Positions 1 to 64,000 of a DNA stretch of 64,000 bases are shown piece after piece. Source of the DNA: an uncultured Pseudomonadota bacterium (GTDB lineage Bacteria; Pseudomonadota; Alphaproteobacteria; UBA9219). Made by a program: the position numbers and the translations under genes. The stretch is taken from the NCBI GenBank assembly GCA_903919315.1, contig CAIXHP010000030.1:62001-126000 (forward strand). The letters are read 5' to 3'. Each line of letters starts with the position of its first letter. Positions within the stretch are counted from its first letter, which is position 1. The notes beneath the pieces were generated by a model. It did not search any database and was not told the origin of the DNA. It saw nothing but the letters and a program-made list of their open reading frames with translations.

Positions 1-2
1 TC

Positions 3-317
3 CTGCTGCCTGATCGGGCAATCCTCCCCCAGCTTGCCCCCGAACAAAACGAACACCTGATCCACGCCTTGCTCTGCGCCCATAAATGGCAAAAGATCAT
101 CAGCACCAGCAAAATGGAAACCACCGAAGCGTTGGCCAGAAAAATGGGCATTTCGCATGCTTACGTTTGCCGTGTTTTGCGGCTCAATCTTTTGGCGCCG
201 GATATTCGGCGGGATATTCTCGATGGCCGCCAACCGAAAGGCCTTCGCGTCATCGATATTCTCCAGCCGTTTCCTCTCGTCTGGGACGATCAGCGCAAAC
301 ATCTGGGGTTTGCGTAG
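3..317 (+). CDS. C-terminal fragment of a large serine recombinase (cut by window edge)
   Basis: The reading frame is open from base 3 to the stop at 317, so this is the end of a longer gene. The last 100 or so residues contain a helix-turn-helix (residues TTEALARKMGISHAYVCRVLRL) followed by LAPDIRRDILDGRQP. That combination closes the C-terminal region of many alphaproteobacterial phage and island serine recombinases, which cut and rejoin DNA at attachment sites. The catalytic N-terminal domain is outside the window and cannot be checked. Phage genes begin about 220 bases downstream on the same strand, so this may be the prophage integrase. Identification rests on remembered family resemblance only. 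Confidence 0.7.
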   Translation: MLPDRAILPQLAPEQNEHLIHALLCAHKWQKIISTSKMETTEALARKMGISHAYVCRVLRLNLLAPDIRRDILDGRQPKGLRVIDILQPFPLVWDDQRKHLGFA

Positions 318-331
318 TTCCAAACCATGTC

Positions 332-400
332 GTTAACCAAAATTAATACTTGTAAATAAAGCATTTTTTGTTCCAACGCCATTTTACAGGGGTTAACCAA
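332..400. repeat. Two copies of GTTAACCAA, 60 bases apart
   Basis: The nine-base word GTTAACCAA occurs at 332-340 and 392-400, exactly 60 bases start to start, in the AT-rich gap behind the recombinase gene. Each is preceded by a TTCCAA word. They could be operator or recombinase arm sites, or chance. The rest of the 318-541 gap is AT-rich with no convincing ORF. Confidence 0.25.
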
Positions 401-541
401 TGCATCTACTTGATAACATGGACTAAAACGAACATTTTTATTGATTTTTACGACTCTAGCGTGTATTTATTACGGAAACGCAACGATAAGAACGTGGTCT
501 ATCGACCTACCCTTTTTAGGTTTTTCGGTGGGATATTTTCT

Positions 542-1210
542 ATGCTGGGATTTGACAAAGACCATTATTCGCTAATCGAATTAGCCGAGCGCTGGAAGAT
601 TCCCTTCAAGGAAATGGAATATCACACGGAGCGCGATCGCCTGGAAGTTCATACATGGCTGGGTGATGTCGTGGCCATACGCCACGTCTTGGCGAGAACA
701 GCCGATGGAGAAGAGCTGCCGGTTCAAAAAGGCATCATCAGCCTCAACGGCTATTATATCGTCGCGGGCGACGAGTTGCGGAAGATGTACCGCGCGCCAG
801 GCATTCCAGAAATCAGAAAATTCCATTCACTTGATCGCAGAGAAATTTATACGCTCTATCCTCTGCAAGAATCCTACAAGACCAGTCTATCGGCGCTGGA
901 AGTAAGCCGCGCCGAACGTGATCGCTTCGAGGCCAACCCTAAGATCCGTGCGCGCATCGTACCCAAGAACAAAACGCGCGCTTCCTCCACGGCGGTGGGT
1001 GGCAGACCCAGCGTCATGAATCTTGTCGTGCGCCATTTCGAAGATCGGGCAACGCAAGGCCGTTTAAAAGAGACGCTTTCCGCCGAGTCCGTTTATCTTG
1101 AAACATGGGCGCATAAAAAGCTCGGCCCTGACGCGCCCGTTGCCAAGACCATCGCCAACAAAATCGGCCCTTCATTCACGTCATACAAAGCGGAAGGCAC
1201 CCACGGTTGA
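542..1210 (+). CDS. Hypothetical phage early protein
   Basis: I do not recognise a family. The ATG at 542 is preferred over the long upstream extension because a GGTGGG purine tract precedes it and the upstream residues look non-coding. The protein has 222 residues, is soluble, and is rich in charged residues, with a basic middle stretch around residues 135-165 (RIVPKNKTRASS and neighbours) that could contact nucleic acid. There is no signal peptide or membrane segment. It lies between the recombinase fragment and the AlpA-like regulator, so a role in lysogeny control or early phage functions is a reasonable guess from position alone. Confidence 0.6.
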   Translation: MLGFDKDHYSLIELAERWKIPFKEMEYHTERDRLEVHTWLGDVVAIRHVLARTADGEELPVQKGIISLNGYYIVAGDELRKMYRAPGIPEIRKFHSLDRREIYTLYPLQESYKTSLSALEVSRAERDRFEANPKIRARIVPKNKTRASSTAVGGRPSVMNLVVRHFEDRATQGRLKETLSAESVYLETWAHKKLGPDAPVAKTIANKIGPSFTSYKAEGTHG

Positions 1211-1280
1211 ATACCTACGGCGCCGGAGATTTCGGTGATGCCGAATCATTTTTACGCAGAAATCTTCAAAACCAATAAAT

Positions 1281-1385
1281 CCCGAAACCCACCCAAAACC
1301 TTCCCGAAACCTCGGAAGCCTGTTTCTAGCGACAAATCAAGGCATGGCGAAACCGTTTTAGGAGAGTTTAAGGCTCTGTTTCGGG
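1281..1385. promoter_or_regulatory. Repeated CCCGAAAC half-sites upstream of the AlpA-like gene
   Basis: CCCGAAAC occurs at 1281-1288 and 1303-1310, 22 bases apart (about two helical turns), and its inverse GTTTCGGG at 1378-1385. The inverse copy directly precedes a TAAAAT box at 1388-1393 that could be a -10 element, although no good -35 is visible. The arrangement suggests repressor operators for the early transcript starting with the gene at 1440. The 1211-1439 gap has no other feature that I see. Confidence 0.35.
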
Positions 1386-1439
1386 CATAAAATTTGTGAA
1401 CATTAAAGGGTCTCACGCAACATCTCGCGGAGACCAAAA

Positions 1440-1670
1440 ATGGAAGAAGCTCACCTCAACGTTTATCAACTGTCAAAGCGGTGGGGGCTGTCGCCCGGCA
1501 CGCTGGATCATTGGCGGCGTTACGGCAAAGGCCCCCGCTTTCTCAAGATCGGCGGGCATGTCCTCTACCGACTGTGTGACATCACGGCCTATGAAGAACA
1601 ACAAGTACGTCAGACGACCGTCAAACATTCTGGCGTCCCGTTGAACGCTGAAGACGCACGCGCAGCCTGA
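1440..1670 (+). CDS. AlpA/excisionase-type helix-turn-helix protein
   Basis: This 76-residue protein has a winged helix-turn-helix of the MerR/AlpA/excisionase kind: LSKRWGLSPGTLDHWRRYGKGP followed by the wing residues FLKIGGHVLYR and DITAYE. Small proteins of this shape act as phage excisionases or regulators of the integrase promoter. A good ribosome site (GCGGAGA) lies about eight bases before the ATG. CCCGAAAC repeats upstream may be its own binding sites. Which DNA it binds cannot be told from sequence. Confidence 0.75.
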   Translation: MEEAHLNVYQLSKRWGLSPGTLDHWRRYGKGPRFLKIGGHVLYRLCDITAYEEQQVRQTTVKHSGVPLNAEDARAA

Positions 1671-1810
1671 TCCATCATCGTGTTCGTTGCGTCCCCACAC
1701 TATCCGACGATCAAGTCTGATCTGAGACAGATGCATCGCCCTGTCGAGCATCCGTGCGGTGGGTGGCGTGGTGTGCTCATAACACTATTCTTGCCTCAGG
1801 GGGTCGCCAC

Positions 1811-2815
1811 ATGAATGCGAACCCATGGAGCAAGTTTTTCTGGAACGATTGGGAAAATGATCCATCGCTGCGTCTGTGCTCTTTTGCAGCACAGGGCTTT
1901 TGGATGCGGCTTCTCTGTCTCGCGGCAAAATCCAACCCAACCGGCTTCGTAGCCGTGGCAGGACGACCTTGTTCCTCGACGGACATCGCGCGCTTAAGCG
2001 GTGTTTCCGAACAGGAGGTTGAATCGCTACTCGGCGAGCTTTCACGGAACGGCGTTTTTTCCCGCGACGCACAGGGTCGCATTTATTGCCGCCGCATGGT
2101 GCGCGACAACCGCAAACGTCAAAAACTGCGTCAAAACGGCGCGAAAGGAGGACAAGCCAGCTTCTTGAATGGCAAAGGTATTTTTGCGCCGACCGAGCAA
2201 AATATCGAGCAGCCGTCCGAGCAAGGCTCCGAGCCCCAGAAGCCAGAGTCCAGAGTCCATAAGCCAGAATCTAAACCCCCTGTAGGCCCCCCAGCGAAAC
2301 CGAAAGCCGAAGTCAGCGCCCTAGCAGCCGACTGGTCGCTGCCCGAAGATTGGCGGGATGTCGCCAAATCTCGCGGCTGGGCTGACTCCGCCATTGAGCA
2401 GCAGGCTATGCGGTTCAAACAGTATTTTGGTTTTGGAAAAGGCAGCGGCATTCGGCGCAGCGATAAAGGCTGGCGTCAGGCATGGCTGAATTGGCTTGAT
2501 CGCGAACTTCGGATCCGTCCCGATGCAGCGACAGTTGGTCAAAGCGAGACGCCAATACAGCGACCGAACTATCCGCCATTGCCGGAAGATCTACGCGCAA
2601 AACTCAAAGACCATTACGTCTTCAAGGAAACCGTCATCCAGCGGTGGTTGCTACCATGTACGTTCGATCTCGACAGAGGCGTCGTTTATGCGCCCAGCGG
2701 GTTCCACGCCAGCTATCTCGAAAATCACTACGGCGACGCGTTCTTTCGTGCGGTGGGTCGAAACTTCAAATTTCTCGTCAAGCCAAGGGAGGATGTCCAT
2801 GGCATGGCGAAGTGA
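1811..2815 (+). CDS. Phage replication-initiation-like protein with N-terminal HTH and DnaA-N-like C-terminus
   Basis: The chosen ATG at 1811 follows an AGGGGG ribosome site; the frame extends upstream but without protein-like sequence. The 334-residue product starts with MNANPWSKFFWNDWENDP, an N-terminus seen in phage replication or replisome-organiser proteins. Residues 35-85 look like a winged helix (SSTDIARLSGVSEQEVESLL). A proline, glutamate and serine-rich linker follows at about 125-165. The last 60 residues (WLLPCTFDLDRGVVYAPSGFH, then an aromatic and charged helix) resemble the N-terminal domain of DnaA, which recruits the replicative helicase. Together this suggests origin binding and helicase loading for the phage. 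It is followed by the RuvC-like gene on the same strand. Confidence 0.6.
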   Translation: MNANPWSKFFWNDWENDPSLRLCSFAAQGFWMRLLCLAAKSNPTGFVAVAGRPCSSTDIARLSGVSEQEVESLLGELSRNGVFSRDAQGRIYCRRMVRDNRKRQKLRQNGAKGGQASFLNGKGIFAPTEQNIEQPSEQGSEPQKPESRVHKPESKPPVGPPAKPKAEVSALAADWSLPEDWRDVAKSRGWADSAIEQQAMRFKQYFGFGKGSGIRRSDKGWRQAWLNWLDRELRIRPDAATVGQSETPIQRPNYPPLPEDLRAKLKDHYVFKETVIQRWLLPCTFDLDRGVVYAPSGFHASYLENHYGDAFFRAVGRNFKFLVKPREDVHGMAK

Positions 2816-2892
2816 AATCCTGCTCAAGGTGCGCGGCCCACCGCATGACCTCCATTTTTGTTCATCAGCAAACTCAAAAACAGAGGTTCATC

Positions 2893-3420
2893 ATGTCCGC
2901 TTTACCCGTTCCATTTAACAATTCATACGCTCTCTCTTCGCCCGTTCGGCATTGCTCGCTGCTCGCCATCACGCTTGGCCTGCAAACAGGCTGGGCCGTT
3001 CATGAACGCAACGGCACCATCAAATTTGATTGCAAGCCTTTTCGCTCCTCGGAATATGAAGGTGAAGGCATGAAGTTTGTGCGGTTCCGTTACTGGCTCG
3101 ATGAAATCTCCAAAAAATACGGCAGCTTCGATGCGGTGGTTTTTGCCGATATTCAGCACCATTCAAGCATGCAGAGCGCCATCGTTTACGGTGGTTTCCT
3201 TGGCCACCTCACTGGATGGTGCGACTGGCGGCAAATTCCCTACATCGGCGCGTCCATGGCCGATGTTCACAAACTTGTGACCGGCGGCGACGGTATCGAT
3301 CAACAGAGCCTGATCGATGCCCTGCGGCGCAAAGGTTTTATCAATGTCAGCCGCGACACGGCGGGCGCGTTGGCCGTTCTCGATTGGGCTTTGCATTACA
3401 AAGCGCGGGGGAACGCATGA
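2893..3420 (+). CDS. RuvC-like phage protein with altered catalytic positions
   Basis: The ATG at 2893 follows an AGAGG ribosome site; upstream sequence in frame is not protein-like. The 175-residue product has the RuvC/RNase H-like layout of a family common in alphaproteobacterial phages, including TGWA near the N-terminus and VYGGFLGHLTGW in the middle. The acidic residues expected for two-metal catalysis are replaced: the usual DLG is TLG, the usual EE pair is AD before the IQHHS stretch, and the C-terminal ADA is AGA. RuvC-type enzymes cut Holliday junctions; this one may bind but not cut. It overlaps the next gene by ATGA. Confidence 0.7.
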   Translation: MSALPVPFNNSYALSSPVRHCSLLAITLGLQTGWAVHERNGTIKFDCKPFRSSEYEGEGMKFVRFRYWLDEISKKYGSFDAVVFADIQHHSSMQSAIVYGGFLGHLTGWCDWRQIPYIGASMADVHKLVTGGDGIDQQSLIDALRRKGFINVSRDTAGALAVLDWALHYKARGNA

Positions 3421-3626
3421 AGTGGCTGCCCCCTGGTTTCGGCGAGGAACGTGTCCCCGTCGAAGACATCAAGCGCGACGGCTGGCGCGAACAAGGCATC
3501 CTTGTCGTGTCGATTGCGGACAGCCGTCTGACGTGGCCGGAAAAAGAGCTTCTCTGCCAGATCGGCGAGAAGCTCTACGGCAAAACTGAAATCCCCATCA
3601 TGAACAAGAGGCGCGAAAATGACTAA
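3417..3626 (+). CDS. Small conserved phage protein following the RuvC-like gene
   Basis: This gene starts at the ATGA overlapping the stop of the RuvC-like gene, showing translational coupling. The 69-residue product is acidic to neutral and contains VPVEDIKRDGWREQGILVVS and WPEKELLCQIGEKLYG. Proteins of this sort sit in the same place in other alphaproteobacterial prophages, to my recollection, without known function. It overlaps the next gene by eight bases. Confidence 0.65.
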   Translation: MKWLPPGFGEERVPVEDIKRDGWREQGILVVSIADSRLTWPEKELLCQIGEKLYGKTEIPIMNKRREND

Positions 3627-4005
3627 ACGCTGGACGCCAAGCATGGTCGCCGACCAACTCGAAGATGCCATTGCAACTCTCAGAAAACTGCCGCCGGTGG
3701 TGGTTCAAGGGTATTTTACCGTATGGCCGAAGATCAAATACACAGAGCTTGAGGTTTTGCAGCAGGAAAAGCTGCCCATCAAACTGCGCCCGCGCACAGA
3801 AGAGATCACCCGTCTTGAAGAAACTCTATCATGGATGGGTTGTCTTGAAGTCGACGAGCGCAAGATTCTCTGGCGACGCGCTGCAAATGTGCGGTGGAAA
3901 AGGATTTGTGCCGAGTTCGGGATTGTGCGTGCGACTGCGCATCGCCATTGGATGTTTGCATTGTGCAAGGTTGCTGATCACCTCAATCAACGTGACGGTC
4001 TTTAA
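3619..4005 (+). CDS. DUF6362-type phage protein, sigma-region-4-like fold predicted
   Basis: The 128-residue product carries the pattern of DUF6362 proteins: LPPVVVQGYFTVWP near residue 25-40, a helical middle (RLEETLSWMGCLEVDERKILW), then ICAEFGIVRATAHRHWMFAL, which looks like the recognition helices of a helix-turn-helix similar to sigma factor region 4. Members are found in the early regions of alphaproteobacterial prophages and are suspected to be regulators. It overlaps the preceding small gene and ends before a terminator-like structure at 4074-4115. Confidence 0.75.
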   Translation: MTKRWTPSMVADQLEDAIATLRKLPPVVVQGYFTVWPKIKYTELEVLQQEKLPIKLRPRTEEITRLEETLSWMGCLEVDERKILWRRAANVRWKRICAEFGIVRATAHRHWMFALCKVADHLNQRDGL

Positions 4006-4017
4006 CAAAGAAAATGA

Positions 4018-4060
4018 AAATGAGACATTTTTGTGCGAGACAAATGAAACATTTTTTGTC
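4018..4060. repeat. Direct repeat AATGArACATTTTTkGTs, two copies 23-24 bases apart
   Basis: Two near-identical words, AATGAGACATTTTTGTG and AATGAAACATTTTTTGTC, follow one another behind the DUF6362 gene, in an AT-rich stretch. They may be protein-binding iterons or a promoter region for the next gene. No function is shown by the sequence itself. Confidence 0.35.
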
Positions 4061-4073
4061 ACTTTTTAATTCA

Positions 4074-4115
4074 CGCTGCGGGGATTGCATCGCAATGCAT
4101 CCGGCGCAGCGTTTT
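4074..4115 (+). terminator. Terminator-like hairpin behind the early genes
   Basis: CGCTGCG at 4074-4080 pairs with CGCAGCG at 4105-4111 and is followed by four T. The long loop contains its own small stem (ATTGC/GCAAT). The T run is short, so termination may be partial. Confidence 0.4.
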
Positions 4116-4211
4116 CCCCACCCACAGTTCTGGATATTCGTGATGTTTTGCCGCGCGTTGAGCCGTCGGTTGCGCATGCGCATGTCCGGACGCAACCTCA
4201 AGGAGACCTCG

Positions 4212-4532
4212 ATGACCGATCCCCAGACCAACACGACCGATCCCAACGCCCAAGGCGCAGGCACAGATAGCACTACTGCCAACAGCGGCAACGGCAGCGA
4301 TACTGGCAGCCAATCCCAAACCGACACGTCCTCCACTCTCGAACAGGTCATCCAGAACTATGAAAGTGCGCTGACCGATTTCGACACAAAGCTGGCGGCT
4401 TTCAATGTCGCTCAGAGCGCTTTGACCACGGCGGCGCAAACCGTGGCCGCCTACAAGCAGCAGCTCGACACGCTTGACCAGCAAGAGGACAGCAAGTTCG
4501 ACCGCGTCAAACCGTATCTGCCCGCCGCCTGA
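4212..4532 (+). CDS. Hypothetical protein with disordered N-terminus and coiled coil
   Basis: The start at 4212 follows an AGGAG ribosome site. The first 45 residues are threonine, asparagine, glycine and serine rich and likely disordered; residues 45-100 (LEQVIQNYESALTDFDTKLA and on) form a heptad-like coiled coil. There is no signal peptide or membrane segment. I do not recognise a family. It stands alone between two terminator-like hairpins (4074-4115 and 4551-4580), so it is probably a separate transcription unit. Confidence 0.55.
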   Translation: MTDPQTNTTDPNAQGAGTDSTTANSGNGSDTGSQSQTDTSSTLEQVIQNYESALTDFDTKLAAFNVAQSALTTAAQTVAAYKQQLDTLDQQEDSKFDRVKPYLPAA

Positions 4533-4550
4533 GCCTGCGGCAGCCAAGCT

Positions 4551-4580
4551 GGTCTGGGCTGTGCGATCGCAGCCCAGACC
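4551..4580 (+). terminator. Perfect 11-bp GC-rich hairpin
   Basis: GGTCTGGGCTG at 4551-4561 pairs perfectly with CAGCCCAGACC at 4570-4580 around an eight-base loop. It lies 18 bases after the preceding stop codon. No T run follows, so it may be a stabilising 3' structure rather than a classic intrinsic terminator. Confidence 0.5.
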
Positions 4581-4721
4581 TCCGGCTCTTTGGCCAGCAA
4601 CCCCAGCCCATGGCAACGAATTGATGCCACAAGCCTTTGAAATCTTTTGGGTCCTTCCTGCCCGAAAGCGCAAGCGGGCGGGCAAGGCCCGGCAGTTTGA
4701 TAGCGTTAGCGAAATTAAACG

Positions 4722-4757
4722 GGTTACAGGCGGTTACAGGTTACGACGCCGGTTACA
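4722..4757. repeat. Four GGTTAC words in 35 bases ahead of the methyltransferase start
   Basis: GGTTAC occurs at 4722, 4732, 4739 and 4751, spaced 10, 7 and 12 bases, ending about 20 bases before the two overlapping start codons at 4779 and 4784. The cluster could be an operator or a leader structure controlling the methyltransferase. A methyltransferase binding its own leader is known for other C5 enzymes, but here this is speculation. Confidence 0.4.
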
Positions 4758-4778
4758 CCAAAAAGCACAGAGGACTGA

Positions 4779-6068
4779 ATGACATGGCTTTACCTTCCGC
4801 CAGACGCGATGACGCGCGCGGCGAAAAGCGAAGCCTGCGTGGACTTTCCCTCTGTGCCGGAGCCGGAGGACTTGATCTCGGCCTCCACATCGCCGCACAC
4901 GCCTATCGAACTGTGGGTTACGTCGAGCGGGACGCCTACGCTGCGGCCACTCTCGTGGCGCGGATGGAAGACCAGGGGCTGGATCGCGCACCTGTCTGGG
5001 ACAACGTTGCAACCTTCGATGGCCGAGCGTGGCGTGGCATCGTGGATCTCGTCCATGGTGGCTATCCATGCCAGCCCTTCAGCGTCGCCGGACGCAAGCT
5101 CGGCGACAAAGACCCGCGACATCTCTGGCCGCACATCGCCCGCATCGTCAGCGAGGTCGAACCGCCTCTCTGCTTCTTTGAAAATGTCGGCGGACATCTA
5201 CGACTGGGGTTCGAACAAGTCCACGATGACCTTCGATCAATGGGTTATGGCGTTAAGGCGGGCTTGTTTACAGCGGAGGAAGTCGGCGCGCCGCACAAGC
5301 GCGAACGGCTGTTCATCCTGGCTTACGCCAAGGGCGCAGGAGAGCAGCGAAAAACAGGAGACGTTCTTGAAGCGCAACGGCGACAGGTCAGCGCGTTGCT
5401 CCGGCTCGCTCACGGCGCAGACAGTTCTCTGGCCGACAGCTACGGCGATGGATGCAAAAGTGAAATACGCCCGCGCTCCGGAAAAAATGATCCGCAAGGA
5501 TCGCCGCAACGTACTGCGGACGCCAGGACTGGCGGAGACGGTTCTGCAACCGGAATCCTATCCGTACAGCAAAGAGGATCTGGAACTGGCGCTGCAGGGA
5601 AAACCCTACCGGACGACTCGCGTCCATTGGCCGACACCGCGCGCACAGGAACCAGGCAGCACAAGCTCGGATCACGGTCTCAGCCTCAACGAGGTGGGCA
5701 AGATGTGGTCGACGCCGCGCACATGCTCCGGAAAAAGATCAAGCGGGTCGAACCGTTCGGAACTGACGAAGGCTTGGTCGACGCCGACTGCGCGGGATTG
5801 GAAGGACGGCGTGCTGATCGACAACAAGACGGCGACACGGAGCAACCTTTCCCGCCAGGCCCCTCGGACGAAGCTGGCTGGCAGCGATTGCTCCTCCGCG
5901 CCCCGTACCTTGAACCCGCTGTTCGTGGAGGCTCTGATGGGCTGGCCCATCGGGTGGACAGATTGCGCCTCTGCGGCAACGGGGTTGTCCCGCTGGCTGC
6001 GGCTTATGCGTTCTACACTCTCTCAATTGAAGCTGAACTCTATCCCTGAGCAACCATGCCTGATTTAA
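4779..6068 (+). CDS. Candidate overlapping gene in the +2 frame of the methyltransferase (WPTPxARD-repeat protein)
   Basis: An uninterrupted 429-codon frame starts five bases before the methyltransferase ATG, behind the same AGAGGA ribosome site, and ends inside the next gene by 13 bases. Its product contains the tryptophan-threonine-proline repeats WPTATAMD, WPTPRAQE, WSTPRTCS and WSTPTARDWKDG at roughly residues 217, 284, 310 and 333, then LNPLFVEALMGWPIGWTD. Proteins of this look are often annotated in phages as hypothetical. Part of the conservation must be a shadow of the methyltransferase (for example HASPS mirrors the PCQPFS motif). From about 5440 to 5860, however, the codon choice and amino-acid make-up of this frame look more protein-like than the methyltransferase frame. 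Expression is unproven. Confidence 0.4.
   Translation: MTWLYLPPDAMTRAAKSEACVDFPSVPEPEDLISASTSPHTPIELWVTSSGTPTLRPLSWRGWKTRGWIAHLSGTTLQPSMAERGVASWISSMVAIHASPSASPDASSATKTRDISGRTSPASSARSNRLSASLKMSADIYDWGSNKSTMTFDQWVMALRRACLQRRKSARRTSANGCSSWLTPRAQESSEKQETFLKRNGDRSARCSGSLTAQTVLWPTATAMDAKVKYARAPEKMIRKDRRNVLRTPGLAETVLQPESYPYSKEDLELALQGKPYRTTRVHWPTPRAQEPGSTSSDHGLSLNEVGKMWSTPRTCSGKRSSGSNRSELTKAWSTPTARDWKDGVLIDNKTATRSNLSRQAPRTKLAGSDCSSAPRTLNPLFVEALMGWPIGWTDCASAATGLSRWLRLMRSTLSQLKLNSIPEQPCLI
4784..6049 (+). CDS. DNA C5-cytosine methyltransferase
   Basis: This 421-residue enzyme transfers a methyl group from S-adenosylmethionine to C5 of cytosine in DNA. Motif I (LSLCAGAGGLDLGL, about 21-34), the acidic motif II (YVERD), motif IV with catalytic Cys96 (GYPCQPFS), motif VI (FFENVGG) and motif VIII (APHKRERLFILAY) are in order, and the C-terminal GNGVVPLAAAYAF is motif X. 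The region from about 185 to 365, where the target-recognition domain should be, is low complexity with repeated LADS/LADT-G words. Over exactly this region the +2 frame encodes a second recognisable repeat protein (see 4779-6068). The start is ATG 4784, with AGAGGA upstream shared by both frames. It belongs to the phage modification block. Confidence 0.9.
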   Translation: MALPSARRDDARGEKRSLRGLSLCAGAGGLDLGLHIAAHAYRTVGYVERDAYAAATLVARMEDQGLDRAPVWDNVATFDGRAWRGIVDLVHGGYPCQPFSVAGRKLGDKDPRHLWPHIARIVSEVEPPLCFFENVGGHLRLGFEQVHDDLRSMGYGVKAGLFTAEEVGAPHKRERLFILAYAKGAGEQRKTGDVLEAQRRQVSALLRLAHGADSSLADSYGDGCKSEIRPRSGKNDPQGSPQRTADARTGGDGSATGILSVQQRGSGTGAAGKTLPDDSRPLADTARTGTRQHKLGSRSQPQRGGQDVVDAAHMLRKKIKRVEPFGTDEGLVDADCAGLEGRRADRQQDGDTEQPFPPGPSDEAGWQRLLLRAPYLEPAVRGGSDGLAHRVDRLRLCGNGVVPLAAAYAFYTLSIEAELYP

Positions 6069-7282
6069 AAACCCGCATGGCCGAGCGCATTGAGCTTTGG
6101 CCGGTGGAAAGGCTCGTTCCCTACGACAAAAATCCGCGCACCCATTCGGCGGAGCAGATCGCCCAGATTGCCGCCAGCATCACAGAATTCGGCTTTCTCA
6201 ATCCTATTCTGGTCGACACGGCGTCTGGGATCATCGCCGGTCATGGAAGGTTGCAGGCCGCGAAACAGTTGGCGCTCTCTGTCGTTCCCGTTGTTGTTCT
6301 TGATCACCTGAGCGAAGCGCAGAAACGCGCTTATGTGATCGCTGACAACAAACTGGCGTTGAACGCCGGATGGGACGAGACTCTTTTGCGTTCCGAGCTT
6401 GAGGCTCTGGAAGAAGAAGGCTTCGATCTGCCGCTAGTCGGTTTCTCTGACGAAGAGCTAGCCGATCTGCTAGCTGATCCTGACGCTGCATCCGGCAACA
6501 CAGACGAGGATGCGGTGCCGGAGGTTCCCGCCGAACCCGTCACGAAACCTGGCGACCTTTATATTCTCGACAACCATCGTTTGCTGTGCGGCGATAGCAC
6601 CGTTCTGGCCAATGTCGAACGAGTCCTCGACGGTGCGCTGGCCGACATGGTGTTCACGGATCCGCCTTACAATGTCGATTACGGCAACACCGCCAAGGAC
6701 AAGATGCGCGGCAACAACCGCACCATCATGAACGACAATCTCGGCGACGGGTTCGAACAGTTTCTCTACGACGCTTGCGTCAACATGCTGGCTGTCTGTA
6801 AGGGCGCGATCTATATCTGCATGTCGTCGAGCGAGTTGCACACACTGCAAAAAGCGTTCGTCGCCGCTGGCGGCAAATGGTCGACATTTGTCATCTGGGC
6901 AAAGAACACCTTTACGTTGGGTCGGTCTGATTATCAGCGTCAGTACGAACCGATCCTCTATGGCTGGAAACAAGGGATCGACCATTTCTGGTGCGGCGCG
7001 CGCGATCAAGGCGATGTGTGGTTCGTCAACAAACCTCGCGTCAACGACCTGCACCCGACCATGAAGCCTGTCGAGCTGGTGGAACGCGCCGTGCGCAACA
7101 GCAGCAAGAGCCGTGACATTGTTCTCGATTGCTTCGGCGGCTCCGGTACCACGCTGATCGCTTGTGAAAAAACCGGACGGCAGGCACGGTTGATCGAGCT
7201 TGATCCGAAATATTGCGATGTGATTGTTCAACGTTGGGAGGAGTTTACAGGAAAGAAGGCGGAAAGATTGCCAACCTGTTAA
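6056..7282 (+). CDS. ParB-domain/DNA N-methyltransferase fusion
   Basis: The 408-residue protein has a ParB/Srx-like nuclease-fold domain at about 10-105 (LVPYDKNPRTHS, then GIIAGHGRLQAAK) joined to an N4/N6-type DNA methyltransferase. The catalytic DPPY is at 202-205 and the S-adenosylmethionine loop DCFGGSGTT at about 358-366, the order of beta-class amino-methyltransferases. Such fusions are widespread in phages of alphaproteobacteria and probably protect phage DNA from host restriction. Target specificity is not visible. It overlaps the end of the +2 frame at 6068 and lies just after the C5 methyltransferase, so the phage carries two modification enzymes in tandem. Confidence 0.9.
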   Translation: MPDLKTRMAERIELWPVERLVPYDKNPRTHSAEQIAQIAASITEFGFLNPILVDTASGIIAGHGRLQAAKQLALSVVPVVVLDHLSEAQKRAYVIADNKLALNAGWDETLLRSELEALEEEGFDLPLVGFSDEELADLLADPDAASGNTDEDAVPEVPAEPVTKPGDLYILDNHRLLCGDSTVLANVERVLDGALADMVFTDPPYNVDYGNTAKDKMRGNNRTIMNDNLGDGFEQFLYDACVNMLAVCKGAIYICMSSSELHTLQKAFVAAGGKWSTFVIWAKNTFTLGRSDYQRQYEPILYGWKQGIDHFWCGARDQGDVWFVNKPRVNDLHPTMKPVELVERAVRNSSKSRDIVLDCFGGSGTTLIACEKTGRQARLIELDPKYCDVIVQRWEEFTGKKAERLPTC

Positions 7283-7337
7283 GAAAATCTTCACTACGGC
7301 TGCAATAACCTGTAGGTTGAAGAGCATAGGAGACGGC

Positions 7338-7811
7338 ATGAAGCGAACAATTTCGACTATTGGCTACGAGGGCGTGACAATTGAACAATTCGTCGCGGCG
7401 CTTAAACATGCCTCGATCGATCTGTTGATCGATGTCCGCGACATACCCTTGTCGCGTAAAAAAGGCTTCTCAAAGAACCAGTTAGCCGAAATCCTACGCT
7501 CGTGGGGCATTGAATACGTTCACCTGCGTGGGCTTGGCGATCCGAAGGAAGGTCGTGAGGCTGCTCGTGCTGGCAACTACACGTTATTCCAAAAGATTTT
7601 TGGCAAACATATGCGTTCGGATGTAGCCGAGAGAGATTTAGGCACAGCATCACAGCTGGCGCGCAATAGCCGCGCATGCTTGATGTGCTTTGAAGCCGAT
7701 TACGAGAAATGCCATCGGAGCATCGTTGCCGATCATCTGTCCCGCATGACAGGATTGACGGTAACCCCTCTGGCCGTTCAGGATGTTCGGGTCGGCAGAA
7801 TCGCTGCCTGA
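7338..7811 (+). CDS. DUF488 family protein
   Basis: The 157-residue product shows the DUF488 signature: TIGYEG at the N-terminus, LLIDVRDIPLSRKKGFSK, YVHLRGLGDP, then CLMCFEADYEKCHRSIVADHL with the conserved Cys and His pairs. The start at 7338 follows an AGGAGAC ribosome site. The biochemical role of DUF488 is not settled; a nucleic-acid or nucleotide-related activity has been suggested for the family because it is common in mobile elements and conflict systems. It is followed 20 bases later by a partner gene that often accompanies it. Confidence 0.85.
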   Translation: MKRTISTIGYEGVTIEQFVAALKHASIDLLIDVRDIPLSRKKGFSKNQLAEILRSWGIEYVHLRGLGDPKEGREAARAGNYTLFQKIFGKHMRSDVAERDLGTASQLARNSRACLMCFEADYEKCHRSIVADHLSRMTGLTVTPLAVQDVRVGRIAA

Positions 7812-7831
7812 ATTCATCCTCCGGTCTGGTC

Positions 7832-8599
7832 ATGTCAAATTTCGAAGGCACATCTGAAGCTATTATCCTTGTCAAAGCCTCGCCGCAAGTTGGCAAGAAA
7901 CACGGCGAGACTGTTTGCTGCGCTGGTGTTAACGACGCCGGAGAATGGGTCAGACTTTACCCGGTTACGTTCCGCACGCTCGACCAAGCCAGTCAGTTTC
8001 GTCGCTGGGATAGAATCCGCTTTCGTTGGCAGAAACCGAAAGATGATCCGCGCCCCGAAAGCTTGCGCGTCGATCATCAGTCGATTGAGATCATCGGAGA
8101 GTTAAAACAAAAAGAGCGCCTCAATTTCCTGCAGCGCCTTGAAGTGAGTTCCATCAATAAGGCCAAAACTGAAGGCAAAACGCTGGCCTTGCTGAGGCCG
8201 CGCGATCTGAAATTCTCGATCGAGAAAAAATCCGACGACGCTCTCGTCGAAGAGAAAAAGAAATTTGCGGAGTCTGTGGCGCAAGCGGATATGTTCAATT
8301 CGTCGCCGCTTATTCCGTATGAGCCTTGCCCGTATGTTTTCAAATACAACTATGTCACCGACGATGGTGAACGCACCGGTACCTGTCAGGATTGGGAAAC
8401 GGACGCCACGTTTTATAACTGGAGCCGTCATTACGGCGAACAGAAAGCGCTTGAAAACATGCAGCGTGTGTTCGGCGATGAATATCCAAACAAGGGCATG
8501 GTGTTCGCCATGGGGACACATTCGCTCTATCCGGACACATGGTTGATCAATGGCATCATTCGCTTGGATGAAATCCGGCAAATGAGCCTCAGTCTCTAG
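7832..8599 (+). CDS. DUF488-partner protein, possibly dual OB-fold
   Basis: The 255-residue product begins SEAIILVKASPQVGKKHGETVCCAGV and continues with WVRLYPVTFRTL and a RWDRIRF stretch. This resembles the N-terminus of a family regularly encoded next to DUF488 proteins, which I recall being described as a dual-OB-domain protein; I am not certain of the name. There is no membrane segment. The C-terminus ends HSLYPDTWLINGIIRL. Proximity (20 bases) to the DUF488 gene suggests the two act together. The ATG at 7832 is taken because family similarity starts there. A perfect hairpin follows at 8636-8657. Confidence 0.65.
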   Translation: MSNFEGTSEAIILVKASPQVGKKHGETVCCAGVNDAGEWVRLYPVTFRTLDQASQFRRWDRIRFRWQKPKDDPRPESLRVDHQSIEIIGELKQKERLNFLQRLEVSSINKAKTEGKTLALLRPRDLKFSIEKKSDDALVEEKKKFAESVAQADMFNSSPLIPYEPCPYVFKYNYVTDDGERTGTCQDWETDATFYNWSRHYGEQKALENMQRVFGDEYPNKGMVFAMGTHSLYPDTWLINGIIRLDEIRQMSLSL

Positions 8600-8635
8600 A
8601 GCCTACTTAATCAGAACATCAATCAGCCGCCATAG

Positions 8636-8657
8636 CGGACAATCGCCAGATTGTCCG
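8636..8657 (+). terminator. Perfect 9-bp hairpin behind the DUF488 pair
   Basis: CGGACAATC at 8636-8644 pairs with GATTGTCCG at 8649-8657 around the loop GCCA. No T run follows. It probably marks the end of the modification transcript. Confidence 0.4.
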
Positions 8658-8690
8658 AACATGATCCTTTGTGGCCGCAGAAAGCCATAA

Positions 8691-8739
8691 GATTATCCAC
8701 TTATTGAGTGGATAATCCCTGCGAATGAAGCGTTCATGG
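8691..8739 (+). promoter_or_regulatory. Promoter-leader module A with palindrome
   Basis: A perfect 11-bp inverted repeat (GATTATCCACT at 8691-8701, AGTGGATAATC at 8707-8717) contains GATAAT at 8711-8716, a plausible -10. AGCGTTCATGG follows at 8729-8739, 25 bases before the ATG at 8765. The same GATAAT and AGCGTTCATGG, with identical spacing to each other and to the start codon, occur before the gene at 9785. No -35 consensus is visible, which would fit an activator-dependent promoter. Confidence 0.5.
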
Positions 8740-8764
8740 ACGCGTGATTAGCAAGGAGGCATCC

Positions 8765-9274
8765 ATGAATGACACAATCAAAGTCGGATATGCCCGCAAG
8801 CCATCATGCATCAGCGATGTCAAGGAAAGCTCCTTCGGGCTTGATCCCCTGGACACGATGATCGTCGAGACAAAGGCCATGAGCGCGGAAGAATACGACG
8901 ACTTCGCGCAGGACTTTTACGCCAGCCGCGACTGGCTCGACGGCAAAGGTGGATCAAGAAACGGCATCATCAAAGCCATCGAAATCACAGCGCCGGAGCG
9001 CGAACCGCTTTACGTCAATCCGGAAGGCCACAGTTATGCCCGTTACGTCGGCATCCTCATCAAGCCACAGGATCAGGCCACGAAATACCCGCACGTCCAT
9101 GTGCAACTGACGGGAAAGGACGGCAACGCATTCTTCATCCTCGGTCGCTGCCAGGGCGCGGCGCGCAAGGCCGGTGTGCCGGATGACCAGATCAAAGCCT
9201 TCATGAGCGAGGCCAGTGTCGGCAACTACGACCATCTGCTGGCGACATGTATGCGCTGGTTCGATTGCCGCTGA
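8765..9274 (+). CDS. Conserved phage/mobile-element hypothetical protein
   Basis: The start at 8765 follows an AAGGAGG ribosome site. The 169-residue product ends with a region seen in many phage and plasmid proteins: VQLTGKDGNAFFILGRCQGAARKAG followed by NYDHLLATCMRWF. The N-terminal half contains a MSAEEYDDFAQDFYASRDWL segment. Function is unknown. It is transcribed from the promoter-leader module at 8691-8739, one of two such modules in this stretch, so it is likely co-regulated with the gene at 9785. Confidence 0.7.
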   Translation: MNDTIKVGYARKPSCISDVKESSFGLDPLDTMIVETKAMSAEEYDDFAQDFYASRDWLDGKGGSRNGIIKAIEITAPEREPLYVNPEGHSYARYVGILIKPQDQATKYPHVHVQLTGKDGNAFFILGRCQGAARKAGVPDDQIKAFMSEASVGNYDHLLATCMRWFDCR

Positions 9275-9297
9275 GAATCATTTGAAAGGAACATGTC

Positions 9298-9681
9298 ATG
9301 AGCAAATCCAAGACCAACAAAACAAAAACACCCGCCCCATCCAAAACCAAGACGACCCCCAAAAAAGCCAAGCCTGTCGGCAACGGCGCGCAGTCCAGTG
9401 AACAAAGCGTTCCGATGAAAGCCGCCCTCGCGGCGGTCGCAGCCATGCCATCGGAACCGGCCAAAGAAAGCAAGCTGGCGATTGTCATAAAATTACTGTC
9501 TCGCCCCGAAGGTGCGACGATTGAAGACATGGTCACCGCAACGGGCTGGCAAAAGCACACGGTGCGCGCATGCATTTCGCACGCGTTGGCCAAGAAGCGT
9601 GGTTACCAAATCGTTTCCGACAAGCCTCAGGGCGGCAAGCGTATTTATAAAATCGCTGATGCCGTGAAAGACGATCATTAG
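9298..9681 (+). CDS. DUF3489 family protein
   Basis: This 127-residue protein has a lysine, threonine and proline-rich tail at residues 1-30 that probably binds nucleic acid, and a C-terminal DUF3489 domain: LAIVIKLLSRPEGATIEDMVTATGWQKHTVRA, then GYQIVSDKPQGGKRIYKI. DUF3489 is predicted to be a winged helix-turn-helix. It lies 23 bases behind the preceding gene, with AAAGGA before its ATG. Its stop codon sits inside a perfect inverted repeat (9670-9690). Confidence 0.8.
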   Translation: MSKSKTNKTKTPAPSKTKTTPKKAKPVGNGAQSSEQSVPMKAALAAVAAMPSEPAKESKLAIVIKLLSRPEGATIEDMVTATGWQKHTVRACISHALAKKRGYQIVSDKPQGGKRIYKIADAVKDDH

Positions 9682-9690
9682 ATGATCGTC
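9670..9690. terminator. 9-bp inverted repeat across the stop codon
   Basis: GACGATCAT at 9670-9678 pairs with ATGATCGTC at 9682-9690; the loop is the TAG stop of the DUF3489 gene. There is no T run. It may weaken read-through or stabilise the message end. Confidence 0.3.
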
Positions 9691-9719
9691 CATGCCGTCT
9701 CTTCGCAAAGAAACAATCG

Positions 9720-9759
9720 CTTATCCAGTTGATAATCAACGGGATAAGAGCGTTCATGG
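9720..9759 (+). promoter_or_regulatory. Promoter-leader module B with palindrome
   Basis: A 14-bp inverted repeat with one mismatch (CTTATCCAGTTGAT at 9720-9733, ATCAACGGGATAAG at 9735-9748) contains GATAAT at 9731-9736. AGCGTTCATGG is at 9749-9759, 25 bases before the ATG at 9785. GATAAT and AGCGTTCATGG have the same spacing (12 bases between) as in module A at 8711-8739. The palindrome centre lies about 10 bases closer to the gene than in module A, one helical turn. Confidence 0.5.
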
Positions 9760-9784
9760 TGTCGTAAAAACAAAGGAGAACACC

Positions 9785-10015
9785 ATGAAAAACACAGACA
9801 AAGCCAACGTTGCCAAGACGGTCATCGCAGCAAACCTTGAAGGTCTGGCTCAACGCCTGATCGAGATGGCGCAGCTGGCCAAAGAAGCCAGCGACGCTAT
9901 GGAGAACGGCGAACAGAATTTGGCCATCGGGACGGTGCTGACCTTTGAAAGCCAGATCCCTGAAATCGAGGCCTTGTTTAAGACCGCGATCCTCATGCAT
10001 CGCAATTCGATCTGA
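9785..10015 (+). CDS. Small hypothetical phage protein
   Basis: The 76-residue product is mostly helical and acidic (LEGLAQRLIEMAQLAKEASDAM). The start at 9785 follows AAAGGAG. No family is recognised and there is no membrane segment. It is expressed from the module at 9720-9759 and is followed nine bases later by the DUF6900-like gene. Confidence 0.6.
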   Translation: MKNTDKANVAKTVIAANLEGLAQRLIEMAQLAKEASDAMENGEQNLAIGTVLTFESQIPEIEALFKTAILMHRNSI

Positions 10016-10024
10016 GGTGATGCC

Positions 10025-10513
10025 ATGACCGATGTCGATACAATCATCGCAGAAATCGCCAGGAAGCAGCTTCGCATCGAAACGCTGGAAACGCGCAAAT
10101 CCGACAGCCTCGACTTCCATGATGTCAGCGTGTGGGGCTTGCGAACGGCGTTGCTCTGCGCCTTTGAGGCCGGACGTAAAGCCGCGCGCCGCAAGCCAAG
10201 GGTTATTGAGACAGGCAAGAAAGACACGAGTTATCGCGCGACGATTGAGGCCAGCTACCAAGATCTTGTCGAAGTCTGGGGCGAACCGTCCAAGGGTGAT
10301 GGCTACAAGACCGAGGCCGAATGGGTCATCCGTCCCGCCGGCAAGTCCGTCATTACGGTCTACAATTACAAAAACAGCCGCGCTTACGATTACAAATATC
10401 CTGAGATCAAGGATGTGCGGGAATGGCATATCGGCGGTCACAACACCGATGTCGTCGACCGCTTGCTCAAAATGATGAATGGACGGGCAAAATTAATTCA
10501 CCGCGCTCAATGA
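10025..10513 (+). CDS. Phage protein with DUF6900-like N-terminus
   Basis: The 162-residue protein combines an N-terminal LETRKSDSLDFHDVSVWGLR segment, the mark of DUF6900-type phage proteins, with a C-terminal half containing WGEPSKGDGYKTEAEWVI, VYNYKNSRAY and EWHIGGHNTDVV. The C-terminal pattern occurs in proteins of diverse phages, to my recollection, without a proven role. An AGGTGATGCC stretch precedes the ATG. It is the last gene before the packaging module. Confidence 0.65.
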   Translation: MTDVDTIIAEIARKQLRIETLETRKSDSLDFHDVSVWGLRTALLCAFEAGRKAARRKPRVIETGKKDTSYRATIEASYQDLVEVWGEPSKGDGYKTEAEWVIRPAGKSVITVYNYKNSRAYDYKYPEIKDVREWHIGGHNTDVVDRLLKMMNGRAKLIHRAQ

Positions 10514-10554
10514 GCGCTTGGCACAGGCATCGTCAGAAATGACCGCGATCAACC

Positions 10555-11079
10555 ATGGGAATGAATGTCACCGCCTACGCGCGGCATCGCGGCGTCAGCC
10601 ACGTTGCGGTTTTGAAGGCGCTCAAAGCCGGACGCATCGTCAAGGAAGCTGACGGAACCATCGATCCAGCCAAGGCCGATGCCGCATGGGAACAGAACAC
10701 CAGTCAAGCGCAGCAGCGGAAGCCCAATCATAAAGAGGCCAGCGATGAACGGCAGACGGAACCTTCCGTCAGCGGCACCGCCAGCATCGGCGGCGGGCCG
10801 AGCTATGCCCAGAGTCGTGCCATCAAGGAAGCCTATCTCGCGCGGCTTGCCAAACTTGAATATGAAGAAAAATCGGGCGCGGTGGTTCGTGCCGACAACG
10901 TCAAGGTGGCGTGGTTCAACATCCTGCGCGTCCTCCGTGACCGCGTACTAAATCTGCCGGATCGGCTGGCGCCTGTATTGGCGGCGGAAACAGATCCGAA
11001 GAAAATTCGGGAATTTCTGGATTCCGAGCTTCGCCAAATTCTGACCGACGCAGCCGAAAGTTCAGCGACACAAGATTAA
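10555..11079 (+). CDS. Phage terminase small subunit (Nu1-like)
   Basis: The 174-residue product has an N-terminal helix-turn-helix that matches lambda Nu1-type small subunits (VTAYARHRGVSHVAVLKALKAGRI, then IDPAKADAAW), a disordered linker at 45-80, and a C-terminal helical part (LARLAKLEYEEKSGAVVRAD and a long helix) that mediates assembly and contact with the large subunit. It recognises phage DNA for packaging. A second in-frame ATG at 10561 is an alternative start; no strong ribosome site marks either. Its stop overlaps the terL start as TAATG. Confidence 0.85.
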   Translation: MGMNVTAYARHRGVSHVAVLKALKAGRIVKEADGTIDPAKADAAWEQNTSQAQQRKPNHKEASDERQTEPSVSGTASIGGGPSYAQSRAIKEAYLARLAKLEYEEKSGAVVRADNVKVAWFNILRVLRDRVLNLPDRLAPVLAAETDPKKIREFLDSELRQILTDAAESSATQD

Positions 11080-12977
11080 TGGATCCGCTCCAGCAATGCT
11101 TGACGCACGCCGCGCTGGCGCTGCGGCCAGACCCGCGTCTGTCGGTATCGGAATGGGCGGATGCACACCGGCAACTGTCCCAGACGGCATCGGGGGAACC
11201 CGGCCCGTGGCGAACGGAACGCACACCCTATCTACGGGCAATCATGGATTGCCTCTCGCCGAGTAATCCGGTCGAGAAGATCGTGTTCATGAAAGGCGCG
11301 CAGATCGGCGGCACCGAAGCCGGTAACAACTGGATCGGCTATGTCATTCATCATGCGCCAGGGCCGATGCTGGCGGTGCAACCGACCGTCGAGATGGCCA
11401 AACGTTGGTCGAAACAGCGCGTGGCATCGCTAATCGACAGCACGCCGGTATTGCGGGAACGAGTCAAAGAAGCCCGCAGCCGCGACAGCGGCAACACGGT
11501 GCAGAGCAAAGAGTTTCCAGGCGGCATTCTCGTGATGACCGGCGCCAACAGCGCCGTTGGCTTACGTTCGATGCCGGTGCGATACCTGTTCTTAGACGAA
11601 GTCGACGCCTACGATTTCGATGTGGACGGCGAAGGCGATCCGGTGGCGCTGGCCAGCCAGCGCACGATCACTTTTGCCAATCGAAAGATCTTTCTGGTCT
11701 CGACTCCAACTATTCAAGGGTTTAGCCGGATCGAGCTGGAATATGAGCAATCCGACCGCCGCCGCTGGTGGGTGCCGTGTCCGGAGTGTGACGAATTCCA
11801 GGTTATCGAGGAAAAGAACCTGCGCTGGCCGAAAGACAGGCCGGAAGAAGCGCTTTATTACTGCGTTCATTGCGGCGCCGGCATCTCCAGCCACCGCAAG
11901 GCGTGGATGAACTGTCGTGGCGAATGGCGTGCCGAACGTCCGGATAGTCCGGTTGCTGGCTTTTGGCTTTCCGGCCTTAACAGCCCCTGGCTCAGTTGGG
12001 CGCAGATCGCCGAGCGCAAAGCCGCCGCCAAGGATGACTCGGCCATGAAGGTCTATGTCAACACCATCGAGGCGCGGACATGGACGGAATCCGGCGAAGC
12101 GCCGGAATGGCAACGGCTTTATGACCGGCGCGAGGCGTATCGCATCGGCCAAGTGCCGGAAGGTGGATTGTTTCTTACGGCTGGCGTTGATGTTCAGAAA
12201 GATCGTCTTGAAATTGAAATCGTCGCATGGGGGCGCGACCGCGAAAGCTGGTCTGTTGACTATCGCGTTCTGGCTGGCGATCCGGTCAAGCCGGATGTCT
12301 GGTCAGCGCTCGACGATGTGCTGGCGGAAGCATTCCCTCACGAAAGCGGAACAAACCTTATCATCCTGAAACTGGCCATCGACACCGGCTACGCGACGCA
12401 AGAAGTTTACGATTGGGTACGGCGGCACCCGTCAGACCGTGTCATCGCCATTAAGGGCGTCGAACGCCTTGGTGCGGCCATAGGATCGCCGGCGCATATG
12501 GATGTCATGCAAAGCGGCAAACGCAAACGCCGCGGCCTTATGGTCTGGCCGGTCGGATCGTCCTTCTGCAAGTCGGAGCTGTACGGCACGCTACGCAAGG
12601 ATCGTCCGACCGACGAGCAGATTCAAGCGGGAGAAAAATATCCGTCGGGCTTTTGCCACTTCCCTAAGCACGGAGAGGAATATTTCAAGCAACTGACGGC
12701 GGAACGCCTTGTGACGGTCAAGGATCGGCGTGGCTTTCCGCACCGCGAATGGCGCAAGCTGCGCGAACGCAATGAGGCTTTGGATTGCCGCGTCTACGCC
12801 CGCGCGGCAGCCTCGGCAGTCGGCATCGACCGCTTTACGGATCTTGTTTGGCAAAAATTTGAACGTGCTCTGGGACAGACGCCTGCGCCACAGGCCGCTG
12901 CGCCGGAAGTAAAAACTGCATCCGCAACCACGCCGCAGCCCATGCAGCGGCGCGTGATAAGGAGCCGCTATATTTAA
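11079..12977 (+). CDS. terL: Phage terminase large subunit (lambda gpA family)
   Basis: This 632-residue motor cuts concatemeric phage DNA and pumps it into the prohead using ATP. A Walker A-like loop (MKGAQIGGTE, 71-80), Walker B (FLDEVDAY, about 171-178) and a zinc-binding cluster (CPEC, then CVHC around 230-265) are in place. The nuclease half starts with GVDVQKDRLEIEIVAWG. Length and order fit the lambda gpA branch, in agreement with the lambda-like head genes that follow. Its stop codon overlaps the stop of the reverse-strand HEPN-like gene. Confidence 0.95.
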   Translation: MDPLQQCLTHAALALRPDPRLSVSEWADAHRQLSQTASGEPGPWRTERTPYLRAIMDCLSPSNPVEKIVFMKGAQIGGTEAGNNWIGYVIHHAPGPMLAVQPTVEMAKRWSKQRVASLIDSTPVLRERVKEARSRDSGNTVQSKEFPGGILVMTGANSAVGLRSMPVRYLFLDEVDAYDFDVDGEGDPVALASQRTITFANRKIFLVSTPTIQGFSRIELEYEQSDRRRWWVPCPECDEFQVIEEKNLRWPKDRPEEALYYCVHCGAGISSHRKAWMNCRGEWRAERPDSPVAGFWLSGLNSPWLSWAQIAERKAAAKDDSAMKVYVNTIEARTWTESGEAPEWQRLYDRREAYRIGQVPEGGLFLTAGVDVQKDRLEIEIVAWGRDRESWSVDYRVLAGDPVKPDVWSALDDVLAEAFPHESGTNLIILKLAIDTGYATQEVYDWVRRHPSDRVIAIKGVERLGAAIGSPAHMDVMQSGKRKRRGLMVWPVGSSFCKSELYGTLRKDRPTDEQIQAGEKYPSGFCHFPKHGEEYFKQLTAERLVTVKDRRGFPHREWRKLRERNEALDCRVYARAAASAVGIDRFTDLVWQKFERALGQTPAPQAAAPEVKTASATTPQPMQRRVIRSRYI

Positions 12978-13567
12978 GGCTGTATATGCTTGTATGTGCA
13001 GCTTGCTCTAGGCTCGATGCCAGATGCCTTCTTGACAAGATCAATATAGTCAAAGGCTGTTGAGTAGAATTTCTTGGCATCATTTACATTGACGGAACGT
13101 GCATATTCTTTGTCGTGAAATGGAACGTGCAGCTTGGGAGAATCTTTAACTGTGTCCTGAATTTCAGTCTTCTCGATTTCGTAAGGTGAGGCATGGGACA
13201 GGGCGTTTCTCCAAATTTGCATTTCTTTGATTGTTTGAAAAAGACCTCGCGATTTATCCACCGGCTGATTTAGAGCAGTGCAAACTTTCTCTATTTTGTC
13301 CCAGAATCTTGTTGTCTTTTTTTAATCGTCATAATCGAAGTTTTTGAAGCTATCGTGATCCGGCATTGAGAACGCAACCGAGCTTGTAAAGCTTTCAATT
13401 GCACAAAAGGCAAGAAGCATCGATCCGGTGAAAAACGAAAAGACTTGCTCGTTCTTTCTTTCGAGATTTGCCATCTGGTCAGCTGCCTGACCCGACATGA
13501 GAAGATTCCACGATGCTCTTAACGTCAAATCCCAATCGTGGTTCTCCGCAGAATATTCATAAGCCAT
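12974..13567 (-). pseudogene. HEPN-like gene interrupted by one in-frame stop (probable moron)
   Basis: Read on the reverse strand from ATG 13567, the frame runs 81 codons, meets TAA at 13324-13322, and continues in the same frame without another stop to 12974. The part after the stop (KKTTRFWDKIEKVCTALNQP) joins smoothly onto the downstream protein, so one gene of about 197 codons appears to be split by a nonsense codon. The product is all-helical and contains RNALSH, matching the R-x4-H motif of HEPN ribonucleases. A reverse gene inside a forward late operon is typical of a lysogenic-conversion moron, often anti-phage. An AAGGA ribosome site precedes the start. The TAA could be a sequencing error. 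Confidence 0.5.
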
Positions 13568-13592
13568 GTATTGCAGTCCTTAAGAGGTAGAA

Positions 13593-13799
13593 ATGACCTA
13601 CACCATAGCACAACGCGATGCCTTGCGTCAGGCCATCGCCAGCGGGGTCTTATTGCTGCACTACGACAATAAACGCGTGCAGTACCGGAGTCTGGACGAG
13701 CTAAAGGCTGCCTTGAACGAAGTCGAGTCCGCTTTGGCACGCGACAGCGGCGAACCACAGACGCGCCAAGTCAAGATTTACGCCTCCAAGGATCTGTAA
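13593..13799 (+). CDS. gpW-like head-tail joining protein
   Basis: This 68-residue protein has the size and pattern of lambda gpW relatives (TIAQRDALRQAIASGV, then DELKAALNEVESAL), which seal the portal after DNA packaging and form the surface for tail attachment. It is preceded by AAGAGG. The last base of its stop overlaps the portal ATG (TAATG), as in lambda-like clusters. Confidence 0.85.
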   Translation: MTYTIAQRDALRQAIASGVLLLHYDNKRVQYRSLDELKAALNEVESALARDSGEPQTRQVKIYASKDL

Positions 13800-15355
13800 T
13801 GAACCTGTTTTCCCGTATCGGCGCGGCGGTCAAATACGCCGCGACCGGACGCTTGTCCATGTCGCAGCTGGCGAACGGCTTCGAGGGAGCGATGGCGCAG
13901 CGGCGATTAATCGCCTGGAAAGCCACACAACAAAACCTCAACAGCCTTCTGTCGATTGGCGGCGATGTTCTCCGCGCCCGCGCGCGGGAGATTGTCCGAA
14001 ACAATCCTTACGCCTCTAATGCGGCGGACAGTTTCGTTGCCAACGCGGTGGGAGCTGGCATTAAGCCATCAAGCCTGATTGCAGACACGGTACTCAAAGA
14101 TCAGATCCAGCAAATATGGCTGCAATGGACGGATGACGCCGATGCCGATGGGTTGACGGATTTCTACGGTCTGCAGGCGCTGGCCACCCGCGCAATGTTC
14201 GAGGCGGGCGAATGTTTCATCCGCTTCCGTCCCCGCCGTCCGGAAGATGGGCTGAAGGTTCCGTTGCAGATCCAGCTGCTCGAAGCCGAAATGCTGCCGC
14301 TGACACGCACGCAGATCGGCACCGGAACAAACCCCGTCCGCTGTGGCATCGAGTTCGACGCAATCGGTCGGCGTGTAGCCTACCATTTTTACAAGAACCA
14401 CCCTGGCGACAGCACGGTTTTTCAAAACCAAGGTGAGCTTGTGCGCGTTCCCGCCAGCGAGGTTCTACATATCTATCGTCCCCAGCGCCCTGGCCAGATC
14501 CGTGGCGTGCCGTGGATTTCGCCTGCGCTGGTGAAGCTATTTCTACTCGACCAATATGACGATGCCGAGCTTGATCGCAAAAAGGTTGCGGCCTTGTTTG
14601 CTGGCTTCATTACCAAGAACGCGCCGGAAGATAGTCTTCTCGGCGAAGGGACGCCCGATGGCGACGGTGCTGCCATCGCCGGTCTCTCGCCCGGCACGAT
14701 GCAGGTGCTGCTGCCTGGTGAGGACATCAAATTTTCCAATCCTGCCGATGTCGGTGGCTCCTATGAAATGTTCCAATATCGGACGCTGCTGGCCATCGCT
14801 GCTGCTCTGGGTGTGCCCTACACGAACATCACTGGTGATTTGAAAGCAGCCAATTATTCGAGCATCCGTGCTGGCACCGTCGAGTTTCGGCGGCGGCTGG
14901 AGCAGTTCCAATTCGCCACGTTGGTATTCCAGATGTGTCGTCCGGTCTGGAAACGCTGGCTTTCCACCGCAGTCTTGGCGGGTGCATTGCCCATGCCAAA
15001 TTTCGCCCGCAACCCCGACCTTTACACACCAGTCAAATGGATCACGCCGAAATGGCAATGGGTCGACCCGCTCAAGGATCGTCAGGCCGAGAGGATCGCG
15101 CAGGAACAAGGCTGGAAAGCGCCGAGCGACATTATCGAGGCCGAAGGCAACGACGTCGACGAAACTTTCCGCCGCATCGCCGCCGATCAGAAACGCATCA
15201 AGGATCTCGGCATCACGCTGGGGCCGCTTGAAGCACCAACATCCTCAACATCAGCATCATCATCCAGCACACCCTCTGTACAGGAACCAACTCCTGACGC
15301 GCCTTTGGTTGCGGATGCAGAACCTTCCATCGACGACAACGAGACACCAGAATGA
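13799..15355 (+). CDS. Phage portal protein (lambda gpB family)
   Basis: The 518-residue product forms the dodecameric portal ring through which DNA passes. Typical lambda-family sequences are present: ARAREIVRNNPYASNAADSF near residue 60, MFEAGECFIRFRPR, VLHIYRPQRPGQIRGVPW, and GVPYTNITGDLKAANYSS near 340. The last 45 residues are a serine, threonine and proline-rich tail. It overlaps the protease gene by ATGA, so the two are translationally coupled. Confidence 0.95.
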   Translation: MNLFSRIGAAVKYAATGRLSMSQLANGFEGAMAQRRLIAWKATQQNLNSLLSIGGDVLRARAREIVRNNPYASNAADSFVANAVGAGIKPSSLIADTVLKDQIQQIWLQWTDDADADGLTDFYGLQALATRAMFEAGECFIRFRPRRPEDGLKVPLQIQLLEAEMLPLTRTQIGTGTNPVRCGIEFDAIGRRVAYHFYKNHPGDSTVFQNQGELVRVPASEVLHIYRPQRPGQIRGVPWISPALVKLFLLDQYDDAELDRKKVAALFAGFITKNAPEDSLLGEGTPDGDGAAIAGLSPGTMQVLLPGEDIKFSNPADVGGSYEMFQYRTLLAIAAALGVPYTNITGDLKAANYSSIRAGTVEFRRRLEQFQFATLVFQMCRPVWKRWLSTAVLAGALPMPNFARNPDLYTPVKWITPKWQWVDPLKDRQAERIAQEQGWKAPSDIIEAEGNDVDETFRRIAADQKRIKDLGITLGPLEAPTSSTSASSSSTPSVQEPTPDAPLVADAEPSIDDNETPE

Positions 15356-16629
15356 TCAATCTGCCTTACCTTGCTGGGCGCGTGTTCGATACGCCGCTCC
15401 TGATCTCGCGTCCAAAACTGGATACGATCATGGGCGTGCTTATTCCGCGTTTGCGCGGCGATCCCTTGCCATCGGCGCAACCAGCAGAACAACCGGACTG
15501 TGACGTTACACCAGACGGCATCGCTATCATCCCTGTGTACGGAACGCTTGTGCGACGGACGGTGGGGCTGGAGGCGCAAAGCGGCCTGACTAGCTATATC
15601 GACATCGGTGAACAGCTGAACAACGCTGTCGCAGATCCAACCATCAAGGCGATCCTGCTCGATATCGACAGTCCTGGCGGCGAGGCTGGCGGCGTGTTCG
15701 ATCTTGCCGACCAGATTTATGCGGCACGCAAGATCAAGCCTATCTGGGCGGTGGCTGACGAAGATGCGTTTTCAGCGGCTTATGCGATTGCGGCGGCGGC
15801 AAGCAAAATCTATATCCCGCGCACAGGTGGCGTCGGATCGATTGGTGTCATCGCCGTCCATCTCGACCAAAGCCAGGCTGAAGCCGATGCCGGTTTGCAA
15901 TACACCGCCATTTACGCTGGCGACCGGAAGAATGACTTGTCGCCCCATGAACCGCTGTCCGATCCCGCACGCCAAGCGCTGCAAACCGAGGTCGACCGCG
16001 TTTACCAGCTGTTCGTCACGACGGTGGCCAAGATGCGCGGACTGGATGCGGATGCTGTTATGGCGACCGAAGCTGGTCTGTTCTTTGGTCAGGATGCCGT
16101 GACGGCAGGCCTCGCCGACCAGCTTGGCACTTTCAGCGACGCATTGGACGACCTGACGGCACGCATAAAGCCGAAAGCACCACGCTTCTCGCTTCCATCC
16201 TCCACCAACAACCTCAACACAAAGAAGGAGAAAGTTATGACTGACACTGCAAGTCCTGCCGCTTTGGCGGATACCAATACTGGAGCCGCTTCCACGCAGC
16301 CCTCGAACATGGATATGGAGGCCGCCATTGCTGCTGCGCGTGTGCAAGCTCGCACTGAGGCATTGTCTTATGTCGCGGAGGTCAATGATCTCTGCCAACT
16401 GGCGGGCATGCCGGAAAAGGCCGCTGCCTTCATCAGCAAGGCCGTTCCGACCTCGGAAATCCGCAAGGCTCTTTTGTCGGCGCAGGCAGCCGCAAGCGAA
16501 GCGACGGCGATCACCGGCCATTTGCTAAGCAACGCCGTGGGTGCCGCCACGCCCGAACCCAAAATCGACACGGCAGCAATCTACGCCGCCCGCAACGCCC
16601 AACAGGGCAAAACCACGAAGGAGAAGTAA
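15352..16629 (+). CDS. S49-family prohead protease fused to scaffold (lambda gpC-like)
   Basis: The 425-residue protein has an SppA/S49 serine protease domain at about 50-270: IKAILLDIDSPGGEAGGV, catalytic Ser141 in AFSAAY, and GGVGSIGVIAVHLDQS. It is followed by a C-terminal part from about 296 that looks like a scaffold: alanine and glutamine rich, helical. Lambda gpC has the same layout with the Nu3 scaffold nested at its end. Here an internal ATG at 16237 with AAGGAG upstream would make the same nested product. The protease matures the prohead. Confidence 0.92.
   Translation: MINLPYLAGRVFDTPLLISRPKLDTIMGVLIPRLRGDPLPSAQPAEQPDCDVTPDGIAIIPVYGTLVRRTVGLEAQSGLTSYIDIGEQLNNAVADPTIKAILLDIDSPGGEAGGVFDLADQIYAARKIKPIWAVADEDAFSAAYAIAAAASKIYIPRTGGVGSIGVIAVHLDQSQAEADAGLQYTAIYAGDRKNDLSPHEPLSDPARQALQTEVDRVYQLFVTTVAKMRGLDADAVMATEAGLFFGQDAVTAGLADQLGTFSDALDDLTARIKPKAPRFSLPSSTNNLNTKKEKVMTDTASPAALADTNTGAASTQPSNMDMEAAIAAARVQARTEALSYVAEVNDLCQLAGMPEKAAAFISKAVPTSEIRKALLSAQAAASEATAITGHLLSNAVGAATPEPKIDTAAIYAARNAQQGKTTKEK
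16237..16629 (+). CDS. Nested scaffold protein from internal start (Nu3-like)
   Basis: An ATG in frame with the S49 protease gene lies at 16237, preceded by AAGAAGGAG at normal spacing. It would yield a 130-residue helical protein beginning MTDTASPAALADTNTG, equal to the C-terminal third of the protease polypeptide. This copies the C/Nu3 arrangement of lambda, where the shorter product is the assembly scaffold. The claim is from position and ribosome site; the product itself is not shown. Confidence 0.65.
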   Translation: MTDTASPAALADTNTGAASTQPSNMDMEAAIAAARVQARTEALSYVAEVNDLCQLAGMPEKAAAFISKAVPTSEIRKALLSAQAAASEATAITGHLLSNAVGAATPEPKIDTAAIYAARNAQQGKTTKEK

Positions 16630-16632
16630 GCC

Positions 16633-17283
16633 ATGACCACACTCACCGAAGGACAACACAACGCGGAATTCGTCGTCACTGAAGCCGACGGCACGCTGTC
16701 CCGCGACAGCATCACCGTTCTGCAAGGCCAGAACCTGCAGGCAGGACATGTGCTCGGACAGGTAACAGTTGGAGCCGTCTCCGCAGCGGCCACTGCCGGC
16801 AACACGGGCAATGGCGCCATCGGCTCGGTCTCCGCTGGTAGCACAGCCAAGCCAGGAGCCTATGTCGTCAGCTGCGTCGAACATGCGACCGGAGGCGGCG
16901 TGTTTCTGGTCGAAAACCCCGATGGCGTCACCATCGGCAAAGCCGTTGTCGGCACCGCTTATGCCGGCCCCGTCAATTTCACCATCGCAGCGGGTGCCAC
17001 AGACTTTGCCGCTGGCGACCGTTTCACGGTTACGGTGGCTGCCGGTTCCGGCAAATACAAAGAATACAATCCGGCGAACACCGACGGCTCGGAGGTTGCC
17101 GTCGCCGTCCTGGTCGAAAACACCGATGCCACGCTGGCCGACAAGCCCGCCGTGGCGATCACGCGGCAGGCCGAGATCAACGCGGCGGAAATCGTCTGGT
17201 TCACGGGCGCGACCTCCGACCAGAAGGCTGCCGGTCTCGCGCAGTTGCAGGCCAAGAACATCATCGCCCGTCCGGCGAACTAA
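16633..17283 (+). CDS. Head decoration protein (gpD-like)
   Basis: The 216-residue product matches the prophage branch of lambda gpD-type decoration proteins: NAEFVVTEADGTLSRDSITV at the N-terminus, a glycine and alanine-rich beta middle, and VAITRQAEINAAEIVW near the end. Such proteins cement the expanded capsid. It starts four bases after the scaffold stop, behind GAAGGAG. A terminator separates it from the major capsid gene. Confidence 0.85.
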   Translation: MTTLTEGQHNAEFVVTEADGTLSRDSITVLQGQNLQAGHVLGQVTVGAVSAAATAGNTGNGAIGSVSAGSTAKPGAYVVSCVEHATGGGVFLVENPDGVTIGKAVVGTAYAGPVNFTIAAGATDFAAGDRFTVTVAAGSGKYKEYNPANTDGSEVAVAVLVENTDATLADKPAVAITRQAEINAAEIVWFTGATSDQKAAGLAQLQAKNIIARPAN

Positions 17284-17312
17284 CCTCAACCGACAATCCA
17301 ACCTGAACACTA

Positions 17313-17350
17313 CAACGCCTCGTCCCTTCCGGACGGGGCGTTGTCGTTTT
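17313..17350 (+). terminator. Intrinsic terminator or attenuator between decoration and capsid genes
   Basis: CAACGCCTCGTCC at 17313-17325 pairs with GGACGGGGCGTTG at 17331-17343 (13 bp, one G-T pair), with CTTCC as loop, followed by TCGTTTT. In the middle of the head operon it may act as a partial terminator or processing site that sets the ratio of decoration to capsid protein. Confidence 0.7.
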
Positions 17351-17376
17351 CGCACTCTTAAAAGGAGAAACCTATC

Positions 17377-18396
17377 ATGGCCACGCTTGACGTCTTCAAC
17401 AGTAACGCCTTTTCGGTGGTGTCGCTTACCGATGCCATTAATAAAGTTCCCTTCATCCCCGGCAAAATCGGCCAACTTGGCTTGTTCACGGAATCTGGTG
17501 TCACCACCACGACAGTGATGATCGAGGAACGTCAGGGAAGCCTCAACCTGATCGAGACCACATCGCGCGGCGCACCCGCCGTGCAGAATCATGTCAACAA
17601 GCGCAAGGCGCGCTCGTTCGTGGTGCCGCATGTGGCGATGGAGGACACGATCATGGCGGATGAAGTCCAAAACATCCGTTCCTTCGGCTCCGAAAACGAG
17701 ATCGAAAGCATTCAGCAGGTCGTTCAGTTCCGCCTTATGGAAATGTCCAACAAGCATGACGCGACGCTGGAGCATCTGCGCATGGGGGCGATCAAGGGGC
17801 AAATCCTCGATGCCGATGGCACCACGGTGATCTACGATCTCTTCAACGAGTTTGGCGTGACCCCGTATGACACGATCGACTTTGATCTTGCCAATGCCAC
17901 GCCTGTCAAAGGCTCGGTCAAGAGGGCTTGTCACGGCATCACGCGTTCCATTCAGGACGAGCTTGGCGCGCAGACCTATGACCATATCCACGCCTACTGC
18001 GGATCGGACTTCTTTGACGCGCTCACCACGCATCCTGAAGTAACGAAGGCCTATGACCGGTATCAGGAAAGCGTCTTTCTGCGCACCGGCCAAGCCCGCA
18101 AGCAGTTCGAATACGCCGACATCGTGTTCGAGGAATATCGCGGCAAGGTCGGCGGCGTCGATTACACCGAAACCGGCATGGTGTATTTCTTTCCGGTCGG
18201 CGTTCCGAACCTGTTCCGTCAGTACAACGCTCCCGCCGATTTTGTCGAGACGGTCAACACGGTGGGTCTGCCGCGTTACGCCAAACAGGCCATCGACGAC
18301 GAGTTTGGGCGTTGGGTCAAAGTTCACACCCAGTCGAACCCATTGCCGATCTGCACCCGTCCGCGCGTGCTGATGAAGGGCGTCAAATCGGTGTAA
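17377..18396 (+). CDS. Major capsid protein (lambda gpE family)
   Basis: This 339-residue protein belongs to the lambda gpE-type HK97-fold capsid proteins. Typical features are AINKVPFIPGKIGQLGLF near residue 22, TTTVMIEERQGSLNLI, RGAPAVQNHVNKRKARSFVV, and the C-terminal GRWVKVHTQSNPLPICTRPR. It follows an AAAGGAG site. Length is usual for the family (about 340). It forms the shell of the head. Confidence 0.95.
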   Translation: MATLDVFNSNAFSVVSLTDAINKVPFIPGKIGQLGLFTESGVTTTTVMIEERQGSLNLIETTSRGAPAVQNHVNKRKARSFVVPHVAMEDTIMADEVQNIRSFGSENEIESIQQVVQFRLMEMSNKHDATLEHLRMGAIKGQILDADGTTVIYDLFNEFGVTPYDTIDFDLANATPVKGSVKRACHGITRSIQDELGAQTYDHIHAYCGSDFFDALTTHPEVTKAYDRYQESVFLRTGQARKQFEYADIVFEEYRGKVGGVDYTETGMVYFFPVGVPNLFRQYNAPADFVETVNTVGLPRYAKQAIDDEFGRWVKVHTQSNPLPICTRPRVLMKGVKSV

Positions 18397-18398
18397 CC

Positions 18399-18710
18399 AT
18401 GTCGTTCGCCGATATGATGGCAGCCTTGTTCGCCGATCCCATCTTGTCTAAGGCAGCCCTGTACCAACCAAAAGGAAGTGCGGACGTGCTCTCCATTTCC
18501 GTGATGGCCAAGCAGCCAGACGCGGTGACGGGGTTCGGTCTTGGCCATATCCATACGGCGACGACTTTGTTCGATGTACAGGCGAAAGACGTTCCGCAGC
18601 CGCAGGTCGGCGACCGGTTGACGGTGGACGGCATCACCTATGCCATTCAGTCCGAACCGACCGCCGACCTCGATCGGCTAATCTGGACGCTGAACGTCGT
18701 TTCCGTGTGA
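18399..18710 (+). CDS. Head-tail joining protein (gpFII-like)
   Basis: The 103-residue product has the beta-rich pattern of head-tail connectors of the gpFII type: SKAALYQPKGSADVLSISVM, then VGDRLTVDGITYAIQ. It lies two bases behind the capsid gene, exactly where connectors are found in lambda-like clusters. The ATG at 18399 is chosen because frame upstream overlaps the capsid gene. Confidence 0.75.
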   Translation: MSFADMMAALFADPILSKAALYQPKGSADVLSISVMAKQPDAVTGFGLGHIHTATTLFDVQAKDVPQPQVGDRLTVDGITYAIQSEPTADLDRLIWTLNVVSV

Positions 18711-18716
18711 GGCTTT

Positions 18717-19367
18717 ATGTTGCGTGTCATTGCGGCGTTACAGGGTGATCTGCGCAAAGTCATGGCCACCGAGCTTCAAACGGCCATTCACGCCGTGTCA
18801 CAGGGCGTACAGCAGGCCACGGACGGCCTCAAGGGCGAATTACGTGACCAAGTCACCAATGCCGGACTTGGCGGAAAGCTGGCGCAGACATGGCGTGGGC
18901 AGATCTACCCGCGCGGCGGGCAAAGCCTGAACGCTGCGGGGTTCGTCTGGAGTAAGGCACCGGATATCATCAGTGCCTTTGCCGATGGCGTGACAATCCG
19001 CAGCAAGCATGGGCGGTTTCTGGCGATCCCGACGCAGTATGTCATCCGCCAGAAAAACCGCCGCATCTCGCCTGCGGACTTTGAAGAGGCTGGTATCCCA
19101 TTGCGTTATATCCCGCCGCAGGGAGCGCGGAAGGTCGGGCTGCTTGTGGCGGATAATTTTAGGGTCACAAGCAAAGGCCGCGCCCGCGTGGCATCCTCTA
19201 CCGCACTGCGCACGGGACGCGGCCTTGCAAGCATTATCATGTTCATCCTCGTGCCTCAAGTCTCGCTGCGCAAACGGCTCAATGTCGATGGAGCGGCACA
19301 GAAATGGATTGATCGGTTACCAGAACTTGTCGTCGCGGCGTGGCCTGAAGAAAACGAAACATCATGA
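18717..19367 (+). CDS. DUF6441-type tail completion/neck protein
   Basis: The 216-residue protein starts MLRVIAALQGDLRKVMATEL and contains QTWRGQIYPRGGQSLNAAGF and ISAFADGVTIRSKHGRFLAIP, the pattern of DUF6441 proteins of alphaproteobacterial prophages. Position between the gpFII-like connector and the tail terminator suggests a neck or tail completion role similar to lambda gpZ. It overlaps the next gene by ATGA. Confidence 0.75.
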   Translation: MLRVIAALQGDLRKVMATELQTAIHAVSQGVQQATDGLKGELRDQVTNAGLGGKLAQTWRGQIYPRGGQSLNAAGFVWSKAPDIISAFADGVTIRSKHGRFLAIPTQYVIRQKNRRISPADFEEAGIPLRYIPPQGARKVGLLVADNFRVTSKGRARVASSTALRTGRGLASIIMFILVPQVSLRKRLNVDGAAQKWIDRLPELVVAAWPEENETS

Positions 19368-19795
19368 CATCAACACGCGAAACCATCCTGCAGGCTTTAT
19401 TCGCCAAGCTGCAAATCATCAGAGACACCAAAGTTCTGCGTAACGAGGTATTGCCGGAACGCATTCATGCCGGTGGATTGCTTATCCTGCGCGATGGCGA
19501 TCCAGGGCAACCTGAAATCACGCTGTCACCGCTATCCTATTATTGGCAGCACCAGGCCGCGCTGGAGGTTCTGGTCTCGCATGCCGATGCGGCACAGCGC
19601 GACGCCATGCTTGATGATCTGTTTCAAGCGATCGCGGAAGTTTTGGCCGACGACCGGACGCTCGGTGGTCTTTGCGACCGCGTCATGCCGGACGCACCCA
19701 TTATCACAACGCTTGGCATCGACGGCGCGCCAAGCGTGAAGGCTGCAACCGTCAATATCGAACTGATTTACACCACAGCCGATCCGCTCGGCTGA
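19364..19795 (+). CDS. Tail terminator-like protein (gpU-type position)
   Basis: This 143-residue protein has a mixed alpha/beta pattern (RETILQALFAKLQIIRDTKVLRNEV, then AALEVLVSHADAAQRDAMLDDLFQAI) similar to small tail terminator proteins such as gpU, which cap the tail tube. It starts in an ATGA overlap with the DUF6441 gene and precedes the tube gene, as expected. Assignment is by position and shape rather than by specific motif. Confidence 0.65.
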   Translation: MTSTRETILQALFAKLQIIRDTKVLRNEVLPERIHAGGLLILRDGDPGQPEITLSPLSYYWQHQAALEVLVSHADAAQRDAMLDDLFQAIAEVLADDRTLGGLCDRVMPDAPIITTLGIDGAPSVKAATVNIELIYTTADPLG

Positions 19796-19821
19796 ACATC
19801 AACTCACAAAAGGAGGATTGA

Positions 19822-20766
19822 ATGGCACGCGCTTACGGCGCTAACGCGCAACTGTTGGGGCTGGTCGAAACGACCTACGGCACAGCACCGACAACCAACT
19901 TCATCAAATTCCCGTTCGTATCGTCCGATCTTGGTTCCGAACAGGGTTTGATCGCCTCGAACCTTCTGGGGCAAGGCCGCGATCCGGCGCAACCGATCCG
20001 CGATGTCGTCAAAGTCACCGGCAATGTCGTTGTTCCGGTCGATGTTCGTAACTTCGGCCATTGGCTGAAAACTTTACTCGGCACTCCAGTCACGACAGGT
20101 AGCGGTACGCCCTATACGCACACCTATACTTCCGGCGCCGCAACGCTTCCAAGCCTATCGGTCGAGGTTGGCATGCCTGAAGTTCCGGCTTATTTCATGA
20201 ATTCCGGTGTGCGCGTCAATTCGATGCAGTTGACCTTTGCCCGCTCCGGCGCGGCTGATGCCACTCTGGCCTGCATCGCGCAAGGCGAGGTTCGCAGCAC
20301 CAGCAGCAGCGGTGGTGTGCCAACATCGCTGGCCTTGACCCGCTTCAACCAGTTCCAAGGAGCAATCACCAAAGACGGCGTGCAGCTGGGCAACGTCACC
20401 GGCGCGCAAATGACCTACAGCAACAATCTAGCCACCATCGAAACCATCCGTCCTGACGGCAAGATCGATGGTGCCGATCCAACCATCGCCGCGCTCACCG
20501 GCACGCTTGATGTCCGTTTTGCCGATACGACCTTGATCGATGACGCCACGAACAACACGCCGGTGGAACTGACCTTCGGCTACACCATCGACGCCAATCA
20601 TGCGCTCATCTTTACGGCACATGAGGTTTATCTGCCCAAACCGAAACTCACCATTTCCGGCGCGGCGGGCGTGCAAGCCAACTTTGCCTGGCAAGCAGCA
20701 AAGAACGCGACCGCAGGCAACATGATGACTGTCACCCTCACCAACGATGTAGCGAGTTACGCATGA
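19822..20766 (+). CDS. Phage tail tube protein
   Basis: The 314-residue product begins MARAYGANAQLLGLVETTYGTAP, a common start of siphophage tail tube proteins in proteobacterial prophages, and is beta-rich throughout (DVVKVTGNVVVPVDVRNFGH; GTPYTHTYTSGAATLPSLSV). It follows AAAGGAGG and overlaps the assembly chaperone gene by ATGA. Hexameric rings of this protein form the tail tube. Confidence 0.85.
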   Translation: MARAYGANAQLLGLVETTYGTAPTTNFIKFPFVSSDLGSEQGLIASNLLGQGRDPAQPIRDVVKVTGNVVVPVDVRNFGHWLKTLLGTPVTTGSGTPYTHTYTSGAATLPSLSVEVGMPEVPAYFMNSGVRVNSMQLTFARSGAADATLACIAQGEVRSTSSSGGVPTSLALTRFNQFQGAITKDGVQLGNVTGAQMTYSNNLATIETIRPDGKIDGADPTIAALTGTLDVRFADTTLIDDATNNTPVELTFGYTIDANHALIFTAHEVYLPKPKLTISGAAGVQANFAWQAAKNATAGNMMTVTLTNDVASYA

Positions 20767-21110
20767 TCCGCCTCGACCTGAAACGCGAGCCTTACTGGCT
20801 TGATCTCCCCTATGGTGTTCGCATTCGCGTCCGGCCAGCCACGACAGCGTTCGTCATGGCGGCGCGGGTGCAAACGCTGCGTGATGCGCAGGAGGATGAC
20901 AACACGCCCACGCGCAGCGCTCTTTTGCTAAAGAACCTCGCGGTTCTGGCCATTATGGAATGGGACGGCGTCGGCGATGCCGATGGGAATCCGTCCGAGG
21001 TTACACCGGATGCCGTCAAAGCCTTCATGGATCTGTGGCCGATGGCCAACGCCTTCGAGCAGCAGTATTTGACACCCGCTTTGCTGCTGGAACAGGAAAA
21101 AAACGTCTAA
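20763..21110 (+). CDS. Tail assembly chaperone, short product (gpG-like)
   Basis: The 115-residue frame-0 product precedes the tape measure gene by one small reading frame, the position of lambda gpG. It ends QEKNV just after an A AAA AAC heptamer at 21098-21104 that is in the correct phase for a -1 ribosomal frameshift. The same ribosomes could make a longer product that continues in the -1 frame to 21460. Chaperones of this kind bind the tape measure protein and recruit tube protein, and are not found in the mature tail. Confidence 0.8.
   Translation: MIRLDLKREPYWLDLPYGVRIRVRPATTAFVMAARVQTLRDAQEDDNTPTRSALLLKNLAVLAIMEWDGVGDADGNPSEVTPDAVKAFMDLWPMANAFEQQYLTPALLLEQEKNV
21098..21104 (+). other. 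Slippery heptamer A AAA AAC for -1 programmed frameshift
   Basis: Frame-0 codons are GAA AAA AAC GTC TAA. A one-base backward slip on A AAA AAC lets translation continue as CGT CTA ACG and on to the stop at 21460. This is the canonical X XXY YYZ form, two codons ahead of the frame-0 stop, at the gpG/gpT position. Confidence 0.75.
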
Positions 21111-21460
21111 CGGCTCGTTGCAAATGGCATTTTGGTGGCGGGCCGGATTATTGCGGCACATGCGCGGACGCAGGACTGCCGTGCTCCAAAGGCAAGCCCA
21201 GTACCGAGGGCAAATTATGCCCTTACGTCGAGCACGAGCCGCAAAGCATCGAGGGCTGGCAGGCTTGGGATGTTGCCCTGCGTTGCGCGGGGCAATTGCG
21301 CATGACGCAACTTGCCGTCATCGGCCTCGATTTCACCGCTGCCATGAAATTGGCCGAGGCGGTGGGACATGACCTAACCGCTGTCGCCCATCTGCTCTCC
21401 GCCTGCGAGGACGGCATGGTGGCAGCGATTAACGAGAAACTTTCTGCCGGATTTAAATAA
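21104..21460 (+). CDS. Frameshift extension of the tail assembly chaperone (gpT-like part)
   Basis: This 118-codon segment has no good start codon of its own near its 5' end and is open in the -1 frame from the slippery site, so it is probably made only as a fusion of about 232 residues with the product of 20763-21110. It contains a cysteine-rich stretch (CKWHFGGGPDYCGTCADAGL and more Cys following) that could bind metal, then WQAWDVALRCAGQLRMTQLAVIGLDF, similar to small proteins encoded before tape measure genes in related prophages. The stop overlaps the tape measure start as TAATG. Confidence 0.7.
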   Translation, partial: RLTARCKWHFGGGPDYCGTCADAGLPCSKGKPSTEGKLCPYVEHEPQSIEGWQAWDVALRCAGQLRMTQLAVIGLDFTAAMKLAEAVGHDLTAVAHLLSACEDGMVAAINEKLSAGFK

Positions 21461-24012
21461 TGACCGATCGCAATCTTGCCATTCGTTTGCAGGTTCTCGA
21501 TGGGGGGAAGGTCAAAGCCGAACTTACCGAGATCGGCGATAGCGGCCAGAAGGCTCTGCAAAAGATTGAACTAGCTGGCTCGCCCGCGTCGAAGGCGCTG
21601 GAAGCCCTTAATGCCGCATCCTCCAACGTCAAAGGCCGTTTCGAGGAAATGACCGGCAGCCTTGGCCCGCTCGGCTCCGCGCTTGCGGAAATCGGTCCCT
21701 ACGGTCTTGCGGCAGGCGCGGCTTTTGCCCTGATCGGCGAAACGCTGGCCAAAAGCCTCGAAGAAGCCTCGCAGGCCGAGCAGTCCTATAATCGGCTTGT
21801 CGCTGTTTTGAAAGCGACCGGCGACTCTTCGGGTTTGACCGCCAACGAACTCGTCGGGCTTTCCAAGAGCCTTGAAGCAACAACCTTGACCACTTCGGAA
21901 AAGGTGCAGGATGCAGCCGCCATCCTTGCGACGTTCCATTCCGTGTCGGGTGAAACCTTCACCCGCGCGATTACGCTGGCGCAGGACATGTCTGCCGTGT
22001 TCGGCAAGGATTTGTCGGCCAGCGCGATGCAGCTTGGTAAAGCACTGGAAGATCCCGTCAATGGTTTAACTTCGCTGCGCCGCGTCGGCGTCGTGTTCAC
22101 GCAGGATCAACGCGACCTTATCAAAAGCCTCGCCGAAACCGGACAGACGGCGGAGGCGCAGAAAGTCATTCTCGACGCATTGCAGGCCAAGGTCGGTGGT
22201 TCTGGAGCCGCTGTGGATCAAGGGTTAGCGGGAGCATCGCATGGGTTGGCGATTGCGTGGAAGAACATGCTGGAATCCATCGGCGAGACCAGCGTCGTGT
22301 CCGGAACCGCCGAAATTTCCCTGAAAGGTTTGGCCAGCGTTCTCAATTCCATTACGGGATTGTTCGAAAAGGCTCCTCTTGGCGAACGCATCGCCGAAGC
22401 CAACAAGGAACTGGCGGCGGCGCAGGAAACGCTCGTCAAGCTGCAGAATTACAATCCGCGCGTCATGACCGACATGACGCCCTTGATCGACAGCCAGAAA
22501 GAAAAAATCGCCGATCTGCGCAAGGAGCTGGAATCCCTCAACGCTGAAGCGCAGAAAGATGATCAAGCCAAGACACAAGCCCACGCCGGAGCCGAGGCCG
22601 TCCAACGCGACCAGCGCGCGCAACTGCTGGCGAAGCAAAAAAGCGATCTGGACGCGGCGCTCGACAAGCTCGTCACGGATCCTGCCGCCAAGATCAAGGC
22701 GGTTAATGACCAGTTGATCATTACAAAGCAGAACCTCGAAAACCTGCGGGAAAAGGACGGCAGCAATAATACGGGCATCGATGCCGCCATTAAGGAGGCC
22801 GAGCAAGTCGCCAAAGGTCAGATCGACGCCATTCAAAAGCCGATCAACGAGGCGGCGCAGAAAGCCTATGACACCAATCAGAAGGTCATTACCGATCTGC
22901 AAGAGAAAATGCTTGGGCTTAGCGACAAGCGTCAGCAATTCATCGATCAGGCGGTCAGCCGTTTGTCGGAAGACGCGACTGCTGCCCAAGTCGCACAAAC
23001 GCGCAAGCTGGCGGCTCAGCTGTTCGACCAGCAAGCCGATGCGAATGTCCAGAAATACATTGATGGGCTGACAGCGCAGGTCGCCAAGCTAAAAGACGAA
23101 CGGCAAGCCGCTATCGATCAAGCAGTCAGTCTCCTGCCTGCAGGTGTTTCTCAGCAACGCATCGACCAAGTCAAGAAGGAAGCTGCCGCAGCCTATGACC
23201 AAGCCGAGGCGCAAAAGCATCTCAACGAGCTGCAACAAGAAGGCAAGCAGCTCATGGAGGCCAACAAGTCAGCGACGCAGACTTACGCCGACCAGGTTGA
23301 GCATCTCAAGGAACTGCTTGATGCCGGAGCCATAAGCCAAGACGTCTATAACAAGGCCATGGAGTCCGCGAACAATAACCTTTTGAACACCCGAACGGAC
23401 GCGCAGGCCGGTGCGCAACAGGCCTTTCAGGAATACCAGGCGCAAGCTGAGAATTCAGCCTCGGCGGTCAAAAAAGCGTTCATGAGCGCCATGCAGGCCA
23501 CCGATGACGCGATTGTCGGTCTCGTTACATCATCCGGCGACAGTCTGCAAAAGCTTGAAAATGTCGCCAATTCTATCGTCGCCGATATCACTAAAATGAT
23601 CGTGCAACAGCAGATCACGGGGCCGCTGTTTAACTTTATCAGCGGCAGCATCGGTGGAAGTGGTGGCGGCGGTAGCAGCGGTGGCGGCATTCTCGGCGAT
23701 CTGTTCGGCTCGATCTTCCATGAAGGCGGCGTGGTTGGCGAAAGCACCCCGCAACGGCGTGTTCCGGCCTATGTCTTTGCTGGTGCGCCACGTTATCACA
23801 GCGGCGGCATCGCGGGGCTTATGCCAGGAGAAATCCCCGCCATTTTGCAACGTGGCGAAACGGTGTTGCCGAAGAACAGCAGCCTGCAGAGCAATCCAGT
23901 CAACGTGATTATGAACATCACAACGCCCGACACTGGTGGGTTTCGGTCAAGTCAAGCACAGATCGCGGCAGAGGCGGCGCGGAACATCAAGCGGGCAAAC
24001 CGGAATCTGTGA
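21460..24012 (+). CDS. Phage tail tape measure protein
   Basis: At 850 residues this is the longest helical protein of the tail module. It has an N-terminal hydrophobic patch (IGPYGLAAGAAFALIGETLA, near residue 80), a tape-measure-type repeat region (TTLTTSEKVQDAAAILATFH), long coiled coils at about 300-680, and a glycine and serine-rich stretch near 730 (GGSGGGGSSGGGILGDLFG) before a conserved end with GEIPAILQRGETVLP. It sets tail length and helps DNA entry. At roughly 1.5 angstrom per residue it predicts a tail of about 120-130 nm (inference). Confidence 0.93.
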   Translation: MTDRNLAIRLQVLDGGKVKAELTEIGDSGQKALQKIELAGSPASKALEALNAASSNVKGRFEEMTGSLGPLGSALAEIGPYGLAAGAAFALIGETLAKSLEEASQAEQSYNRLVAVLKATGDSSGLTANELVGLSKSLEATTLTTSEKVQDAAAILATFHSVSGETFTRAITLAQDMSAVFGKDLSASAMQLGKALEDPVNGLTSLRRVGVVFTQDQRDLIKSLAETGQTAEAQKVILDALQAKVGGSGAAVDQGLAGASHGLAIAWKNMLESIGETSVVSGTAEISLKGLASVLNSITGLFEKAPLGERIAEANKELAAAQETLVKLQNYNPRVMTDMTPLIDSQKEKIADLRKELESLNAEAQKDDQAKTQAHAGAEAVQRDQRAQLLAKQKSDLDAALDKLVTDPAAKIKAVNDQLIITKQNLENLREKDGSNNTGIDAAIKEAEQVAKGQIDAIQKPINEAAQKAYDTNQKVITDLQEKMLGLSDKRQQFIDQAVSRLSEDATAAQVAQTRKLAAQLFDQQADANVQKYIDGLTAQVAKLKDERQAAIDQAVSLLPAGVSQQRIDQVKKEAAAAYDQAEAQKHLNELQQEGKQLMEANKSATQTYADQVEHLKELLDAGAISQDVYNKAMESANNNLLNTRTDAQAGAQQAFQEYQAQAENSASAVKKAFMSAMQATDDAIVGLVTSSGDSLQKLENVANSIVADITKMIVQQQITGPLFNFISGSIGGSGGGGSSGGGILGDLFGSIFHEGGVVGESTPQRRVPAYVFAGAPRYHSGGIAGLMPGEIPAILQRGETVLPKNSSLQSNPVNVIMNITTPDTGGFRSSQAQIAAEAARNIKRANRNL

Positions 24013-24015
24013 TCC

Positions 24016-24615
24016 ATGACCTTCCACGAAATCCAATTCCCGCCAGATATCGCCTATGGGGCTCAAGGCGGGCCGCAATATTCGACGACGGTGGTGGCGA
24101 CGGCATCGGGTTATGAACAGCGGAATTCGGTTTGGGTGGCCTCGCGCATGTCGTGGAATGTGGCTACCGGCCTCAAAAACCAGACGCAGCTGGATGCGCT
24201 GATCGCCTTTTTCCGCGCCCGTAAAGGCCGCGCCTATGGGTTTCGCTTCAAGGACTGGTCGGATTATCAGGCCACGGGACAAGCACTTGGCACCGGCGAT
24301 GGAGCGACCAAGAATTTCCAGCTGGTCAAAAGCTATAGCTCCGGCACCTATGGCGAAACGCGCGTTATCAAAAAGCCGGTGACAGGAACGGTGGTGCCAT
24401 ATCTGGCTGGCGTTAGACAAACATCCGGTTGGTCGGTTGACACCACGACCGGCATTCTGTCGTTTCTGACTCCTCCTGCGGTGGGTATTGCTGTCACTGC
24501 TGATCTCCAGTTCGACGTGCCGGTGCGTTTCGACACCGACAGTATGGCAGTGACGCTGGAACAGCTCAATCTGAGCCAGTGGCAAAGCATCCCGATCATC
24601 GAAATCCGTATCTGA
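24016..24615 (+). CDS. DUF2460 distal tail protein (GTA gp12-like)
   Basis: The 199-residue product shows the DUF2460 pattern: FHEIQFPPDIAYGAQGGPQY at the N-terminus, LDALIAFFRARKGRAYGFRF in the first half, and FDVPVRFDTD near the end. In Rhodobacter-type gene transfer agents this is gp12, the distal tail ring. It is the first of four genes in the gp12-gp15 order, behind a lambda-type head and chaperone set. Confidence 0.93.
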   Translation: MTFHEIQFPPDIAYGAQGGPQYSTTVVATASGYEQRNSVWVASRMSWNVATGLKNQTQLDALIAFFRARKGRAYGFRFKDWSDYQATGQALGTGDGATKNFQLVKSYSSGTYGETRVIKKPVTGTVVPYLAGVRQTSGWSVDTTTGILSFLTPPAVGIAVTADLQFDVPVRFDTDSMAVTLEQLNLSQWQSIPIIEIRI

Positions 24616-24616
24616 C

Positions 24617-25462
24617 ATGAAATCAGCTTCAACCCAACTTGCTGCGCATGTCGTGGGCGAGAGCACTACCCTTGCGACTTGCTGGAAGGTCTCGCGCCGC
24701 GACGGCGTGGTGCTTGGATTCACCGACCACGATCAGGATGTCACGGTGGATGGGCTGCTCTATCAGGCAAGCACCGGCTACACGCGTTCGGCTATTCACA
24801 CAATCTCGGATCTGTCGGTCGATAACCTCGATATTGAAAGCGCGCTTAACAGCGACACGCTGAGCGCCGATGATTTGCGCGCCGGTCTCTGGGATGGGGC
24901 GGAAATCGAAATCTTCTTCGTCAACTGGCAGGATTTGACACAAGGCAAGATTGTTCTGAAGCGCGGCACCATCGGCCATGTAGAGCTGCAAGATGCCGTG
25001 TTCAAGGCCGAACTGCGCGGCATGACGCAGCAACTGCAACAACAGATCGTCGAACTTTTTACACCCGACTGCCGCGCCGATCTCGGTGACAGCCGCTGCA
25101 AGGTCGATCTTTCGGCACTTACCGTGATTGGATCGGTGACGGCGGCGACCGACCAATATGGCTTCACGGACAGCACACGCAGCGAGGCAGATGACTACTG
25201 GAACGGTGGTCTTGTCACATGGACAAGCGGCGCCAATCAGGGACACAAAATGGAAATCGGTACTTTTACGGCGGGAGTGTTCTCGCTCTACCTGCCTATG
25301 TCGGGCGTCATTGCCGTGGGCGACACCTACAGCCTTCGACCTGGATGCGACAAGAGCTTCACGACCTGCAAGACGCGTTACAACAATGGGAACAATTTTC
25401 GCGGCGAGCCATACATCCCCGGCACCGATGTCGTTTACAATTATCCGGACAGCAAATCATGA
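24617..25462 (+). CDS. DUF2163 baseplate hub protein (GTA gp13-like)
   Basis: The 281-residue protein matches the DUF2163 plus C-terminal hub-domain family: LATCWKVSRRDGVVLGFTDH near residue 20, FTPDCRADLGDSRCKVDLSA, and a C-terminal CDKSFTTCKTRYNNGNNFRG. The conserved Cys residues are all present. It forms the hub of the baseplate in gene transfer agents. It overlaps the peptidase gene by ATGA. Confidence 0.93.
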   Translation: MKSASTQLAAHVVGESTTLATCWKVSRRDGVVLGFTDHDQDVTVDGLLYQASTGYTRSAIHTISDLSVDNLDIESALNSDTLSADDLRAGLWDGAEIEIFFVNWQDLTQGKIVLKRGTIGHVELQDAVFKAELRGMTQQLQQQIVELFTPDCRADLGDSRCKVDLSALTVIGSVTAATDQYGFTDSTRSEADDYWNGGLVTWTSGANQGHKMEIGTFTAGVFSLYLPMSGVIAVGDTYSLRPGCDKSFTTCKTRYNNGNNFRGEPYIPGTDVVYNYPDSKS

Positions 25463-25902
25463 TCACGCGCATGGACGCGGTGGCCGAAGCCCGTTCGTGG
25501 CTCGGCACGCCCTTTCGTCATCAATCTTCGATGAAGGGCGTCGCCTGCGACTGCATCGGATTGGTCAAGGGTGTTGGAGTGTCGCTTGGCCTCGTCGATT
25601 ACGATGAGCAGTCGGACAAGGCGCGGCCTTATCTCAACTACCGTCTGCTGCCCGACAGCAAGAAGATGCGCGAGGGGCTGGTCACCTTTCTGGTGCCGAT
25701 AACCGTTAGCGAAGCAACGCTGGCTGACATTCTGTTTCTGGCATGGACGAAGGAACCACAGCATGTCGCGTTGATTACCGATCGCGGCATCATTCACAGC
25801 TATTCTGGTGTTGGCAAGGTGGTCGAGCACAGCCTCGACGCTGACTGGAAGCGCCGTGTCACCAGCGCGTACCGCTATCCTTATTTTGTGGAGCAAGCCT
25901 GA
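25459..25902 (+). CDS. NlpC/P60 tail-tip peptidase (GTA gp14-like)
   Basis: The 147-residue enzyme has the NlpC/P60 cysteine peptidase core: catalytic Cys in ACDCIGLVKGV near residue 31, and the His in QHVALITD near 100. In gene transfer agents and related phages it sits in the tail tip and trims peptidoglycan during DNA entry. The start in the ATGA overlap is chosen over the long upstream frame that lies inside the DUF2163 gene. Confidence 0.9.
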   Translation: MITRMDAVAEARSWLGTPFRHQSSMKGVACDCIGLVKGVGVSLGLVDYDEQSDKARPYLNYRLLPDSKKMREGLVTFLVPITVSEATLADILFLAWTKEPQHVALITDRGIIHSYSGVGKVVEHSLDADWKRRVTSAYRYPYFVEQA

Positions 25903-28900
25903 ATGGCGATCCTTGCCCTCGGCATCGCTGGAGCCTCGCTGACTTCGGCAATCGGCATCGGTGCAAGCGTCGGTTGGCTTGGCGGCGTCATTATTGGCAA
26001 TTTGCTATTCGGCCAGAAAGCGCCGACGCAGGAAGGTTCGCGTGTCGGCGATCTGTCGGTGCAAAGCTCGACCTATGGCAAGCCGATCCCCATTGTTTAC
26101 GGCACCATGCGTTTTGCCGGAAACGTGTTCTGGTCAACCTCGCTTAAGGAAACACGCCATGTCTCGCACCAGCGTGGCGGCAAAGGCGGCGGTGGCGGCG
26201 CGACGCAGGTTACATACAGTTACTCCGTATCCTTTGCGGTGGGGTTGTGCGTCGGGCCGGTATCGACCATTCGCCGTATCTGGGCGGACACCAAGCTGAT
26301 TTACGATGCCACGGCAACGAACGCCCAAAGCGTTGAGAAATACCCAGGTGTCATTCGCTTTTATACCGGTGCTGAAACGCAGATGCCGGACAGCACGATG
26401 GAGATGTATCTCGGCGTCGGCAATGTTCCAGCGCATCGCGGGCTGGTTTATATTGTGTTCACCGATCTGCAACTGGCCGATTTTGCCAACCGCATCCCCA
26501 ACATAGGCGCGGAAGTCGTGGCGGCGGGCGGCATGCAATGCAACGCTGTTATTCTGCCGATGGTGGCGGGGCTGTCATGGGACGGCGGCGTCATTGATCC
26601 GGCGCGCGGCACCATGATCGGCAACGCGCCCAGCACGAATACCATTTACAAATACGACCTCGTCAACGCGCAGCTTCTTCTCACGGCTTCGATGGCCTTG
26701 TCGCCCTATGGCGGCCTGCAGGGCATCGACAGTCAAGGTTATTATTACCACGCTGCCGATGCCTATGCCGTTTCAATGCGCCTCGTCAAACGCCATCCGC
26801 AGACGTTGGCGGTGGTGGCGCAGACGGCACGCAACATTCCATTCACGCCGAGCGGCATCGTGCGGCGAGACAAAATCTTCTGTTACTATTCGCGGCAAGT
26901 CTATGACACCAATCTGTCGCTGGTAATTGATCTATCGGCCAAGCTTCCGTCCTATGGCTCCAGTGCCGCACCGATGTGCGACGATCCATACGGCAATTAT
27001 TGGCAGGTCGGGCCGGACTATATCCGCAAATATGACGGCGGTGGCAATGTCACGGCCTGGGCTGTCTCTGCATGGACGGGAGGCACAAACACGCCGGACA
27101 CCATTTTCTGGGATGATTACACGGGGTGTCTCTATTTTCAGATCGGCCTTCTGCACCGCATCGTTAAATGGGACGCCAATGCAGGCTTTGTCGCCTATGT
27201 AGACGGCGTTTCCATCCCCGCTGGCATCGGCGCACAAGGATTCTTCAACCTGCCAGTCAACGGCAAGCTCTGGTCTGCAGGCGGCATTACGGTCACAAAA
27301 ATTGATCTGGTCGGCATGGAGATTGTCGAAACGGTCAATTTGGCACCCTTCCTGCCGAGCACTTCCACGCATTTCGGCGGGGTTTACGAAAAATTCACCA
27401 ACAGCATGGTAATCAGTACCACATCCGGCGAGTTCAAATATCCGCTGGAGCGCTATGGTAACGATGCCGTGCCGTTATCGGCGGTGTTGTCTGACCTGTG
27501 CATCAAAGCCGGAATGCAGACAACCGACATCGTCACTGGCGGCGTCACGCAATCCTTGCGTGGTTATATCGTCAACAACCGGATGACGGCCCGCGATGCT
27601 CTGGCACCGCTTCTAGGAACCTTCTTCATCGATGCGGTGGAGATCGACGGCATACTGAATTTTGTGCCGAGGGGACAGTCCTCCGTCGCTTCGATTTCCT
27701 ACGACGATTTGGGAGCATCAGACAACGTCGATGCTAATAATCCATCGCTAAGGCTTGATGAAACGCGCAAGCAGGACATCGAGCTGCCGTTGCGCATTGA
27801 TCTGACCCATATTGATCCAGACCGTTTTTACGAGACCAACACCCAGCATGCCTCGCGCATCCAGAACGCGGTGGGTACGCAAGATCTGCAGAGCATCCAG
27901 CTTTCCATTGTCCTGACCGCAGCCGAGGCGGCGCAGGTGGCATTGCGTACCATGAAAAACGCATGGATCGAACGCAACAGTTACAGTTTCAACCTACCAC
28001 CGAAATGGCTGCGGCTTGATCCGACCGACGTCCTCACGGTCAACACGCCTGATGCAGTATTCACGGTTCGGCTCAATCAGGTTGATTTCGGTGCCAACAA
28101 CGTCGTGGCCTGTCAGGCGGTGGCGGAGGATAATTACGCCTATGCGGCGACGGCAACCGGAACCAGCGTTGCATTGATGGCTGTGCCGATCAATTCCGCC
28201 GTTCCTGTCTCGCTGTTTCTTCTCGACCTGCCGATGCTGGTCTTGAATGACAACAATGTTGGTCTTTATTACGCCTTCGGCCTTGCCAGCAACGTCTCCA
28301 GCGCCACGCTTTACCGCGCACCCGATCAATTGGCGTGGACGGTGGTTGGCACTGGCACCGAAGGCCCCTCATTTGGCTGGGCGGACACGGTTCTGGGCGA
28401 TTGTTCGCGTCCAACAGTCTGGGACATGGCCAACACGGTGCAAATCACGCTGGGACAAGGCACGCTGAGCAGCGCGTCGGCGCTTGATGTTTTGAACTGG
28501 AACAATGTCGGCGTACTGGGGAACGAGATCATCCAGTGGCAAACGGCTACGCCGATCTCGGCCAACGTTTATCAGCTATCTGGACTTTTGCGTGGCCGTC
28601 GCGGTACCGAGGACATGACCGGCACGCATCAGATCGGCGAACCTTTCATCGTCTTGTCGTCACAGGGGCTTTACCGCACGCCGCTGACCTCGACCGATGT
28701 CGGCCAGACTACCTATTACAAGGGCGTTCCTTCTGGTGGAAACTTTGACGATGCGCCACCGACACCGCTGACTTTCCAAGGACGCAGCATGAAATGCCTG
28801 TCTCCGGCACAGGCAACAGGCACGCGCGACGGCAGCGGCAATCTGACCATCAGCTGGTTCCGTCGTTCGCGCTGGTACGGTGAATGGGTAGACAATACCG

Positions 28901-29115
28901 ATGTGCCTTTGTTCGAGGACAGCGAGGCTTATTCGGTCGACATTCTCAGTAGTGGCCAAGTGGTGCGGACGATTTCGGCCAACAGCTCAAGCGCGACCTA
29001 CACGGCAGCCCAGCAGGTGTTGGATTTCGGCGCGGCGCAGTCGGCGTTGTCGGTTGCAATCTATCAGCTTAACTCCGTCATCGGACGGGGCATTCCAGCC
29101 AAGGCGATCCTATGA
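25903..29115 (+). CDS. Baseplate megatron / host-specificity tail protein (GTA gp15-like)
   Basis: At 1070 residues this is the large tail-tip protein. It begins with a hydrophobic segment (SLTSAIGIGASVGWLGGVIIGNLLF, written here only as residues 12-36), then the conserved QSSTYGKPIPIVYGTMRFAGNV motif region near 55-75 and GGGGGATQVTYSYSVSFAVG near 100. The middle part is beta-rich and the C-terminal half carries phage-tail-protein and fibronectin-like repeats. It has the size and order of gp15, which crosses the outer envelope and determines host contact. It overlaps the next gene by ATGA. Confidence 0.9.
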   Translation: MAILALGIAGASLTSAIGIGASVGWLGGVIIGNLLFGQKAPTQEGSRVGDLSVQSSTYGKPIPIVYGTMRFAGNVFWSTSLKETRHVSHQRGGKGGGGGATQVTYSYSVSFAVGLCVGPVSTIRRIWADTKLIYDATATNAQSVEKYPGVIRFYTGAETQMPDSTMEMYLGVGNVPAHRGLVYIVFTDLQLADFANRIPNIGAEVVAAGGMQCNAVILPMVAGLSWDGGVIDPARGTMIGNAPSTNTIYKYDLVNAQLLLTASMALSPYGGLQGIDSQGYYYHAADAYAVSMRLVKRHPQTLAVVAQTARNIPFTPSGIVRRDKIFCYYSRQVYDTNLSLVIDLSAKLPSYGSSAAPMCDDPYGNYWQVGPDYIRKYDGGGNVTAWAVSAWTGGTNTPDTIFWDDYTGCLYFQIGLLHRIVKWDANAGFVAYVDGVSIPAGIGAQGFFNLPVNGKLWSAGGITVTKIDLVGMEIVETVNLAPFLPSTSTHFGGVYEKFTNSMVISTTSGEFKYPLERYGNDAVPLSAVLSDLCIKAGMQTTDIVTGGVTQSLRGYIVNNRMTARDALAPLLGTFFIDAVEIDGILNFVPRGQSSVASISYDDLGASDNVDANNPSLRLDETRKQDIELPLRIDLTHIDPDRFYETNTQHASRIQNAVGTQDLQSIQLSIVLTAAEAAQVALRTMKNAWIERNSYSFNLPPKWLRLDPTDVLTVNTPDAVFTVRLNQVDFGANNVVACQAVAEDNYAYAATATGTSVALMAVPINSAVPVSLFLLDLPMLVLNDNNVGLYYAFGLASNVSSATLYRAPDQLAWTVVGTGTEGPSFGWADTVLGDCSRPTVWDMANTVQITLGQGTLSSASALDVLNWNNVGVLGNEIIQWQTATPISANVYQLSGLLRGRRGTEDMTGTHQIGEPFIVLSSQGLYRTPLTSTDVGQTTYYKGVPSGGNFDDAPPTPLTFQGRSMKCLSPAQATGTRDGSGNLTISWFRRSRWYGEWVDNTDVPLFEDSEAYSVDILSSGQVVRTISANSSSATYTAAQQVLDFGAAQSALSVAIYQLNSVIGRGIPAKAIL

Positions 29116-29840
29116 CCACAACCCCCAATCTTCTTCTCAGCCACATCGTTGCCAGCCAGTCCCAGAAGGAAGTGACGGCCAACGCCGCCTTGGATGGACT
29201 AGACCAAGCCCTGTGCCAACCGACCGTTATTGCCATGACCGATGCTAATCTGGCGCTGACCGACGCGCAGATGCTCGGCAACATGTTTCTGAGCTTCACC
29301 GGCACGCTGACGGCGGTGCGCACGATTACAATACCAGTTCATGCGAAACTGATCCTGATCGAAAACGACACAACGGGCGGCTTTGCGTTAAACGTGCAAG
29401 TGCCGTCTGGCACCGCGATTGTGTTCAACTCAGGTGATCTCAAGCTGCTTTATTGCGACGGCACAAATCTTAAAACGGTTTCATCGGTCGCTACAGCCAG
29501 CAGTAATCCCTATGACATCGGATGCAGCGTAGCTGGTACGCCAGCTGCCAACGCAACGCTGCTGCGTTATCCCATGCCGCGCGCCGTGACCTTTCCGTCT
29601 GGCATGACCAGCAGCAAGGCTATTGCCAACACGGCGGCGACGGCCAGCACGACATTTTCGGTCAAGAAAAACGGTATGCAATTCGCCACCTTCGTATTTG
29701 CGGCCTCCGGTACGTCCGCCACCTTCGCAGCAGCTTCCTCTACGGCCTTTGCCGCAGGCGACGTACTGACCATCACAGCACCAGCAACGCCAGACGCCAC
29801 GCTGGCCGATCTTGGCATCGCTCTCGCCGCCACACGATAG
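29112..29840 (+). CDS. Tail fibre-associated protein (DUF2793-like)
   Basis: The 242-residue product starts TTTPNLLLSHIVASQSQKEV, resembling the N-terminus of DUF2793-type phage proteins that attach fibres to the tail tip. The rest is threonine and alanine-rich, beta-structured (TASTTFSVKKNGMQFATFVF). It is coupled by ATGA to the megatron gene. Function in receptor binding is inferred from position. Confidence 0.75.
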   Translation: MTTTPNLLLSHIVASQSQKEVTANAALDGLDQALCQPTVIAMTDANLALTDAQMLGNMFLSFTGTLTAVRTITIPVHAKLILIENDTTGGFALNVQVPSGTAIVFNSGDLKLLYCDGTNLKTVSSVATASSNPYDIGCSVAGTPAANATLLRYPMPRAVTFPSGMTSSKAIANTAATASTTFSVKKNGMQFATFVFAASGTSATFAAASSTAFAAGDVLTITAPATPDATLADLGIALAATR

Positions 29841-29850
29841 GAGAATAAAC

Positions 29851-30858
29851 ATGGCTTTGCGTTTTATCGACGGAATGCTGCATTACAGCGTTCCGAGCCA
29901 GCTGGGCGCGAAATACAGCGCGTTCAACAACAGCAGCATGACGTCTATGACCGGACGGCGTTCCAGTACGACTGCGCTCAAAATGGGAACAGCATCTGAT
30001 TACATATCGATGACGTTCGACAATCAGCAAACCTGGATTGTCGGCTTTGCTTATCAGATGATGGGCAATGAAGGTTCGCTTTTGTTGCAAGCAAACGATA
30101 GTGCCGCCAACAACCAGCTTGCGGTCGTGATTACCACGGCGGGCGCCATTCAGCTCATGCGCGGTGGCCAGTATGGAACCGTCCTCGCCACATCTTCGAA
30201 CGCCATTCCACTTAACACCTGGAATTACATCGAAGTAAAAATGACCATCGCCTCTAGCGGTGGGGTCTTTGAGGTGCGCGTCAATGAAAGCGTGTGGGTG
30301 ACCTATAGCGGCAATACCCAAAGTTCGACCAACGCGAATGCCAATTATATTCAGATTAAAGGCCGTTATTCGTCATGTGCCTATATGGATGTTTATATGT
30401 GCGACGGCAGCGGATCACGCAACAACACCTATCTCGGTGACTGCCGTATCGATACGGTTCGTCCCAGCGCCGCAGGCACCTACACCCAACTCACACCACA
30501 GGGCAGCGCAAGCAATTATGCCAACGTTAATGAGACGACCCTCGACAGCGACAGCAGCTACAATTACAGCAACACGGCGGGCAATATAGACTCCTTCGTC
30601 TGCAGTACGCTGACTTCGATCACTGGCACAATCTTCGGCGTGCAATCCAACGTCGCTGCCGATAAAGACGATGCCGGTTCGCGCACCGTTGCCGTGACCA
30701 CGCGCGTGAGCAGCACCGATTATACCGGCTCGACGCAGTCAGTTTCCACAAACTACGTCTATTACAAGCAGATTTGGGAGCAGAACCCGAATGCCGCCGC
30801 AAACTGGACGGCGACGACGATCAACGCGTCTGAATTCGGTTACAAGGTGATCGCATGA
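29851..30858 (+). CDS. Putative tail fibre protein with lectin-like beta sandwich
   Basis: The start at 29851 follows TAGGAG. The 335-residue protein has strings of Thr, Ser and Asn and alternating hydrophobic residues typical of a concanavalin/LamG-like beta sandwich at about 20-190 (WIVGFAYQMMGNEGSLLLQA; NTWNYIEVKMTIASSGGVFE). It ends ASEFGYKVIA, like other phage receptor-binding proteins. It probably binds a surface polysaccharide; the ligand is unknown. Confidence 0.7.
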   Translation: MALRFIDGMLHYSVPSQLGAKYSAFNNSSMTSMTGRRSSTTALKMGTASDYISMTFDNQQTWIVGFAYQMMGNEGSLLLQANDSAANNQLAVVITTAGAIQLMRGGQYGTVLATSSNAIPLNTWNYIEVKMTIASSGGVFEVRVNESVWVTYSGNTQSSTNANANYIQIKGRYSSCAYMDVYMCDGSGSRNNTYLGDCRIDTVRPSAAGTYTQLTPQGSASNYANVNETTLDSDSSYNYSNTAGNIDSFVCSTLTSITGTIFGVQSNVAADKDDAGSRTVAVTTRVSSTDYTGSTQSVSTNYVYYKQIWEQNPNAAANWTATTINASEFGYKVIA

Positions 30859-31067
30859 GCTTACGTTTCAGCCAGCTTGCCGTTGAAGCGATACAACGCC
30901 CGACGACCGCCAGGGTACATATGTCGCAGCTGGCAATCGAGGCCATCCAGCGTCCGACCACAGCGCGTGTTCGTCTCAGTCAGATCGCCGTCGAGATCAT
31001 CAGCCACAATGGTGCCAGCGGATCTGGATCGTCAGCCGGATCAGGCATGCTGATCGTCGCCACATAA
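30855..31067 (+). CDS. Small tail protein with three 18-residue repeats
   Basis: The 70-residue protein consists of SQLAVEAIQRPTTARV, a second near-identical copy, and a third, diverged copy SQIAVEIIS, then a glycine-serine tail. The DNA of the repeats differs at many silent positions while the residues are kept, which shows selection on the protein. Motifs of the form R-x-SQLxVE recur in proteins at the end of phage fibre modules. It is coupled by ATGA to the fibre gene. Confidence 0.65.
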   Translation: MSLRFSQLAVEAIQRPTTARVHMSQLAIEAIQRPTTARVRLSQIAVEIISHNGASGSGSSAGSGMLIVAT

Positions 31068-31098
31068 GCTCGGTCGTGCCAGAAAAAAGGAAACATCT

Positions 31099-31386
31099 AT
31101 GTTCAACACACAGCACCAACCCGTTCTCGATGGGTTGGAACAGGAGGAATCCGACATGAATGAGCCGGAGTATTTCCGTGCCATCGGCAGGCTGGAGGCG
31201 CAAGTGCAGGCGCTGACCACTGCCGTAAGCGAACTCAAGACCAAGCTCGATGGCATGGACGCAAAACTGGCCGAGCTTGATCGCACGGCCAGCCGATGGA
31301 AAGGCGGCTTCGCCGTCATTCTTATGCTCGGCGCGATTACGGGGTTTGTACTGGACAATGTGCTGCGGTGGTTTTCGCCACGTTGA
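31099..31386 (+). CDS. Holin-like membrane protein with coiled coil, possible dual start
   Basis: The product (95 residues from 31099) has a coiled coil (IGRLEAQVQALTTAVSELKT) followed by one membrane helix (GGFAVILMLGAITGFVLDNV) and a short charged end, like XhlA/holin-type lysis proteins. A second ATG at 31156 has a perfect AGGAGG site eight bases upstream and would drop 19 residues; the first ATG has AAAGGAA. Holins often use two starts to time lysis. It is followed by a strong terminator, then the endolysin. Confidence 0.65.
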   Translation: MFNTQHQPVLDGLEQEESDMNEPEYFRAIGRLEAQVQALTTAVSELKTKLDGMDAKLAELDRTASRWKGGFAVILMLGAITGFVLDNVLRWFSPR

Positions 31387-31422
31387 TCTCGAAACAATCT
31401 CGATTGCCCAGATTTTCCGCCA

Positions 31423-31461
31423 AGCCGCCGCCCACCTGCAAAAGTTGGCGGCTTTTTCTTT
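31423..31461 (+). terminator. Intrinsic terminator between holin-like and lysin genes
   Basis: AGCCGCC at 31423-31429 pairs with GGCGGCT at 31447-31453 and is followed by TTTTCTTT. This is the best-formed intrinsic terminator in the prophage. Confidence 0.75.
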
Positions 31462-31483
31462 CCCCTAACGACAGGAGCATATA

Positions 31484-32146
31484 ATGACGACAGCAGAACC
31501 ATCGCGCGGCATCCGCAACAACAACCCCGGCAACATCCGTAAATCCAACGACCCGTGGCAAGGATTGGCTGCACAACAAACGGATGCGGACTTTTTCGTC
31601 TTTCAAAGCCCAATTTATGGCATTCGTGCCATCGCCCGCACACTGATCACATATCAAGACAAATACGGGCTTCAGACGATCAATGATCTCATCAGCCGGT
31701 GGGCGCCGCCGAACGAAAACAACACCAACGCCTATGTTGCCGAGGTCGTGGCTAAAACAGGCCTCACCGCCAGCCAAAGCGTCAACATGCACAGTTATGT
31801 CAACCTCAAGGCGGTGGTCGCTGCCATTATCACCCAGGAAAACGGCCAGCAGCCCTATACCGCCACCCAACTCGACAAAGCTCTCGTGTTGGCCGGTGTC
31901 GAGCCTCCTGTGCAAAGCCTTCAGCAGACCCGCACCGTCAAAGGTGGCCAGACGGCGACGGCGGCCACGGTGGGCGTCGGCGTTCTGGAGGCCGTCCGTG
32001 AAAGCGTCGATCCAGCACGTGATGCGCTACTGAGCATTGCGCCCTATCTCGATGGGGTGAAATGGCTGCTGCTCGCTGTTACGTTGATCGGCATCGGCGT
32101 GATGATCTGGGCGCGCATAGACGATCGCCGCAAGGGGCTGCGCTGA
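31484..32146 (+). CDS. Peptidoglycan-degrading virion/lysis protein with C-terminal membrane helix
   Basis: The 220-residue protein has RGIRNNNPGNIRKSNDPWQG at residues 8-27, the start of a lysozyme-like family found as phage P5-type structural lysins, then IYGIRAIARTLITYQDKYGL and WAPPNENNTNAYV. A hydrophobic helix near 183-200 (VKWLLLAVTLIGIGVMIWAR) would anchor it in the inner membrane. Its location before the spanins makes it the likely endolysin. An ACAGGAG site precedes the ATG. Confidence 0.8.
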   Translation: MTTAEPSRGIRNNNPGNIRKSNDPWQGLAAQQTDADFFVFQSPIYGIRAIARTLITYQDKYGLQTINDLISRWAPPNENNTNAYVAEVVAKTGLTASQSVNMHSYVNLKAVVAAIITQENGQQPYTATQLDKALVLAGVEPPVQSLQQTRTVKGGQTATAATVGVGVLEAVRESVDPARDALLSIAPYLDGVKWLLLAVTLIGIGVMIWARIDDRRKGLR

Positions 32147-32385
32147 TGTGGGTGCTGTTAACAGGCTGGCTGTCCGGCAACGCAATCAAGCTGATCGGCT
32201 ATGCCACGGCGGCTCTTTCAGTTTCCGCAATCCTGCTCGGTGCGCGCGAAGCCGGACGCACCGCTGAGCGCTACGACCAACTTCAAAAATCAATGGAGAT
32301 CAAAAATGCGCAGCTTAATGCAACGCTTACTGCTCCTCACACTCGTGATGAGCTTGTTGACCAATTGCGCGGAGGGAAATTCTGA
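32146..32385 (+). CDS. Inner-membrane spanin-like protein (Rz-type)
   Basis: The 79-residue product has an N-terminal membrane helix (IKLIGYATAALSVSAILLGA) followed by a charged helical periplasmic part (AERYDQLQKSMEIKNAQLNA). It begins at an ATGA-type overlap with the lysin stop, and a second lysis gene starts inside it in another frame. This nested arrangement is the signature of Rz/Rz1 spanin pairs, which fuse the two membranes in the last step of lysis. Confidence 0.7.
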   Translation: MWVLLTGWLSGNAIKLIGYATAALSVSAILLGAREAGRTAERYDQLQKSMEIKNAQLNATLTAPHTRDELVDQLRGGKF

Positions 32386-32542
32386 TCCAGCATGCGTATG
32401 CCCGCCGATCAAGGAGTATGATAAAACCTATCAAATGCAGTTAGCTGCAGAAATTATGGGTGCGGCACAAGATGCGGTTTTCCCCAACGCTTTACAAGAT
32501 TATGCACTGCTTCGTGAACAGGTTAGGAAATGCTCGCCCTAA
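32306..32542 (+). CDS. Outer-membrane spanin-like lipoprotein (Rz1-type)
   Basis: The 78-residue product starts inside the i-spanin gene in another frame. It has a lipoprotein-like signal (LLLLTLVMSLLTNC; Asn at -1 is unusual), then CVCPPIKEYDKTYQMQLAAE. Size, overlap and signal fit an o-spanin. Its stop codon overlaps the stop of the convergent res gene at 32539-32542. Confidence 0.65.
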   Translation: MRSLMQRLLLLTLVMSLLTNCAEGNSDPACVCPPIKEYDKTYQMQLAAEIMGAAQDAVFPNALQDYALLREQVRKCSP

Positions 32543-35202
32543 ACACCATGAGCAGAGAATTGAGCTACAAGCCCCGCTAAAGACGCGCTCGGTTTAACGG
32601 CATCGTGAGGCACGAGAACGTATCGCCAAGGTTTTCCTTGGTTTTCTTGCGCATGCTGGGTAGCGCATTCGCACCATTTTATAGCTGCGCGAGCTTTCTG
32701 TTGAACATCTCCATCTGAGATTTCATCAGCCCGTTTGGTCTCCAGAAGAATTTTCTCGCTGCTGGTCTCAATCACAAAATCCGGTTCGTAACCTTCGTTG
32801 TCGTTATAGTAAATCTTGACGTCATTACGTCCAGGCTTGAACCATTTGAGGACGTTATTGTCGTCTTCCAGCAGAATGGCCAATTGCCGCTCAGGATCGG
32901 AGTCAAATTTTTGTTGCGGATAGAGGCATTTGGCAAACCCTTCAAAGATCATGCCGCGAATGTCCGATTTATTGTCAATGGTTTGCCGGAAATGACGAAC
33001 CTTTTCGCCAGCGTCAATTGTTACCGATCCCATCTTGGGGCGCGTAAAGCCGGAAGTGACTTCTGATTTGAAATCCGAGTAACCGAGTTTAACATGCTTG
33101 TTCATCTGGCCATGGATTAGTTCCGCCAGCTTTACTCGATAAAATTGTGCCACATTCCTGACGCCAGCTTCTGTTGTGATGTAGGAAGCAACATAGGCAA
33201 CCATCTGCCGCGCCAGCTTATAGAGCAGATCGGCATGATCGTCATAGGAGATATCATTGTAGTCGATGAGCGGCGAAACAATGTAATCTTCGAGGTTCTG
33301 TTCGTGGTGAATTTCTTCACCCTTCGCCATATTCTCGCGGTCAGACGTCCGCAAATGCTGAATCAGAATGTTGTCATCGACTGGCTGCAAACGCGGCAAG
33401 TCTGACGTATCCAGATCAAAATCCTTAAATTCATAGCTGTCAGTCTGCAGTGGGGAGACGATGACGCGCGGGATATCAATTGTATTCTGAACGTAGGCTT
33501 CCGTCAGTTTGCGAACCACGGCTTCAACATTTGGTTTTTCGATCACGCCATCGAATGTACCCTGCGCCGGAGTTGCTTGCTCGATTACGCGCTCAACAAT
33601 TTTCTTCTGAACATCCTGTTCTTGTAACTTCTGTGCGCTTGGCAGGCGTTCCATTTCGCGGATGACATCAAAGGCAATTTTGGCGATAGGGCGTTCCTGT
33701 TCGGTGAACAAGGGCTTTTGTTCCGGTTTAGCTAATTCACCGCTAACGGCAATCTCGATATTGGAACGCACCTCCACAGCCTGTTTGGGCTTCTCGGCTA
33801 TATCTTTGCCAATGACCACGCCCACGCGGATAATAGAATTCTGACTATTTGCTTCGCGGATGATTTCGTCAAATTTATCATGTGCAACGATCGTCAAACG
33901 ATCAACGGCGGCAACACCAGTGCGTTTGCCATAGGGCAAACGAAGCCCACGTCCTATCGATTGCTCAACCAGAGTGCGCGAATTGGCAGCACGCAGCGGG
34001 ACGATAGTGTAAAGATTGGTAACGTCCCAGCCTTCTTTCAGCATATTGACGTGAATGACGATTTCCGTAGGTTCGGCAGGATTTTCAACCGCCAGCAAGC
34101 GTTCTACCGTCTCATCCTTTTCCTCACCTGTCTGCGCAGAATGCACAGTGATTACGCGATCACGATAGCGACCATCAAAGAAGGCGTCGGACTTTATAAG
34201 CTCCATGAGCTTTTCAGCGTGTGTCGTGTCTTGCGCAACGACTAGAATAAAGGGTTTCACATACGGCTTGTCATTGTTATCGGCATAAACTTTTAGCTCC
34301 GCCTTGACGTTTTCGTGAATGCAAATGGCATCTTCCAGCTTGATACGCTCCAATGCTTCTTCCGTAAAACTCTTGGCGTCAAAATTTTCGCGCGTCGCAA
34401 CCGCAGGCTCTTTCACATAACCATCTTCCATCGCCTTGAAGAGCGGATAACTATAAATGACGTTTTTGAACGGCGTTGCATTCCGGCCATTTTCAATTTG
34501 TGGCGTGGCCGTCAGCTCCAATCCAAGAACGGGCTTCAATTCATTGATCGCTCGCACGCCCGCCGAAGCGCGATAGCGGTGTGACTCGTCCATCAGCAGC
34601 ACAAGGTCATCGAGCTTGGACAGATACTCGAAATAGCTTTCGCCAAGATATTCCGATAGGCGTTTGATGCGGGGCGCCTTGCCTCCGCGCACTTCGGAAT
34701 TGATTTTGGAAATGTTGAAAACGTTGACATGGATATTGTCGGCTTGGCCGAATATATCCGTTCCACGCACACCGCGCCCACTTTCATAATTGTCGCCGGT
34801 GATGATTTCAGGCGGCGTAATGGCAAACTCGGCAATGCCCTGAAACACATACTTGCGGGTGTTTGGTGTAAAATCAGCAATCAGTTTGTTGTAAATCGTG
34901 AGGTTTGGAGCCAGCACAAAGAAATGCTTCATCCCATGTGCCAGATGTAGATAGGCGATAAACGCTCCCATCAACCGTGTTTTTCCGACGCCGGTGGCTA
35001 ACGCGAAGCAGAGCGAGGGAAATTCACGCTCAAAATCTTCAACGCTGGCAAATTCAGACTTAATCACATCAAGAGCTGCCGCGACATTACGATCTTTTTT
35101 CAGGGGAACTATCTCCGTCAATCGCGCAAGGATTTCGAGAGAGTCCTTCTGCGGGGTGCGAAGAGAGAGACGATTGGTGATAGAATTGACGAATTTGTCC
35201 AT
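32539..35202 (-). CDS. res: Type III restriction subunit (Res), helicase-nuclease
   Basis: The 887-residue protein pairs an SF2 DEAD-like motor with a nuclease. Walker A is GVGKT at about 71-75 and Walker B is DESH near 210. Motifs V and VI follow (NMLKEGWDVTNLYTIVPLR; EQSIGRGLRLPYG). The C-terminus has a PD-(D/E)XK nuclease: EPDFVIETSSEKILLETKR near 810-830. It cuts DNA lacking the modification set by Mod. It is the last gene of the reverse operon, three bases after a small membrane gene that separates it from mod. Its stop overlaps the phage o-spanin stop, so no spacer or terminator separates prophage and operon. Confidence 0.92.
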   Translation of the reverse strand: MDKFVNSITNRLSLRTPQKDSLEILARLTEIVPLKKDRNVAAALDVIKSEFASVEDFEREFPSLCFALATGVGKTRLMGAFIAYLHLAHGMKHFFVLAPNLTIYNKLIADFTPNTRKYVFQGIAEFAITPPEIITGDNYESGRGVRGTDIFGQADNIHVNVFNISKINSEVRGGKAPRIKRLSEYLGESYFEYLSKLDDLVLLMDESHRYRASAGVRAINELKPVLGLELTATPQIENGRNATPFKNVIYSYPLFKAMEDGYVKEPAVATRENFDAKSFTEEALERIKLEDAICIHENVKAELKVYADNNDKPYVKPFILVVAQDTTHAEKLMELIKSDAFFDGRYRDRVITVHSAQTGEEKDETVERLLAVENPAEPTEIVIHVNMLKEGWDVTNLYTIVPLRAANSRTLVEQSIGRGLRLPYGKRTGVAAVDRLTIVAHDKFDEIIREANSQNSIIRVGVVIGKDIAEKPKQAVEVRSNIEIAVSGELAKPEQKPLFTEQERPIAKIAFDVIREMERLPSAQKLQEQDVQKKIVERVIEQATPAQGTFDGVIEKPNVEAVVRKLTEAYVQNTIDIPRVIVSPLQTDSYEFKDFDLDTSDLPRLQPVDDNILIQHLRTSDRENMAKGEEIHHEQNLEDYIVSPLIDYNDISYDDHADLLYKLARQMVAYVASYITTEAGVRNVAQFYRVKLAELIHGQMNKHVKLGYSDFKSEVTSGFTRPKMGSVTIDAGEKVRHFRQTIDNKSDIRGMIFEGFAKCLYPQQKFDSDPERQLAILLEDDNNVLKWFKPGRNDVKIYYNDNEGYEPDFVIETSSEKILLETKRADEISDGDVQQKARAAIKWCECATQHAQENQGKPWRYVLVPHDAVKPSASLAGLVAQFSAHGV

Positions 35203-35205
35203 GGG

Positions 35206-35715
35206 TCAGATTCCTAAATATTCTTTTTTCTTTTTTTCGAAGACTTGCATGATATCTGCAAGGTCGGCGGGGGATTGTGAACTGAGGCTGACGCGGTCGT
35301 TTTCTGTGCTGTAGTTTCTTACGACATCTTTCAAGGGCTGAATGCCCAAGGTCTTACGAAGAGAGATAAGACCTTTCTGGAATTCGTCATCCTTATGCAG
35401 CGCATCAATCAAATGCTGCACAGACGCGCCAGAAGCAGCGATCTTGATCCCATTTGTTCCTTCCAATCCGTTGAATGCCTTTATGAGGTGTTCGACATTG
35501 CTGAAGTGCGGGGACAAAACTTCGAATTGGCTAATTTTTCTGGCTTTCTCTGCCTCTAGCGCAGATTTCTCGGCGGCGTCAGCTGATTGTTTAGCAAAAA
35601 CACCAGCTTCTCGACTGCTTCTGTATGACCAAATAGAGAAGCCCAATGCCAGAGCCGCTATCACAGCACTGGCGATGCTCCCCCAATCTCCGACGGACAT
35701 CTCAGTCATCATCAC
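35206..35715 (-). CDS. Small membrane-anchored coiled-coil protein between mod and res
   Basis: The 169-residue product has one membrane helix near residues 10-28 (WGSIASAVIAALALGFSIWS), a short alanine and glutamate-rich coiled coil, and a helical C-terminal domain (IDALHKDDEFQKGLISLRKT). It overlaps mod by 14 bases and precedes res by three, so it is fully embedded in the operon. Canonical type III systems have no such gene. It may tether Res to the membrane or act as an effector or regulator (inference). No family is recognised. Confidence 0.75.
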   Translation of the reverse strand: MMMTEMSVGDWGSIASAVIAALALGFSIWSYRSSREAGVFAKQSADAAEKSALEAEKARKISQFEVLSPHFSNVEHLIKAFNGLEGTNGIKIAASGASVQHLIDALHKDDEFQKGLISLRKTLGIQPLKDVVRNYSTENDRVSLSSQSPADLADIMQVFEKKKKEYLGI

Positions 35716-37372
35716 CTCCGAATAATGAGGGTTCCGTGGACTTAGCTTTAGCCTTGGCTTTTAGCTTGCGGGGCGTGGGGATATCGACCTGTGGTTCCTC
35801 GGCCATGGGAAGGTTCTGGACGTTGAGGCTGTAATCATCGTGACCCCATTCGCATTTGGAAAGAACGGCGCGCGGAATCTTGCGAAGGGTTAGGTTGAGA
35901 TGAGCGTCCGCTTTGCCACGGAAAGCAGCACAGCAAATAAGAAGGCTTCGACCGTCACCGACTTCTTCAGACAGTGCCGCCAGCTGTGGTTGGTCGAGCG
36001 TTTGAGTGGTGATGTAGATAAAATCCGTTTCTGTCGAATGCCCATGCTGCCAATACACCGTGTCGCTGGGCGCATAGGTAAAGCCCATCAGCTTGCACAT
36101 CGCCTGCGCCAGCATGGCGGGATTATATTCCTTATTGATGATCGGCTGGCCGTATTTATCATAGCTAATAAGCGATGGAGCCAGCGCGTAATACCGAAAT
36201 CCGCCACCGCCTTTCCAACCGGTTGCTTCCGTGACGCCGCCTTTGTCCTCCCCGTCGATAACCTTCTTCAGGCGCGGGATGACATGCGTGTGGCAATGCT
36301 CCCCAAGCTCAATCATGATCCACCGCCGCCCCATTTTATGCGCGACAGCGCCCGTGGTGCCAGAACCAGCGAAGGAGTCGAGGATGAGATCGTTAGGGTT
36401 AGTAGAAAGTTCGATTATTCTCTTCAATAATCTTTCAGGCTTGGGGGTGTCGAACAAATTATCTACAAATAAGGAACGCATTTCCTTTTTTGCTTCATCG
36501 TTGTGCCCTACATCTTTGTGTTCCCACCAGGTGGTCGCCGGAACGCTGTCTGCCACTTCATTCAAGAAACGCTTAAGACGTGGAACGTTGTCTCCGTTAG
36601 CCCCGAACCAAATACGATCATCAGCGACTAATTCTGCAAACTTTTCTTTAGTAAACCGCCAGCTTGTGCCACGAGGCGGTAGATGTTTCCTTCCAGAGGG
36701 ACCGACAATTTCATAAATGGCATAATCACGAGCTTCATTGCGCAGCAAATCACCTGACGTCCAAATTCCTCTGTGATCATTGTCTGGGTTTTTATATCTG
36801 GAATCCTGTTCTTCAGTGCGCGCCAATCGATTTAAGCCCACCCGCTCTTTATTCTTGGCAATGGCAAATACATACTCATGTGATTCTGAAAGAAACTTTG
36901 AGTCACTTTTTGCCCCATACTTCTTTTGCCAAACTGCGCAACCTATGTAGTTTGAGCGGCCAAAAACCTCGTCACACATGACCTTCAAATAGTGTGCTTC
37001 GTTATCATCAATGGTGATCCAAATTGATCCGTCTTCAGCAAGCAAATTGCGTAAAATCTCCAGACGGTCGCGCATCAGACCAAGCCAGATAGAATGCTCG
37101 ATTCCGTCATCGTAATGTTCAAACGCTGATCCTGTGTTATAGGGGGGATCGATAAAAACGCACTTCAATTTCCCTGTAAATTCCTGCTCCAATGCCTTTA
37201 GCGCCAGCAAGTTGTCACCGAAAATAAGTCGATTGTCGAAAATGTCGTTTTCGGTCACGCGCTGTTTGGCATGATAGGACTTACTGTCATCCTCCAGCAG
37301 AATGCGCGGTTCCAACCTTGGCCGCTGATCCTTACCAATCCATGTCAGTTCGAGTTTTTGTTTTTTAGTCAT
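35702..37372 (-). CDS. mod: Type III DNA methyltransferase (Mod)
   Basis: The 556-residue adenine methyltransferase has the beta-class order: catalytic DPPYNTGSAFEHYDDGIEHS at about 75-94, then the target-recognition region, then the SAM-binding DSFAGSGTTGAVAHKMGRRW near 335. It methylates the recognition site and guides Res. The basic, low-complexity stretch KLKAKAKAKS near the C-terminus is unusual. It lies five bases behind the second MBL-fold gene and overlaps the small membrane gene. Confidence 0.93.
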   Translation of the reverse strand: MTKKQKLELTWIGKDQRPRLEPRILLEDDSKSYHAKQRVTENDIFDNRLIFGDNLLALKALEQEFTGKLKCVFIDPPYNTGSAFEHYDDGIEHSIWLGLMRDRLEILRNLLAEDGSIWITIDDNEAHYLKVMCDEVFGRSNYIGCAVWQKKYGAKSDSKFLSESHEYVFAIAKNKERVGLNRLARTEEQDSRYKNPDNDHRGIWTSGDLLRNEARDYAIYEIVGPSGRKHLPPRGTSWRFTKEKFAELVADDRIWFGANGDNVPRLKRFLNEVADSVPATTWWEHKDVGHNDEAKKEMRSLFVDNLFDTPKPERLLKRIIELSTNPNDLILDSFAGSGTTGAVAHKMGRRWIMIELGEHCHTHVIPRLKKVIDGEDKGGVTEATGWKGGGGFRYYALAPSLISYDKYGQPIINKEYNPAMLAQAMCKLMGFTYAPSDTVYWQHGHSTETDFIYITTQTLDQPQLAALSEEVGDGRSLLICCAAFRGKADAHLNLTLRKIPRAVLSKCEWGHDDYSLNVQNLPMAEEPQVDIPTPRKLKAKAKAKSTEPSLFGGDDD

Positions 37373-37377
37373 TTGAT

Positions 37378-38217
37378 TTATGCCCTTACCTGAAGCGCTT
37401 TTGTTTCGCCACTAGTCGCTATGCGCCAAGTTCCGTTTTGATCCACGGCGAGTGTTATATGTCCATCACTACGAGTGGTAAGCACTTTACGATCAGTGTT
37501 GCTTATCGTTTTGCAGCCGGTCGTCCTGTTTGCATACCAATTACAAGTTTCTTGGGTTGCGTGCTGTTTTCCACCATCCGAGATAATGACTGCCTGCGGT
37601 TTGCAAAAATTGAATGCTTCCTCACAGCAGCCATTCTCTCTGCCGTGATGTGATGCCACCAAGATGTTTACTTTTCTAAGAGCGTCCTGAAAGCCTTGCT
37701 GCTTCAAAAGTTCTTTCCATCCGGCAACTTCAAGATCGCCAGGAAATAATATAGAGAAGCCTCCATATCGCGCGAATGTGACGAAGCTCAAGTTATTGGT
37801 GTCGGTAAACACACCATATGGGTTTGCAAAATGAAGCAAGTCTACGCCATTTAAATCAGCCGGCAGGATCGTCGTCCTTGATGGCCCTTCAACCATTTTG
37901 AGCCAGTCATAAACATGCTTTATTCCAGGCCCCATCCCCAAGAGCGTTTTCATCGCAAGCAGTCGGTTAGAGTCGACCGTAGCATTGCGATAAATCGTAC
38001 GTATTTTGCAGTATTTCAAAACATCAACAAAGTCACTCATGTGATCTTCATCAAAGTTGCTCACAATTAATCGTTCTATGTGTTGTCCAGAAAAATGAAC
38101 GGAAGGATACCACGACTGGGACGTATTATGCCCGGCATCAATCATAATCTTTTGCCCATTAGGGCAATGGATCATTACGCATTGACCAAGCTCAACATTA
38201 AAGATTTCTACCCTCAT
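37378..38217 (-). CDS. MBL-fold hydrolase 2, ComEC-like, with altered metal motif
   Basis: The start at 38217 is preferred over 38235 because GAGGA lies at good spacing and the fold begins MRVEIFNVELGQC. The 279-residue product has the ComEC-type metallo-beta-lactamase layout: IMIDAGHN, then SNFDEDHMSD at about 53-62 in place of the usual SHxDxDH (first ligand His54 is Asn), LFPGDLEVAGW near 170, and ASHHGREN near 200. Metal binding may be impaired at one site. ComEC-like MBL proteins often hydrolyse nucleic acid or phosphodiesters. It is encoded directly in front of mod, and 21 bases behind a second MBL gene. Confidence 0.8.
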   Translation of the reverse strand: MRVEIFNVELGQCVMIHCPNGQKIMIDAGHNTSQSWYPSVHFSGQHIERLIVSNFDEDHMSDFVDVLKYCKIRTIYRNATVDSNRLLAMKTLLGMGPGIKHVYDWLKMVEGPSRTTILPADLNGVDLLHFANPYGVFTDTNNLSFVTFARYGGFSILFPGDLEVAGWKELLKQQGFQDALRKVNILVASHHGRENGCCEEAFNFCKPQAVIISDGGKQHATQETCNWYANRTTGCKTISNTDRKVLTTRSDGHITLAVDQNGTWRIATSGETKALQVRA

Positions 38218-38238
38218 CGCCCATTCCTCTTTCATTGC

Positions 38239-39324
38239 CTAGTTATTCATAATGCGAGCAAGGATCGTTTGTTGTTGAGTCGTGCGTTGATACGTTTTTT
38301 GCGCACCTGACTTAACTTCTGTTGTTTCGCTGATTGTTTCGTACAAAATGTATCCTTGCTGATTCTTACAGGAGCAGTCTTTGCCAGAAGTTTCAGCAAA
38401 GGAGGCGTTCTCTATAAACACCTTGATAACGCCCGCTTCGTTTTCAAGAACTATATTGCCCGCCTGATTGCTGGTAATGAATGGCAATCCCCGTTTGTTC
38501 CATTCATCATAAGCAAGGTGTTCTGACGGCGCATTTCCAAAAAGAGTAAATTTAGGTTCAATAAGATCGAGAAAATCGAATGACCGATCTGAATGCCGCC
38601 CGTGATGGGGGGCGATCATTACCGAACAATTTGCAACGTCATCCAAGTTGTTCTTCAGGACATATTCCCATGTCGCATCGTGAGCATCACCGGGAAATAG
38701 AATTCTTCCGCCAACAGAGCGGTATAAAATGACGAAAGAGCCGTCGTTCGGATCTTCAGTCTCGTTAGCAGCCTTAACAAGGTCTTCATCGGGGGCGAGA
38801 ATGTATAATCCATCGCCGCCAGAGGCATCTTCCTCATTTCTGTTAGCAAATTTAAAATTTGCACCTGCAAGATACCTTATCGTTTTCACGCCTTTTCCAG
38901 CGCAAAACGCTTCATATTGCTGCCAGTCTTCCTCTTTATACCCGCCCCCTGAGAAATCAGGTTTTTTGCGTTTAACACCAGCATCCCAAAAGTTGGCCAC
39001 TCCAATCTTAGATTCCAGTTCAGCAAGGCCGTCCATATGATCCATATCAGGATGAGACAGGATAAAGCGAAAAACGGAACCAATCTCTTGCGATTGCATA
39101 TAGTCGATTGGATTTGTCAGACGCTCCTTCATCCTAAAGTTCCCATTGGTGGATTTGTCCATCGTTTCGATAAAGCTGCCCAACAGTGTCGTGGTCGATG
39201 AATAGCTCTCGACTTTCTTTTTGTAATTTCCTCCACAAATATCGATTACAGAGACGCGATCACCCGCGTGGCGTATTATGCTGCAGTCGCCTGGATCAAC
39301 ATTCAGAAAATGGACTGAGGACAT
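38239..39324 (-). CDS. MBL-fold hydrolase 1, ComEC-like, intact metal motif
   Basis: The start at 39324 follows AAGGAG at good spacing; the frame runs 58 codons further upstream but without protein-like sequence and into the neighbouring gene. The 361-residue product has VSVIDICGGN, the metal motif SHPDMDHMDGL (His91, Asp93, Asp95, His96), ILFPGDAHDATW and APHHGRHSD, as in the ComEC/Rec2 branch of the metallo-beta-lactamase fold. It likely cuts nucleic acid or a nucleotide-like substrate (inference). It shows no membrane segments, unlike real ComEC, so it is a soluble enzyme in the defence operon. Confidence 0.85.
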   Translation of the reverse strand: MSSVHFLNVDPGDCSIIRHAGDRVSVIDICGGNYKKKVESYSSTTTLLGSFIETMDKSTNGNFRMKERLTNPIDYMQSQEIGSVFRFILSHPDMDHMDGLAELESKIGVANFWDAGVKRKKPDFSGGGYKEEDWQQYEAFCAGKGVKTIRYLAGANFKFANRNEEDASGGDGLYILAPDEDLVKAANETEDPNDGSFVILYRSVGGRILFPGDAHDATWEYVLKNNLDDVANCSVMIAPHHGRHSDRSFDFLDLIEPKFTLFGNAPSEHLAYDEWNKRGLPFITSNQAGNIVLENEAGVIKVFIENASFAETSGKDCSCKNQQGYILYETISETTEVKSGAQKTYQRTTQQQTILARIMNN

Positions 39325-39328
39325 AAGA

Positions 39329-39805
39329 TTACTCCTTCTTCTTTGTTGAAGATTCTGCAGTCCGTGATTTTTCGATACCCCAGACAGCTTCGGCCACTTC
39401 TTCAAGTTTTTTGACGAATTTATCGACGTTGAGGCCAGCGACGAATGCGAAGGCATAAAATCCGAAATCACTGGCATCGGGTTGAGTGCTGGATTCAAGG
39501 ATGATCAACCCAGCCTTCAAGAACATATAGCTCACACCACCACACACGATGCTGGCAATTGGGCGAAGGAAATACCAGATATGCCATTTCGGATCCCATT
39601 GATCGCGCACACAGATATTCAGGTACACGGCGCGCAGGCAATACAGAAATCCGCCCACGCCGCCCCAAAAAGCGCAGGAAAGACCAATTTTATAGGTGGC
39701 TAGAATGGGAAATTGATCGGCTGATAAGAAAGCAAGGCCAGCGAGATTGGCGACACCGCACAGAAGCAGATAGATAACAATAATTATGATCACACCAGCC
39801 TCCAT
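39329..39805 (-). CDS. Multi-pass membrane protein of the defence operon
   Basis: The 158-residue product has three or four membrane helices: GVIIIIVIYLLLCGVANLAG at the N-terminus, LSCAFWGGVGGFLYCLRAV, and PIASIVCGGVSYMFLKAGLI, with a possible fourth near FGFYAFAFVAGL. A soluble lysine-rich tail follows. It overlaps the helicase stop by 16 bases and ends four bases before the first MBL gene. Membrane proteins of this shape are frequent in anti-phage operons; the family is not recognised. Confidence 0.75.
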   Translation of the reverse strand: MEAGVIIIIVIYLLLCGVANLAGLAFLSADQFPILATYKIGLSCAFWGGVGGFLYCLRAVYLNICVRDQWDPKWHIWYFLRPIASIVCGGVSYMFLKAGLIILESSTQPDASDFGFYAFAFVAGLNVDKFVKKLEEVAEAVWGIEKSRTAESSTKKKE

Positions 39806-42729
39806 TCAATTTTAAACACTTCCGTTACCTCATGCGTGCTGGCCTGAAGTTGCTTTTCCAATTGGCTGATAAGTTCTTCGCGGCGACGATCGACCTGATC
39901 CTGGCTGGTGAAGAGTTCATGGCGTTTTTGGGAACGGCGTTTTTCAAATGCAGCTTTCTTTTTCTGAAATTCCAGTTTTTCCTGCAGGCTGATGAGTTGT
40001 TTCGACTGCCGATCCGCTTCCTTGATATCGCGTTCCAGCTGTTTCAACTCAAGTTCAAGCCCTGTCTTTAAGTCATCGGCCCAGCGGTCAAGTTTGTCCA
40101 GTTCTTCGTTAAAATACGCGTGATTACTTTGCTCTGATTCCACTAGCAAATCGGCCACTTTCTTGGATTTTGCAGCCTCCAGAACATCCTTGTGCCGACA
40201 GGGGGTGCCGGTCGCTTCTTCCGATGCGGAAAGAACAAACAATTTCTCTCCAAACGCGGTGGGCAATAGCTGCCCGTTTGCGTCACAGGCGGTGAAAATC
40301 AGCGTGTCGATTTCTTCAAACGTCTTGATCGTCAGCCGGGCGAGCCAGAGCCAGCCGGATTTGCCACGCTGCTCTTCTAAAATAGCGATTTTATGAGGAT
40401 GCGAAGCCAGGCTGAAGGTCAAACACGCTTCGGACAACTCCAACACGCGCCCGCGCTTGATCACGCTTTCACCCATAAGATCGGACATACGGTACGGATA
40501 GCCGGTGACAGGCACCTTGGGATCGCCGCGTTTGTGTTTCGGCATTTGCAGCGGGTCGAGGGCTTCCTGAGGCTTGGTTTCCAAATAGTGATAGATGGGG
40601 ATACGCTGACCATCCTGCGGACGCTCGCCGCGTGCGATGAAGGCGGCATCATCGCCGAAAATCATCTTCTCGTCATTAAAACTGTAGACATCCCGATAGA
40701 TGAATTTTGTCAGTTCCCAGAAATGGTGTGTTGCGGTGTCGAGGCGCTGTTTTGTCTCGTCCATGCGGAACTTTAGTCGCCCAACGACATCCTCATCAAA
40801 ATGTTCGAACAGCATTTGTCGCGCCTGTGCGATGCGCTCTTGTATCGGCTGATCGAGTTCGGCCTGCAGTGCCGTGAAGGCGGCTTCGATTTCAGCCGGA
40901 TGACGGCAAGTTTCAAAAATATCCAGAATGCGTTTTTCAAAGTCGATGCCGGATTCAACACGCCCCAAAATTTCATCTGAGGCGCCGAAAACGCCGTCGA
41001 ACAGCTGAAACTTTTCCTTCAGCAAAGCATAAATCCGCTGATCGGCGAGATTATCTTCGTTCAAAAAGTTGATGACGACAACATCATGCTTCTGGCCATA
41101 GCGGTGGCAACGACCAATGCGTTGCTCGATGCGCTGTGGATTCCATGGCAGATCGTAATTGACGATGAGGGAGCAGAATTGAAGATTGATGCCTTCGGCG
41201 GCGGCTTCGGTGGCGATCATCACCTCACCATGATCTCGGAAGAAATCGACCAACGCCATGCGCATATCGACATTTAGTGAGCCGGAAATGCGGCCTGTAG
41301 TGCTGTTTTTCTCCAGCCAAAGGGCATAAATATCCTTCGATAACTGCTCATTATTCTGGCCATTGAACGTCACGACTTTGCCGCGATAGCCATTTTCTTC
41401 CAGAAACTCTTTCAGATAGCGCTGGGTGCGGCTTGATTCCGTGAAAACTAGAGCCTTACGTGCAGCGCCAAGCTCCTGCATACGCTTGAATCCAGAATTC
41501 AGTGCTGTCACAAGAGCTTTGGCTTTGGTCTCAACCTTGATCGAACGCGCCAATGCGATAAAGCCATCGATCTGCTCAATTTCATAGCCAAGTTTGGCAA
41601 GATCGACCGCCTGTTTGCGGAATGGGGGTGGCTGCGATGGTTCTTCTTCCTCGGCTATCTCAGCGTATTCAAGGTCTATATCCTGATCGGCCACGAACGC
41701 GCCGCGCAGATTTAGTTTTTCCTCTTTGCGCGTCTCGCGCATTTTCTCGAGGCGGTCTTTAATCGTTTTGAGCGTACCAACTATGGCGTAAGCTGATGAC
41801 GCCAATAGTTTCCGCACAATCAGAACTACCAGCTTTCTTTGTGCCCAGGGAATGGCATAGGTATCTTGTTGTAGTAGGAAATCTGACACCTCATCGTACA
41901 GATGTTGTTCCTCGACAGATAATTTAAAGGGCTGCGTGATAGCCTCACGCTTGGTGTAGCGAATATACTCTAGCACCTGCCGCCGCAACGTGCGCTGCAC
42001 GAAAGGTTTGAGGCGAGCCTTTAAATCCTCAAGATTCGGCGTCCCATTTACATAGGAGAGCTTGAACGTATCCAAGCTACCAAAAATGCGTTCGTCTATA
42101 AGTGATGCCAAGCCATAAAGTTCAAGAAGCGAATTTTGAAGCGGCGTAGCTGTCAGTAGAACTTTTCTGTGATCGGCCAGTGCCGCCTGAATATTGCGCC
42201 CCATCTTGTTATCGTGGCGATACAGATTGCGCAGTTTGTGCGCTTCATCGATGACGACGAGATTCCACGCAATATCCTTGATTTCTGCAGCATATCGGCT
42301 TGCAAACTGGAACGATACGATAACTATGCCGTCAAATTTGAATGGACTCTGTCCAGCATTCAGAATCTCAGCATAATTATCGCTTTCAAGAATGCGGCTC
42401 GAAAGATTAAACTTTTCCTGCAGCTCTATCGACCATTGGCGGCGCAGAACCGCAGGACAAATGACCAGCAGACGCCGCCGATGTTCCGCCCAATATTGGC
42501 AGAGCAAAATTCCCGCCTCGATGGTTTTACCAAGACCAACCTCGTCCGCCAAAATAACGCCCTTCGATAAAGGCGAACGCAATGCCGCCAGTGCAGCTTC
42601 GATCTGGTGGGGATTGAGGTCAACGGCAGCATCAAACAAAGATGTGGTAAGGCGATCAACAAGTGCCGACGAACGGCGAGCGGAAAGCTCATGTGAAAAA
42701 TATTTAGCGTGTTGGGCAGTCATCATCAC
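39790..42729 (-). CDS. SNF2-like DEAD/DEAH helicase
   Basis: The 979-residue protein is a Swi2/Snf2-type ATPase. Motif I is ADEVGLGKTIEAG (61-73), motif II VVIDEAHKLRN near 170, motif III LLTATPLQNSLLELYGLASL, and motif VI QRIEQRIGRCHRYGQKHDV near 535. The last 150 residues form a long coiled coil (LELELKQLERDIKEADRQSK). RapA and DISARM DrmD-like proteins share the helicase layout. It translocates on double-stranded DNA, perhaps displacing protein or assisting Res. It overlaps the HTH gene by 26 bases. Confidence 0.9.
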   Translation of the reverse strand: MMMTAQHAKYFSHELSARRSSALVDRLTTSLFDAAVDLNPHQIEAALAALRSPLSKGVILADEVGLGKTIEAGILLCQYWAEHRRRLLVICPAVLRRQWSIELQEKFNLSSRILESDNYAEILNAGQSPFKFDGIVIVSFQFASRYAAEIKDIAWNLVVIDEAHKLRNLYRHDNKMGRNIQAALADHRKVLLTATPLQNSLLELYGLASLIDERIFGSLDTFKLSYVNGTPNLEDLKARLKPFVQRTLRRQVLEYIRYTKREAITQPFKLSVEEQHLYDEVSDFLLQQDTYAIPWAQRKLVVLIVRKLLASSAYAIVGTLKTIKDRLEKMRETRKEEKLNLRGAFVADQDIDLEYAEIAEEEEPSQPPPFRKQAVDLAKLGYEIEQIDGFIALARSIKVETKAKALVTALNSGFKRMQELGAARKALVFTESSRTQRYLKEFLEENGYRGKVVTFNGQNNEQLSKDIYALWLEKNSTTGRISGSLNVDMRMALVDFFRDHGEVMIATEAAAEGINLQFCSLIVNYDLPWNPQRIEQRIGRCHRYGQKHDVVVINFLNEDNLADQRIYALLKEKFQLFDGVFGASDEILGRVESGIDFEKRILDIFETCRHPAEIEAAFTALQAELDQPIQERIAQARQMLFEHFDEDVVGRLKFRMDETKQRLDTATHHFWELTKFIYRDVYSFNDEKMIFGDDAAFIARGERPQDGQRIPIYHYLETKPQEALDPLQMPKHKRGDPKVPVTGYPYRMSDLMGESVIKRGRVLELSEACLTFSLASHPHKIAILEEQRGKSGWLWLARLTIKTFEEIDTLIFTACDANGQLLPTAFGEKLFVLSASEEATGTPCRHKDVLEAAKSKKVADLLVESEQSNHAYFNEELDKLDRWADDLKTGLELELKQLERDIKEADRQSKQLISLQEKLEFQKKKAAFEKRRSQKRHELFTSQDQVDRRREELISQLEKQLQASTHEVTEVFKIEWRLV

Positions 42730-42934
42730 TTGCGGCCACCTTTTTTATGGTATTCTTTTTTATCCAGCCCTCAATTTCTTCGCGCTTAAAGCGCCAACTT
42801 CCGCCGACTTTGAATGCCGGAATCTCTCCTTTGGACAAAAGCCCATAGATCGACCGCTCCGTAACTTTGAGGTACGAAGCGATCTCTTCAACGGTAAGAA
42901 TGTCCGGCAAATCAGGTTTGGAGCGATGATTCAT
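42704..42934 (-). CDS. Excisionase-type HTH protein at the head of the defence operon
   Basis: From the ATG at 42934 the product has 76 residues: ILTVEEIASYLKVTERSIYGLLSKGEIPAFKVGGSWRFKREEI in the middle is a MerR/excisionase-like winged helix (cited by position about 10-52). Such proteins often head operons with helicases and methyltransferases and act as regulators. An in-frame TTG at 42952 is a possible earlier start. The promoter at 42942-42970 would start transcription at or next to the ATG at 42934, so translation may be leaderless. Confidence 0.8.
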   Translation of the reverse strand: MNHRSKPDLPDILTVEEIASYLKVTERSIYGLLSKGEIPAFKVGGSWRFKREEIEGWIKKNTIKKVAASDDDCPTR

Positions 42935-42941
42935 ACCCCGT

Positions 42942-42970
42942 AAAATATTCAAAAATCTTCAAAACAGCAA
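42942..42970 (-). promoter_or_regulatory. Sigma-70-like promoter of the defence operon
   Basis: On the reverse strand TTGCTG (42970-42965) is followed after 17 bases by TATTTT (42947-42942). The expected start site lies about seven bases on, within one or two bases of the ATG at 42934. Confidence 0.55.
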
Positions 42971-42983
42971 GTTATCTTCTTGG

Positions 42984-43415
42984 TTAATCCGCATCATGCG
43001 CGGTCAAGAACATCGCTTTTTCAAGAGCCGTGAAAAACTGCTGATATGGCTGCGGATCCTCGATGGCGGTCTGATTGTACTGTGCCGAAGCGCGGACAAG
43101 CGTCTGTTTTGCCCCATGGTCGCGGACACTGACCGTCATGCGCATGGCGTAGCCGTTCAGCTTGGTTGCACTGATGGTGCCGAGCGTGGCATCCGCCTTA
43201 TCGATCACAAAGCCGAGATCTTGCAAGGTGGCGATGATCGTGCGTTGGGTTTTTGCCTTGTCCGTCGTGTCAAACGCCCGACTTTGCATGCTGCGCAGAG
43301 CGACTTGGCTTTCACTCACTGACAGCACCTGATTCCGACTGTCGGTTTGGCATGCCGTCAACAGTGAAAGAGCCAAGGCCGTGCAGGCCACTTTTTTCAT
43401 AACATCGTATGTCAT
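42984..43415 (-). CDS. Lipoprotein, unknown function (A)
   Basis: The 143-residue product has a type II signal peptide (ACTALALSLLTAC) with a good lipobox, so it is a lipid-anchored envelope protein. The mature part contains SRAFDTTDKAKTQRTIIATLQDLGFVID, also seen in the next gene in diverged form (RRFDTKDETKLLVSGSQVLQDLGFTIED), so the two are paralogues. A GAGG site precedes the ATG. It is the last gene of a three-lipoprotein operon. Confidence 0.8.
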   Translation of the reverse strand: MTYDVMKKVACTALALSLLTACQTDSRNQVLSVSESQVALRSMQSRAFDTTDKAKTQRTIIATLQDLGFVIDKADATLGTISATKLNGYAMRMTVSVRDHGAKQTLVRASAQYNQTAIEDPQPYQQFFTALEKAMFLTAHDAD

Positions 43416-43430
43416 AGCATCCTCAAATGG

Positions 43431-43961
43431 TCAGATTTCGTTGGCAGTAAGAAAAACGGACTGGCTGAGCTTGCTGAAGAACTCTTGGTAAAGGCCAGGG
43501 TCGTTCAGAGGTTCTGTCTTTGAAACCTTGCCCTGCGTATCCCAAACCACGCGCTGAAAAGTAACGCGCACAAGGGTTTCTTTGCTGCTAACTGGGCGGG
43601 TGATAAGGCTTACGCGTATCTTTTGCTTGTCATCGTAGGCCTGAGCCTGCTTGGTAAGCAGTGTCAAAAGAACAGCGCCAATCACTTGTCCAACTTCGGT
43701 GGCGTCACGATCCTTGGATCCAGCGATGACTCCCAGCTTGGTTTCGCTATCCTCAATGGTAAAACCCAAGTCCTGCAGAACTTGACTGCCGGAAACCAGC
43801 AATTTGGTTTCATCCTTCGTATCAAAACGGCGAGTTTGCATTTGCCGCTGCTGCAGACTCTCTGGACTGAGTTCCAATGCCTCCTTGGGAACACCTCCCT
43901 GGCAGGCAACAAGGGAAAGGCAAAAAACAGCGAGAATACCGATTTTCTTTAAGCGCGGCAT
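43431..43961 (-). CDS. Lipoprotein, unknown function (B), paralogue of A
   Basis: The start at 43961 is preferred to 43973 because GAGGG lies at good spacing. The 176-residue product has a lipoprotein signal (ILAVFCLSLVACQGG) and shares VLQDLGFTIEDSETKLGVI and the C-terminal YQEFFSKLSQSVFLTAN with lipoprotein A (YQQFFTALEKAMFLTAH). A hydrophobic stretch near residue 100 (VIGAVLLTLLTKQ) might contact the membrane. The role is unknown. Confidence 0.8.
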   Translation of the reverse strand: MPRLKKIGILAVFCLSLVACQGGVPKEALELSPESLQQRQMQTRRFDTKDETKLLVSGSQVLQDLGFTIEDSETKLGVIAGSKDRDATEVGQVIGAVLLTLLTKQAQAYDDKQKIRVSLITRPVSSKETLVRVTFQRVVWDTQGKVSKTEPLNDPGLYQEFFSKLSQSVFLTANEI

Positions 43962-43975
43962 GACAGCCCTCATGA

Positions 43976-44425
43976 TTAAAAGCTGGAGCTGTGATAGGCG
44001 TAATCCCGCACTTTGCCTGCTGCATCGAACTTGACGATGATGGTCAGTGTGCGCTGGGTGGTGCTTGCTGCTCCGGCTCCACTGCTGAAGCTGCCGCCAG
44101 TCGCTCCGCCCACGGGGCCGCCAATGCCGCCAAAAATTAGCCCCAGCCCGCCGGATGACGTGCTGTAAACTTTCTCGGTTGAAATTTTGTCATAAATCCA
44201 GCTTTCACGGCGTTGGTCGTCGGTGGTGACCATGTTCGGCGAACCCAGAACCTCGACAACATCCGAAGTGGACATGCCGACCTTAATCTCGCGCTGGGCG
44301 GTACCGACGCTAATGCGATCCTTGTCCGTGTTGCTGACGGCGGCTCGGTGGTCTTCGGCGGTGTAAGCGCACGCCGCCAGCTGGAGGGCAAGAAAGGAAA
44401 CGAGGGCGAGACGTTGCAAGGACAT
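43976..44425 (-). CDS. BamE/SmpA-like lipoprotein
   Basis: The 149-residue product has a lipobox (ALQLAACAY) and a BamE-like fold signature: REIKVGMSTSDVVEVLGSPN, then ESWIYDKISTEKVY. BamE is an accessory lipoprotein of the outer-membrane beta-barrel machine, but this variant has a glycine-rich insertion (GGLGLIFGGIGGPVGGATGG) and sits in an operon with two unrelated lipoproteins, so it is probably a specialised relative. Transcription runs away from the WYL gene. Confidence 0.75.
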   Translation of the reverse strand: MSLQRLALVSFLALQLAACAYTAEDHRAAVSNTDKDRISVGTAQREIKVGMSTSDVVEVLGSPNMVTTDDQRRESWIYDKISTEKVYSTSSGGLGLIFGGIGGPVGGATGGSFSSGAGAASTTQRTLTIIVKFDAAGKVRDYAYHSSSF

Positions 44426-44580
44426 GATGATCTTCTCCAGACAAAAATGAGCGGGCGGTCGCCGCGTTCCGTCTTGAATACCATTCAGATGTGTCAGATT
44501 CGGTCACACTCGTGCTTTATTCGCTTTATTTCCTCCGCACCTCCCTTAAAATGCGCCAAACAACGTCCTTCGGAGGAAAC

Positions 44581-45570
44581 ATGCGGTTTGCGAAAGCAGA
44601 GGAATTGCTGGAATTGGCTTTCGCCATGCAGGCCACCACCGAGGGCATCTCGCTTCTGGACATCGAGGATATGTTCGACGTCACGCGGCGCACTGCCATG
44701 CGCATGCGCGACGCCGTTGCCCGTGTTTTTCCGCAAATGGAAGAAAGTATCGGCGATGGACGGATCAAACGGTGGCGCATTCCCGTTGCCGTAACCAGCC
44801 GCCACCTGTCGCTTTTGCCTGACGAACTGGCCAGCCTCGATATCGCCATCAAGAAATGCTCCGACGACGGCATGCAGTTGCATGCAAAGCACCTGAAGGG
44901 CTTGGCGACAAAAGTCAAAAGCATGCAGAAAAATGGGAATTCGAGAAAGGTAGAGACCGATCTTGAAGCCCTTATCGAAGCGGAAGGGCTGGCAACGCGT
45001 CCAGGCCCGCGTCCAAAGATCGTTCTCGAACATATGAATGTTCTCCGAGAAGCCATCAAAGCCTGCCGCGTGGTGGAGCTGCAATACAGGCCGAAGGGCA
45101 AGAAAACCGCTGAACTCAAGCGTGTCTGTCCTTACGGCTTTCTCTACGGACATCGCCATTATCTTGTCGGCGGTGGGTCGGAGAAAGGCCGCGAGGATTC
45201 ATTCTACCTGTTCAGCCTTTCACAGATCGAGGGAGCATCCATAAGCTCCGAAGGCTTCCGCCGATCCAAGAGTTTTAATCTGCAGTCTTTTGCCGAGCAG
45301 TCCTTTGGCGTTTGGATGGAAAAACCGCAAGAGATCGTCTGGAAATTCACGCCCAAGGCAGCCAGCGCAGCCCGTGATTTTGTTTTTCACCCCAGCCAAA
45401 CCCTGGAAGAAAAGAAAGATGGTTCGCTCATCGTTCGTTTTAAGGCAGGCGGCCTGCTTGAAATGGCATGGCACGCCAACATGTGGGGCGATCAGCTTGA
45501 AGTCATCAAGCCAAAAGAACTGAAGGCCATGCTAAAAGGCAGACGCACCAAATGGGAAGGATTGCCGTGA
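44581..45570 (+). CDS. WYL-domain transcriptional regulator
   Basis: The start at 44581 follows GGAGGAAAC. The 329-residue protein has an N-terminal HTH (TTEGISLLDIEDMFDVTRRTAMRMR), a middle region, and a WYL domain near 155-235 (ELQYRPKGKKTAELKRVCPYGFLYGHRHYLVG, cited partly), with a C-terminal WCX-like part ending LEMAWHANMWGDQLEVIKP. WYL proteins sense nucleic acids or nucleotides and often control defence genes. The divergent lipoprotein operon begins 155 bases upstream, so it may control either direction. Confidence 0.85.
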   Translation: MRFAKAEELLELAFAMQATTEGISLLDIEDMFDVTRRTAMRMRDAVARVFPQMEESIGDGRIKRWRIPVAVTSRHLSLLPDELASLDIAIKKCSDDGMQLHAKHLKGLATKVKSMQKNGNSRKVETDLEALIEAEGLATRPGPRPKIVLEHMNVLREAIKACRVVELQYRPKGKKTAELKRVCPYGFLYGHRHYLVGGGSEKGREDSFYLFSLSQIEGASISSEGFRRSKSFNLQSFAEQSFGVWMEKPQEIVWKFTPKAASAARDFVFHPSQTLEEKKDGSLIVRFKAGGLLEMAWHANMWGDQLEVIKPKELKAMLKGRRTKWEGLP

Positions 45571-45606
45571 TGCCAGCAAGTTCACTGAATGACAGGAGGA
45601 GATGAA

Positions 45607-46305
45607 ATGTTTACGCGAAAGAACCCTGCCATAACGGAAGCCGTACCAGATATTGCGCATCCATCCGAATCCGTGCCGTCGATCCCGCGCTACTTGCAAT
45701 TGGCGAGAGCCATCCACCGCCATTTCACTTCCGAAGAAGACAAGGAAATGGCTGTCCTGAAAAAAGCGCAGGAACTTGCCGCTCTTAAAAACGAGGCAAT
45801 TATGCGCTCGGTCAACGAGGTGCTGGAATTCTGTGAAATACTCCGCAAGGCGCCGGCATTAAAGGAAGTTCTCGATCAGAAGATAAATGACATCACGCAA
45901 CGCCTTCTCAGCGACAAATGCACTTACACCGTCGAAGATGAAAACATAGCGGTGGAATATAAAGCCCCATTCTACCAAGTGGATATGCACATGCCTGAGC
46001 ATATAAGTTTGGCTAACGTCGATGACGCCTACCTTCAAATAAGTTTTAATCCGGTAAGATTTGTGGTCACCAGAAATGGCGCGGAAGATGGCTCCATGGT
46101 CACAAAGCATCTTCTGATGAAGCAATACCGGCTTGATGCAAATGGAGCCTTTTTGCATTTCACAGGAAAAGATGGAACGGCCGCAGATCCAATCGCCGAC
46201 ATCATCACCGAGCTAAGGGCAAAAATTGGCAGAGAGTTTTTTGAAAACAGCCTTATGCCTTGTCTGGAGCGAGAAGCAGCAAGCCCCCATGGCGAGGATT
46301 GTTAG
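45607..46305 (+). CDS. Hypothetical protein downstream of the WYL regulator
   Basis: The start at 45607 follows AGGAGGAGA. The 232-residue product is helical in its first 100 residues (MAVLKKAQELAALKNEAIMR, cited in part) and beta-rich thereafter. No family is recognised, and no signal or membrane segment is seen. It is 36 bases behind the WYL gene and likely co-transcribed with it. Confidence 0.65.
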   Translation: MFTRKNPAITEAVPDIAHPSESVPSIPRYLQLARAIHRHFTSEEDKEMAVLKKAQELAALKNEAIMRSVNEVLEFCEILRKAPALKEVLDQKINDITQRLLSDKCTYTVEDENIAVEYKAPFYQVDMHMPEHISLANVDDAYLQISFNPVRFVVTRNGAEDGSMVTKHLLMKQYRLDANGAFLHFTGKDGTAADPIADIITELRAKIGREFFENSLMPCLEREAASPHGEDC

Positions 46306-46359
46306 ATTGAACAGACAATCTGCCAATTGTTTCAACAGTTTTTCTACAAAGGAATTTGC

Positions 46360-46791
46360 ATGACTAACGTCCGCAAGGTCGCATTTGTTGCCTTGGCACT
46401 GATTGGGATGACTTCTTGCACAGAGCTTGAGGACAACAGCGGTAATAAAGTCATCTCTGTAGCGGTGGTTCAGCAGACCAATATCGCCCCGCAGGCTCAA
46501 CAAAAATCAGCTTCCACTATCAAGCCCAATTTCTCTTGCACCAACGGACTGCAATTCAACGCATCATTCTCGCACAATAGGCGTTTTGCCTACATCACGT
46601 TCAGCGACTCGTCCGTCCGGAATAAACTTCGCAACACCAATGTTGCCAGCGGCTTTGAGTATAGCAACGGCCAAATCGTCTATCGTGAGTACAAGGGAAA
46701 AACGACTCTAACCCATATCATGGACGGACACACCAAAACGGCAGTTTGTCACCAGTTGCCGACAGCAAGCAACAAAGCGAACCGCCCGTGA
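46360..46791 (+). CDS. MliC-like lipoprotein
   Basis: From the ATG at 46360 the product has 143 residues with a lipobox (ALALIGMTSC). The mature part has the shape of a c-type lysozyme inhibitor of the MliC family: FSCTNGLQFNASFSHNRRFAY, then SGFEYSNGQIVYREYKGKTTL and a final Cys-His. The paired cysteines are present. It may protect peptidoglycan from lysozyme; the match is moderate. It converges on the nuclease-helicase gene. Confidence 0.6.
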   Translation: MTNVRKVAFVALALIGMTSCTELEDNSGNKVISVAVVQQTNIAPQAQQKSASTIKPNFSCTNGLQFNASFSHNRRFAYITFSDSSVRNKLRNTNVASGFEYSNGQIVYREYKGKTTLTHIMDGHTKTAVCHQLPTASNKANRP

Positions 46792-46807
46792 ACCGATCAA
46801 AAAAGGA

Positions 46808-49800
46808 TCAGGCAACCGCCGCCATTAAATGTTGCGTCGCCGTGGTTGCGGCATAAGTTTTCGCCCAGCACAGCGTGTTGACCAACCGCATCTGTTCGAT
46901 GGAATTGCATGACACCTCAAGCAGGCGTGGATTGGCGTAGATCACCGCCAGGCAGCGCGCGCGGCTGATGGCAACGTTCAGCCTGTTGCGGCTGAACAGA
47001 AACTCGATGTTTCGCGGCAAGTCCTCGCCAGAGGATGTCACCATCGAGATCAGGACGACAGCTGCCTCCTGTCCCTGAAACTTGTCGACAGTCCCCACCC
47101 TAGCTCCGGCGGGCAGCGTCCGTTCCAGAAGATCGACCTGCATGTTGTATGGCGTGACCACCAGAATGTCGTCTTGGGTGATCGTGTGTTGAGCGCCGTT
47201 GTCATCAACCCATGGCATGCCGATAAGGGCGTTGTAGGTTTGCAAAAGTCTCTGGGCTTCCTCTTCCGATTTCTGGGTGCAGCCTTCGTGGCCAACATCA
47301 ATAAACCGCAGGCCAGCCGCTGCAATGGCCTCAGCATCCTCTGTTCCGGTGGGAAGAAGGCGCTGCGTTCCGTTGTCAAGTCCCGGCTGCAGGCGTCCAT
47401 CGTAAACGGCATCCGATATGAATTGGCATATCTGGGGATGCATGCGACGGGTAACGGAAAGAAATATGCCCTTATCCACCGGAACGGTGGATGCATCGCC
47501 CAGCAGATATTCCAAAGCCGAAAGGCCGGAAGAACCAGGATGTGTGCCCTGAATAGGCTGAGAAAGCTGCATCTGATCGCCGACCAGAATGATGTTCTTG
47601 GCGCTGCACCCCATGGCGACAATATTGGCCAGACTGACTTGCCCCGCTTCATCGATAAACAGGAAGTCTAGTGTCTGATCAAACTCTGGCCTCGCAAAAA
47701 GCCACGCCGTGCCGGCGACAAGCTGATAGCCGCCATTGCTGGCTTCCTTGGCGTCGGTGGTGTCCTTGATCATTCCAGCGCCGTCCAGAAACTGATCCTG
47801 ATTGGAGGACTTCTTAATGCCATTGAACCTTAAGCCACGCTTCTGCGCCTGTTTTTCGATGGCAAACAAAAGATTGTTTATGGCCTTGTGCGAGTTTGAA
47901 GCAATGCCGATGCGCTTGCCACGAGCCAGAAGCTCGGCCACGGCATGCGACGATGTGTAAGTCTTGCCGGTGCCTGGCGGGCCTTGAACCAAAAGATGAG
48001 AATGATCGAGGCGACATAACGCATCGACAGCGCCCTCAAGAAGATCGGTCTGCGGTGGGATAATTGGGGATTCCAATGTCAGGCCAGTCAAACGCGGCGT
48101 TTCCTTGCGAAGAATGCTTGTTATTCCGGCATAGTGGTCTTGACGGCCAGCGGCGACCGCTTCGGCATAACGATAAACGGCGTCCCGCAATATCTGGTCA
48201 CCAATCGGGCCGCTTGGCACAAGAGAAAACACATCGGGCAGCGGCGTGCGTGACGGTCCGAGCTTCAAGGAAATACGCCGCGCCTTGTCATCAAGCGACA
48301 CAATCTCTCCGGCTGGCTCCAGCGTGCCAGAACGAAGTGGCGTGTCACCCGCCCGCATTTTGAAGTCCTGCGGTGGGAACGTGTAGGTGAAAACTTTTGA
48401 TTTCTTGTCCGCATAAGGTGGATGCGTGGGATCGGGGACAAGCTTTCCAATGCTTTCAGCATCCTCGACCAGTTCGTCGTCGCTCATGTCCTGACGACTG
48501 AACATGGCCCAATACTGGGGCTTTGCCTCGCGGCGGTGGAATTCCAGCAACTGGCCGACAAGCTCACGCCAAGGCCGCTCCTCATCCGATACGCCATTGC
48601 ACAGCCTGCCGATCAGCGCCGATGTCCGCATTTCTGCCTCACGGCGGGCGTTTTCCTTTTCTGGGGTGGTTTCTGCGCCTGTGCTGGGCGAAAACCACGA
48701 AACGCCCTCGGCAGGACGCATGGACAACAGCCAGTCGCGGCACATGAGCGTCGAACGGCAGTCAAACTCGTTGTAATCCGATATTTCCTTAAGGATCGAA
48801 GCGTCCCGCAGAACTCGCCATTTTTCGTACATGGCGATGCTGTCGCCAGCGTTGGTGACCTCGCCAGCACGCTTTTCCGCGTAGAAATGCTCCATGTTCT
48901 TGATGGAATAGCGCGGCTCGGAAACGCGGATGGCTTCGCGCACAACCTTGTAAAGATCAACCAGCTTTCGTCCCCGAAGCAGCTGGTCAACCTCGGCTTC
49001 GCGCGTGCCGTAAATCATCGCCAGTGTTTTGAGCGCAGTCTCTTCGTAGGATGCGTAATGATAAACATACGCGTTGGGATACACCGCCAGCCGAGCCATG
49101 ATGAAATCAACGGAATCCTCAAAGGCTTTCTTCTCGGCCTCACGGTCATGCGCCCAGAATGCCTTGAACTCCGGCGTGCCGTTATCGGCCACAAACACAA
49201 AACCGAAGAGATATTCCAGCTTCCGTTCGTTGTCATAGAGAGGATAGCCCTCCATATCGAAGAACAAATCACCGGCATCAGACGGTGGCAACCGCGCAAA
49301 ACCCTTGCTGGCAGCCAAAGGCAGTAGATCGATGTGGTTCTGGCCGTCCTCACGCTTGGCCAACTGAAGGCGCGCCTGTTGCTGCAACCGTGAGAGAATT
49401 TCACCCGTCATCTTGGGGATCGCTTGTCCTTGGGGCATTTGAGCGAGATCCCGCATGCTGTTTACACCGGCGGCGCGCAATTTCTTGATCTGGCCGCTCG
49501 TAATGTTAGCGACAAGGCTCAAATGCTCAGTTCTTTCCCATTCAGCCTCGCAGCGATCGCTCCAGCGGCAATGCTCGCACTGTTGGCACGGTTCTCCCGC
49601 CGACGGTGGTGGTGGACTGGCCATAAATGCCTCGAAACGACGGGCGGCCAATGTCTGGTAGTGCCGAAAGTCCTCAACGTGCAGGGAAACAGTCTTCTTG
49701 TTGCCAAGGACGATATGCAATTCACGCGGTGGAACGCCTTGCTCGGCCTCCAGCATATCGCAATACACGCAGAGCTGAATGACGTATCCCGACTTGGCAG

Positions 49801-50218
49801 AAAGAGCCAGCTTGGTATCGGCGACATCATAGCTGTAAGAGCCGAATTTTGATGGCCGTCCATCGACCCGCAGCAAAAAATCGGCAAACCCGTTCCACGG
49901 TGGCCGCGCCAGTGCCGCCTGATAAATGACATCGAAGCCATCAGCCATAGCCTGTTGAGTCAGCTCTACACGCTTGGTGATCGAGACGTCCGATGGGATT
50001 TCTGCGATCCGCAGGCCACGTTCATGCAGGTCACGAAGATATTCCCTCTCGTGCTGCAGTCCTTTGCTTTTTAAGAGGCGGTCGCCATCGGTTTCGGGAG
50101 GAAGCTCCTGCGGCGAGAAAAGATGTTGGAGGTCAAAAACACTGGCATGCGAGCAGCCAAGATAAGTGACGAGATCAGAGGGCGAAAAGAAGAGCTTTTC
50201 ATTTTCAGCTCTACGCAT
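46808..50218 (-). CDS. TM0106-type RecB-like nuclease fused to SF1 helicase
   Basis: The 1136-residue protein has four parts. A RecB/Cas4-like nuclease lies at about 90-190 (DVADTKLALSAKSGYVIQLC), followed by a four-cysteine cluster (CQQCEHCRWSDRC) that may bind iron-sulphur. An RNase H-like exonuclease domain follows (FFDMEGYPLYDN; YNEFDCRSTLMCRDWL). A superfamily 1 helicase ends the protein (VQGPPGTGKTYTSSHAV; FLFIDEAGQVSLANI; VDKFQGQEAAVVLISMV). Such proteins process DNA or RNA ends and are widely distributed; a role in repair or defence is possible. GGAAGGAAG precedes the ATG. Confidence 0.9.
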   Translation of the reverse strand: MRRAENEKLFFSPSDLVTYLGCSHASVFDLQHLFSPQELPPETDGDRLLKSKGLQHEREYLRDLHERGLRIAEIPSDVSITKRVELTQQAMADGFDVIYQAALARPPWNGFADFLLRVDGRPSKFGSYSYDVADTKLALSAKSGYVIQLCVYCDMLEAEQGVPPRELHIVLGNKKTVSLHVEDFRHYQTLAARRFEAFMASPPPPSAGEPCQQCEHCRWSDRCEAEWERTEHLSLVANITSGQIKKLRAAGVNSMRDLAQMPQGQAIPKMTGEILSRLQQQARLQLAKREDGQNHIDLLPLAASKGFARLPPSDAGDLFFDMEGYPLYDNERKLEYLFGFVFVADNGTPEFKAFWAHDREAEKKAFEDSVDFIMARLAVYPNAYVYHYASYEETALKTLAMIYGTREAEVDQLLRGRKLVDLYKVVREAIRVSEPRYSIKNMEHFYAEKRAGEVTNAGDSIAMYEKWRVLRDASILKEISDYNEFDCRSTLMCRDWLLSMRPAEGVSWFSPSTGAETTPEKENARREAEMRTSALIGRLCNGVSDEERPWRELVGQLLEFHRREAKPQYWAMFSRQDMSDDELVEDAESIGKLVPDPTHPPYADKKSKVFTYTFPPQDFKMRAGDTPLRSGTLEPAGEIVSLDDKARRISLKLGPSRTPLPDVFSLVPSGPIGDQILRDAVYRYAEAVAAGRQDHYAGITSILRKETPRLTGLTLESPIIPPQTDLLEGAVDALCRLDHSHLLVQGPPGTGKTYTSSHAVAELLARGKRIGIASNSHKAINNLLFAIEKQAQKRGLRFNGIKKSSNQDQFLDGAGMIKDTTDAKEASNGGYQLVAGTAWLFARPEFDQTLDFLFIDEAGQVSLANIVAMGCSAKNIILVGDQMQLSQPIQGTHPGSSGLSALEYLLGDASTVPVDKGIFLSVTRRMHPQICQFISDAVYDGRLQPGLDNGTQRLLPTGTEDAEAIAAAGLRFIDVGHEGCTQKSEEEAQRLLQTYNALIGMPWVDDNGAQHTITQDDILVVTPYNMQVDLLERTLPAGARVGTVDKFQGQEAAVVLISMVTSSGEDLPRNIEFLFSRNRLNVAISRARCLAVIYANPRLLEVSCNSIEQMRLVNTLCWAKTYAATTATQHLMAAVA

Positions 50219-50265
50219 GATTTTCTTCCTTCCAACCGGTTTCTGAATTCAGACCTAATAATCCA

Positions 50266-50388
50266 TTATTTATAAAGCCATCCAAAGAGAAATCCAACCA
50301 AAGCCCCCGACATGGCAACCATGGCATAAGCGATGATGAAGCCCGAACGAGAGGCTTGTTCGTTGTGATCAATCACTTCATTAAACAC
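50266..50388 (-). CDS. 40-residue single-pass membrane microprotein
   Basis: A GTG at 50388 with GGGAGG five bases upstream opens a 40-codon frame whose product starts VFNEVIDHNEQASRSGF and ends with a membrane helix (AYAMVAMSGALVGFLFGWLY). The strong ribosome site and clean hydrophobic helix support it. It lies between the nuclease-helicase and the HU gene. The rest of 50219-50606 shows no further gene. Confidence 0.5.
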   Translation of the reverse strand: MFNEVIDHNEQASRSGFIIAYAMVAMSGALVGFLFGWLYK

Positions 50389-50606
50389 GGGAGCCTCCCT
50401 GATTTCACCGATTTTGCTTTCCATTTTGCCTACCGCTCCGTCTCGGACAACCTCTTATACGGCGTGGATGTGCCATATTCGGTCGCATATAAATCGCAAG
50501 ATCGGCAAACAGGTGCTTGCGAACAGGTCATCAGGCGGCTACCAACAGTGATGATTTGGAAGAATCATCCTTGTTTTTCAATAACCCGCCAACATCTGGA
50601 GACATC

Positions 50607-50969
50607 ATGGCAAAAGCAAAAACCAGCAAACCCGCAGCAGCAACCGTTCGTCCGGTCAAAGAAACCCTGACCAAGTCCGCTTTGATCAATCTGATCGCCG
50701 AACAAAATGACATTCCTCGCAAGACCGCCGCTGGCGTGTTCGCCACTTTGGAAAGCGTGTTTCTTGGCTCGGTTCATCCGCGTGGCGTTGGCGAATTCAC
50801 CCTGCCTGGTCTGCTGAAAGTCACCCTGCGCAAGGTTCCAGCCCGTAAGGCCGGAACATTAATCCGCAATCCCGCCACCGGCGAGATGATGAAGGGCGCA
50901 GCCAAGCCCGCCAGCGTACGCGTCAAAATCCGCGCTTTGTCGAAGCTGAAATCTGCAGCCACCGCTTAA
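50607..50969 (+). CDS. HU/IHF-family DNA-binding protein
   Basis: The start at 50607 follows TGGAGA. The 120-residue protein has a lysine and alanine-rich N-terminal extension and an HU fold: TKSALINLIAEQNDIPRKTA, then VGEFTLPGLLKVTLRKVPAR and the arm-like AGTLIRNPATGEMMKGAAKP. HU proteins bend DNA and compact the nucleoid. It is longer than standard HU (about 90 residues) because of the tail and is followed by a strong terminator. Confidence 0.9.
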   Translation: MAKAKTSKPAAATVRPVKETLTKSALINLIAEQNDIPRKTAAGVFATLESVFLGSVHPRGVGEFTLPGLLKVTLRKVPARKAGTLIRNPATGEMMKGAAKPASVRVKIRALSKLKSAATA

Positions 50970-50982
50970 TCTGGATTTCATG

Positions 50983-51012
50983 ATAAGGGCTTGGGTGAAA
51001 CCAAGCCCTTAT
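50983..51012. terminator. Bidirectional 12-bp hairpin terminator
   Basis: ATAAGGGCTTGG at 50983-50994 pairs perfectly with CCAAGCCCTTAT at 51001-51012 around GTGAAA. It separates the convergent HU gene and the PRPP synthetase operon. Confidence 0.7.
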
Positions 51013-51016
51013 TGCT

Positions 51017-52225
51017 TCAAGAACCAACCACCAGCCGTAACAGCGGGCTACCAGCCTTGCGCGGCGCAGGAACCGAAATTTTCTGATCTTCTGCTGTCTG
51101 GGCAGGGTGAGAACCGCGCAAGATAGCCGAGACCGAATTCTGGTCGGAACCTGCCTCTGCCGCGACCTCGATATGCAGCGCACGGACAATCGAAGCCAGA
51201 TATGGCGATGTTTTCACAACGTGGATAATCGGACTTTGTTCGATTGCCTTGTGAATATCCGGATCGGTCAGGCTGTGTTCAAGGGTATCTGTTATGTAGA
51301 CGGCGTCCAATTTACTGTTGTTAACGCGGTCAACCGATGCTGTAAGCGGCTCTTTCTTAAGGTCTGCCGTAAAAAGGCCGCTGGTGGCAAACAGAATGAC
51401 TGAGCGTGCGCCCATATCCTTCAACAGCCCCGCCAGATCGCATGCGGTGCCACCTGAGCCGATCATGTCCTCGAAAATCACGACATCTTTGCCAGACACA
51501 TCGGCACTGAAGCCTTTGACCTTGATCTTGCCGGTGGATTTGTCGCGGTCTTTCAGTCCTTGTGGCCAATCATCTTGATCTGGATTGCGCCCTTCGAAGC
51601 CAAGCACGCTGTACATGCACGCCCTGAAGCTGCGGCTGATACGTTTTGTTGAACCCGCATCGGCGTGCGCCAGCAACAGGCTTTCCTTGCTGACGATGCC
51701 AGAGTCGACCAGATCCTTGAGCTGGACGGCAAAGGGGTGGGCAAAGTGGACAATGGTACAGTTTCTAACCGGACTTCCGGTATCCAGAAACTTCTCGCGC
51801 GTCATGCCTGCGTTGTGTGGATCTGCGACAACAACGCTTTGGCAGTGCGCACGCAGAGTTTCTATGGTGTCGGTCAATCCAGGCGCGTTGCGTTCGTCCC
51901 AGATATCGTCAGAGCGACCATACCACATGTAGGGCAGCAGAAGCGTGACTTGCTTAGCGCCAGCGCGGTTGGCGGCGCGCATCAGTAAACGGGCTTCTTT
52001 TTCCTGCTTGTTGGGATCGCCAGAGGCCGAGGCGACGACCACAACTTCATGACCACGAACATTCTCTTCAATCGTGGTCTGAATTTCTTTGTCCGAAAAC
52101 TGCTTATAGGTGACGCGCGCGACCCGCGATCCAAGTTCAGCGGCGATCTCTCCAGCCAGCGCCTGGCTGCTATACCCCGCCACAATAAGCGGTTTTGGTT
52201 TCCCGTTTGAAGGCACTTCTGACAT
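51017..52225 (-). CDS. Ribose-phosphate pyrophosphokinase-like protein
   Basis: The 402-residue protein is of the PRPP synthetase/phosphoribosyltransferase fold. It keeps the flexible-loop area (LLLPYMWYGRSDDIWDERNA), the DPHN motif in VVVADPHNAGM, and the PRPP-binding loop VVIFEDMIGSGGTACDLAGL. Canonical enzymes have about 315 residues; this one has a longer middle and C-terminal extension. PRPP is made from ribose 5-phosphate and ATP. It is the last gene of an operon with a HAD phosphatase, a kinase-like protein and a class V aminotransferase, so a dedicated pathway rather than general nucleotide synthesis is likely. Confidence 0.85.
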   Translation of the reverse strand: MSEVPSNGKPKPLIVAGYSSQALAGEIAAELGSRVARVTYKQFSDKEIQTTIEENVRGHEVVVVASASGDPNKQEKEARLLMRAANRAGAKQVTLLLPYMWYGRSDDIWDERNAPGLTDTIETLRAHCQSVVVADPHNAGMTREKFLDTGSPVRNCTIVHFAHPFAVQLKDLVDSGIVSKESLLLAHADAGSTKRISRSFRACMYSVLGFEGRNPDQDDWPQGLKDRDKSTGKIKVKGFSADVSGKDVVIFEDMIGSGGTACDLAGLLKDMGARSVILFATSGLFTADLKKEPLTASVDRVNNSKLDAVYITDTLEHSLTDPDIHKAIEQSPIIHVVKTSPYLASIVRALHIEVAAEAGSDQNSVSAILRGSHPAQTAEDQKISVPAPRKAGSPLLRLVVGS

Positions 52226-52237
52226 TTTCTTCTCCTG

Positions 52238-52900
52238 TTAAATTTTACAAAATTGTTCAATTAGACTCGGCAATTCACGCATCTCTGAAAAGATCAACTC
52301 CGCACCGACAGCCTTAAGCCGATCACCATGCCCATCGTCGCAATGGCTGCCTCCGACGAAGCCAAACACGCGCATGCCAGCGGCTTTTCCAGCTTGCACG
52401 CCCGCTATGCCGTCTTCGATCACCAAGCAAGCAGTAGGAGAATGTCCCATGTTGCCTGCCGCATGGAGGAACAGGTCTGGGAACGGCTTACCTCGTTCGA
52501 CCATTTCGGACGAATAGATGTGGGGAGCGAATAAGTCGTGTAGCTTTACGACTTCCAGCATGTGATCGAGAGCATCGACGCCAGTACCGGAAGCGATGCA
52601 GCGCGGAACATTTCCGATCTGCATCAAGGCGTCACGTATGCCAGCCACTGGTTTCAGCCGTTGAGTAAAGACTTCCTCTTTTCGCCGATCGATCTGAAGA
52701 GCAATGTCGGACGGAATGGCTATGCCTGTTTCCTTTGCCAAAATCCGGTTGACCTCGGCATCGCTCACGCCTGAAAAGCGTCGAACCAGTTCCTTCGGCG
52801 TGATGTTAATGCCTATGGCCTGATAGGCTTCGGCTTCCACTTCCGTATGCAAGTGCATGGAGTCGACCACAACGCCATCACAATCAAAAATCATCAGCAT
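52238..52900 (-). CDS. HAD-superfamily phosphatase
   Basis: The 220-residue enzyme has the HAD motifs: catalytic IFDCDGVVVDS at residues 4-14, Ser/Thr motif II in CIASGTGVDAL, and motif III in VIEDGIAGVQAGKAAGMRVF. It belongs to the subclass with an alpha-helical cap, like phosphoglycolate phosphatases and phosphomutases, and so dephosphorylates a small metabolite. It overlaps the kinase-like gene by one base and precedes the PRPP synthetase-like gene by 12. Confidence 0.9.
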   Translation of the reverse strand: MLMIFDCDGVVVDSMHLHTEVEAEAYQAIGINITPKELVRRFSGVSDAEVNRILAKETGIAIPSDIALQIDRRKEEVFTQRLKPVAGIRDALMQIGNVPRCIASGTGVDALDHMLEVVKLHDLFAPHIYSSEMVERGKPFPDLFLHAAGNMGHSPTACLVIEDGIAGVQAGKAAGMRVFGFVGGSHCDDGHGDRLKAVGAELIFSEMRELPSLIEQFCKI

Positions 52901-53892
52901 TATTGTGCTCCATTCGGTTCTGGAGGTTTATATTTGCGAGCGCGGCCTTGTGGACGCGCCGCCGCTGGCAACGACAGGCTGGAGAAATAGCTTTCTGCCC
53001 GTTCAAGGCTCATATCATACATTTCCGAAAGACGGGACAGGTCAGTTTTCGGCGGATGGTCGTATCTGTAATAATCAACCAAATCCTTCGCCGCGAAAGC
53101 TCGCAGCAGAACTGGCATTAAAGCAATATCCTCATTGTCGACTATTCCGGCCTTTGTTAACGCTTTCATATAATGATTGGCGTGACGCGGCTGATATTGC
53201 GGATCGGTAAACACGAAATTCATCATGACGTGGACATATTCAAACAATAGATCGCCTATCATCAAGGCATCGGTGTCAACCACCCCGGTCACCTTGCCGT
53301 CTGGGGCATTAAGCACGTTCTGCCGCTCAAAATCGCGGTGGACGAAAGCCGGATAATGCAAAGGCAGCGAAGGCGTTTGCATATATTCGGCGATATAATC
53401 CTTCTGCAGACAGGGAGGCAGTTCGGCAAAAGGAATGTCCGGCTGGTTCAACGCCCCAGGAGCGATATAGTTCATTTGCCCCAGCCATTCGCCGACCTTT
53501 TTTTGATGGGAAAGCGAGGCATGAAGACGCCAAAAAGCATCGGCGATACTGGCATGTCCTACGTCCGGAATAGGCGTTTTGTTGCTGTGGTCACGCCCGA
53601 CATAGTGGTTTCCAGAAAAGCGCTGCCACATGACGGCTGGCTTGCCGTCGATCATAGAGACGGGGCCATCTTTGCCGAGAATAATGCGCGGCAGTAATCC
53701 TGAATTGTCATTCTGTACTACGCTACAAATCAACGCGACTTCTGCCACAGGGCGGCTTCGAAAAACGGTCATGACAAAATCGCCTGCCACGAACCATGTG
53801 TCGTTCATCATGCCGCGCTGGTCTTGTCGCAGATAGGCGGTGGCAGGAATTTCATAGTTCCTCGCCAATTGTTCTCGCACAGTTTCAGTCAT
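52900..53892 (-). CDS. Aminoglycoside/homoserine-kinase-like phosphotransferase
   Basis: The 330-residue product has the phosphotransferase fold of APH and related small-molecule kinases: the catalytic HRDFERQNVLNA near residue 190 and the metal-binding GVVDTDALMIGDLLFEYVHV. The loop HRDFxxxN replaces the usual HGDxxxxN. It likely phosphorylates a sugar, amino alcohol or nucleoside-like compound; the operon context argues for metabolism rather than resistance. Confidence 0.85.
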   Translation of the reverse strand: MTETVREQLARNYEIPATAYLRQDQRGMMNDTWFVAGDFVMTVFRSRPVAEVALICSVVQNDNSGLLPRIILGKDGPVSMIDGKPAVMWQRFSGNHYVGRDHSNKTPIPDVGHASIADAFWRLHASLSHQKKVGEWLGQMNYIAPGALNQPDIPFAELPPCLQKDYIAEYMQTPSLPLHYPAFVHRDFERQNVLNAPDGKVTGVVDTDALMIGDLLFEYVHVMMNFVFTDPQYQPRHANHYMKALTKAGIVDNEDIALMPVLLRAFAAKDLVDYYRYDHPPKTDLSRLSEMYDMSLERAESYFSSLSLPAAARPQGRARKYKPPEPNGAQ

Positions 53893-53965
53893 TTTCAGTC
53901 CACAATGTCTTCATCGAAAAGAACCCCAGATGCCGGTTGACCCGACACCTGGGGGCATCCGTCAC

Positions 53966-55291
53966 CTATGCTTCCTTTGTTGGTGCTGTGACCGACGCAC
54001 CTCTTACAACCGTTGGACGGCTGGCTGGTTTATAGTCATCGAGCGCTTTCAGAAGCGTATCGACTTCATCATTGGTGTTGTAATGGATGAACCCGACGCG
54101 GATGAAACCACCTGTGTTTTCGAGGCCGAGCCTTTCAGACAGGGAGATCGAGTAAACGCTGCGGCTCCAGATATCGATGCCTTTTCCGGCCAGATATTTC
54201 GCCATGTCGTTCGATTGTTCGCCGTCGCGGGACACCGCGATGGTCGGCACGCGCTGCCCAGCCAGTTCTTTTTCCGTAATTCCCCACATCGCGTATTGCG
54301 GACGCTTCTTCATTTCATCGATGAATTTCCACGTCAGCTGCTCTTCATGGGCTTCAATCGCAGCCATGCCAGCATGGATATCAAGCTGCCGTCCCGTAAA
54401 CTGGGGGAATCGGCTACGGAAAGCCGGATTTTTTTCACCGACATGGGCGATGTATTCGATGGCGGCTTTGGCACCTGCAGCCAGTTCGTAGGTTTGCGCG
54501 CCATTCAGCCATTTCAACGGCAACGTGTTGGGTGCTGGGCGTATTTTGTAGGCAGGCAGGGATTCCAAAAGCTCTCTTTTGCCCCACAGAAAGCTAAGAT
54601 GCGGCCCGAAGAATTTGTAGGTTGAGCATCCGATGAAATCGACGCCCCATTCCTGCGCATCAATTCGCGCATGCGGGGCGTAAGCAACGGCATCAACATA
54701 AACCAAAGCACCGGCTTCCTTGGCAACCTGAGCCAGCCTCTTCACATCCGGTCGTGTGCCAACCGAGCTAGAAGCGGCGCAGAAAGCAACGATCTTGGTT
54801 TTGTCAGAAAGAACCTTGCGCAGATTTTCTTCCGTCAGTTGGCATGTGCCTTCCTCAATGTCGAAGTGACGGACGGTCGCACCGGCATCTTCGGCTGCAG
54901 CCACCCAAGGCGATACGTTGGCATCATGGTCAAGACGAGAAACGATGACTTCATCGCCTGGCTTCCACGTCCGAGCCATCGCACGGCTCATATTGAAGGT
55001 CAGATTGGTGAAGCTGTTGCCGAGGATCACTTCGTTCGGATCTTTCACATTGATGAATTCAGCGATAATTTCTCTTGTCTGATCCATCAGCTCGTCGGTC
55101 TTGACGCTGCGGGGAAAAATTCCGCCTTTATTGCCATTCTTGTTGGCGAAATAGTCAGAGATCGCTTCGATCACCGTGTCCGGCACCTGTGTGCCGCCCA
55201 CCCCGTCAAGGCAGATCGTCTTAGCCGCGCTACGGAAGTAGGGAAAAAGATTTCTGAAATAATCGACGTCGAACGTGTTTGAAATGCCCAT
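53966..55291 (-). CDS. Class V aminotransferase (cysteine desulfurase-like)
   Basis: The 441-residue PLP enzyme has the class V layout: LDGVGGTQVPDTVIEAISDY at the N-terminus, EVILGNSFTNLTFNMSRAMA, VDAVAYAPHARIDAQEWGVD, and the Schiff-base Lys in CSTYKFFGPHLSFLWGK. It is of the VC1184-type subfamily of cysteine desulfurase-like proteins, whose substrates are mostly unknown. It is the first gene of the operon that ends with the PRPP synthetase-like gene, 73 bases ahead of the kinase-like gene. Confidence 0.88.
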   Translation of the reverse strand: MGISNTFDVDYFRNLFPYFRSAAKTICLDGVGGTQVPDTVIEAISDYFANKNGNKGGIFPRSVKTDELMDQTREIIAEFINVKDPNEVILGNSFTNLTFNMSRAMARTWKPGDEVIVSRLDHDANVSPWVAAAEDAGATVRHFDIEEGTCQLTEENLRKVLSDKTKIVAFCAASSSVGTRPDVKRLAQVAKEAGALVYVDAVAYAPHARIDAQEWGVDFIGCSTYKFFGPHLSFLWGKRELLESLPAYKIRPAPNTLPLKWLNGAQTYELAAGAKAAIEYIAHVGEKNPAFRSRFPQFTGRQLDIHAGMAAIEAHEEQLTWKFIDEMKKRPQYAMWGITEKELAGQRVPTIAVSRDGEQSNDMAKYLAGKGIDIWSRSVYSISLSERLGLENTGGFIRVGFIHYNTNDEVDTLLKALDDYKPASRPTVVRGASVTAPTKEA

Positions 55292-55401
55292 CGGAGTTAT
55301 CCTTTTATGTGTTGATACGGTGGTGTCGCAACGTGTGCGTCACGCGAAAGATCAATAAGGATGGGCGTGGTTAACTTGCAGTCGCCGTTTGGGGGACAGA
55401 C

Positions 55402-55677
55402 TTAGTAGCCATAGGAATAGGATGGTTGATCCATCCACGATGTGTCTTTGTAGGGGGCGATAAGGCCGAGGGTGACAGCAAGCGTCGTTGCTTGTGTTGT
55501 ATTGGATGCGTTAAGTTTGCGGCGAGCACGCTCGGTATAGGTCTTTACAGAGTCTTCGGAGAGGGAAAGAATAATTGCTATCTCGCCGCGCGTTTTTCCA
55601 CGCGCTAGCCAAGTCAATATATCTTCTTCGCGCGGCGTAAGCCGAACATGCAAGACAAGATTGCTGCTATACAACAT
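55402..55677 (-). CDS. LuxR-type HTH protein
   Basis: The 91-residue protein is little more than a LuxR/GerE helix-turn-helix: LTPREEDILTWLARGKTRGE, then SLSEDSVKTYTERARRKLNA. Without a receiver or autoinducer domain it is probably a simple DNA-binding regulator. It is the last gene of the small-gene operon starting at 57289. Confidence 0.8.
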   Translation of the reverse strand: MLYSSNLVLHVRLTPREEDILTWLARGKTRGEIAIILSLSEDSVKTYTERARRKLNASNTTQATTLAVTLGLIAPYKDTSWMDQPSYSYGY

Positions 55678-55693
55678 GCTTGCAGATGTCCCT

Positions 55694-55924
55694 TCAATAA
55701 GTGCGTGTTGCTAGAAATGTCGTGATGGCTTCCGCAATAAAAGCGGCAATATCCTCAGCGTCGAACTTGCCCACGCCATATATTTCGGCTGCCGTTTCCC
55801 ACTTGCCGGTGCTTTCAACAAAAACATCAATCTCGGATCTGTTTCCGAACAGTGAACATGACCATTTCGTCAATTCACGTTCCATGACCGGAGCGTTAAG
55901 CTTGCGTGGCTTTGCTTTAGGCAT
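55694..55924 (-). CDS. Small hypothetical protein
   Basis: The start at 55924 follows GAGG at good spacing and overlaps the preceding stop. The 76-residue product is basic at the N-terminus (MPKAKPRKLNAP) and has WSCSLFGNRSEIDVFVESTG and a helical end. No family is recognised. Confidence 0.6.
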   Translation of the reverse strand: MPKAKPRKLNAPVMERELTKWSCSLFGNRSEIDVFVESTGKWETAAEIYGVGKFDAEDIAAFIAEAITTFLATRTY

Positions 55925-56183
55925 AACGAACCTCATTTTGCGAAAAAGGTAGGATCTTGCTTTCCTTGTGTCTGAGTTCGATCAACGCCAGCGATTGCGC
56001 GAAGTGCCAGAGAGCAGCTACTTCCTTTGCGGAAAATCCTGCAATTTGTAGATCCGCTTGCGAACAGCTACCGCCTTCCAAAGTGATGTCGACAATCGCG
56101 TCAGCCATTCGCGCCACTGGTTCGAATTTACGGTCAGTAGCGGTCGTGATAAGATCGACGATGTGGCTGGATGCGGTTCTCAT
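55917..56183 (-). CDS. Small hypothetical protein
   Basis: The 88-residue product is all-helical (DLQIAGFSAKEVAALWHFAQ) and begins in an ATGA overlap with the gene before it. It may be a small DNA-binding or adaptor protein. No family is recognised. Confidence 0.6.
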   Translation of the reverse strand: MRTASSHIVDLITTATDRKFEPVARMADAIVDITLEGGSCSQADLQIAGFSAKEVAALWHFAQSLALIELRHKESKILPFSQNEVRYA

Positions 56184-56608
56184 TGCAGCATCCCCTGATC
56201 TTCGATTTCCTGATCCAGCTGGCTCAAGATGGACTTTGTCAGTTTTTCTCTTGAAACTTGCGCGAAGAGCAGTCGATTGACACGGCGCGCTGCGCGATGC
56301 TGCAGGCGGTCATAAAGTTTGAGCAGAGTCTCCTCATCATCTGGGAGAGCGACGGTGAACTTCTTGCGTCTTTGCTCAACAAAAACACCTATGGTCTTGT
56401 CGAGTTCTTCCGCCCCAGCTTCGTTGACAAGCTGTACGGCGGGCAGATCGGCAATGTTCGGCGCATAGAGATTGCAGAAATCGCTAATCTTCTGCGCGCG
56501 ATCAACGATGCGCTTTGCTGCATCAACCGAGTAAAAGTCCTTATCAGTCAAAGAGGAAGCTAGGAAGGACAGTCCAAGGTAAAGATGCTGGCGGAAAAGG
56601 TCGCTCAT
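56180..56608 (-). CDS. Small helical protein, paralogue of the gene at 56605-57006
   Basis: The 142-residue product shares VALPDDEETLLKLYDRLQHR with its neighbour (VALPDDRETLIELYDQLQHR) and the same helical layout before and after. The pair arose by tandem duplication. A GGGGGAAG site precedes the ATG, which overlaps the preceding stop as ATGA. The function is unknown. Confidence 0.65.
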   Translation of the reverse strand: MSDLFRQHLYLGLSFLASSLTDKDFYSVDAAKRIVDRAQKISDFCNLYAPNIADLPAVQLVNEAGAEELDKTIGVFVEQRRKKFTVALPDDEETLLKLYDRLQHRAARRVNRLLFAQVSREKLTKSILSQLDQEIEDQGMLQ

Positions 56609-57006
56609 TTGCTTCCCCCGTCTCGCAGATCGTCGATTTCCTTAAGAAGGCGAACGACCGCTTCGGACACTTCTTCCTTCGAAGCGTGCGCATAGAATGT
56701 CCACTGCGAATACTGCGTCTTGCGATGCTGAAGCTGGTCATACAGTTCAATCAAAGTTTCGCGGTCATCGGGCAAAGCGACCGATCCGTTCTCACGCAGT
56801 TCTTCTCCATACATATTGATGTCGGCATTAAGCTTGACGGCCTTCGAGGCATCCTGCGGCAGGTGCAGATCGCAAAATTCGTTCATAAGTTTTGCGAGGC
56901 CGATGATTTTCTGCGCGGCCACCGCTGACTTGACGTTCTCGCCTTGCGTTATTACAGCCTGAAAAGCCAGCATCAGGCTAAGGCGCATTTGATCACCCTT
57001 AGTCAT
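56605..57006 (-). CDS. Small helical protein, paralogue of the gene at 56180-56608
   Basis: The ATG at 57006 is preferred to the TTG at 57018 because GGAGG lies five bases before it. The 133-residue product carries VALPDDRETLIELYDQLQHR near residue 75. Its ATG lies eight bases inside the preceding gene. Confidence 0.65.
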   Translation of the reverse strand: MTKGDQMRLSLMLAFQAVITQGENVKSAVAAQKIIGLAKLMNEFCDLHLPQDASKAVKLNADINMYGEELRENGSVALPDDRETLIELYDQLQHRKTQYSQWTFYAHASKEEVSEAVVRLLKEIDDLRDGGSK

Positions 57007-57289
57007 GGCAGCCTCCAACGACTAAGGCCTGCGGCCAGATGTTAGCCAACAGCCGAGCAAACCTTCCCATCACACTCAAATCGCGCGCGGACGGATTGGG
57101 CAGCTGAGAGTTAGACAGGTACAGGAACGTGATGCCGTGCAACTTGATCGCTTGAGAGAATTCTTCGCGGGCGGCGTCCGACGCAAAATTGTCCTGAAGT
57201 ATTTCAACCGCCACAACTTCCCCCAATGACACCTTAGGTGCTTGAGGTTCGCTACGCGGTGGTGCGATCACTGTTTTGTTATTCGTCAT
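56999..57289 (-). CDS. Small hypothetical protein, first gene of the operon
   Basis: The 96-residue product has an alpha/beta pattern (VSLGEVVAVEILQDNFASDA; IKLHGITFLYLSNSQLP). Its ribosome site GAGG lies in the 3' arm of a perfect 11-bp hairpin at 57295-57323, so translation may be regulated. No family is recognised. Confidence 0.6.
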   Translation of the reverse strand: MTNNKTVIAPPRSEPQAPKVSLGEVVAVEILQDNFASDAAREEFSQAIKLHGITFLYLSNSQLPNPSARDLSVMGRFARLLANIWPQALVVGGCHD

Positions 57290-57294
57290 TTTAT

Positions 57295-57323
57295 CCTCAT
57301 TGATTTTAGTTCAATCAATGAGG
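57295..57323 (-). promoter_or_regulatory. RBS-sequestering hairpin
   Basis: On the reverse strand CCTCATTGATT and AATCAATGAGG form a perfect 11-bp stem with a seven-base loop. The GAGG ribosome site of the gene starting at 57289 is the end of the 3' arm, five bases before ATAAA-ATG. In the folded state the ribosome site is hidden. It could equally be an operator. Confidence 0.5.
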
Positions 57324-57396
57324 CGAGTATCGATATCGCCAGCACTCAATGCCATGTGAGAATTTGGCCTAATAGGACGTTTGCAAGCTTCAATTT

Positions 57397-57452
57397 GGCC
57401 GAATTTTCTCATTCGTCCTTTTCGGACAAAACTTCGGCCTTTTTGTTTTTTC
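57397..57452 (+). terminator. Forward-oriented terminator-like structure
   Basis: GGCCGAA at 57397-57403 pairs with TTCGGCC at 57433-57439, with an inner GTCC/GGAC stem, followed by TTTTTGTTTTTT. No forward gene ends here, so it may stop antisense transcription. The word AATTTGGCC occurs twice nearby (57361 and 57392). I see no gene in 57324-57673. Confidence 0.45.
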
Positions 57453-57673
57453 AGTCGGCGTTCTATGCCGTCGGGCGACCACGCACGAAAACGAACAGCA
57501 CCTGCGGAAAAAAGGAAGCTGATAGTACTGACAATACTACGAAGATGAAGGCCATTGCCGAACATGCCTTAGAAAAGAAGTATTCCCAGCAGGTGACAAA
57601 TGGATATCACTTCAGGCAGACGCGTTGTTACCCGAAGCAATTTTTAGTTTTGTTGAGAAATTGTAAGCAGTGC

Positions 57674-58435
57674 TTAGCAATAAGCTGGTTGCTTTGCTTC
57701 AACATCATCCGCGAATATCGCCCGACGATGGTCGAGGGAGGAAGCAGGCTTTTTATAGGTGGTCGTTGTGTAAGGTTGGGCTTCTGGCCAGTGTTTTTCA
57801 AAGGTATCAAAAACCTTTTTGGCCAGATTGGGATGCTCGATGACTATATAGGCCGGATGGCAAAAGCTCAGGCGCGGATCTTGTTCAATGGCAAAGGTAA
57901 CTTCCTCACCATAGGCAAATTCCGAAGAGATAACGCTGGAACGCGCCTCTGGATGTATCCTGACCTCAAACGAAGGCTTCCCCGGCAAATATATCTTGGG
58001 ATCCGCCAGCAGGCAGCGCACCGATATGGTCTTACTCAAATTTTCCAATCGTTCAAAGTTGGTTAGGCCGTTGCGTCCTGTCGCTTTTGACAGCATCTCT
58101 TGCCGGCCAATTCTGCAAACCAGACCTGTGTTTTTCTCCTTATGCATCTTTTCGATGTTGGCAAAGAAACGGTCGCAGCCTCCCACGCCACGGAAGTCTT
58201 TGATGTTGTCCGAGCGCGGCTTCACGCTGCCGTCTAGATTGCATTCGACGCCGTGAGCGTCAAAGACGCCCTGAATATCCATGACGATGGACTCGCGGAC
58301 GGGTGTGTCGTCCTCAAAAATGCGGATCGTGCCGCGCGCGACATTGGCTTCCTCGGCCAGTTTCTCACGAGACCACTTTAACAATGATCGCGCCATTCTG
58401 CATTGCGCGCCTGTCATGAGATAAAAGTCCGCCAT
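57674..58435 (-). CDS. XRE-family regulator 1 with C-terminal effector domain
   Basis: The 253-residue protein starts with a lambda-repressor-like HTH (MTGAQCRMARSLLKWSREKL then ARGTIRIFEDDTP). The C-terminal half (FAYGEEVTFAIEQDPRLSFC; YIVIEHPNLAKKVFDTFEKHW) resembles that of the divergent regulator at 59578-60222. The two are paralogues. It is the last gene of the leftward operon from the promoter at 59426-59463. Confidence 0.75.
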   Translation of the reverse strand: MADFYLMTGAQCRMARSLLKWSREKLAEEANVARGTIRIFEDDTPVRESIVMDIQGVFDAHGVECNLDGSVKPRSDNIKDFRGVGGCDRFFANIEKMHKEKNTGLVCRIGRQEMLSKATGRNGLTNFERLENLSKTISVRCLLADPKIYLPGKPSFEVRIHPEARSSVISSEFAYGEEVTFAIEQDPRLSFCHPAYIVIEHPNLAKKVFDTFEKHWPEAQPYTTTTYKKPASSLDHRRAIFADDVEAKQPAYC

Positions 58436-58449
58436 AATAATGCTCGTTG

Positions 58450-58773
58450 TTAATTGACAACCTTATTTGTTTTCAAATCCACCAGATACTCAATGGCATC
58501 TTGATAAAGCCGTGAGGGCAAAGCCTCCACAGTACTCACCCCATAATGGGATGTCAGAATGTCACCTACGAAAGCTTCGCCAACATTCTGCGTATATGCG
58601 ATGTACGAGATCATTCCCAAGACGGCTTTTCGCTCGATTTCGTTCAAGGGTTTCTCGTGCGCCTCGCACATGGCGAAGAGCTGGGCGGTAAGATTGCCAA
58701 GATCGGCCTTATCCATAAAATCCGCTTCAGCGGGCATCATAATTTTGGCTTCAAATTGTTTGCGCGAATACAT
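58450..58773 (-). CDS. Small protein, paralogue of the gene at 58792-59151
   Basis: The ATG at 58773 is preferred because GAGG lies before it. The 107-residue product ends with a region like that of its neighbour: VGEAFVGDILTSHYGVSTVE versus VNETVVLDLVKRHFGVADIG, and both finish with a K-rich IN or VN tail. It is mostly helical. No family is recognised. Confidence 0.6.
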   Translation of the reverse strand: MYSRKQFEAKIMMPAEADFMDKADLGNLTAQLFAMCEAHEKPLNEIERKAVLGMISYIAYTQNVGEAFVGDILTSHYGVSTVEALPSRLYQDAIEYLVDLKTNKVVN

Positions 58774-58791
58774 TCTTCGCCTCATTCCGCT

Positions 58792-59151
58792 TCAGTTGAT
58801 AAATTTCTTAATGTCCATATTCTCAAGAAACCGGACTAATACGCCGCGATAATTCTCGGTCAGTTCGCCAATATCGGCTACGCCGAAATGGCGCTTGACC
58901 AAATCCAGAACCACAGTCTCGTTAACGCCGCGATCGCAGGCCGCAAAAGCAATGAGCGCACGAACTGACTTGTGTTCATTCTCCTCAGGTTCCGCAATAG
59001 CATCCGTCCTACGTAACTCTTCGAGCTTCTCGTGCAACGCTTTCAACTCGGACACAGAAAGATCCTTCTCTCCGGCCATCGCATTTGGCTCGGAGGATCC
59101 ATCTCTATCCGTAGATGGCTTCAGCAAGATTTTTTTCGGCGCGCTGTTCAT
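58792..59151 (-). CDS. Small protein, paralogue of the gene at 58450-58773
   Basis: The ATG at 59151 is used in place of the TTG at 59157. The 119-residue product has a charged, disordered start and a helical C-terminal domain (RALIAFAACDRGVNETVVLD). Its domain likely binds a partner shared with its paralogue. Confidence 0.6.
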   Translation of the reverse strand: MNSAPKKILLKPSTDRDGSSEPNAMAGEKDLSVSELKALHEKLEELRRTDAIAEPEENEHKSVRALIAFAACDRGVNETVVLDLVKRHFGVADIGELTENYRGVLVRFLENMDIKKFIN

Positions 59152-59180
59152 GGTCAATTTTTCGTTAACTAATTTCCTGA

Positions 59181-59360
59181 TTAAGCTGCCTGAGCCATGG
59201 AGACATTAGGAGCGGTCGCTTGCATAAAGGCTACCCAGCGATCTTCAATGGAAGAAAGCGATTTGTTCTTAATGCCCTGAACGCGTTCCCAGTTCTCCAA
59301 AATGTACAAAACACCGATTTCGCCATGACGCATCAAAAATTCTTGTTCATATTTGCTCAT
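59181..59360 (-). CDS. 59-residue hypothetical protein
   Basis: A 59-codon frame starts MSKYEQEFLMRHGEIGVLYI and ends VSMAQAA, behind a GGGAG ribosome site. It is the first gene after the leftward promoter. Its product is helical with an SLSSIEDRWVAF segment. It is short but has clear start signals. Confidence 0.6.
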   Translation of the reverse strand: MSKYEQEFLMRHGEIGVLYILENWERVQGIKNKSLSSIEDRWVAFMQATAPNVSMAQAA

Positions 59361-59425
59361 TTTATGCTCCCAGCAGTTAATCGTTTAACTAAATCGCAAT
59401 CAGAATGTGTTTAATTACACTCATA

Positions 59426-59463
59426 GGTATACCATTGACACAAAGTGTGCGTCAATGTAATTT
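59426..59463. promoter_or_regulatory. Overlapping divergent promoters with palindromic operator
   Basis: Forward: TTGACA (59435-59440), 17 bases, TAATTT (59458-59463). Reverse: TTGACG (59455-59450), 18 bases, TATACC (59431-59426), with a TGG extended -10. The -35 boxes share the imperfect palindrome TTGACACAAAGTG...GTCAA (59435-59455). One repressor dimer on it would block both directions. The divergent genes each lead to an XRE regulator. Confidence 0.65.
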
Positions 59464-59577
59464 TCGAGGTGAAATTAATTTCATTTCATTGACTCTGCCA
59501 ACAAAACACACTACAAAGGGGAAAGAAACACAATTCAGGTAGTTTCTTACCCAAAACAGGGGAACTAAGGGGATTAT

Positions 59578-60222
59578 ATGATTGACGCAGACCAGCTACG
59601 AGCCGCCCGCGCTCTATTAAATTGGAAAACCACGGATTTGGCAGAAAAATCTGGGGTATCCGTCAATACCATCAATAAAAATGAAAACGGGATTGTCTTT
59701 GGTCGCCGCGAAACCATGGAGCTTCTTCAGAAGACACTGGAAGACGCCGGCATTGAATTCCTCCCCGGTTCAGGCGTTAGAAAGAAAAGTCGCGTAGTTA
59801 TCACCTACGAAGGCCCGGAAGCAAACAAGCTGCTGGTGGAGGATATCTATAACACGCTGCAAAGCACTGGCGGCGAAATGCTGGTCGCTCACGTCGATGA
59901 AGGTGACTCGATAAAGAATTTGGAAATCGACTGGCTGTCTGAGCAAATCCGCAAGCGCAAAGAAGCGGGCATAACGCATCGTCTTTTGGTTCGCGCCGAT
60001 GACCCCAATCTCATTCCGCCTTTGGATAACTACCGTTGCATCCCCAAGGCCTACTTTAGCCCATATCCGCTTTATATCTATGGTTCGAAACTGGCGCTCG
60101 TCTCATGGGAGCCATCGCCGCGTGTCGTTATTGTTGAGGATGCTCGCTTTGCAGAAAGTGCCAAGAAGCTCTTTGACTTCGTTTGGCTCCATGCTGATCC
60201 GATTACCCAGAGAAAGGCGTAA
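59578..60222 (+). CDS. XRE-family regulator 2 with C-terminal effector domain
   Basis: The 214-residue protein has an N-terminal HTH (IDADQLRAARALLNWKTTDL; VSVNTINKNENGI) and a C-terminal half with YIYGSKLALVSWEPSPRVVI and ARFAESAKKLFDFVWLHA, like its paralogue at 57674-58435. Such C-terminal domains are phospholipase D- or sensor-like in some XRE proteins. It begins after a 108-base leader. It probably autoregulates through the operator. Confidence 0.75.
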   Translation: MIDADQLRAARALLNWKTTDLAEKSGVSVNTINKNENGIVFGRRETMELLQKTLEDAGIEFLPGSGVRKKSRVVITYEGPEANKLLVEDIYNTLQSTGGEMLVAHVDEGDSIKNLEIDWLSEQIRKRKEAGITHRLLVRADDPNLIPPLDNYRCIPKAYFSPYPLYIYGSKLALVSWEPSPRVVIVEDARFAESAKKLFDFVWLHADPITQRKA

Positions 60223-60227
60223 TCTAA

Positions 60228-61304
60228 ATGTTTAGCGTTGCAACGCTACAGTCTTTACCGCTCGATCTGCAGATCGAAGAGTGGGAAATTGAGGTTCAAT
60301 TTCTCAAGAAATTTATTCGCCTAACGGATGAAAACAGAGGGCTGTTCTTTGCCCCCTTGGGAAAAGAAACGGATCTGGACACCTACCTAACGTCGCCGGT
60401 TTATTATGCGCTCACGGGCAGAAAAGGGCTTTGGATATATCAGGAAGGAAACTCGTATGTTCCGGTTTGCTGGCATCCGAATGTCGACGGACAGATATTG
60501 GTCTTTCCTGCACGGGGCGCATACAACCCCAATATCTTGAAAAACCTCCTAACCGCCATTCCGATCCCTCCCAAGGGGGTACGCCTTGCTCGCATTAAGC
60601 AAGAAGATATTCCGTCTCAGCTTCTCACAAATATCAGCGGCTCCATTGGGCGGAGCATCAATCTGCAGGAAGTGAATGAAGAGATCCTCGATTGGACATT
60701 CCCTGTCAGAATACTGTCGACCGACGATGTCAGGAAATTGGAAGGCAACCACCATCTGAGAACGCGCAACTACGTTAAGCGCTTACAGCAAGATCACGTC
60801 GTGACGATGGGAAGGCTTTCCTCTTTGCTGCTTCCTCAGATCATGGAGTTTGTTAATCGGTGGGCGCAGAGACGCACCTGTATTCCGTCAGAACTCAAGG
60901 AGCTGATTGCTCCATATAAGACGACCTTTGATTTACTGACGGATGAAGCCTTCAATGTGGATGGCCTTGTCTTTTACGTGGACGGCATTATTCAGGCTGT
61001 CTCAATGTGGGAGCCGCCAAACACCTCAACGCTTATCGCCAATGCGTGGGTTAACCTTTGCAACACTTCGGTTAAAGGCCTGTCCGAGTTTGTCATGAAA
61101 TCAACCTCAGAGACATTATTCCTTCAGGATATCCCCTACATCAATTACGGTGGGTCAGAGACGCCTGGCTTAGACAATTTCAAAAACAAGTTCGTTCCTG
61201 CCTTTAGCATTGATCTGGCATCAATTGATGCCGATATTCAAGGCGTCGACGTTATTCTTCACTCCCTGTACGAAATCAAACAAGGCCTGAGGATTGCAGC
61301 ATGA
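60228..61304 (+). CDS. DUF2156/GNAT-like protein
   Basis: The 358-residue protein has the features of the phosphatidylglycerol lysyltransferase C-terminal (DUF2156) fold: DDVRKLEGNHHLRTRNYVKR, LVFYVDGIIQAVSMWEPPNT, and the late YINYGGSETPGLDNFKNKF. Such proteins transfer acyl or aminoacyl groups. It lacks membrane helices, so it is soluble. It is five bases behind the XRE regulator and overlaps the next gene by ATGA. Confidence 0.65.
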   Translation: MFSVATLQSLPLDLQIEEWEIEVQFLKKFIRLTDENRGLFFAPLGKETDLDTYLTSPVYYALTGRKGLWIYQEGNSYVPVCWHPNVDGQILVFPARGAYNPNILKNLLTAIPIPPKGVRLARIKQEDIPSQLLTNISGSIGRSINLQEVNEEILDWTFPVRILSTDDVRKLEGNHHLRTRNYVKRLQQDHVVTMGRLSSLLLPQIMEFVNRWAQRRTCIPSELKELIAPYKTTFDLLTDEAFNVDGLVFYVDGIIQAVSMWEPPNTSTLIANAWVNLCNTSVKGLSEFVMKSTSETLFLQDIPYINYGGSETPGLDNFKNKFVPAFSIDLASIDADIQGVDVILHSLYEIKQGLRIAA

Positions 61305-61747
61305 GCCTGATTAAGCGTACGCAGCTCAAAATAGGTCAAGTGATCACTCCAGATGGATTTCCCGCAGGAACCATTGCGACCGAAGAGAAATGCTCCCTTG
61401 AGAGCTTTGTGGATGGAAAAAAGAAAAAGCGGTGGCTTTGCTGGACTGTCCGCACTGCGGCCAAACGCCCTCTACACAAATACCTGATTGTCGACTGGGG
61501 CAAGGACGGTATTATCCTATGGGAAAAGTCGACCATGAAATTCGCTCCGCAAGGCGCCAAGCTATGGATTGAACGCAGCGGACTAGAAGAGATGGAAAAC
61601 ATCACTGGCCAAGGAGCGGAAAATTACGTCTACTCGCTGCTCGTCTACAAATTGCGCGGAGGCAAGAAACAGAAATTCTATGCCATAGAGCGCATGCGCA
61701 ACGATCGCGTTTTCAGGTACGAAGGAACACTTATCGGCCAATCTTAA
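61301..61747 (+). CDS. Hypothetical protein of the XRE operon
   Basis: The 148-residue product is beta-rich and basic (LCWTVRTAAKRPLHKYLIVD; YAIERMRNDRVFRYEG). It is coupled by ATGA to the DUF2156-like gene and so may be its partner. No family is recognised. Confidence 0.6.
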   Translation: MSLIKRTQLKIGQVITPDGFPAGTIATEEKCSLESFVDGKKKKRWLCWTVRTAAKRPLHKYLIVDWGKDGIILWEKSTMKFAPQGAKLWIERSGLEEMENITGQGAENYVYSLLVYKLRGGKKQKFYAIERMRNDRVFRYEGTLIGQS

Positions 61748-62005
61748 AAAACGTCCGACAAACTCCTGCGGGCCGCACTGAAGCATTGCGGCCCGCGACC
61801 GTGCTGGCTCTCTCCAAATTAAGCAGAACCAGGCGATCGGCGATATAACCGCCGATCTGATGGGCTCCGGACAGGATCGCTGCCATTCCCATCACCGCGC
61901 TTGATCCGCCCCTCGTGCGGCTTCTCCTGCGGTCCCGGCGCTTACGGATCCCGGTCTCCTACATTGGCGCTCAAGGCCATAAGCCGAGCAGCCCGCTTCA
62001 GCTCC
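61748..62005. other. Structured non-coding gap
   Basis: The 258-base gap between convergent operons holds two perfect hairpins: GCGGGCCGCA/TGCGGCCCGC at 61768-61796 and GATCGGCG/CGCCGATC at 61835-61857. No T run follows either. On the reverse strand there is a 54-codon frame I do not trust. The GC-rich sequence may be a terminator region or a decayed mobile-element piece. Confidence 0.4.
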
Positions 62006-62932
62006 CTATGCCGTCGCTTCCTTTGCCAGCGACGTAATATCTGCAATCTTCTGAAACTGAGCCAGAATATCGGAATGGTTCTGCACGAGATAACGAACAA
62101 CCTTGGCGTTGCCCAGCAAAGAACCGAGATATCCCTTGGTCAGAGTCAGATTAAGGACGTCCTTGCCGTAATTTTCCTCAATTAGACGATATTCACGTTG
62201 AAGGCTTTCCATCTCACTTTCCATGCGCGCCATTTGGTCTTCGTCCAGCCCACGGATCTTTTTAGGGTTCTCTGGATCCACGAGCTGATCTTTGGGTGTA
62301 GCGGCAAGCAGCATTCGCGCATAAGTCCGAGAATAAGTATTGGCGTCATTCATAAGCGTTGCAGCCTCGATCTGTCGAAACGACTTCATGCGCTTCAGGA
62401 TCGGGAACGTGGCGATCGGTATGATCTTGTCTTTCAGAAGCTCGGCTGCCTCGTGACAAATGCCGTTCAGTAAATCGCGCTTTGTAACGATGCTTCGGAT
62501 TTCGATATTTAACGCCGCCGCGATTTTCGCCTCTGGCACCCCGCGCTCAATCGCACGCAGAATCATCTTGTGTTCCATAACGGTGGAAAGACGATTGATA
62601 TGCTTGTTGTAGGTAAAAGCCTCGTCGTCGGTGGACACAAGGCAAGTTACTTCCGTCTCGCCCAGCTCCTTAAGCGCTTCAAGGCGCAGATGACCATCAA
62701 GAAGCGCATATTTGCCACGCACGCGACTGACCACAGGCGGCTCTATAATTCCAACCTCACGAATGGAGGCCAGAATCTGGTGATATTTTGGGCTTTTCCG
62801 AGCAGCAGGTGCCACCACTTTCAGCAAAACGATCTGATCAATGCTGAGATCTACCGTCTCGCGATTAAAACCTGCCTTGATTTCACTTTTAGGCAGCTTT
62901 GCTTTCTGCTGTGGGGGCTTAGCCATGGACAT
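62006..62932 (-). CDS. ParB-like protein 2 with RepB C-terminal domain
   Basis: The 308-residue protein has a ParB N-terminal domain (VGIIEPPVVSRVRGKYALLD, then GHLRLEALKELG) and a plasmid-RepB-type C-terminal helical region (SFRQIEAATLMNDANTYSRT). Such proteins bind and segregate or regulate mobile DNA. It starts 14 bases inside the preceding ParB-like gene. No ParA partner is in the window. Confidence 0.88.
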   Translation of the reverse strand: MSMAKPPQQKAKLPKSEIKAGFNRETVDLSIDQIVLLKVVAPAARKSPKYHQILASIREVGIIEPPVVSRVRGKYALLDGHLRLEALKELGETEVTCLVSTDDEAFTYNKHINRLSTVMEHKMILRAIERGVPEAKIAAALNIEIRSIVTKRDLLNGICHEAAELLKDKIIPIATFPILKRMKSFRQIEAATLMNDANTYSRTYARMLLAATPKDQLVDPENPKKIRGLDEDQMARMESEMESLQREYRLIEENYGKDVLNLTLTKGYLGSLLGNAKVVRYLVQNHSDILAQFQKIADITSLAKEATA

Positions 62933-63830
62933 GGCCTTTCTCAGCCATAAGCCCAGCCAATGGCTTAGGCAAAGTCGTTAATCCCTCTGCACGTAGAAGG
63001 TTGCTGAAATGCTCGTCCTGAAACAGCTGCCGCAAGGCCTCGGTAACAAACAACATGCGGTTAGACACGGCATCGGCCTTGCGGGTCAAAAGACGTTTGC
63101 GGTCAACCTCGTGCTGATAAACCTTCATGACATCCTGGACGGTCAGTGCCTTCTCGGCTTTATCACGTTTGCCCCGTTTCCGTTCGCCCGCGAAAGTCTT
63201 CCCGCGTCGCCTGCGTGTATCGATCAGCTTTTTGGCAAACAGCAAGCGATTTCCACGAAGCTGCTTGGTCTCATAAGCTTCGTGCAAAGCACGTTGTTCA
63301 TCCTCAGGATTCTCTGCAATGCGAATGGCCAGCGTGATCGGCATGTGTCCGGCCTCAACGGCAGACAGCAGGCGTTCTTCACCGCGTTCCATTAGGTTTA
63401 GAAGGCCGGATACATATTCTTTTGCCAACCCTGTTTTGTCGGAGATTTGCTGGGCGTCGTAACCTTGCTTTTGCAGGATTTCTATGCCCTGCAACAGGTC
63501 GTAGGCGCGATGCTGGCGACGAGCGAGGTTCTCGACCAAGCTCATGATAAGAGCCTGTTCCTCACTGGCATCGATGACAATTGCGGGGATTTCCGCCTGC
63601 CCACAAGCCACAAAGGCTTCGATCCGGCCTTGGCCGCAAATCAGATCATATTCTTTGCCATCAACTTTGGCGCGGCTCGGCGTGACTGTGATCGGGCGCT
63701 TCATGCCCACCTGGGTCATGTTTGCGGCGATTTCCAGAAAAACTCTTTGATTGCGCGCACGAGGATTAAGGATGTTGATCTTCTCAATCGGGATCATCCT
63801 AATTTCAGAGGAGCGTTTGCCTTTTGTCAT
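62919..63830 (-). CDS. ParB-like protein 1 with RepB C-terminal domain
   Basis: The 303-residue protein has a ParB domain (MIPIEKINILNPRARNQRVF; LICGQGRIEAFVACGQAEIP; SLVENLARRQHRAYDLLQGI), an HTH (QISDKTGLAKEYVSGLLNLM), and a basic, RepB-like C-terminal region. It overlaps the stop of the upstream probable recombinase as ATGA. Two ParB proteins next to a recombinase are a recurring arrangement in alphaproteobacterial integrative elements. Confidence 0.9.
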   Translation of the reverse strand: MTKGKRSSEIRMIPIEKINILNPRARNQRVFLEIAANMTQVGMKRPITVTPSRAKVDGKEYDLICGQGRIEAFVACGQAEIPAIVIDASEEQALIMSLVENLARRQHRAYDLLQGIEILQKQGYDAQQISDKTGLAKEYVSGLLNLMERGEERLLSAVEAGHMPITLAIRIAENPEDEQRALHEAYETKQLRGNRLLFAKKLIDTRRRRGKTFAGERKRGKRDKAEKALTVQDVMKVYQHEVDRKRLLTRKADAVSNRMLFVTEALRQLFQDEHFSNLLRAEGLTTLPKPLAGLMAEKGHVHG

Positions 63831-64000
63831 GCAGCCTCCGGCAAGGCTGCACGCTCGGCCATCATGAAAAACGGTTCGAGATCATCGAAACGGTAAGCAT
63901 CAAGCGCGAGGCGGTTGTTCTCCATAAGCCGTATTTGCGGATTTTCCACGTCGATGGCAGGGATCAGGTAATAATCCAGAACCTCACGGTTATCGGCATC
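63827..64000 (-). CDS. C-terminal fragment of a probable recombinase (cut by window edge)
   Basis: The reverse-strand frame is open from the window edge to the TGA at 63829-63827 and gives 57 residues, with REVLDYYLIPAIDVENPQIR and LALDAYRFDDLEPFFMMAER. This end is similar to that of proteins encoded before tandem ParB genes in alphaproteobacterial islands, which I recall as recombinases. The catalytic part is outside the window. Confidence 0.55.
   Translation of the reverse strand, partial: DADNREVLDYYLIPAIDVENPQIRLMENNRLALDAYRFDDLEPFFMMAERAALPEAA

Follow-up and report, generated by a model that had tools for sequence, protein, structure and literature searches.

A phage C5 methyltransferase predicted to be assembled from two interleaved reading frames

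The locus and its two open frames

The window, that is, the whole 64,000-nucleotide stretch of DNA analysed here, comes from a 2.4 Mb genome of an uncultured alphaproteobacterium and carries two long open reading frames superimposed on the same DNA (Table 1). One of them, alpha, is the methyltransferase (MTase) frame; it holds motifs I, IV, VI and VIII in order, with invariant P95-C96-Q97, E133-N134-V135 and H171, and its PF00145 match is confined to motifs I-VIII. The other, beta, lies one nucleotide downstream of the MTase frame and is called the +1 frame. A preliminary description of the DNA had both frames open from starts five bases apart behind one ribosome site, and the catalytic motifs (I, PCQ, ENV, VIII and X) in the MTase frame; on both points it was accurate, the two ATGs being 5 nt apart behind a single AGAGGA. 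The WPTP/WSTP repeats it noticed in the second frame are present too, as five modules (WLTP-WPTA-WPTP-WSTP-WSTP) instead of the four it counted, and the frame does not end at LNPLFVEALMGWPIGWTD, which is followed by 34 more beta residues.

Table 1. Features of the two-frame methyltransferase locus (positions in the window)
Feature	Positions	Strand	Basis or remark
Shared Shine-Dalgarno-like AGAGGA, both starts	4769-4774	+	Sequence; 4 nt to beta ATG, 9 nt to alpha ATG
Beta ORF, 429 aa: WLYLP N-terminus, drifting stretch over I-VIII, five modules, motif IX	4779-6068	+	Open frame
Alpha ORF, 421 aa: motifs I-VIII and X joined by an unconstrained LADS linker	4784-6049	+	PF00145, E=1.4e-31
Beta N-terminal WLYLP	4785-4799	+	Conserved as W-[LI]-[YHF]-x-P immediately ahead of motif I in the majority of the window's family
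Alpha motif I (LSLCAGAGGLDLG)	4844-4882	+	Sequence
Alpha motif IV, catalytic PCQ	5066-5074	+	Sequence
Alpha motif VI, ENV	5180-5188	+	Sequence
Alpha motif VIII (GAPHKRERLF); coding signal moves to the +1 frame right after	5285-5314	+	Sequence and substitutions
Beta module 1 (WLTPRAQESSEK...)	5319-5429	+	
Beta module 2 (WPTATAMDAKVK...)	5430-5627	+	
Beta module 3 (WPTPRAQEPGSTSSDHG...)	5628-5705	+	
Beta module 4 (WSTPRTCSGKRSSG...)	5706-5774	+	
Beta module 5 (WSTPTARDWKDG...)	5775-5909	+	
Beta motif IX (LNPLFVEALMGWPIGWTD), over alpha motif X leader	5910-5963	+	Beta profile best placed at motif IX of M.HhaI; in-frame counterpart in single-chain relatives
Alpha motif X leader (EPAVRGGSDGLAHRVDRLRL), under constraint in either frame	5912-5971	+	Low substitution rates; separate in-frame counterpart in L201/L202/L203/L170
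Alpha motif X (CGNGVVPLAAAYAF), including GNGVVP	5972-6013	+	Amino-acid selection back in the MTase frame here

As read from the ORF sequences, the locus belongs to the early region of a prophage, in which a terminase (11079-12977) is followed by portal, protease, capsid and tail genes. Its nearest named homologues are in alphaproteobacterial MAGs, and the source genome holds further matches to the second-frame protein at C37:30397, C43:3839, C30:10260 and C23:49505; the copy on C37 (L012) is without the first module of the window's array. A second phage methylase, of the N4/N6 type with a ParB-like N-terminal domain (PF01555, PF02195), adjoins at 6056-7282, its ORF beginning 12 nt ahead of the end of the beta frame. 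On the minus strand, 3' of the prophage structural genes, the ORF sequences between 32539 and 42729 include apparent Type III restriction and modification genes, two MBL-fold proteins and a SNF2-type helicase, and the region looks like a defence island; it was set aside as unrelated to the MTase locus.

Amino-acid selection is divided between the frames

The frame under selection was read from the codon positions at which 55 independent pairs of loci differ, the third position of the +1 frame being position 1 of the MTase frame. Over motifs I-VIII, differences at MTase positions 1, 2 and 3 number 1134, 711 and 2262, and the +1 reading drifts freely. Over the middle the same counts are 1780, 868 and 789 (16,699 aligned sites), over motif IX 187, 69 and 68, and over motif X 148, 115 and 342. 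The amino-acid signal changes frame between domains, as the preliminary description had suspected; the switch points lie at the end of motif VIII and at the GWTD/DRL overlap, and position 3 is again the variable one from the GNG of motif X onwards.

Selection in the middle acts on the +1 frame, and all that is required of the MTase frame is openness: read in the MTase frame, the LADS region gives no indication that its amino acids are selected, and neutral evolution of the +1 frame, earlier named as a possible refutation, is not what is found, the changes falling at +1-frame third positions instead. Alpha is under selection over I-VIII and X, beta over the modules and motif IX; at the beta N-terminal WLYLP, too, substitutions favour the beta frame (bins -184/-176). 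Conservation in the segment shared by motif IX and the motif X leader exceeds that of the remaining middle, and only these approximately 18 codons look constrained in both frames.

What the second-frame protein is

Searches of Pfam and NCBIfam with beta matched no model; the protein matches PHROG 27243 (unknown function) and PHROG 1008 ('DNA methyltransferase'). Its nature is suggested by relatives in which everything is in one frame. The single-chain L201 reads motifs I-VIII, WPTP modules, LNPDWVECLMGFPIGWTD and then NRAKRLKxLGNAV; L209 has the same order with LSPDWVECLMNYPLGWTD at motif IX, and in L150, L155 and L156 the in-frame stretch from VIII to X contains LLPTP modules and motif IX. 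In chains of the L201 type the motif IX segment and the motif X leader (EPPRVATGIKNRAKRL) are consecutive, while the window reads the same DNA in two frames. A profile of the beta motif IX, placed on M.HhaI, fits best at residues 271-292, which is motif IX; the next place scores more than 18 bits lower, and the match is reached by 0.9% of shuffles.

Beta corresponds to the part that alpha lacks relative to the single-chain enzymes: in the window motif IX is read only in the +1 frame, and the complete C5 set is present only in the alpha and beta pair. Since the single-chain relatives carry the same sequence in frame, and in view of the profile match on M.HhaI, the +1 protein is, on sequence comparison, the putative target-recognition and motif IX part of the same enzyme. 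Searched against the PDB, the IX-X profile and the beta-module profile retrieved no C5 MTase by sequence. Modelled on its own by AlphaFold, beta has only a low-confidence structure (pLDDT 58); for the single-chain L201 the catalytic domain matches M.HhaI and the module/recognition region is unresolved.

Both frames are kept open

A +1 codon ending in T before AA, AG or GA creates a stop in the MTase frame. Counting the sites of the middle with a synonymous T, this base precedes AA, AG and GA in 0/551, 1/331 and 0/448 cases in the open loci, against 9-31% before other dinucleotides, which makes 1/1330 overall as compared to about a quarter elsewhere. Low-GC loci whose +1 frame is open show the avoidance again (0/186), as do 71 loci taken from bacterial genomes, every one of which has an open second frame (16/1995 vs 1076/7690). 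The third frame has from 1 to 23 stops per locus in the middle. Reciprocally, over motifs I-VIII stops are avoided in the +1 frame (0/164 vs 468/1786, and 0/1194 vs 52/756). Stops are avoided, then, across the family, both in the linker of alpha and in the N-terminal part of beta. When the beta protein and its own codon usage are held fixed, the MTase frame of the window stays open over the middle in 109 of 20000 simulations; the reverse simulation over motifs I-VIII is not significant for the window alone (4768/20000), and across the family both openness tests are overwhelming. Among loci whose start is clear, most have start codons that overlap or are at most a few nucleotides apart, predominantly as NTGTGG, and the second frame has a conserved N-terminus resembling WLYxP. 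Stops being avoided in both frames, the +1 frame should be neither a shadow nor one stage of a single frameshifted product, and two full-length polypeptides are predicted.

Programmed frameshifting, by +1 after motif VIII and back at GWTD/DRL, would join the selected segments into one chain, and both switch points sit exactly where the canonical order VIII-TRD-IX-X, as displayed by the single-chain relatives, needs them. I regard it as unlikely all the same, for it requires two efficient shifts in opposite directions, offers no reason for avoiding stops in a frame that carries no protein, and leaves unaccounted for the conserved beta N-terminus, the overlapping start codons and those loci where motif X, too, is on beta. 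Slightly less probable still is overprinting, namely a separate protein (e.g. anti-restriction or toxin-like) laid over a complete MTase with LADS as its own recognition domain; the conserved beta N-terminus and the openness of both full-length frames would suit it, but the LADS region is without sign of amino-acid selection in the MTase frame and beta carries a motif IX that in relatives is in frame with the MTase motifs. Between the alternatives originally put forward, the use of both frames is retained, and overprinting by an unrelated protein is not, given that selection is split by domain and beta is the apparent recognition and motif IX part.

Spread of the layout and other partitions

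The same frame relation occurs in phages of Paenibacillus, Synechococcus, Cylindrospermopsis, Acinetobacter, Pseudomonas, Klebsiella, Salmonella, Rhodobacter, Xanthomonas, Komagataeibacter, Gordonia and Mycobacterium, whose GC content ranges from about 40 to 70 per cent. Annotators have kept one of the frames, the other, or both: Paenibacillus phage Diva has the second frame labelled as an internal gene, and in Pseudomonas phage phPA-G it alone is annotated.

Frames were mapped by profile HMMs, a strict-pattern scan having missed many loci. Among about 215 loci, duplicate contigs included and most of them found via similarity to the +1 frame, motif IX is in the +1 frame and motif X in the MTase frame in 170; all motifs share one frame in 9; and both IX and X are in the +1 frame in 25 (M.AquI-like, duplicates included), with a large ORF that, where examined, ends right behind motif VIII. 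When loci were seeded with the MTase, all but one of 26 had the layout of the window. In the actinophages L120-L122 the modules are in the +1 frame with IX and X in the MTase frame. A case in point for the M.AquI-like partition is phi-BT1 gp9.1 (L340, AJ550940, 1321-2300), annotated as a possibly inactive methylase: it is the I-VIII part, behind which an unannotated +1 frame contains modules, IX and X.

L150, L155, L156 and L338 are single-chain with in-frame modules and have extra +1 modules after motif VIII, and L180 has two motif IX-like copies in the second frame at 1792-2178 (NPALLEWLMGY and NPTWIEWLMGFPIGW). In L116 an apparent indel joins the N-terminal part of the MTase to the beta frame; in L117 the MTase is cut off before motif X and runs into ParB-type methylase sequence, an apparent recombination.

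Phages with the +1 protein and no intact MTase frame had been proposed as a search target, and loci of this kind exist. L017-L020, L100, L247 and L262-L264 have 4-14 stops in the MTase frame, in the middle only, and an open +1 frame; alpha being unreadable there, its continuity is not universally needed. L018-L020, L100, L247 and L262-L264 share GATGARGGYGTSGCATGG, a ribosome site with an MTase-frame ATG about 145 nt before motif X, which is found in 0/233 open loci; the internal start of the L018-type clade reads GATGAGGGTGTGGCATG. These loci are candidates for a three-polypeptide MTase in which alpha is split again; as they probably form a single clade, this is to be taken as a lead and not as proof. 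The opposite case, homologues of the window's layout with an intact MTase and a +1 frame full of stops over the middle, numbers zero in the stop tables. As a control, nine records were drawn from a spread sample of MTase hits: five are canonical phage C5 MTases, which have an in-frame motif IX and whose +1 frame contains 15-22 stops; the other four have +1 modules or a module frame one nucleotide downstream of the MTase frame.

That the database family is a mere shadow of MTase codon usage, with the MTase frame alone coding, is hardly credible: the conserved look of the +1 reading over I-VIII is indeed imposed by the MTase, yet the substitutions in the middle, the open +1 frame of the stop-bearing loci and the presence of the +1 sequence in frame in single-chain MTases, against the stops that canonical enzymes have there, all speak against it.

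Recognition modules

The modules, of WPTPxARD type, measure some 25-65 residues, most start with W-x-T-P/A/V, and their number and order vary between loci, L100 having about nine. Arrays differ between phages by whole modules, and modules are mixed: related ones occur in phages of very different GC content, e.g. W[AG]TPNTMD in L004, L021 and L184. Because clustering over-merges the modules (cluster A has 141 members), the shuffling was judged from the arrays themselves instead of the cluster counts. Each module probably recognises a sequence of its own, the analogy being with multispecific MTases of phages.

The proposed enzyme

The reading that I favour, with a probability of roughly 0.87, is that of a heteromeric, two-subunit C5 MTase of the M.EcoHK31I kind, produced from interleaved frames. 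Ribosomes loaded at one Shine-Dalgarno sequence would begin at either of two adjacent start codons. From the MTase frame they would make alpha, with catalytic motifs I-VIII, a hydrophilic linker of unconstrained sequence and motif X; from the +1 frame, beta, with its short conserved N-terminus, a drifting stretch across the catalytic region of alpha, the module array and motif IX. Beta would be equivalent to the small domain found between motifs VIII and X in ordinary C5 MTases, and is expected to dock on alpha and complete the enzyme. From one phage to another the arrays differ by whole modules, so that the enzyme probably has several target sequences for methylation and protects phage DNA from host restriction.

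On a wider scale, I consider it likely that these loci represent a common and largely unrecognised class of phage C5 MTases, in which exchangeable +1-frame modules lie across the linker of the catalytic subunit, the drifting segments are reciprocal and one ribosome site is shared. The modules would spread as two-frame DNA cassettes, and some lineages would have re-split the catalytic subunit and others gone to a single frame. In bacteria and phages, long overlapping genes are a matter of debate, since little functional evidence backs them; the comparative signal in this case consists of two open frames with amino-acid selection divided by domain. If true, this gives many phage proteins now listed as 'hypothetical' a function (PHROG 27243 and its relatives), accounts for MTases that seem truncated or inactive, such as phi-BT1 gp9.1, and describes a modular anti-restriction specificity system. 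Annotation that keeps one of two overlapping ORFs would lose half an enzyme.

Comparison with known systems

Phage-borne multispecific C5 MTases of the SPR/phi3T type have tandem recognition modules in one frame. The window shares with them the tandem target-recognition modules and the phage setting; in the window, however, the array occupies the second frame, and multispecificity is a prediction. To M.AquI the likeness is that of two polypeptides, the window differing in that motif X is in the frame of the large subunit and both frames are full length. The M.AquI type proper, where the small subunit combines recognition, IX and X, is seen in L008/Noelle, L170, L198, L202, L203 and phi-BT1 (L340).

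M.EaeI is a two-polypeptide C5 MTase like M.EcoHK31I, and the small gene of the latter is reportedly nested in another frame, a finding attributed to Lee et al. in 1995. In M.EcoHK31I, motifs I-VIII and X are on one polypeptide and IX on another, and the predicted target-recognition domain has been placed on the large subunit (PMC3404938). An out-of-frame insertion within phage methylases is also known from the ShiLan domain, an HNH insertion that leaves no stops in the host frame (PMC11855218). The likeness there is a second-frame protein inside a phage methylase; ShiLan, however, is a homing nuclease insertion, whereas the second-frame protein of the window would be a functional part of the methylase. 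The records of PHROG 27243 and PHROG 1008 do not describe a specificity part that is out of frame with its catalytic partner, and a literature search found no paper describing this layout in phages.

It is with M.EcoHK31I that the correspondence is closest, the large subunit having I-VIII and X and the small one IX in both. The window departs from it in that the recognition modules are on beta, the corresponding region of alpha being a drifting linker; in that beta starts at the ribosome site of alpha and spans the whole alpha gene; and in being located in phages, with no restriction enzyme seen directly adjoining and with modules that vary between phages. I class the arrangement in the window as a widespread variant of the M.EcoHK31I kind.
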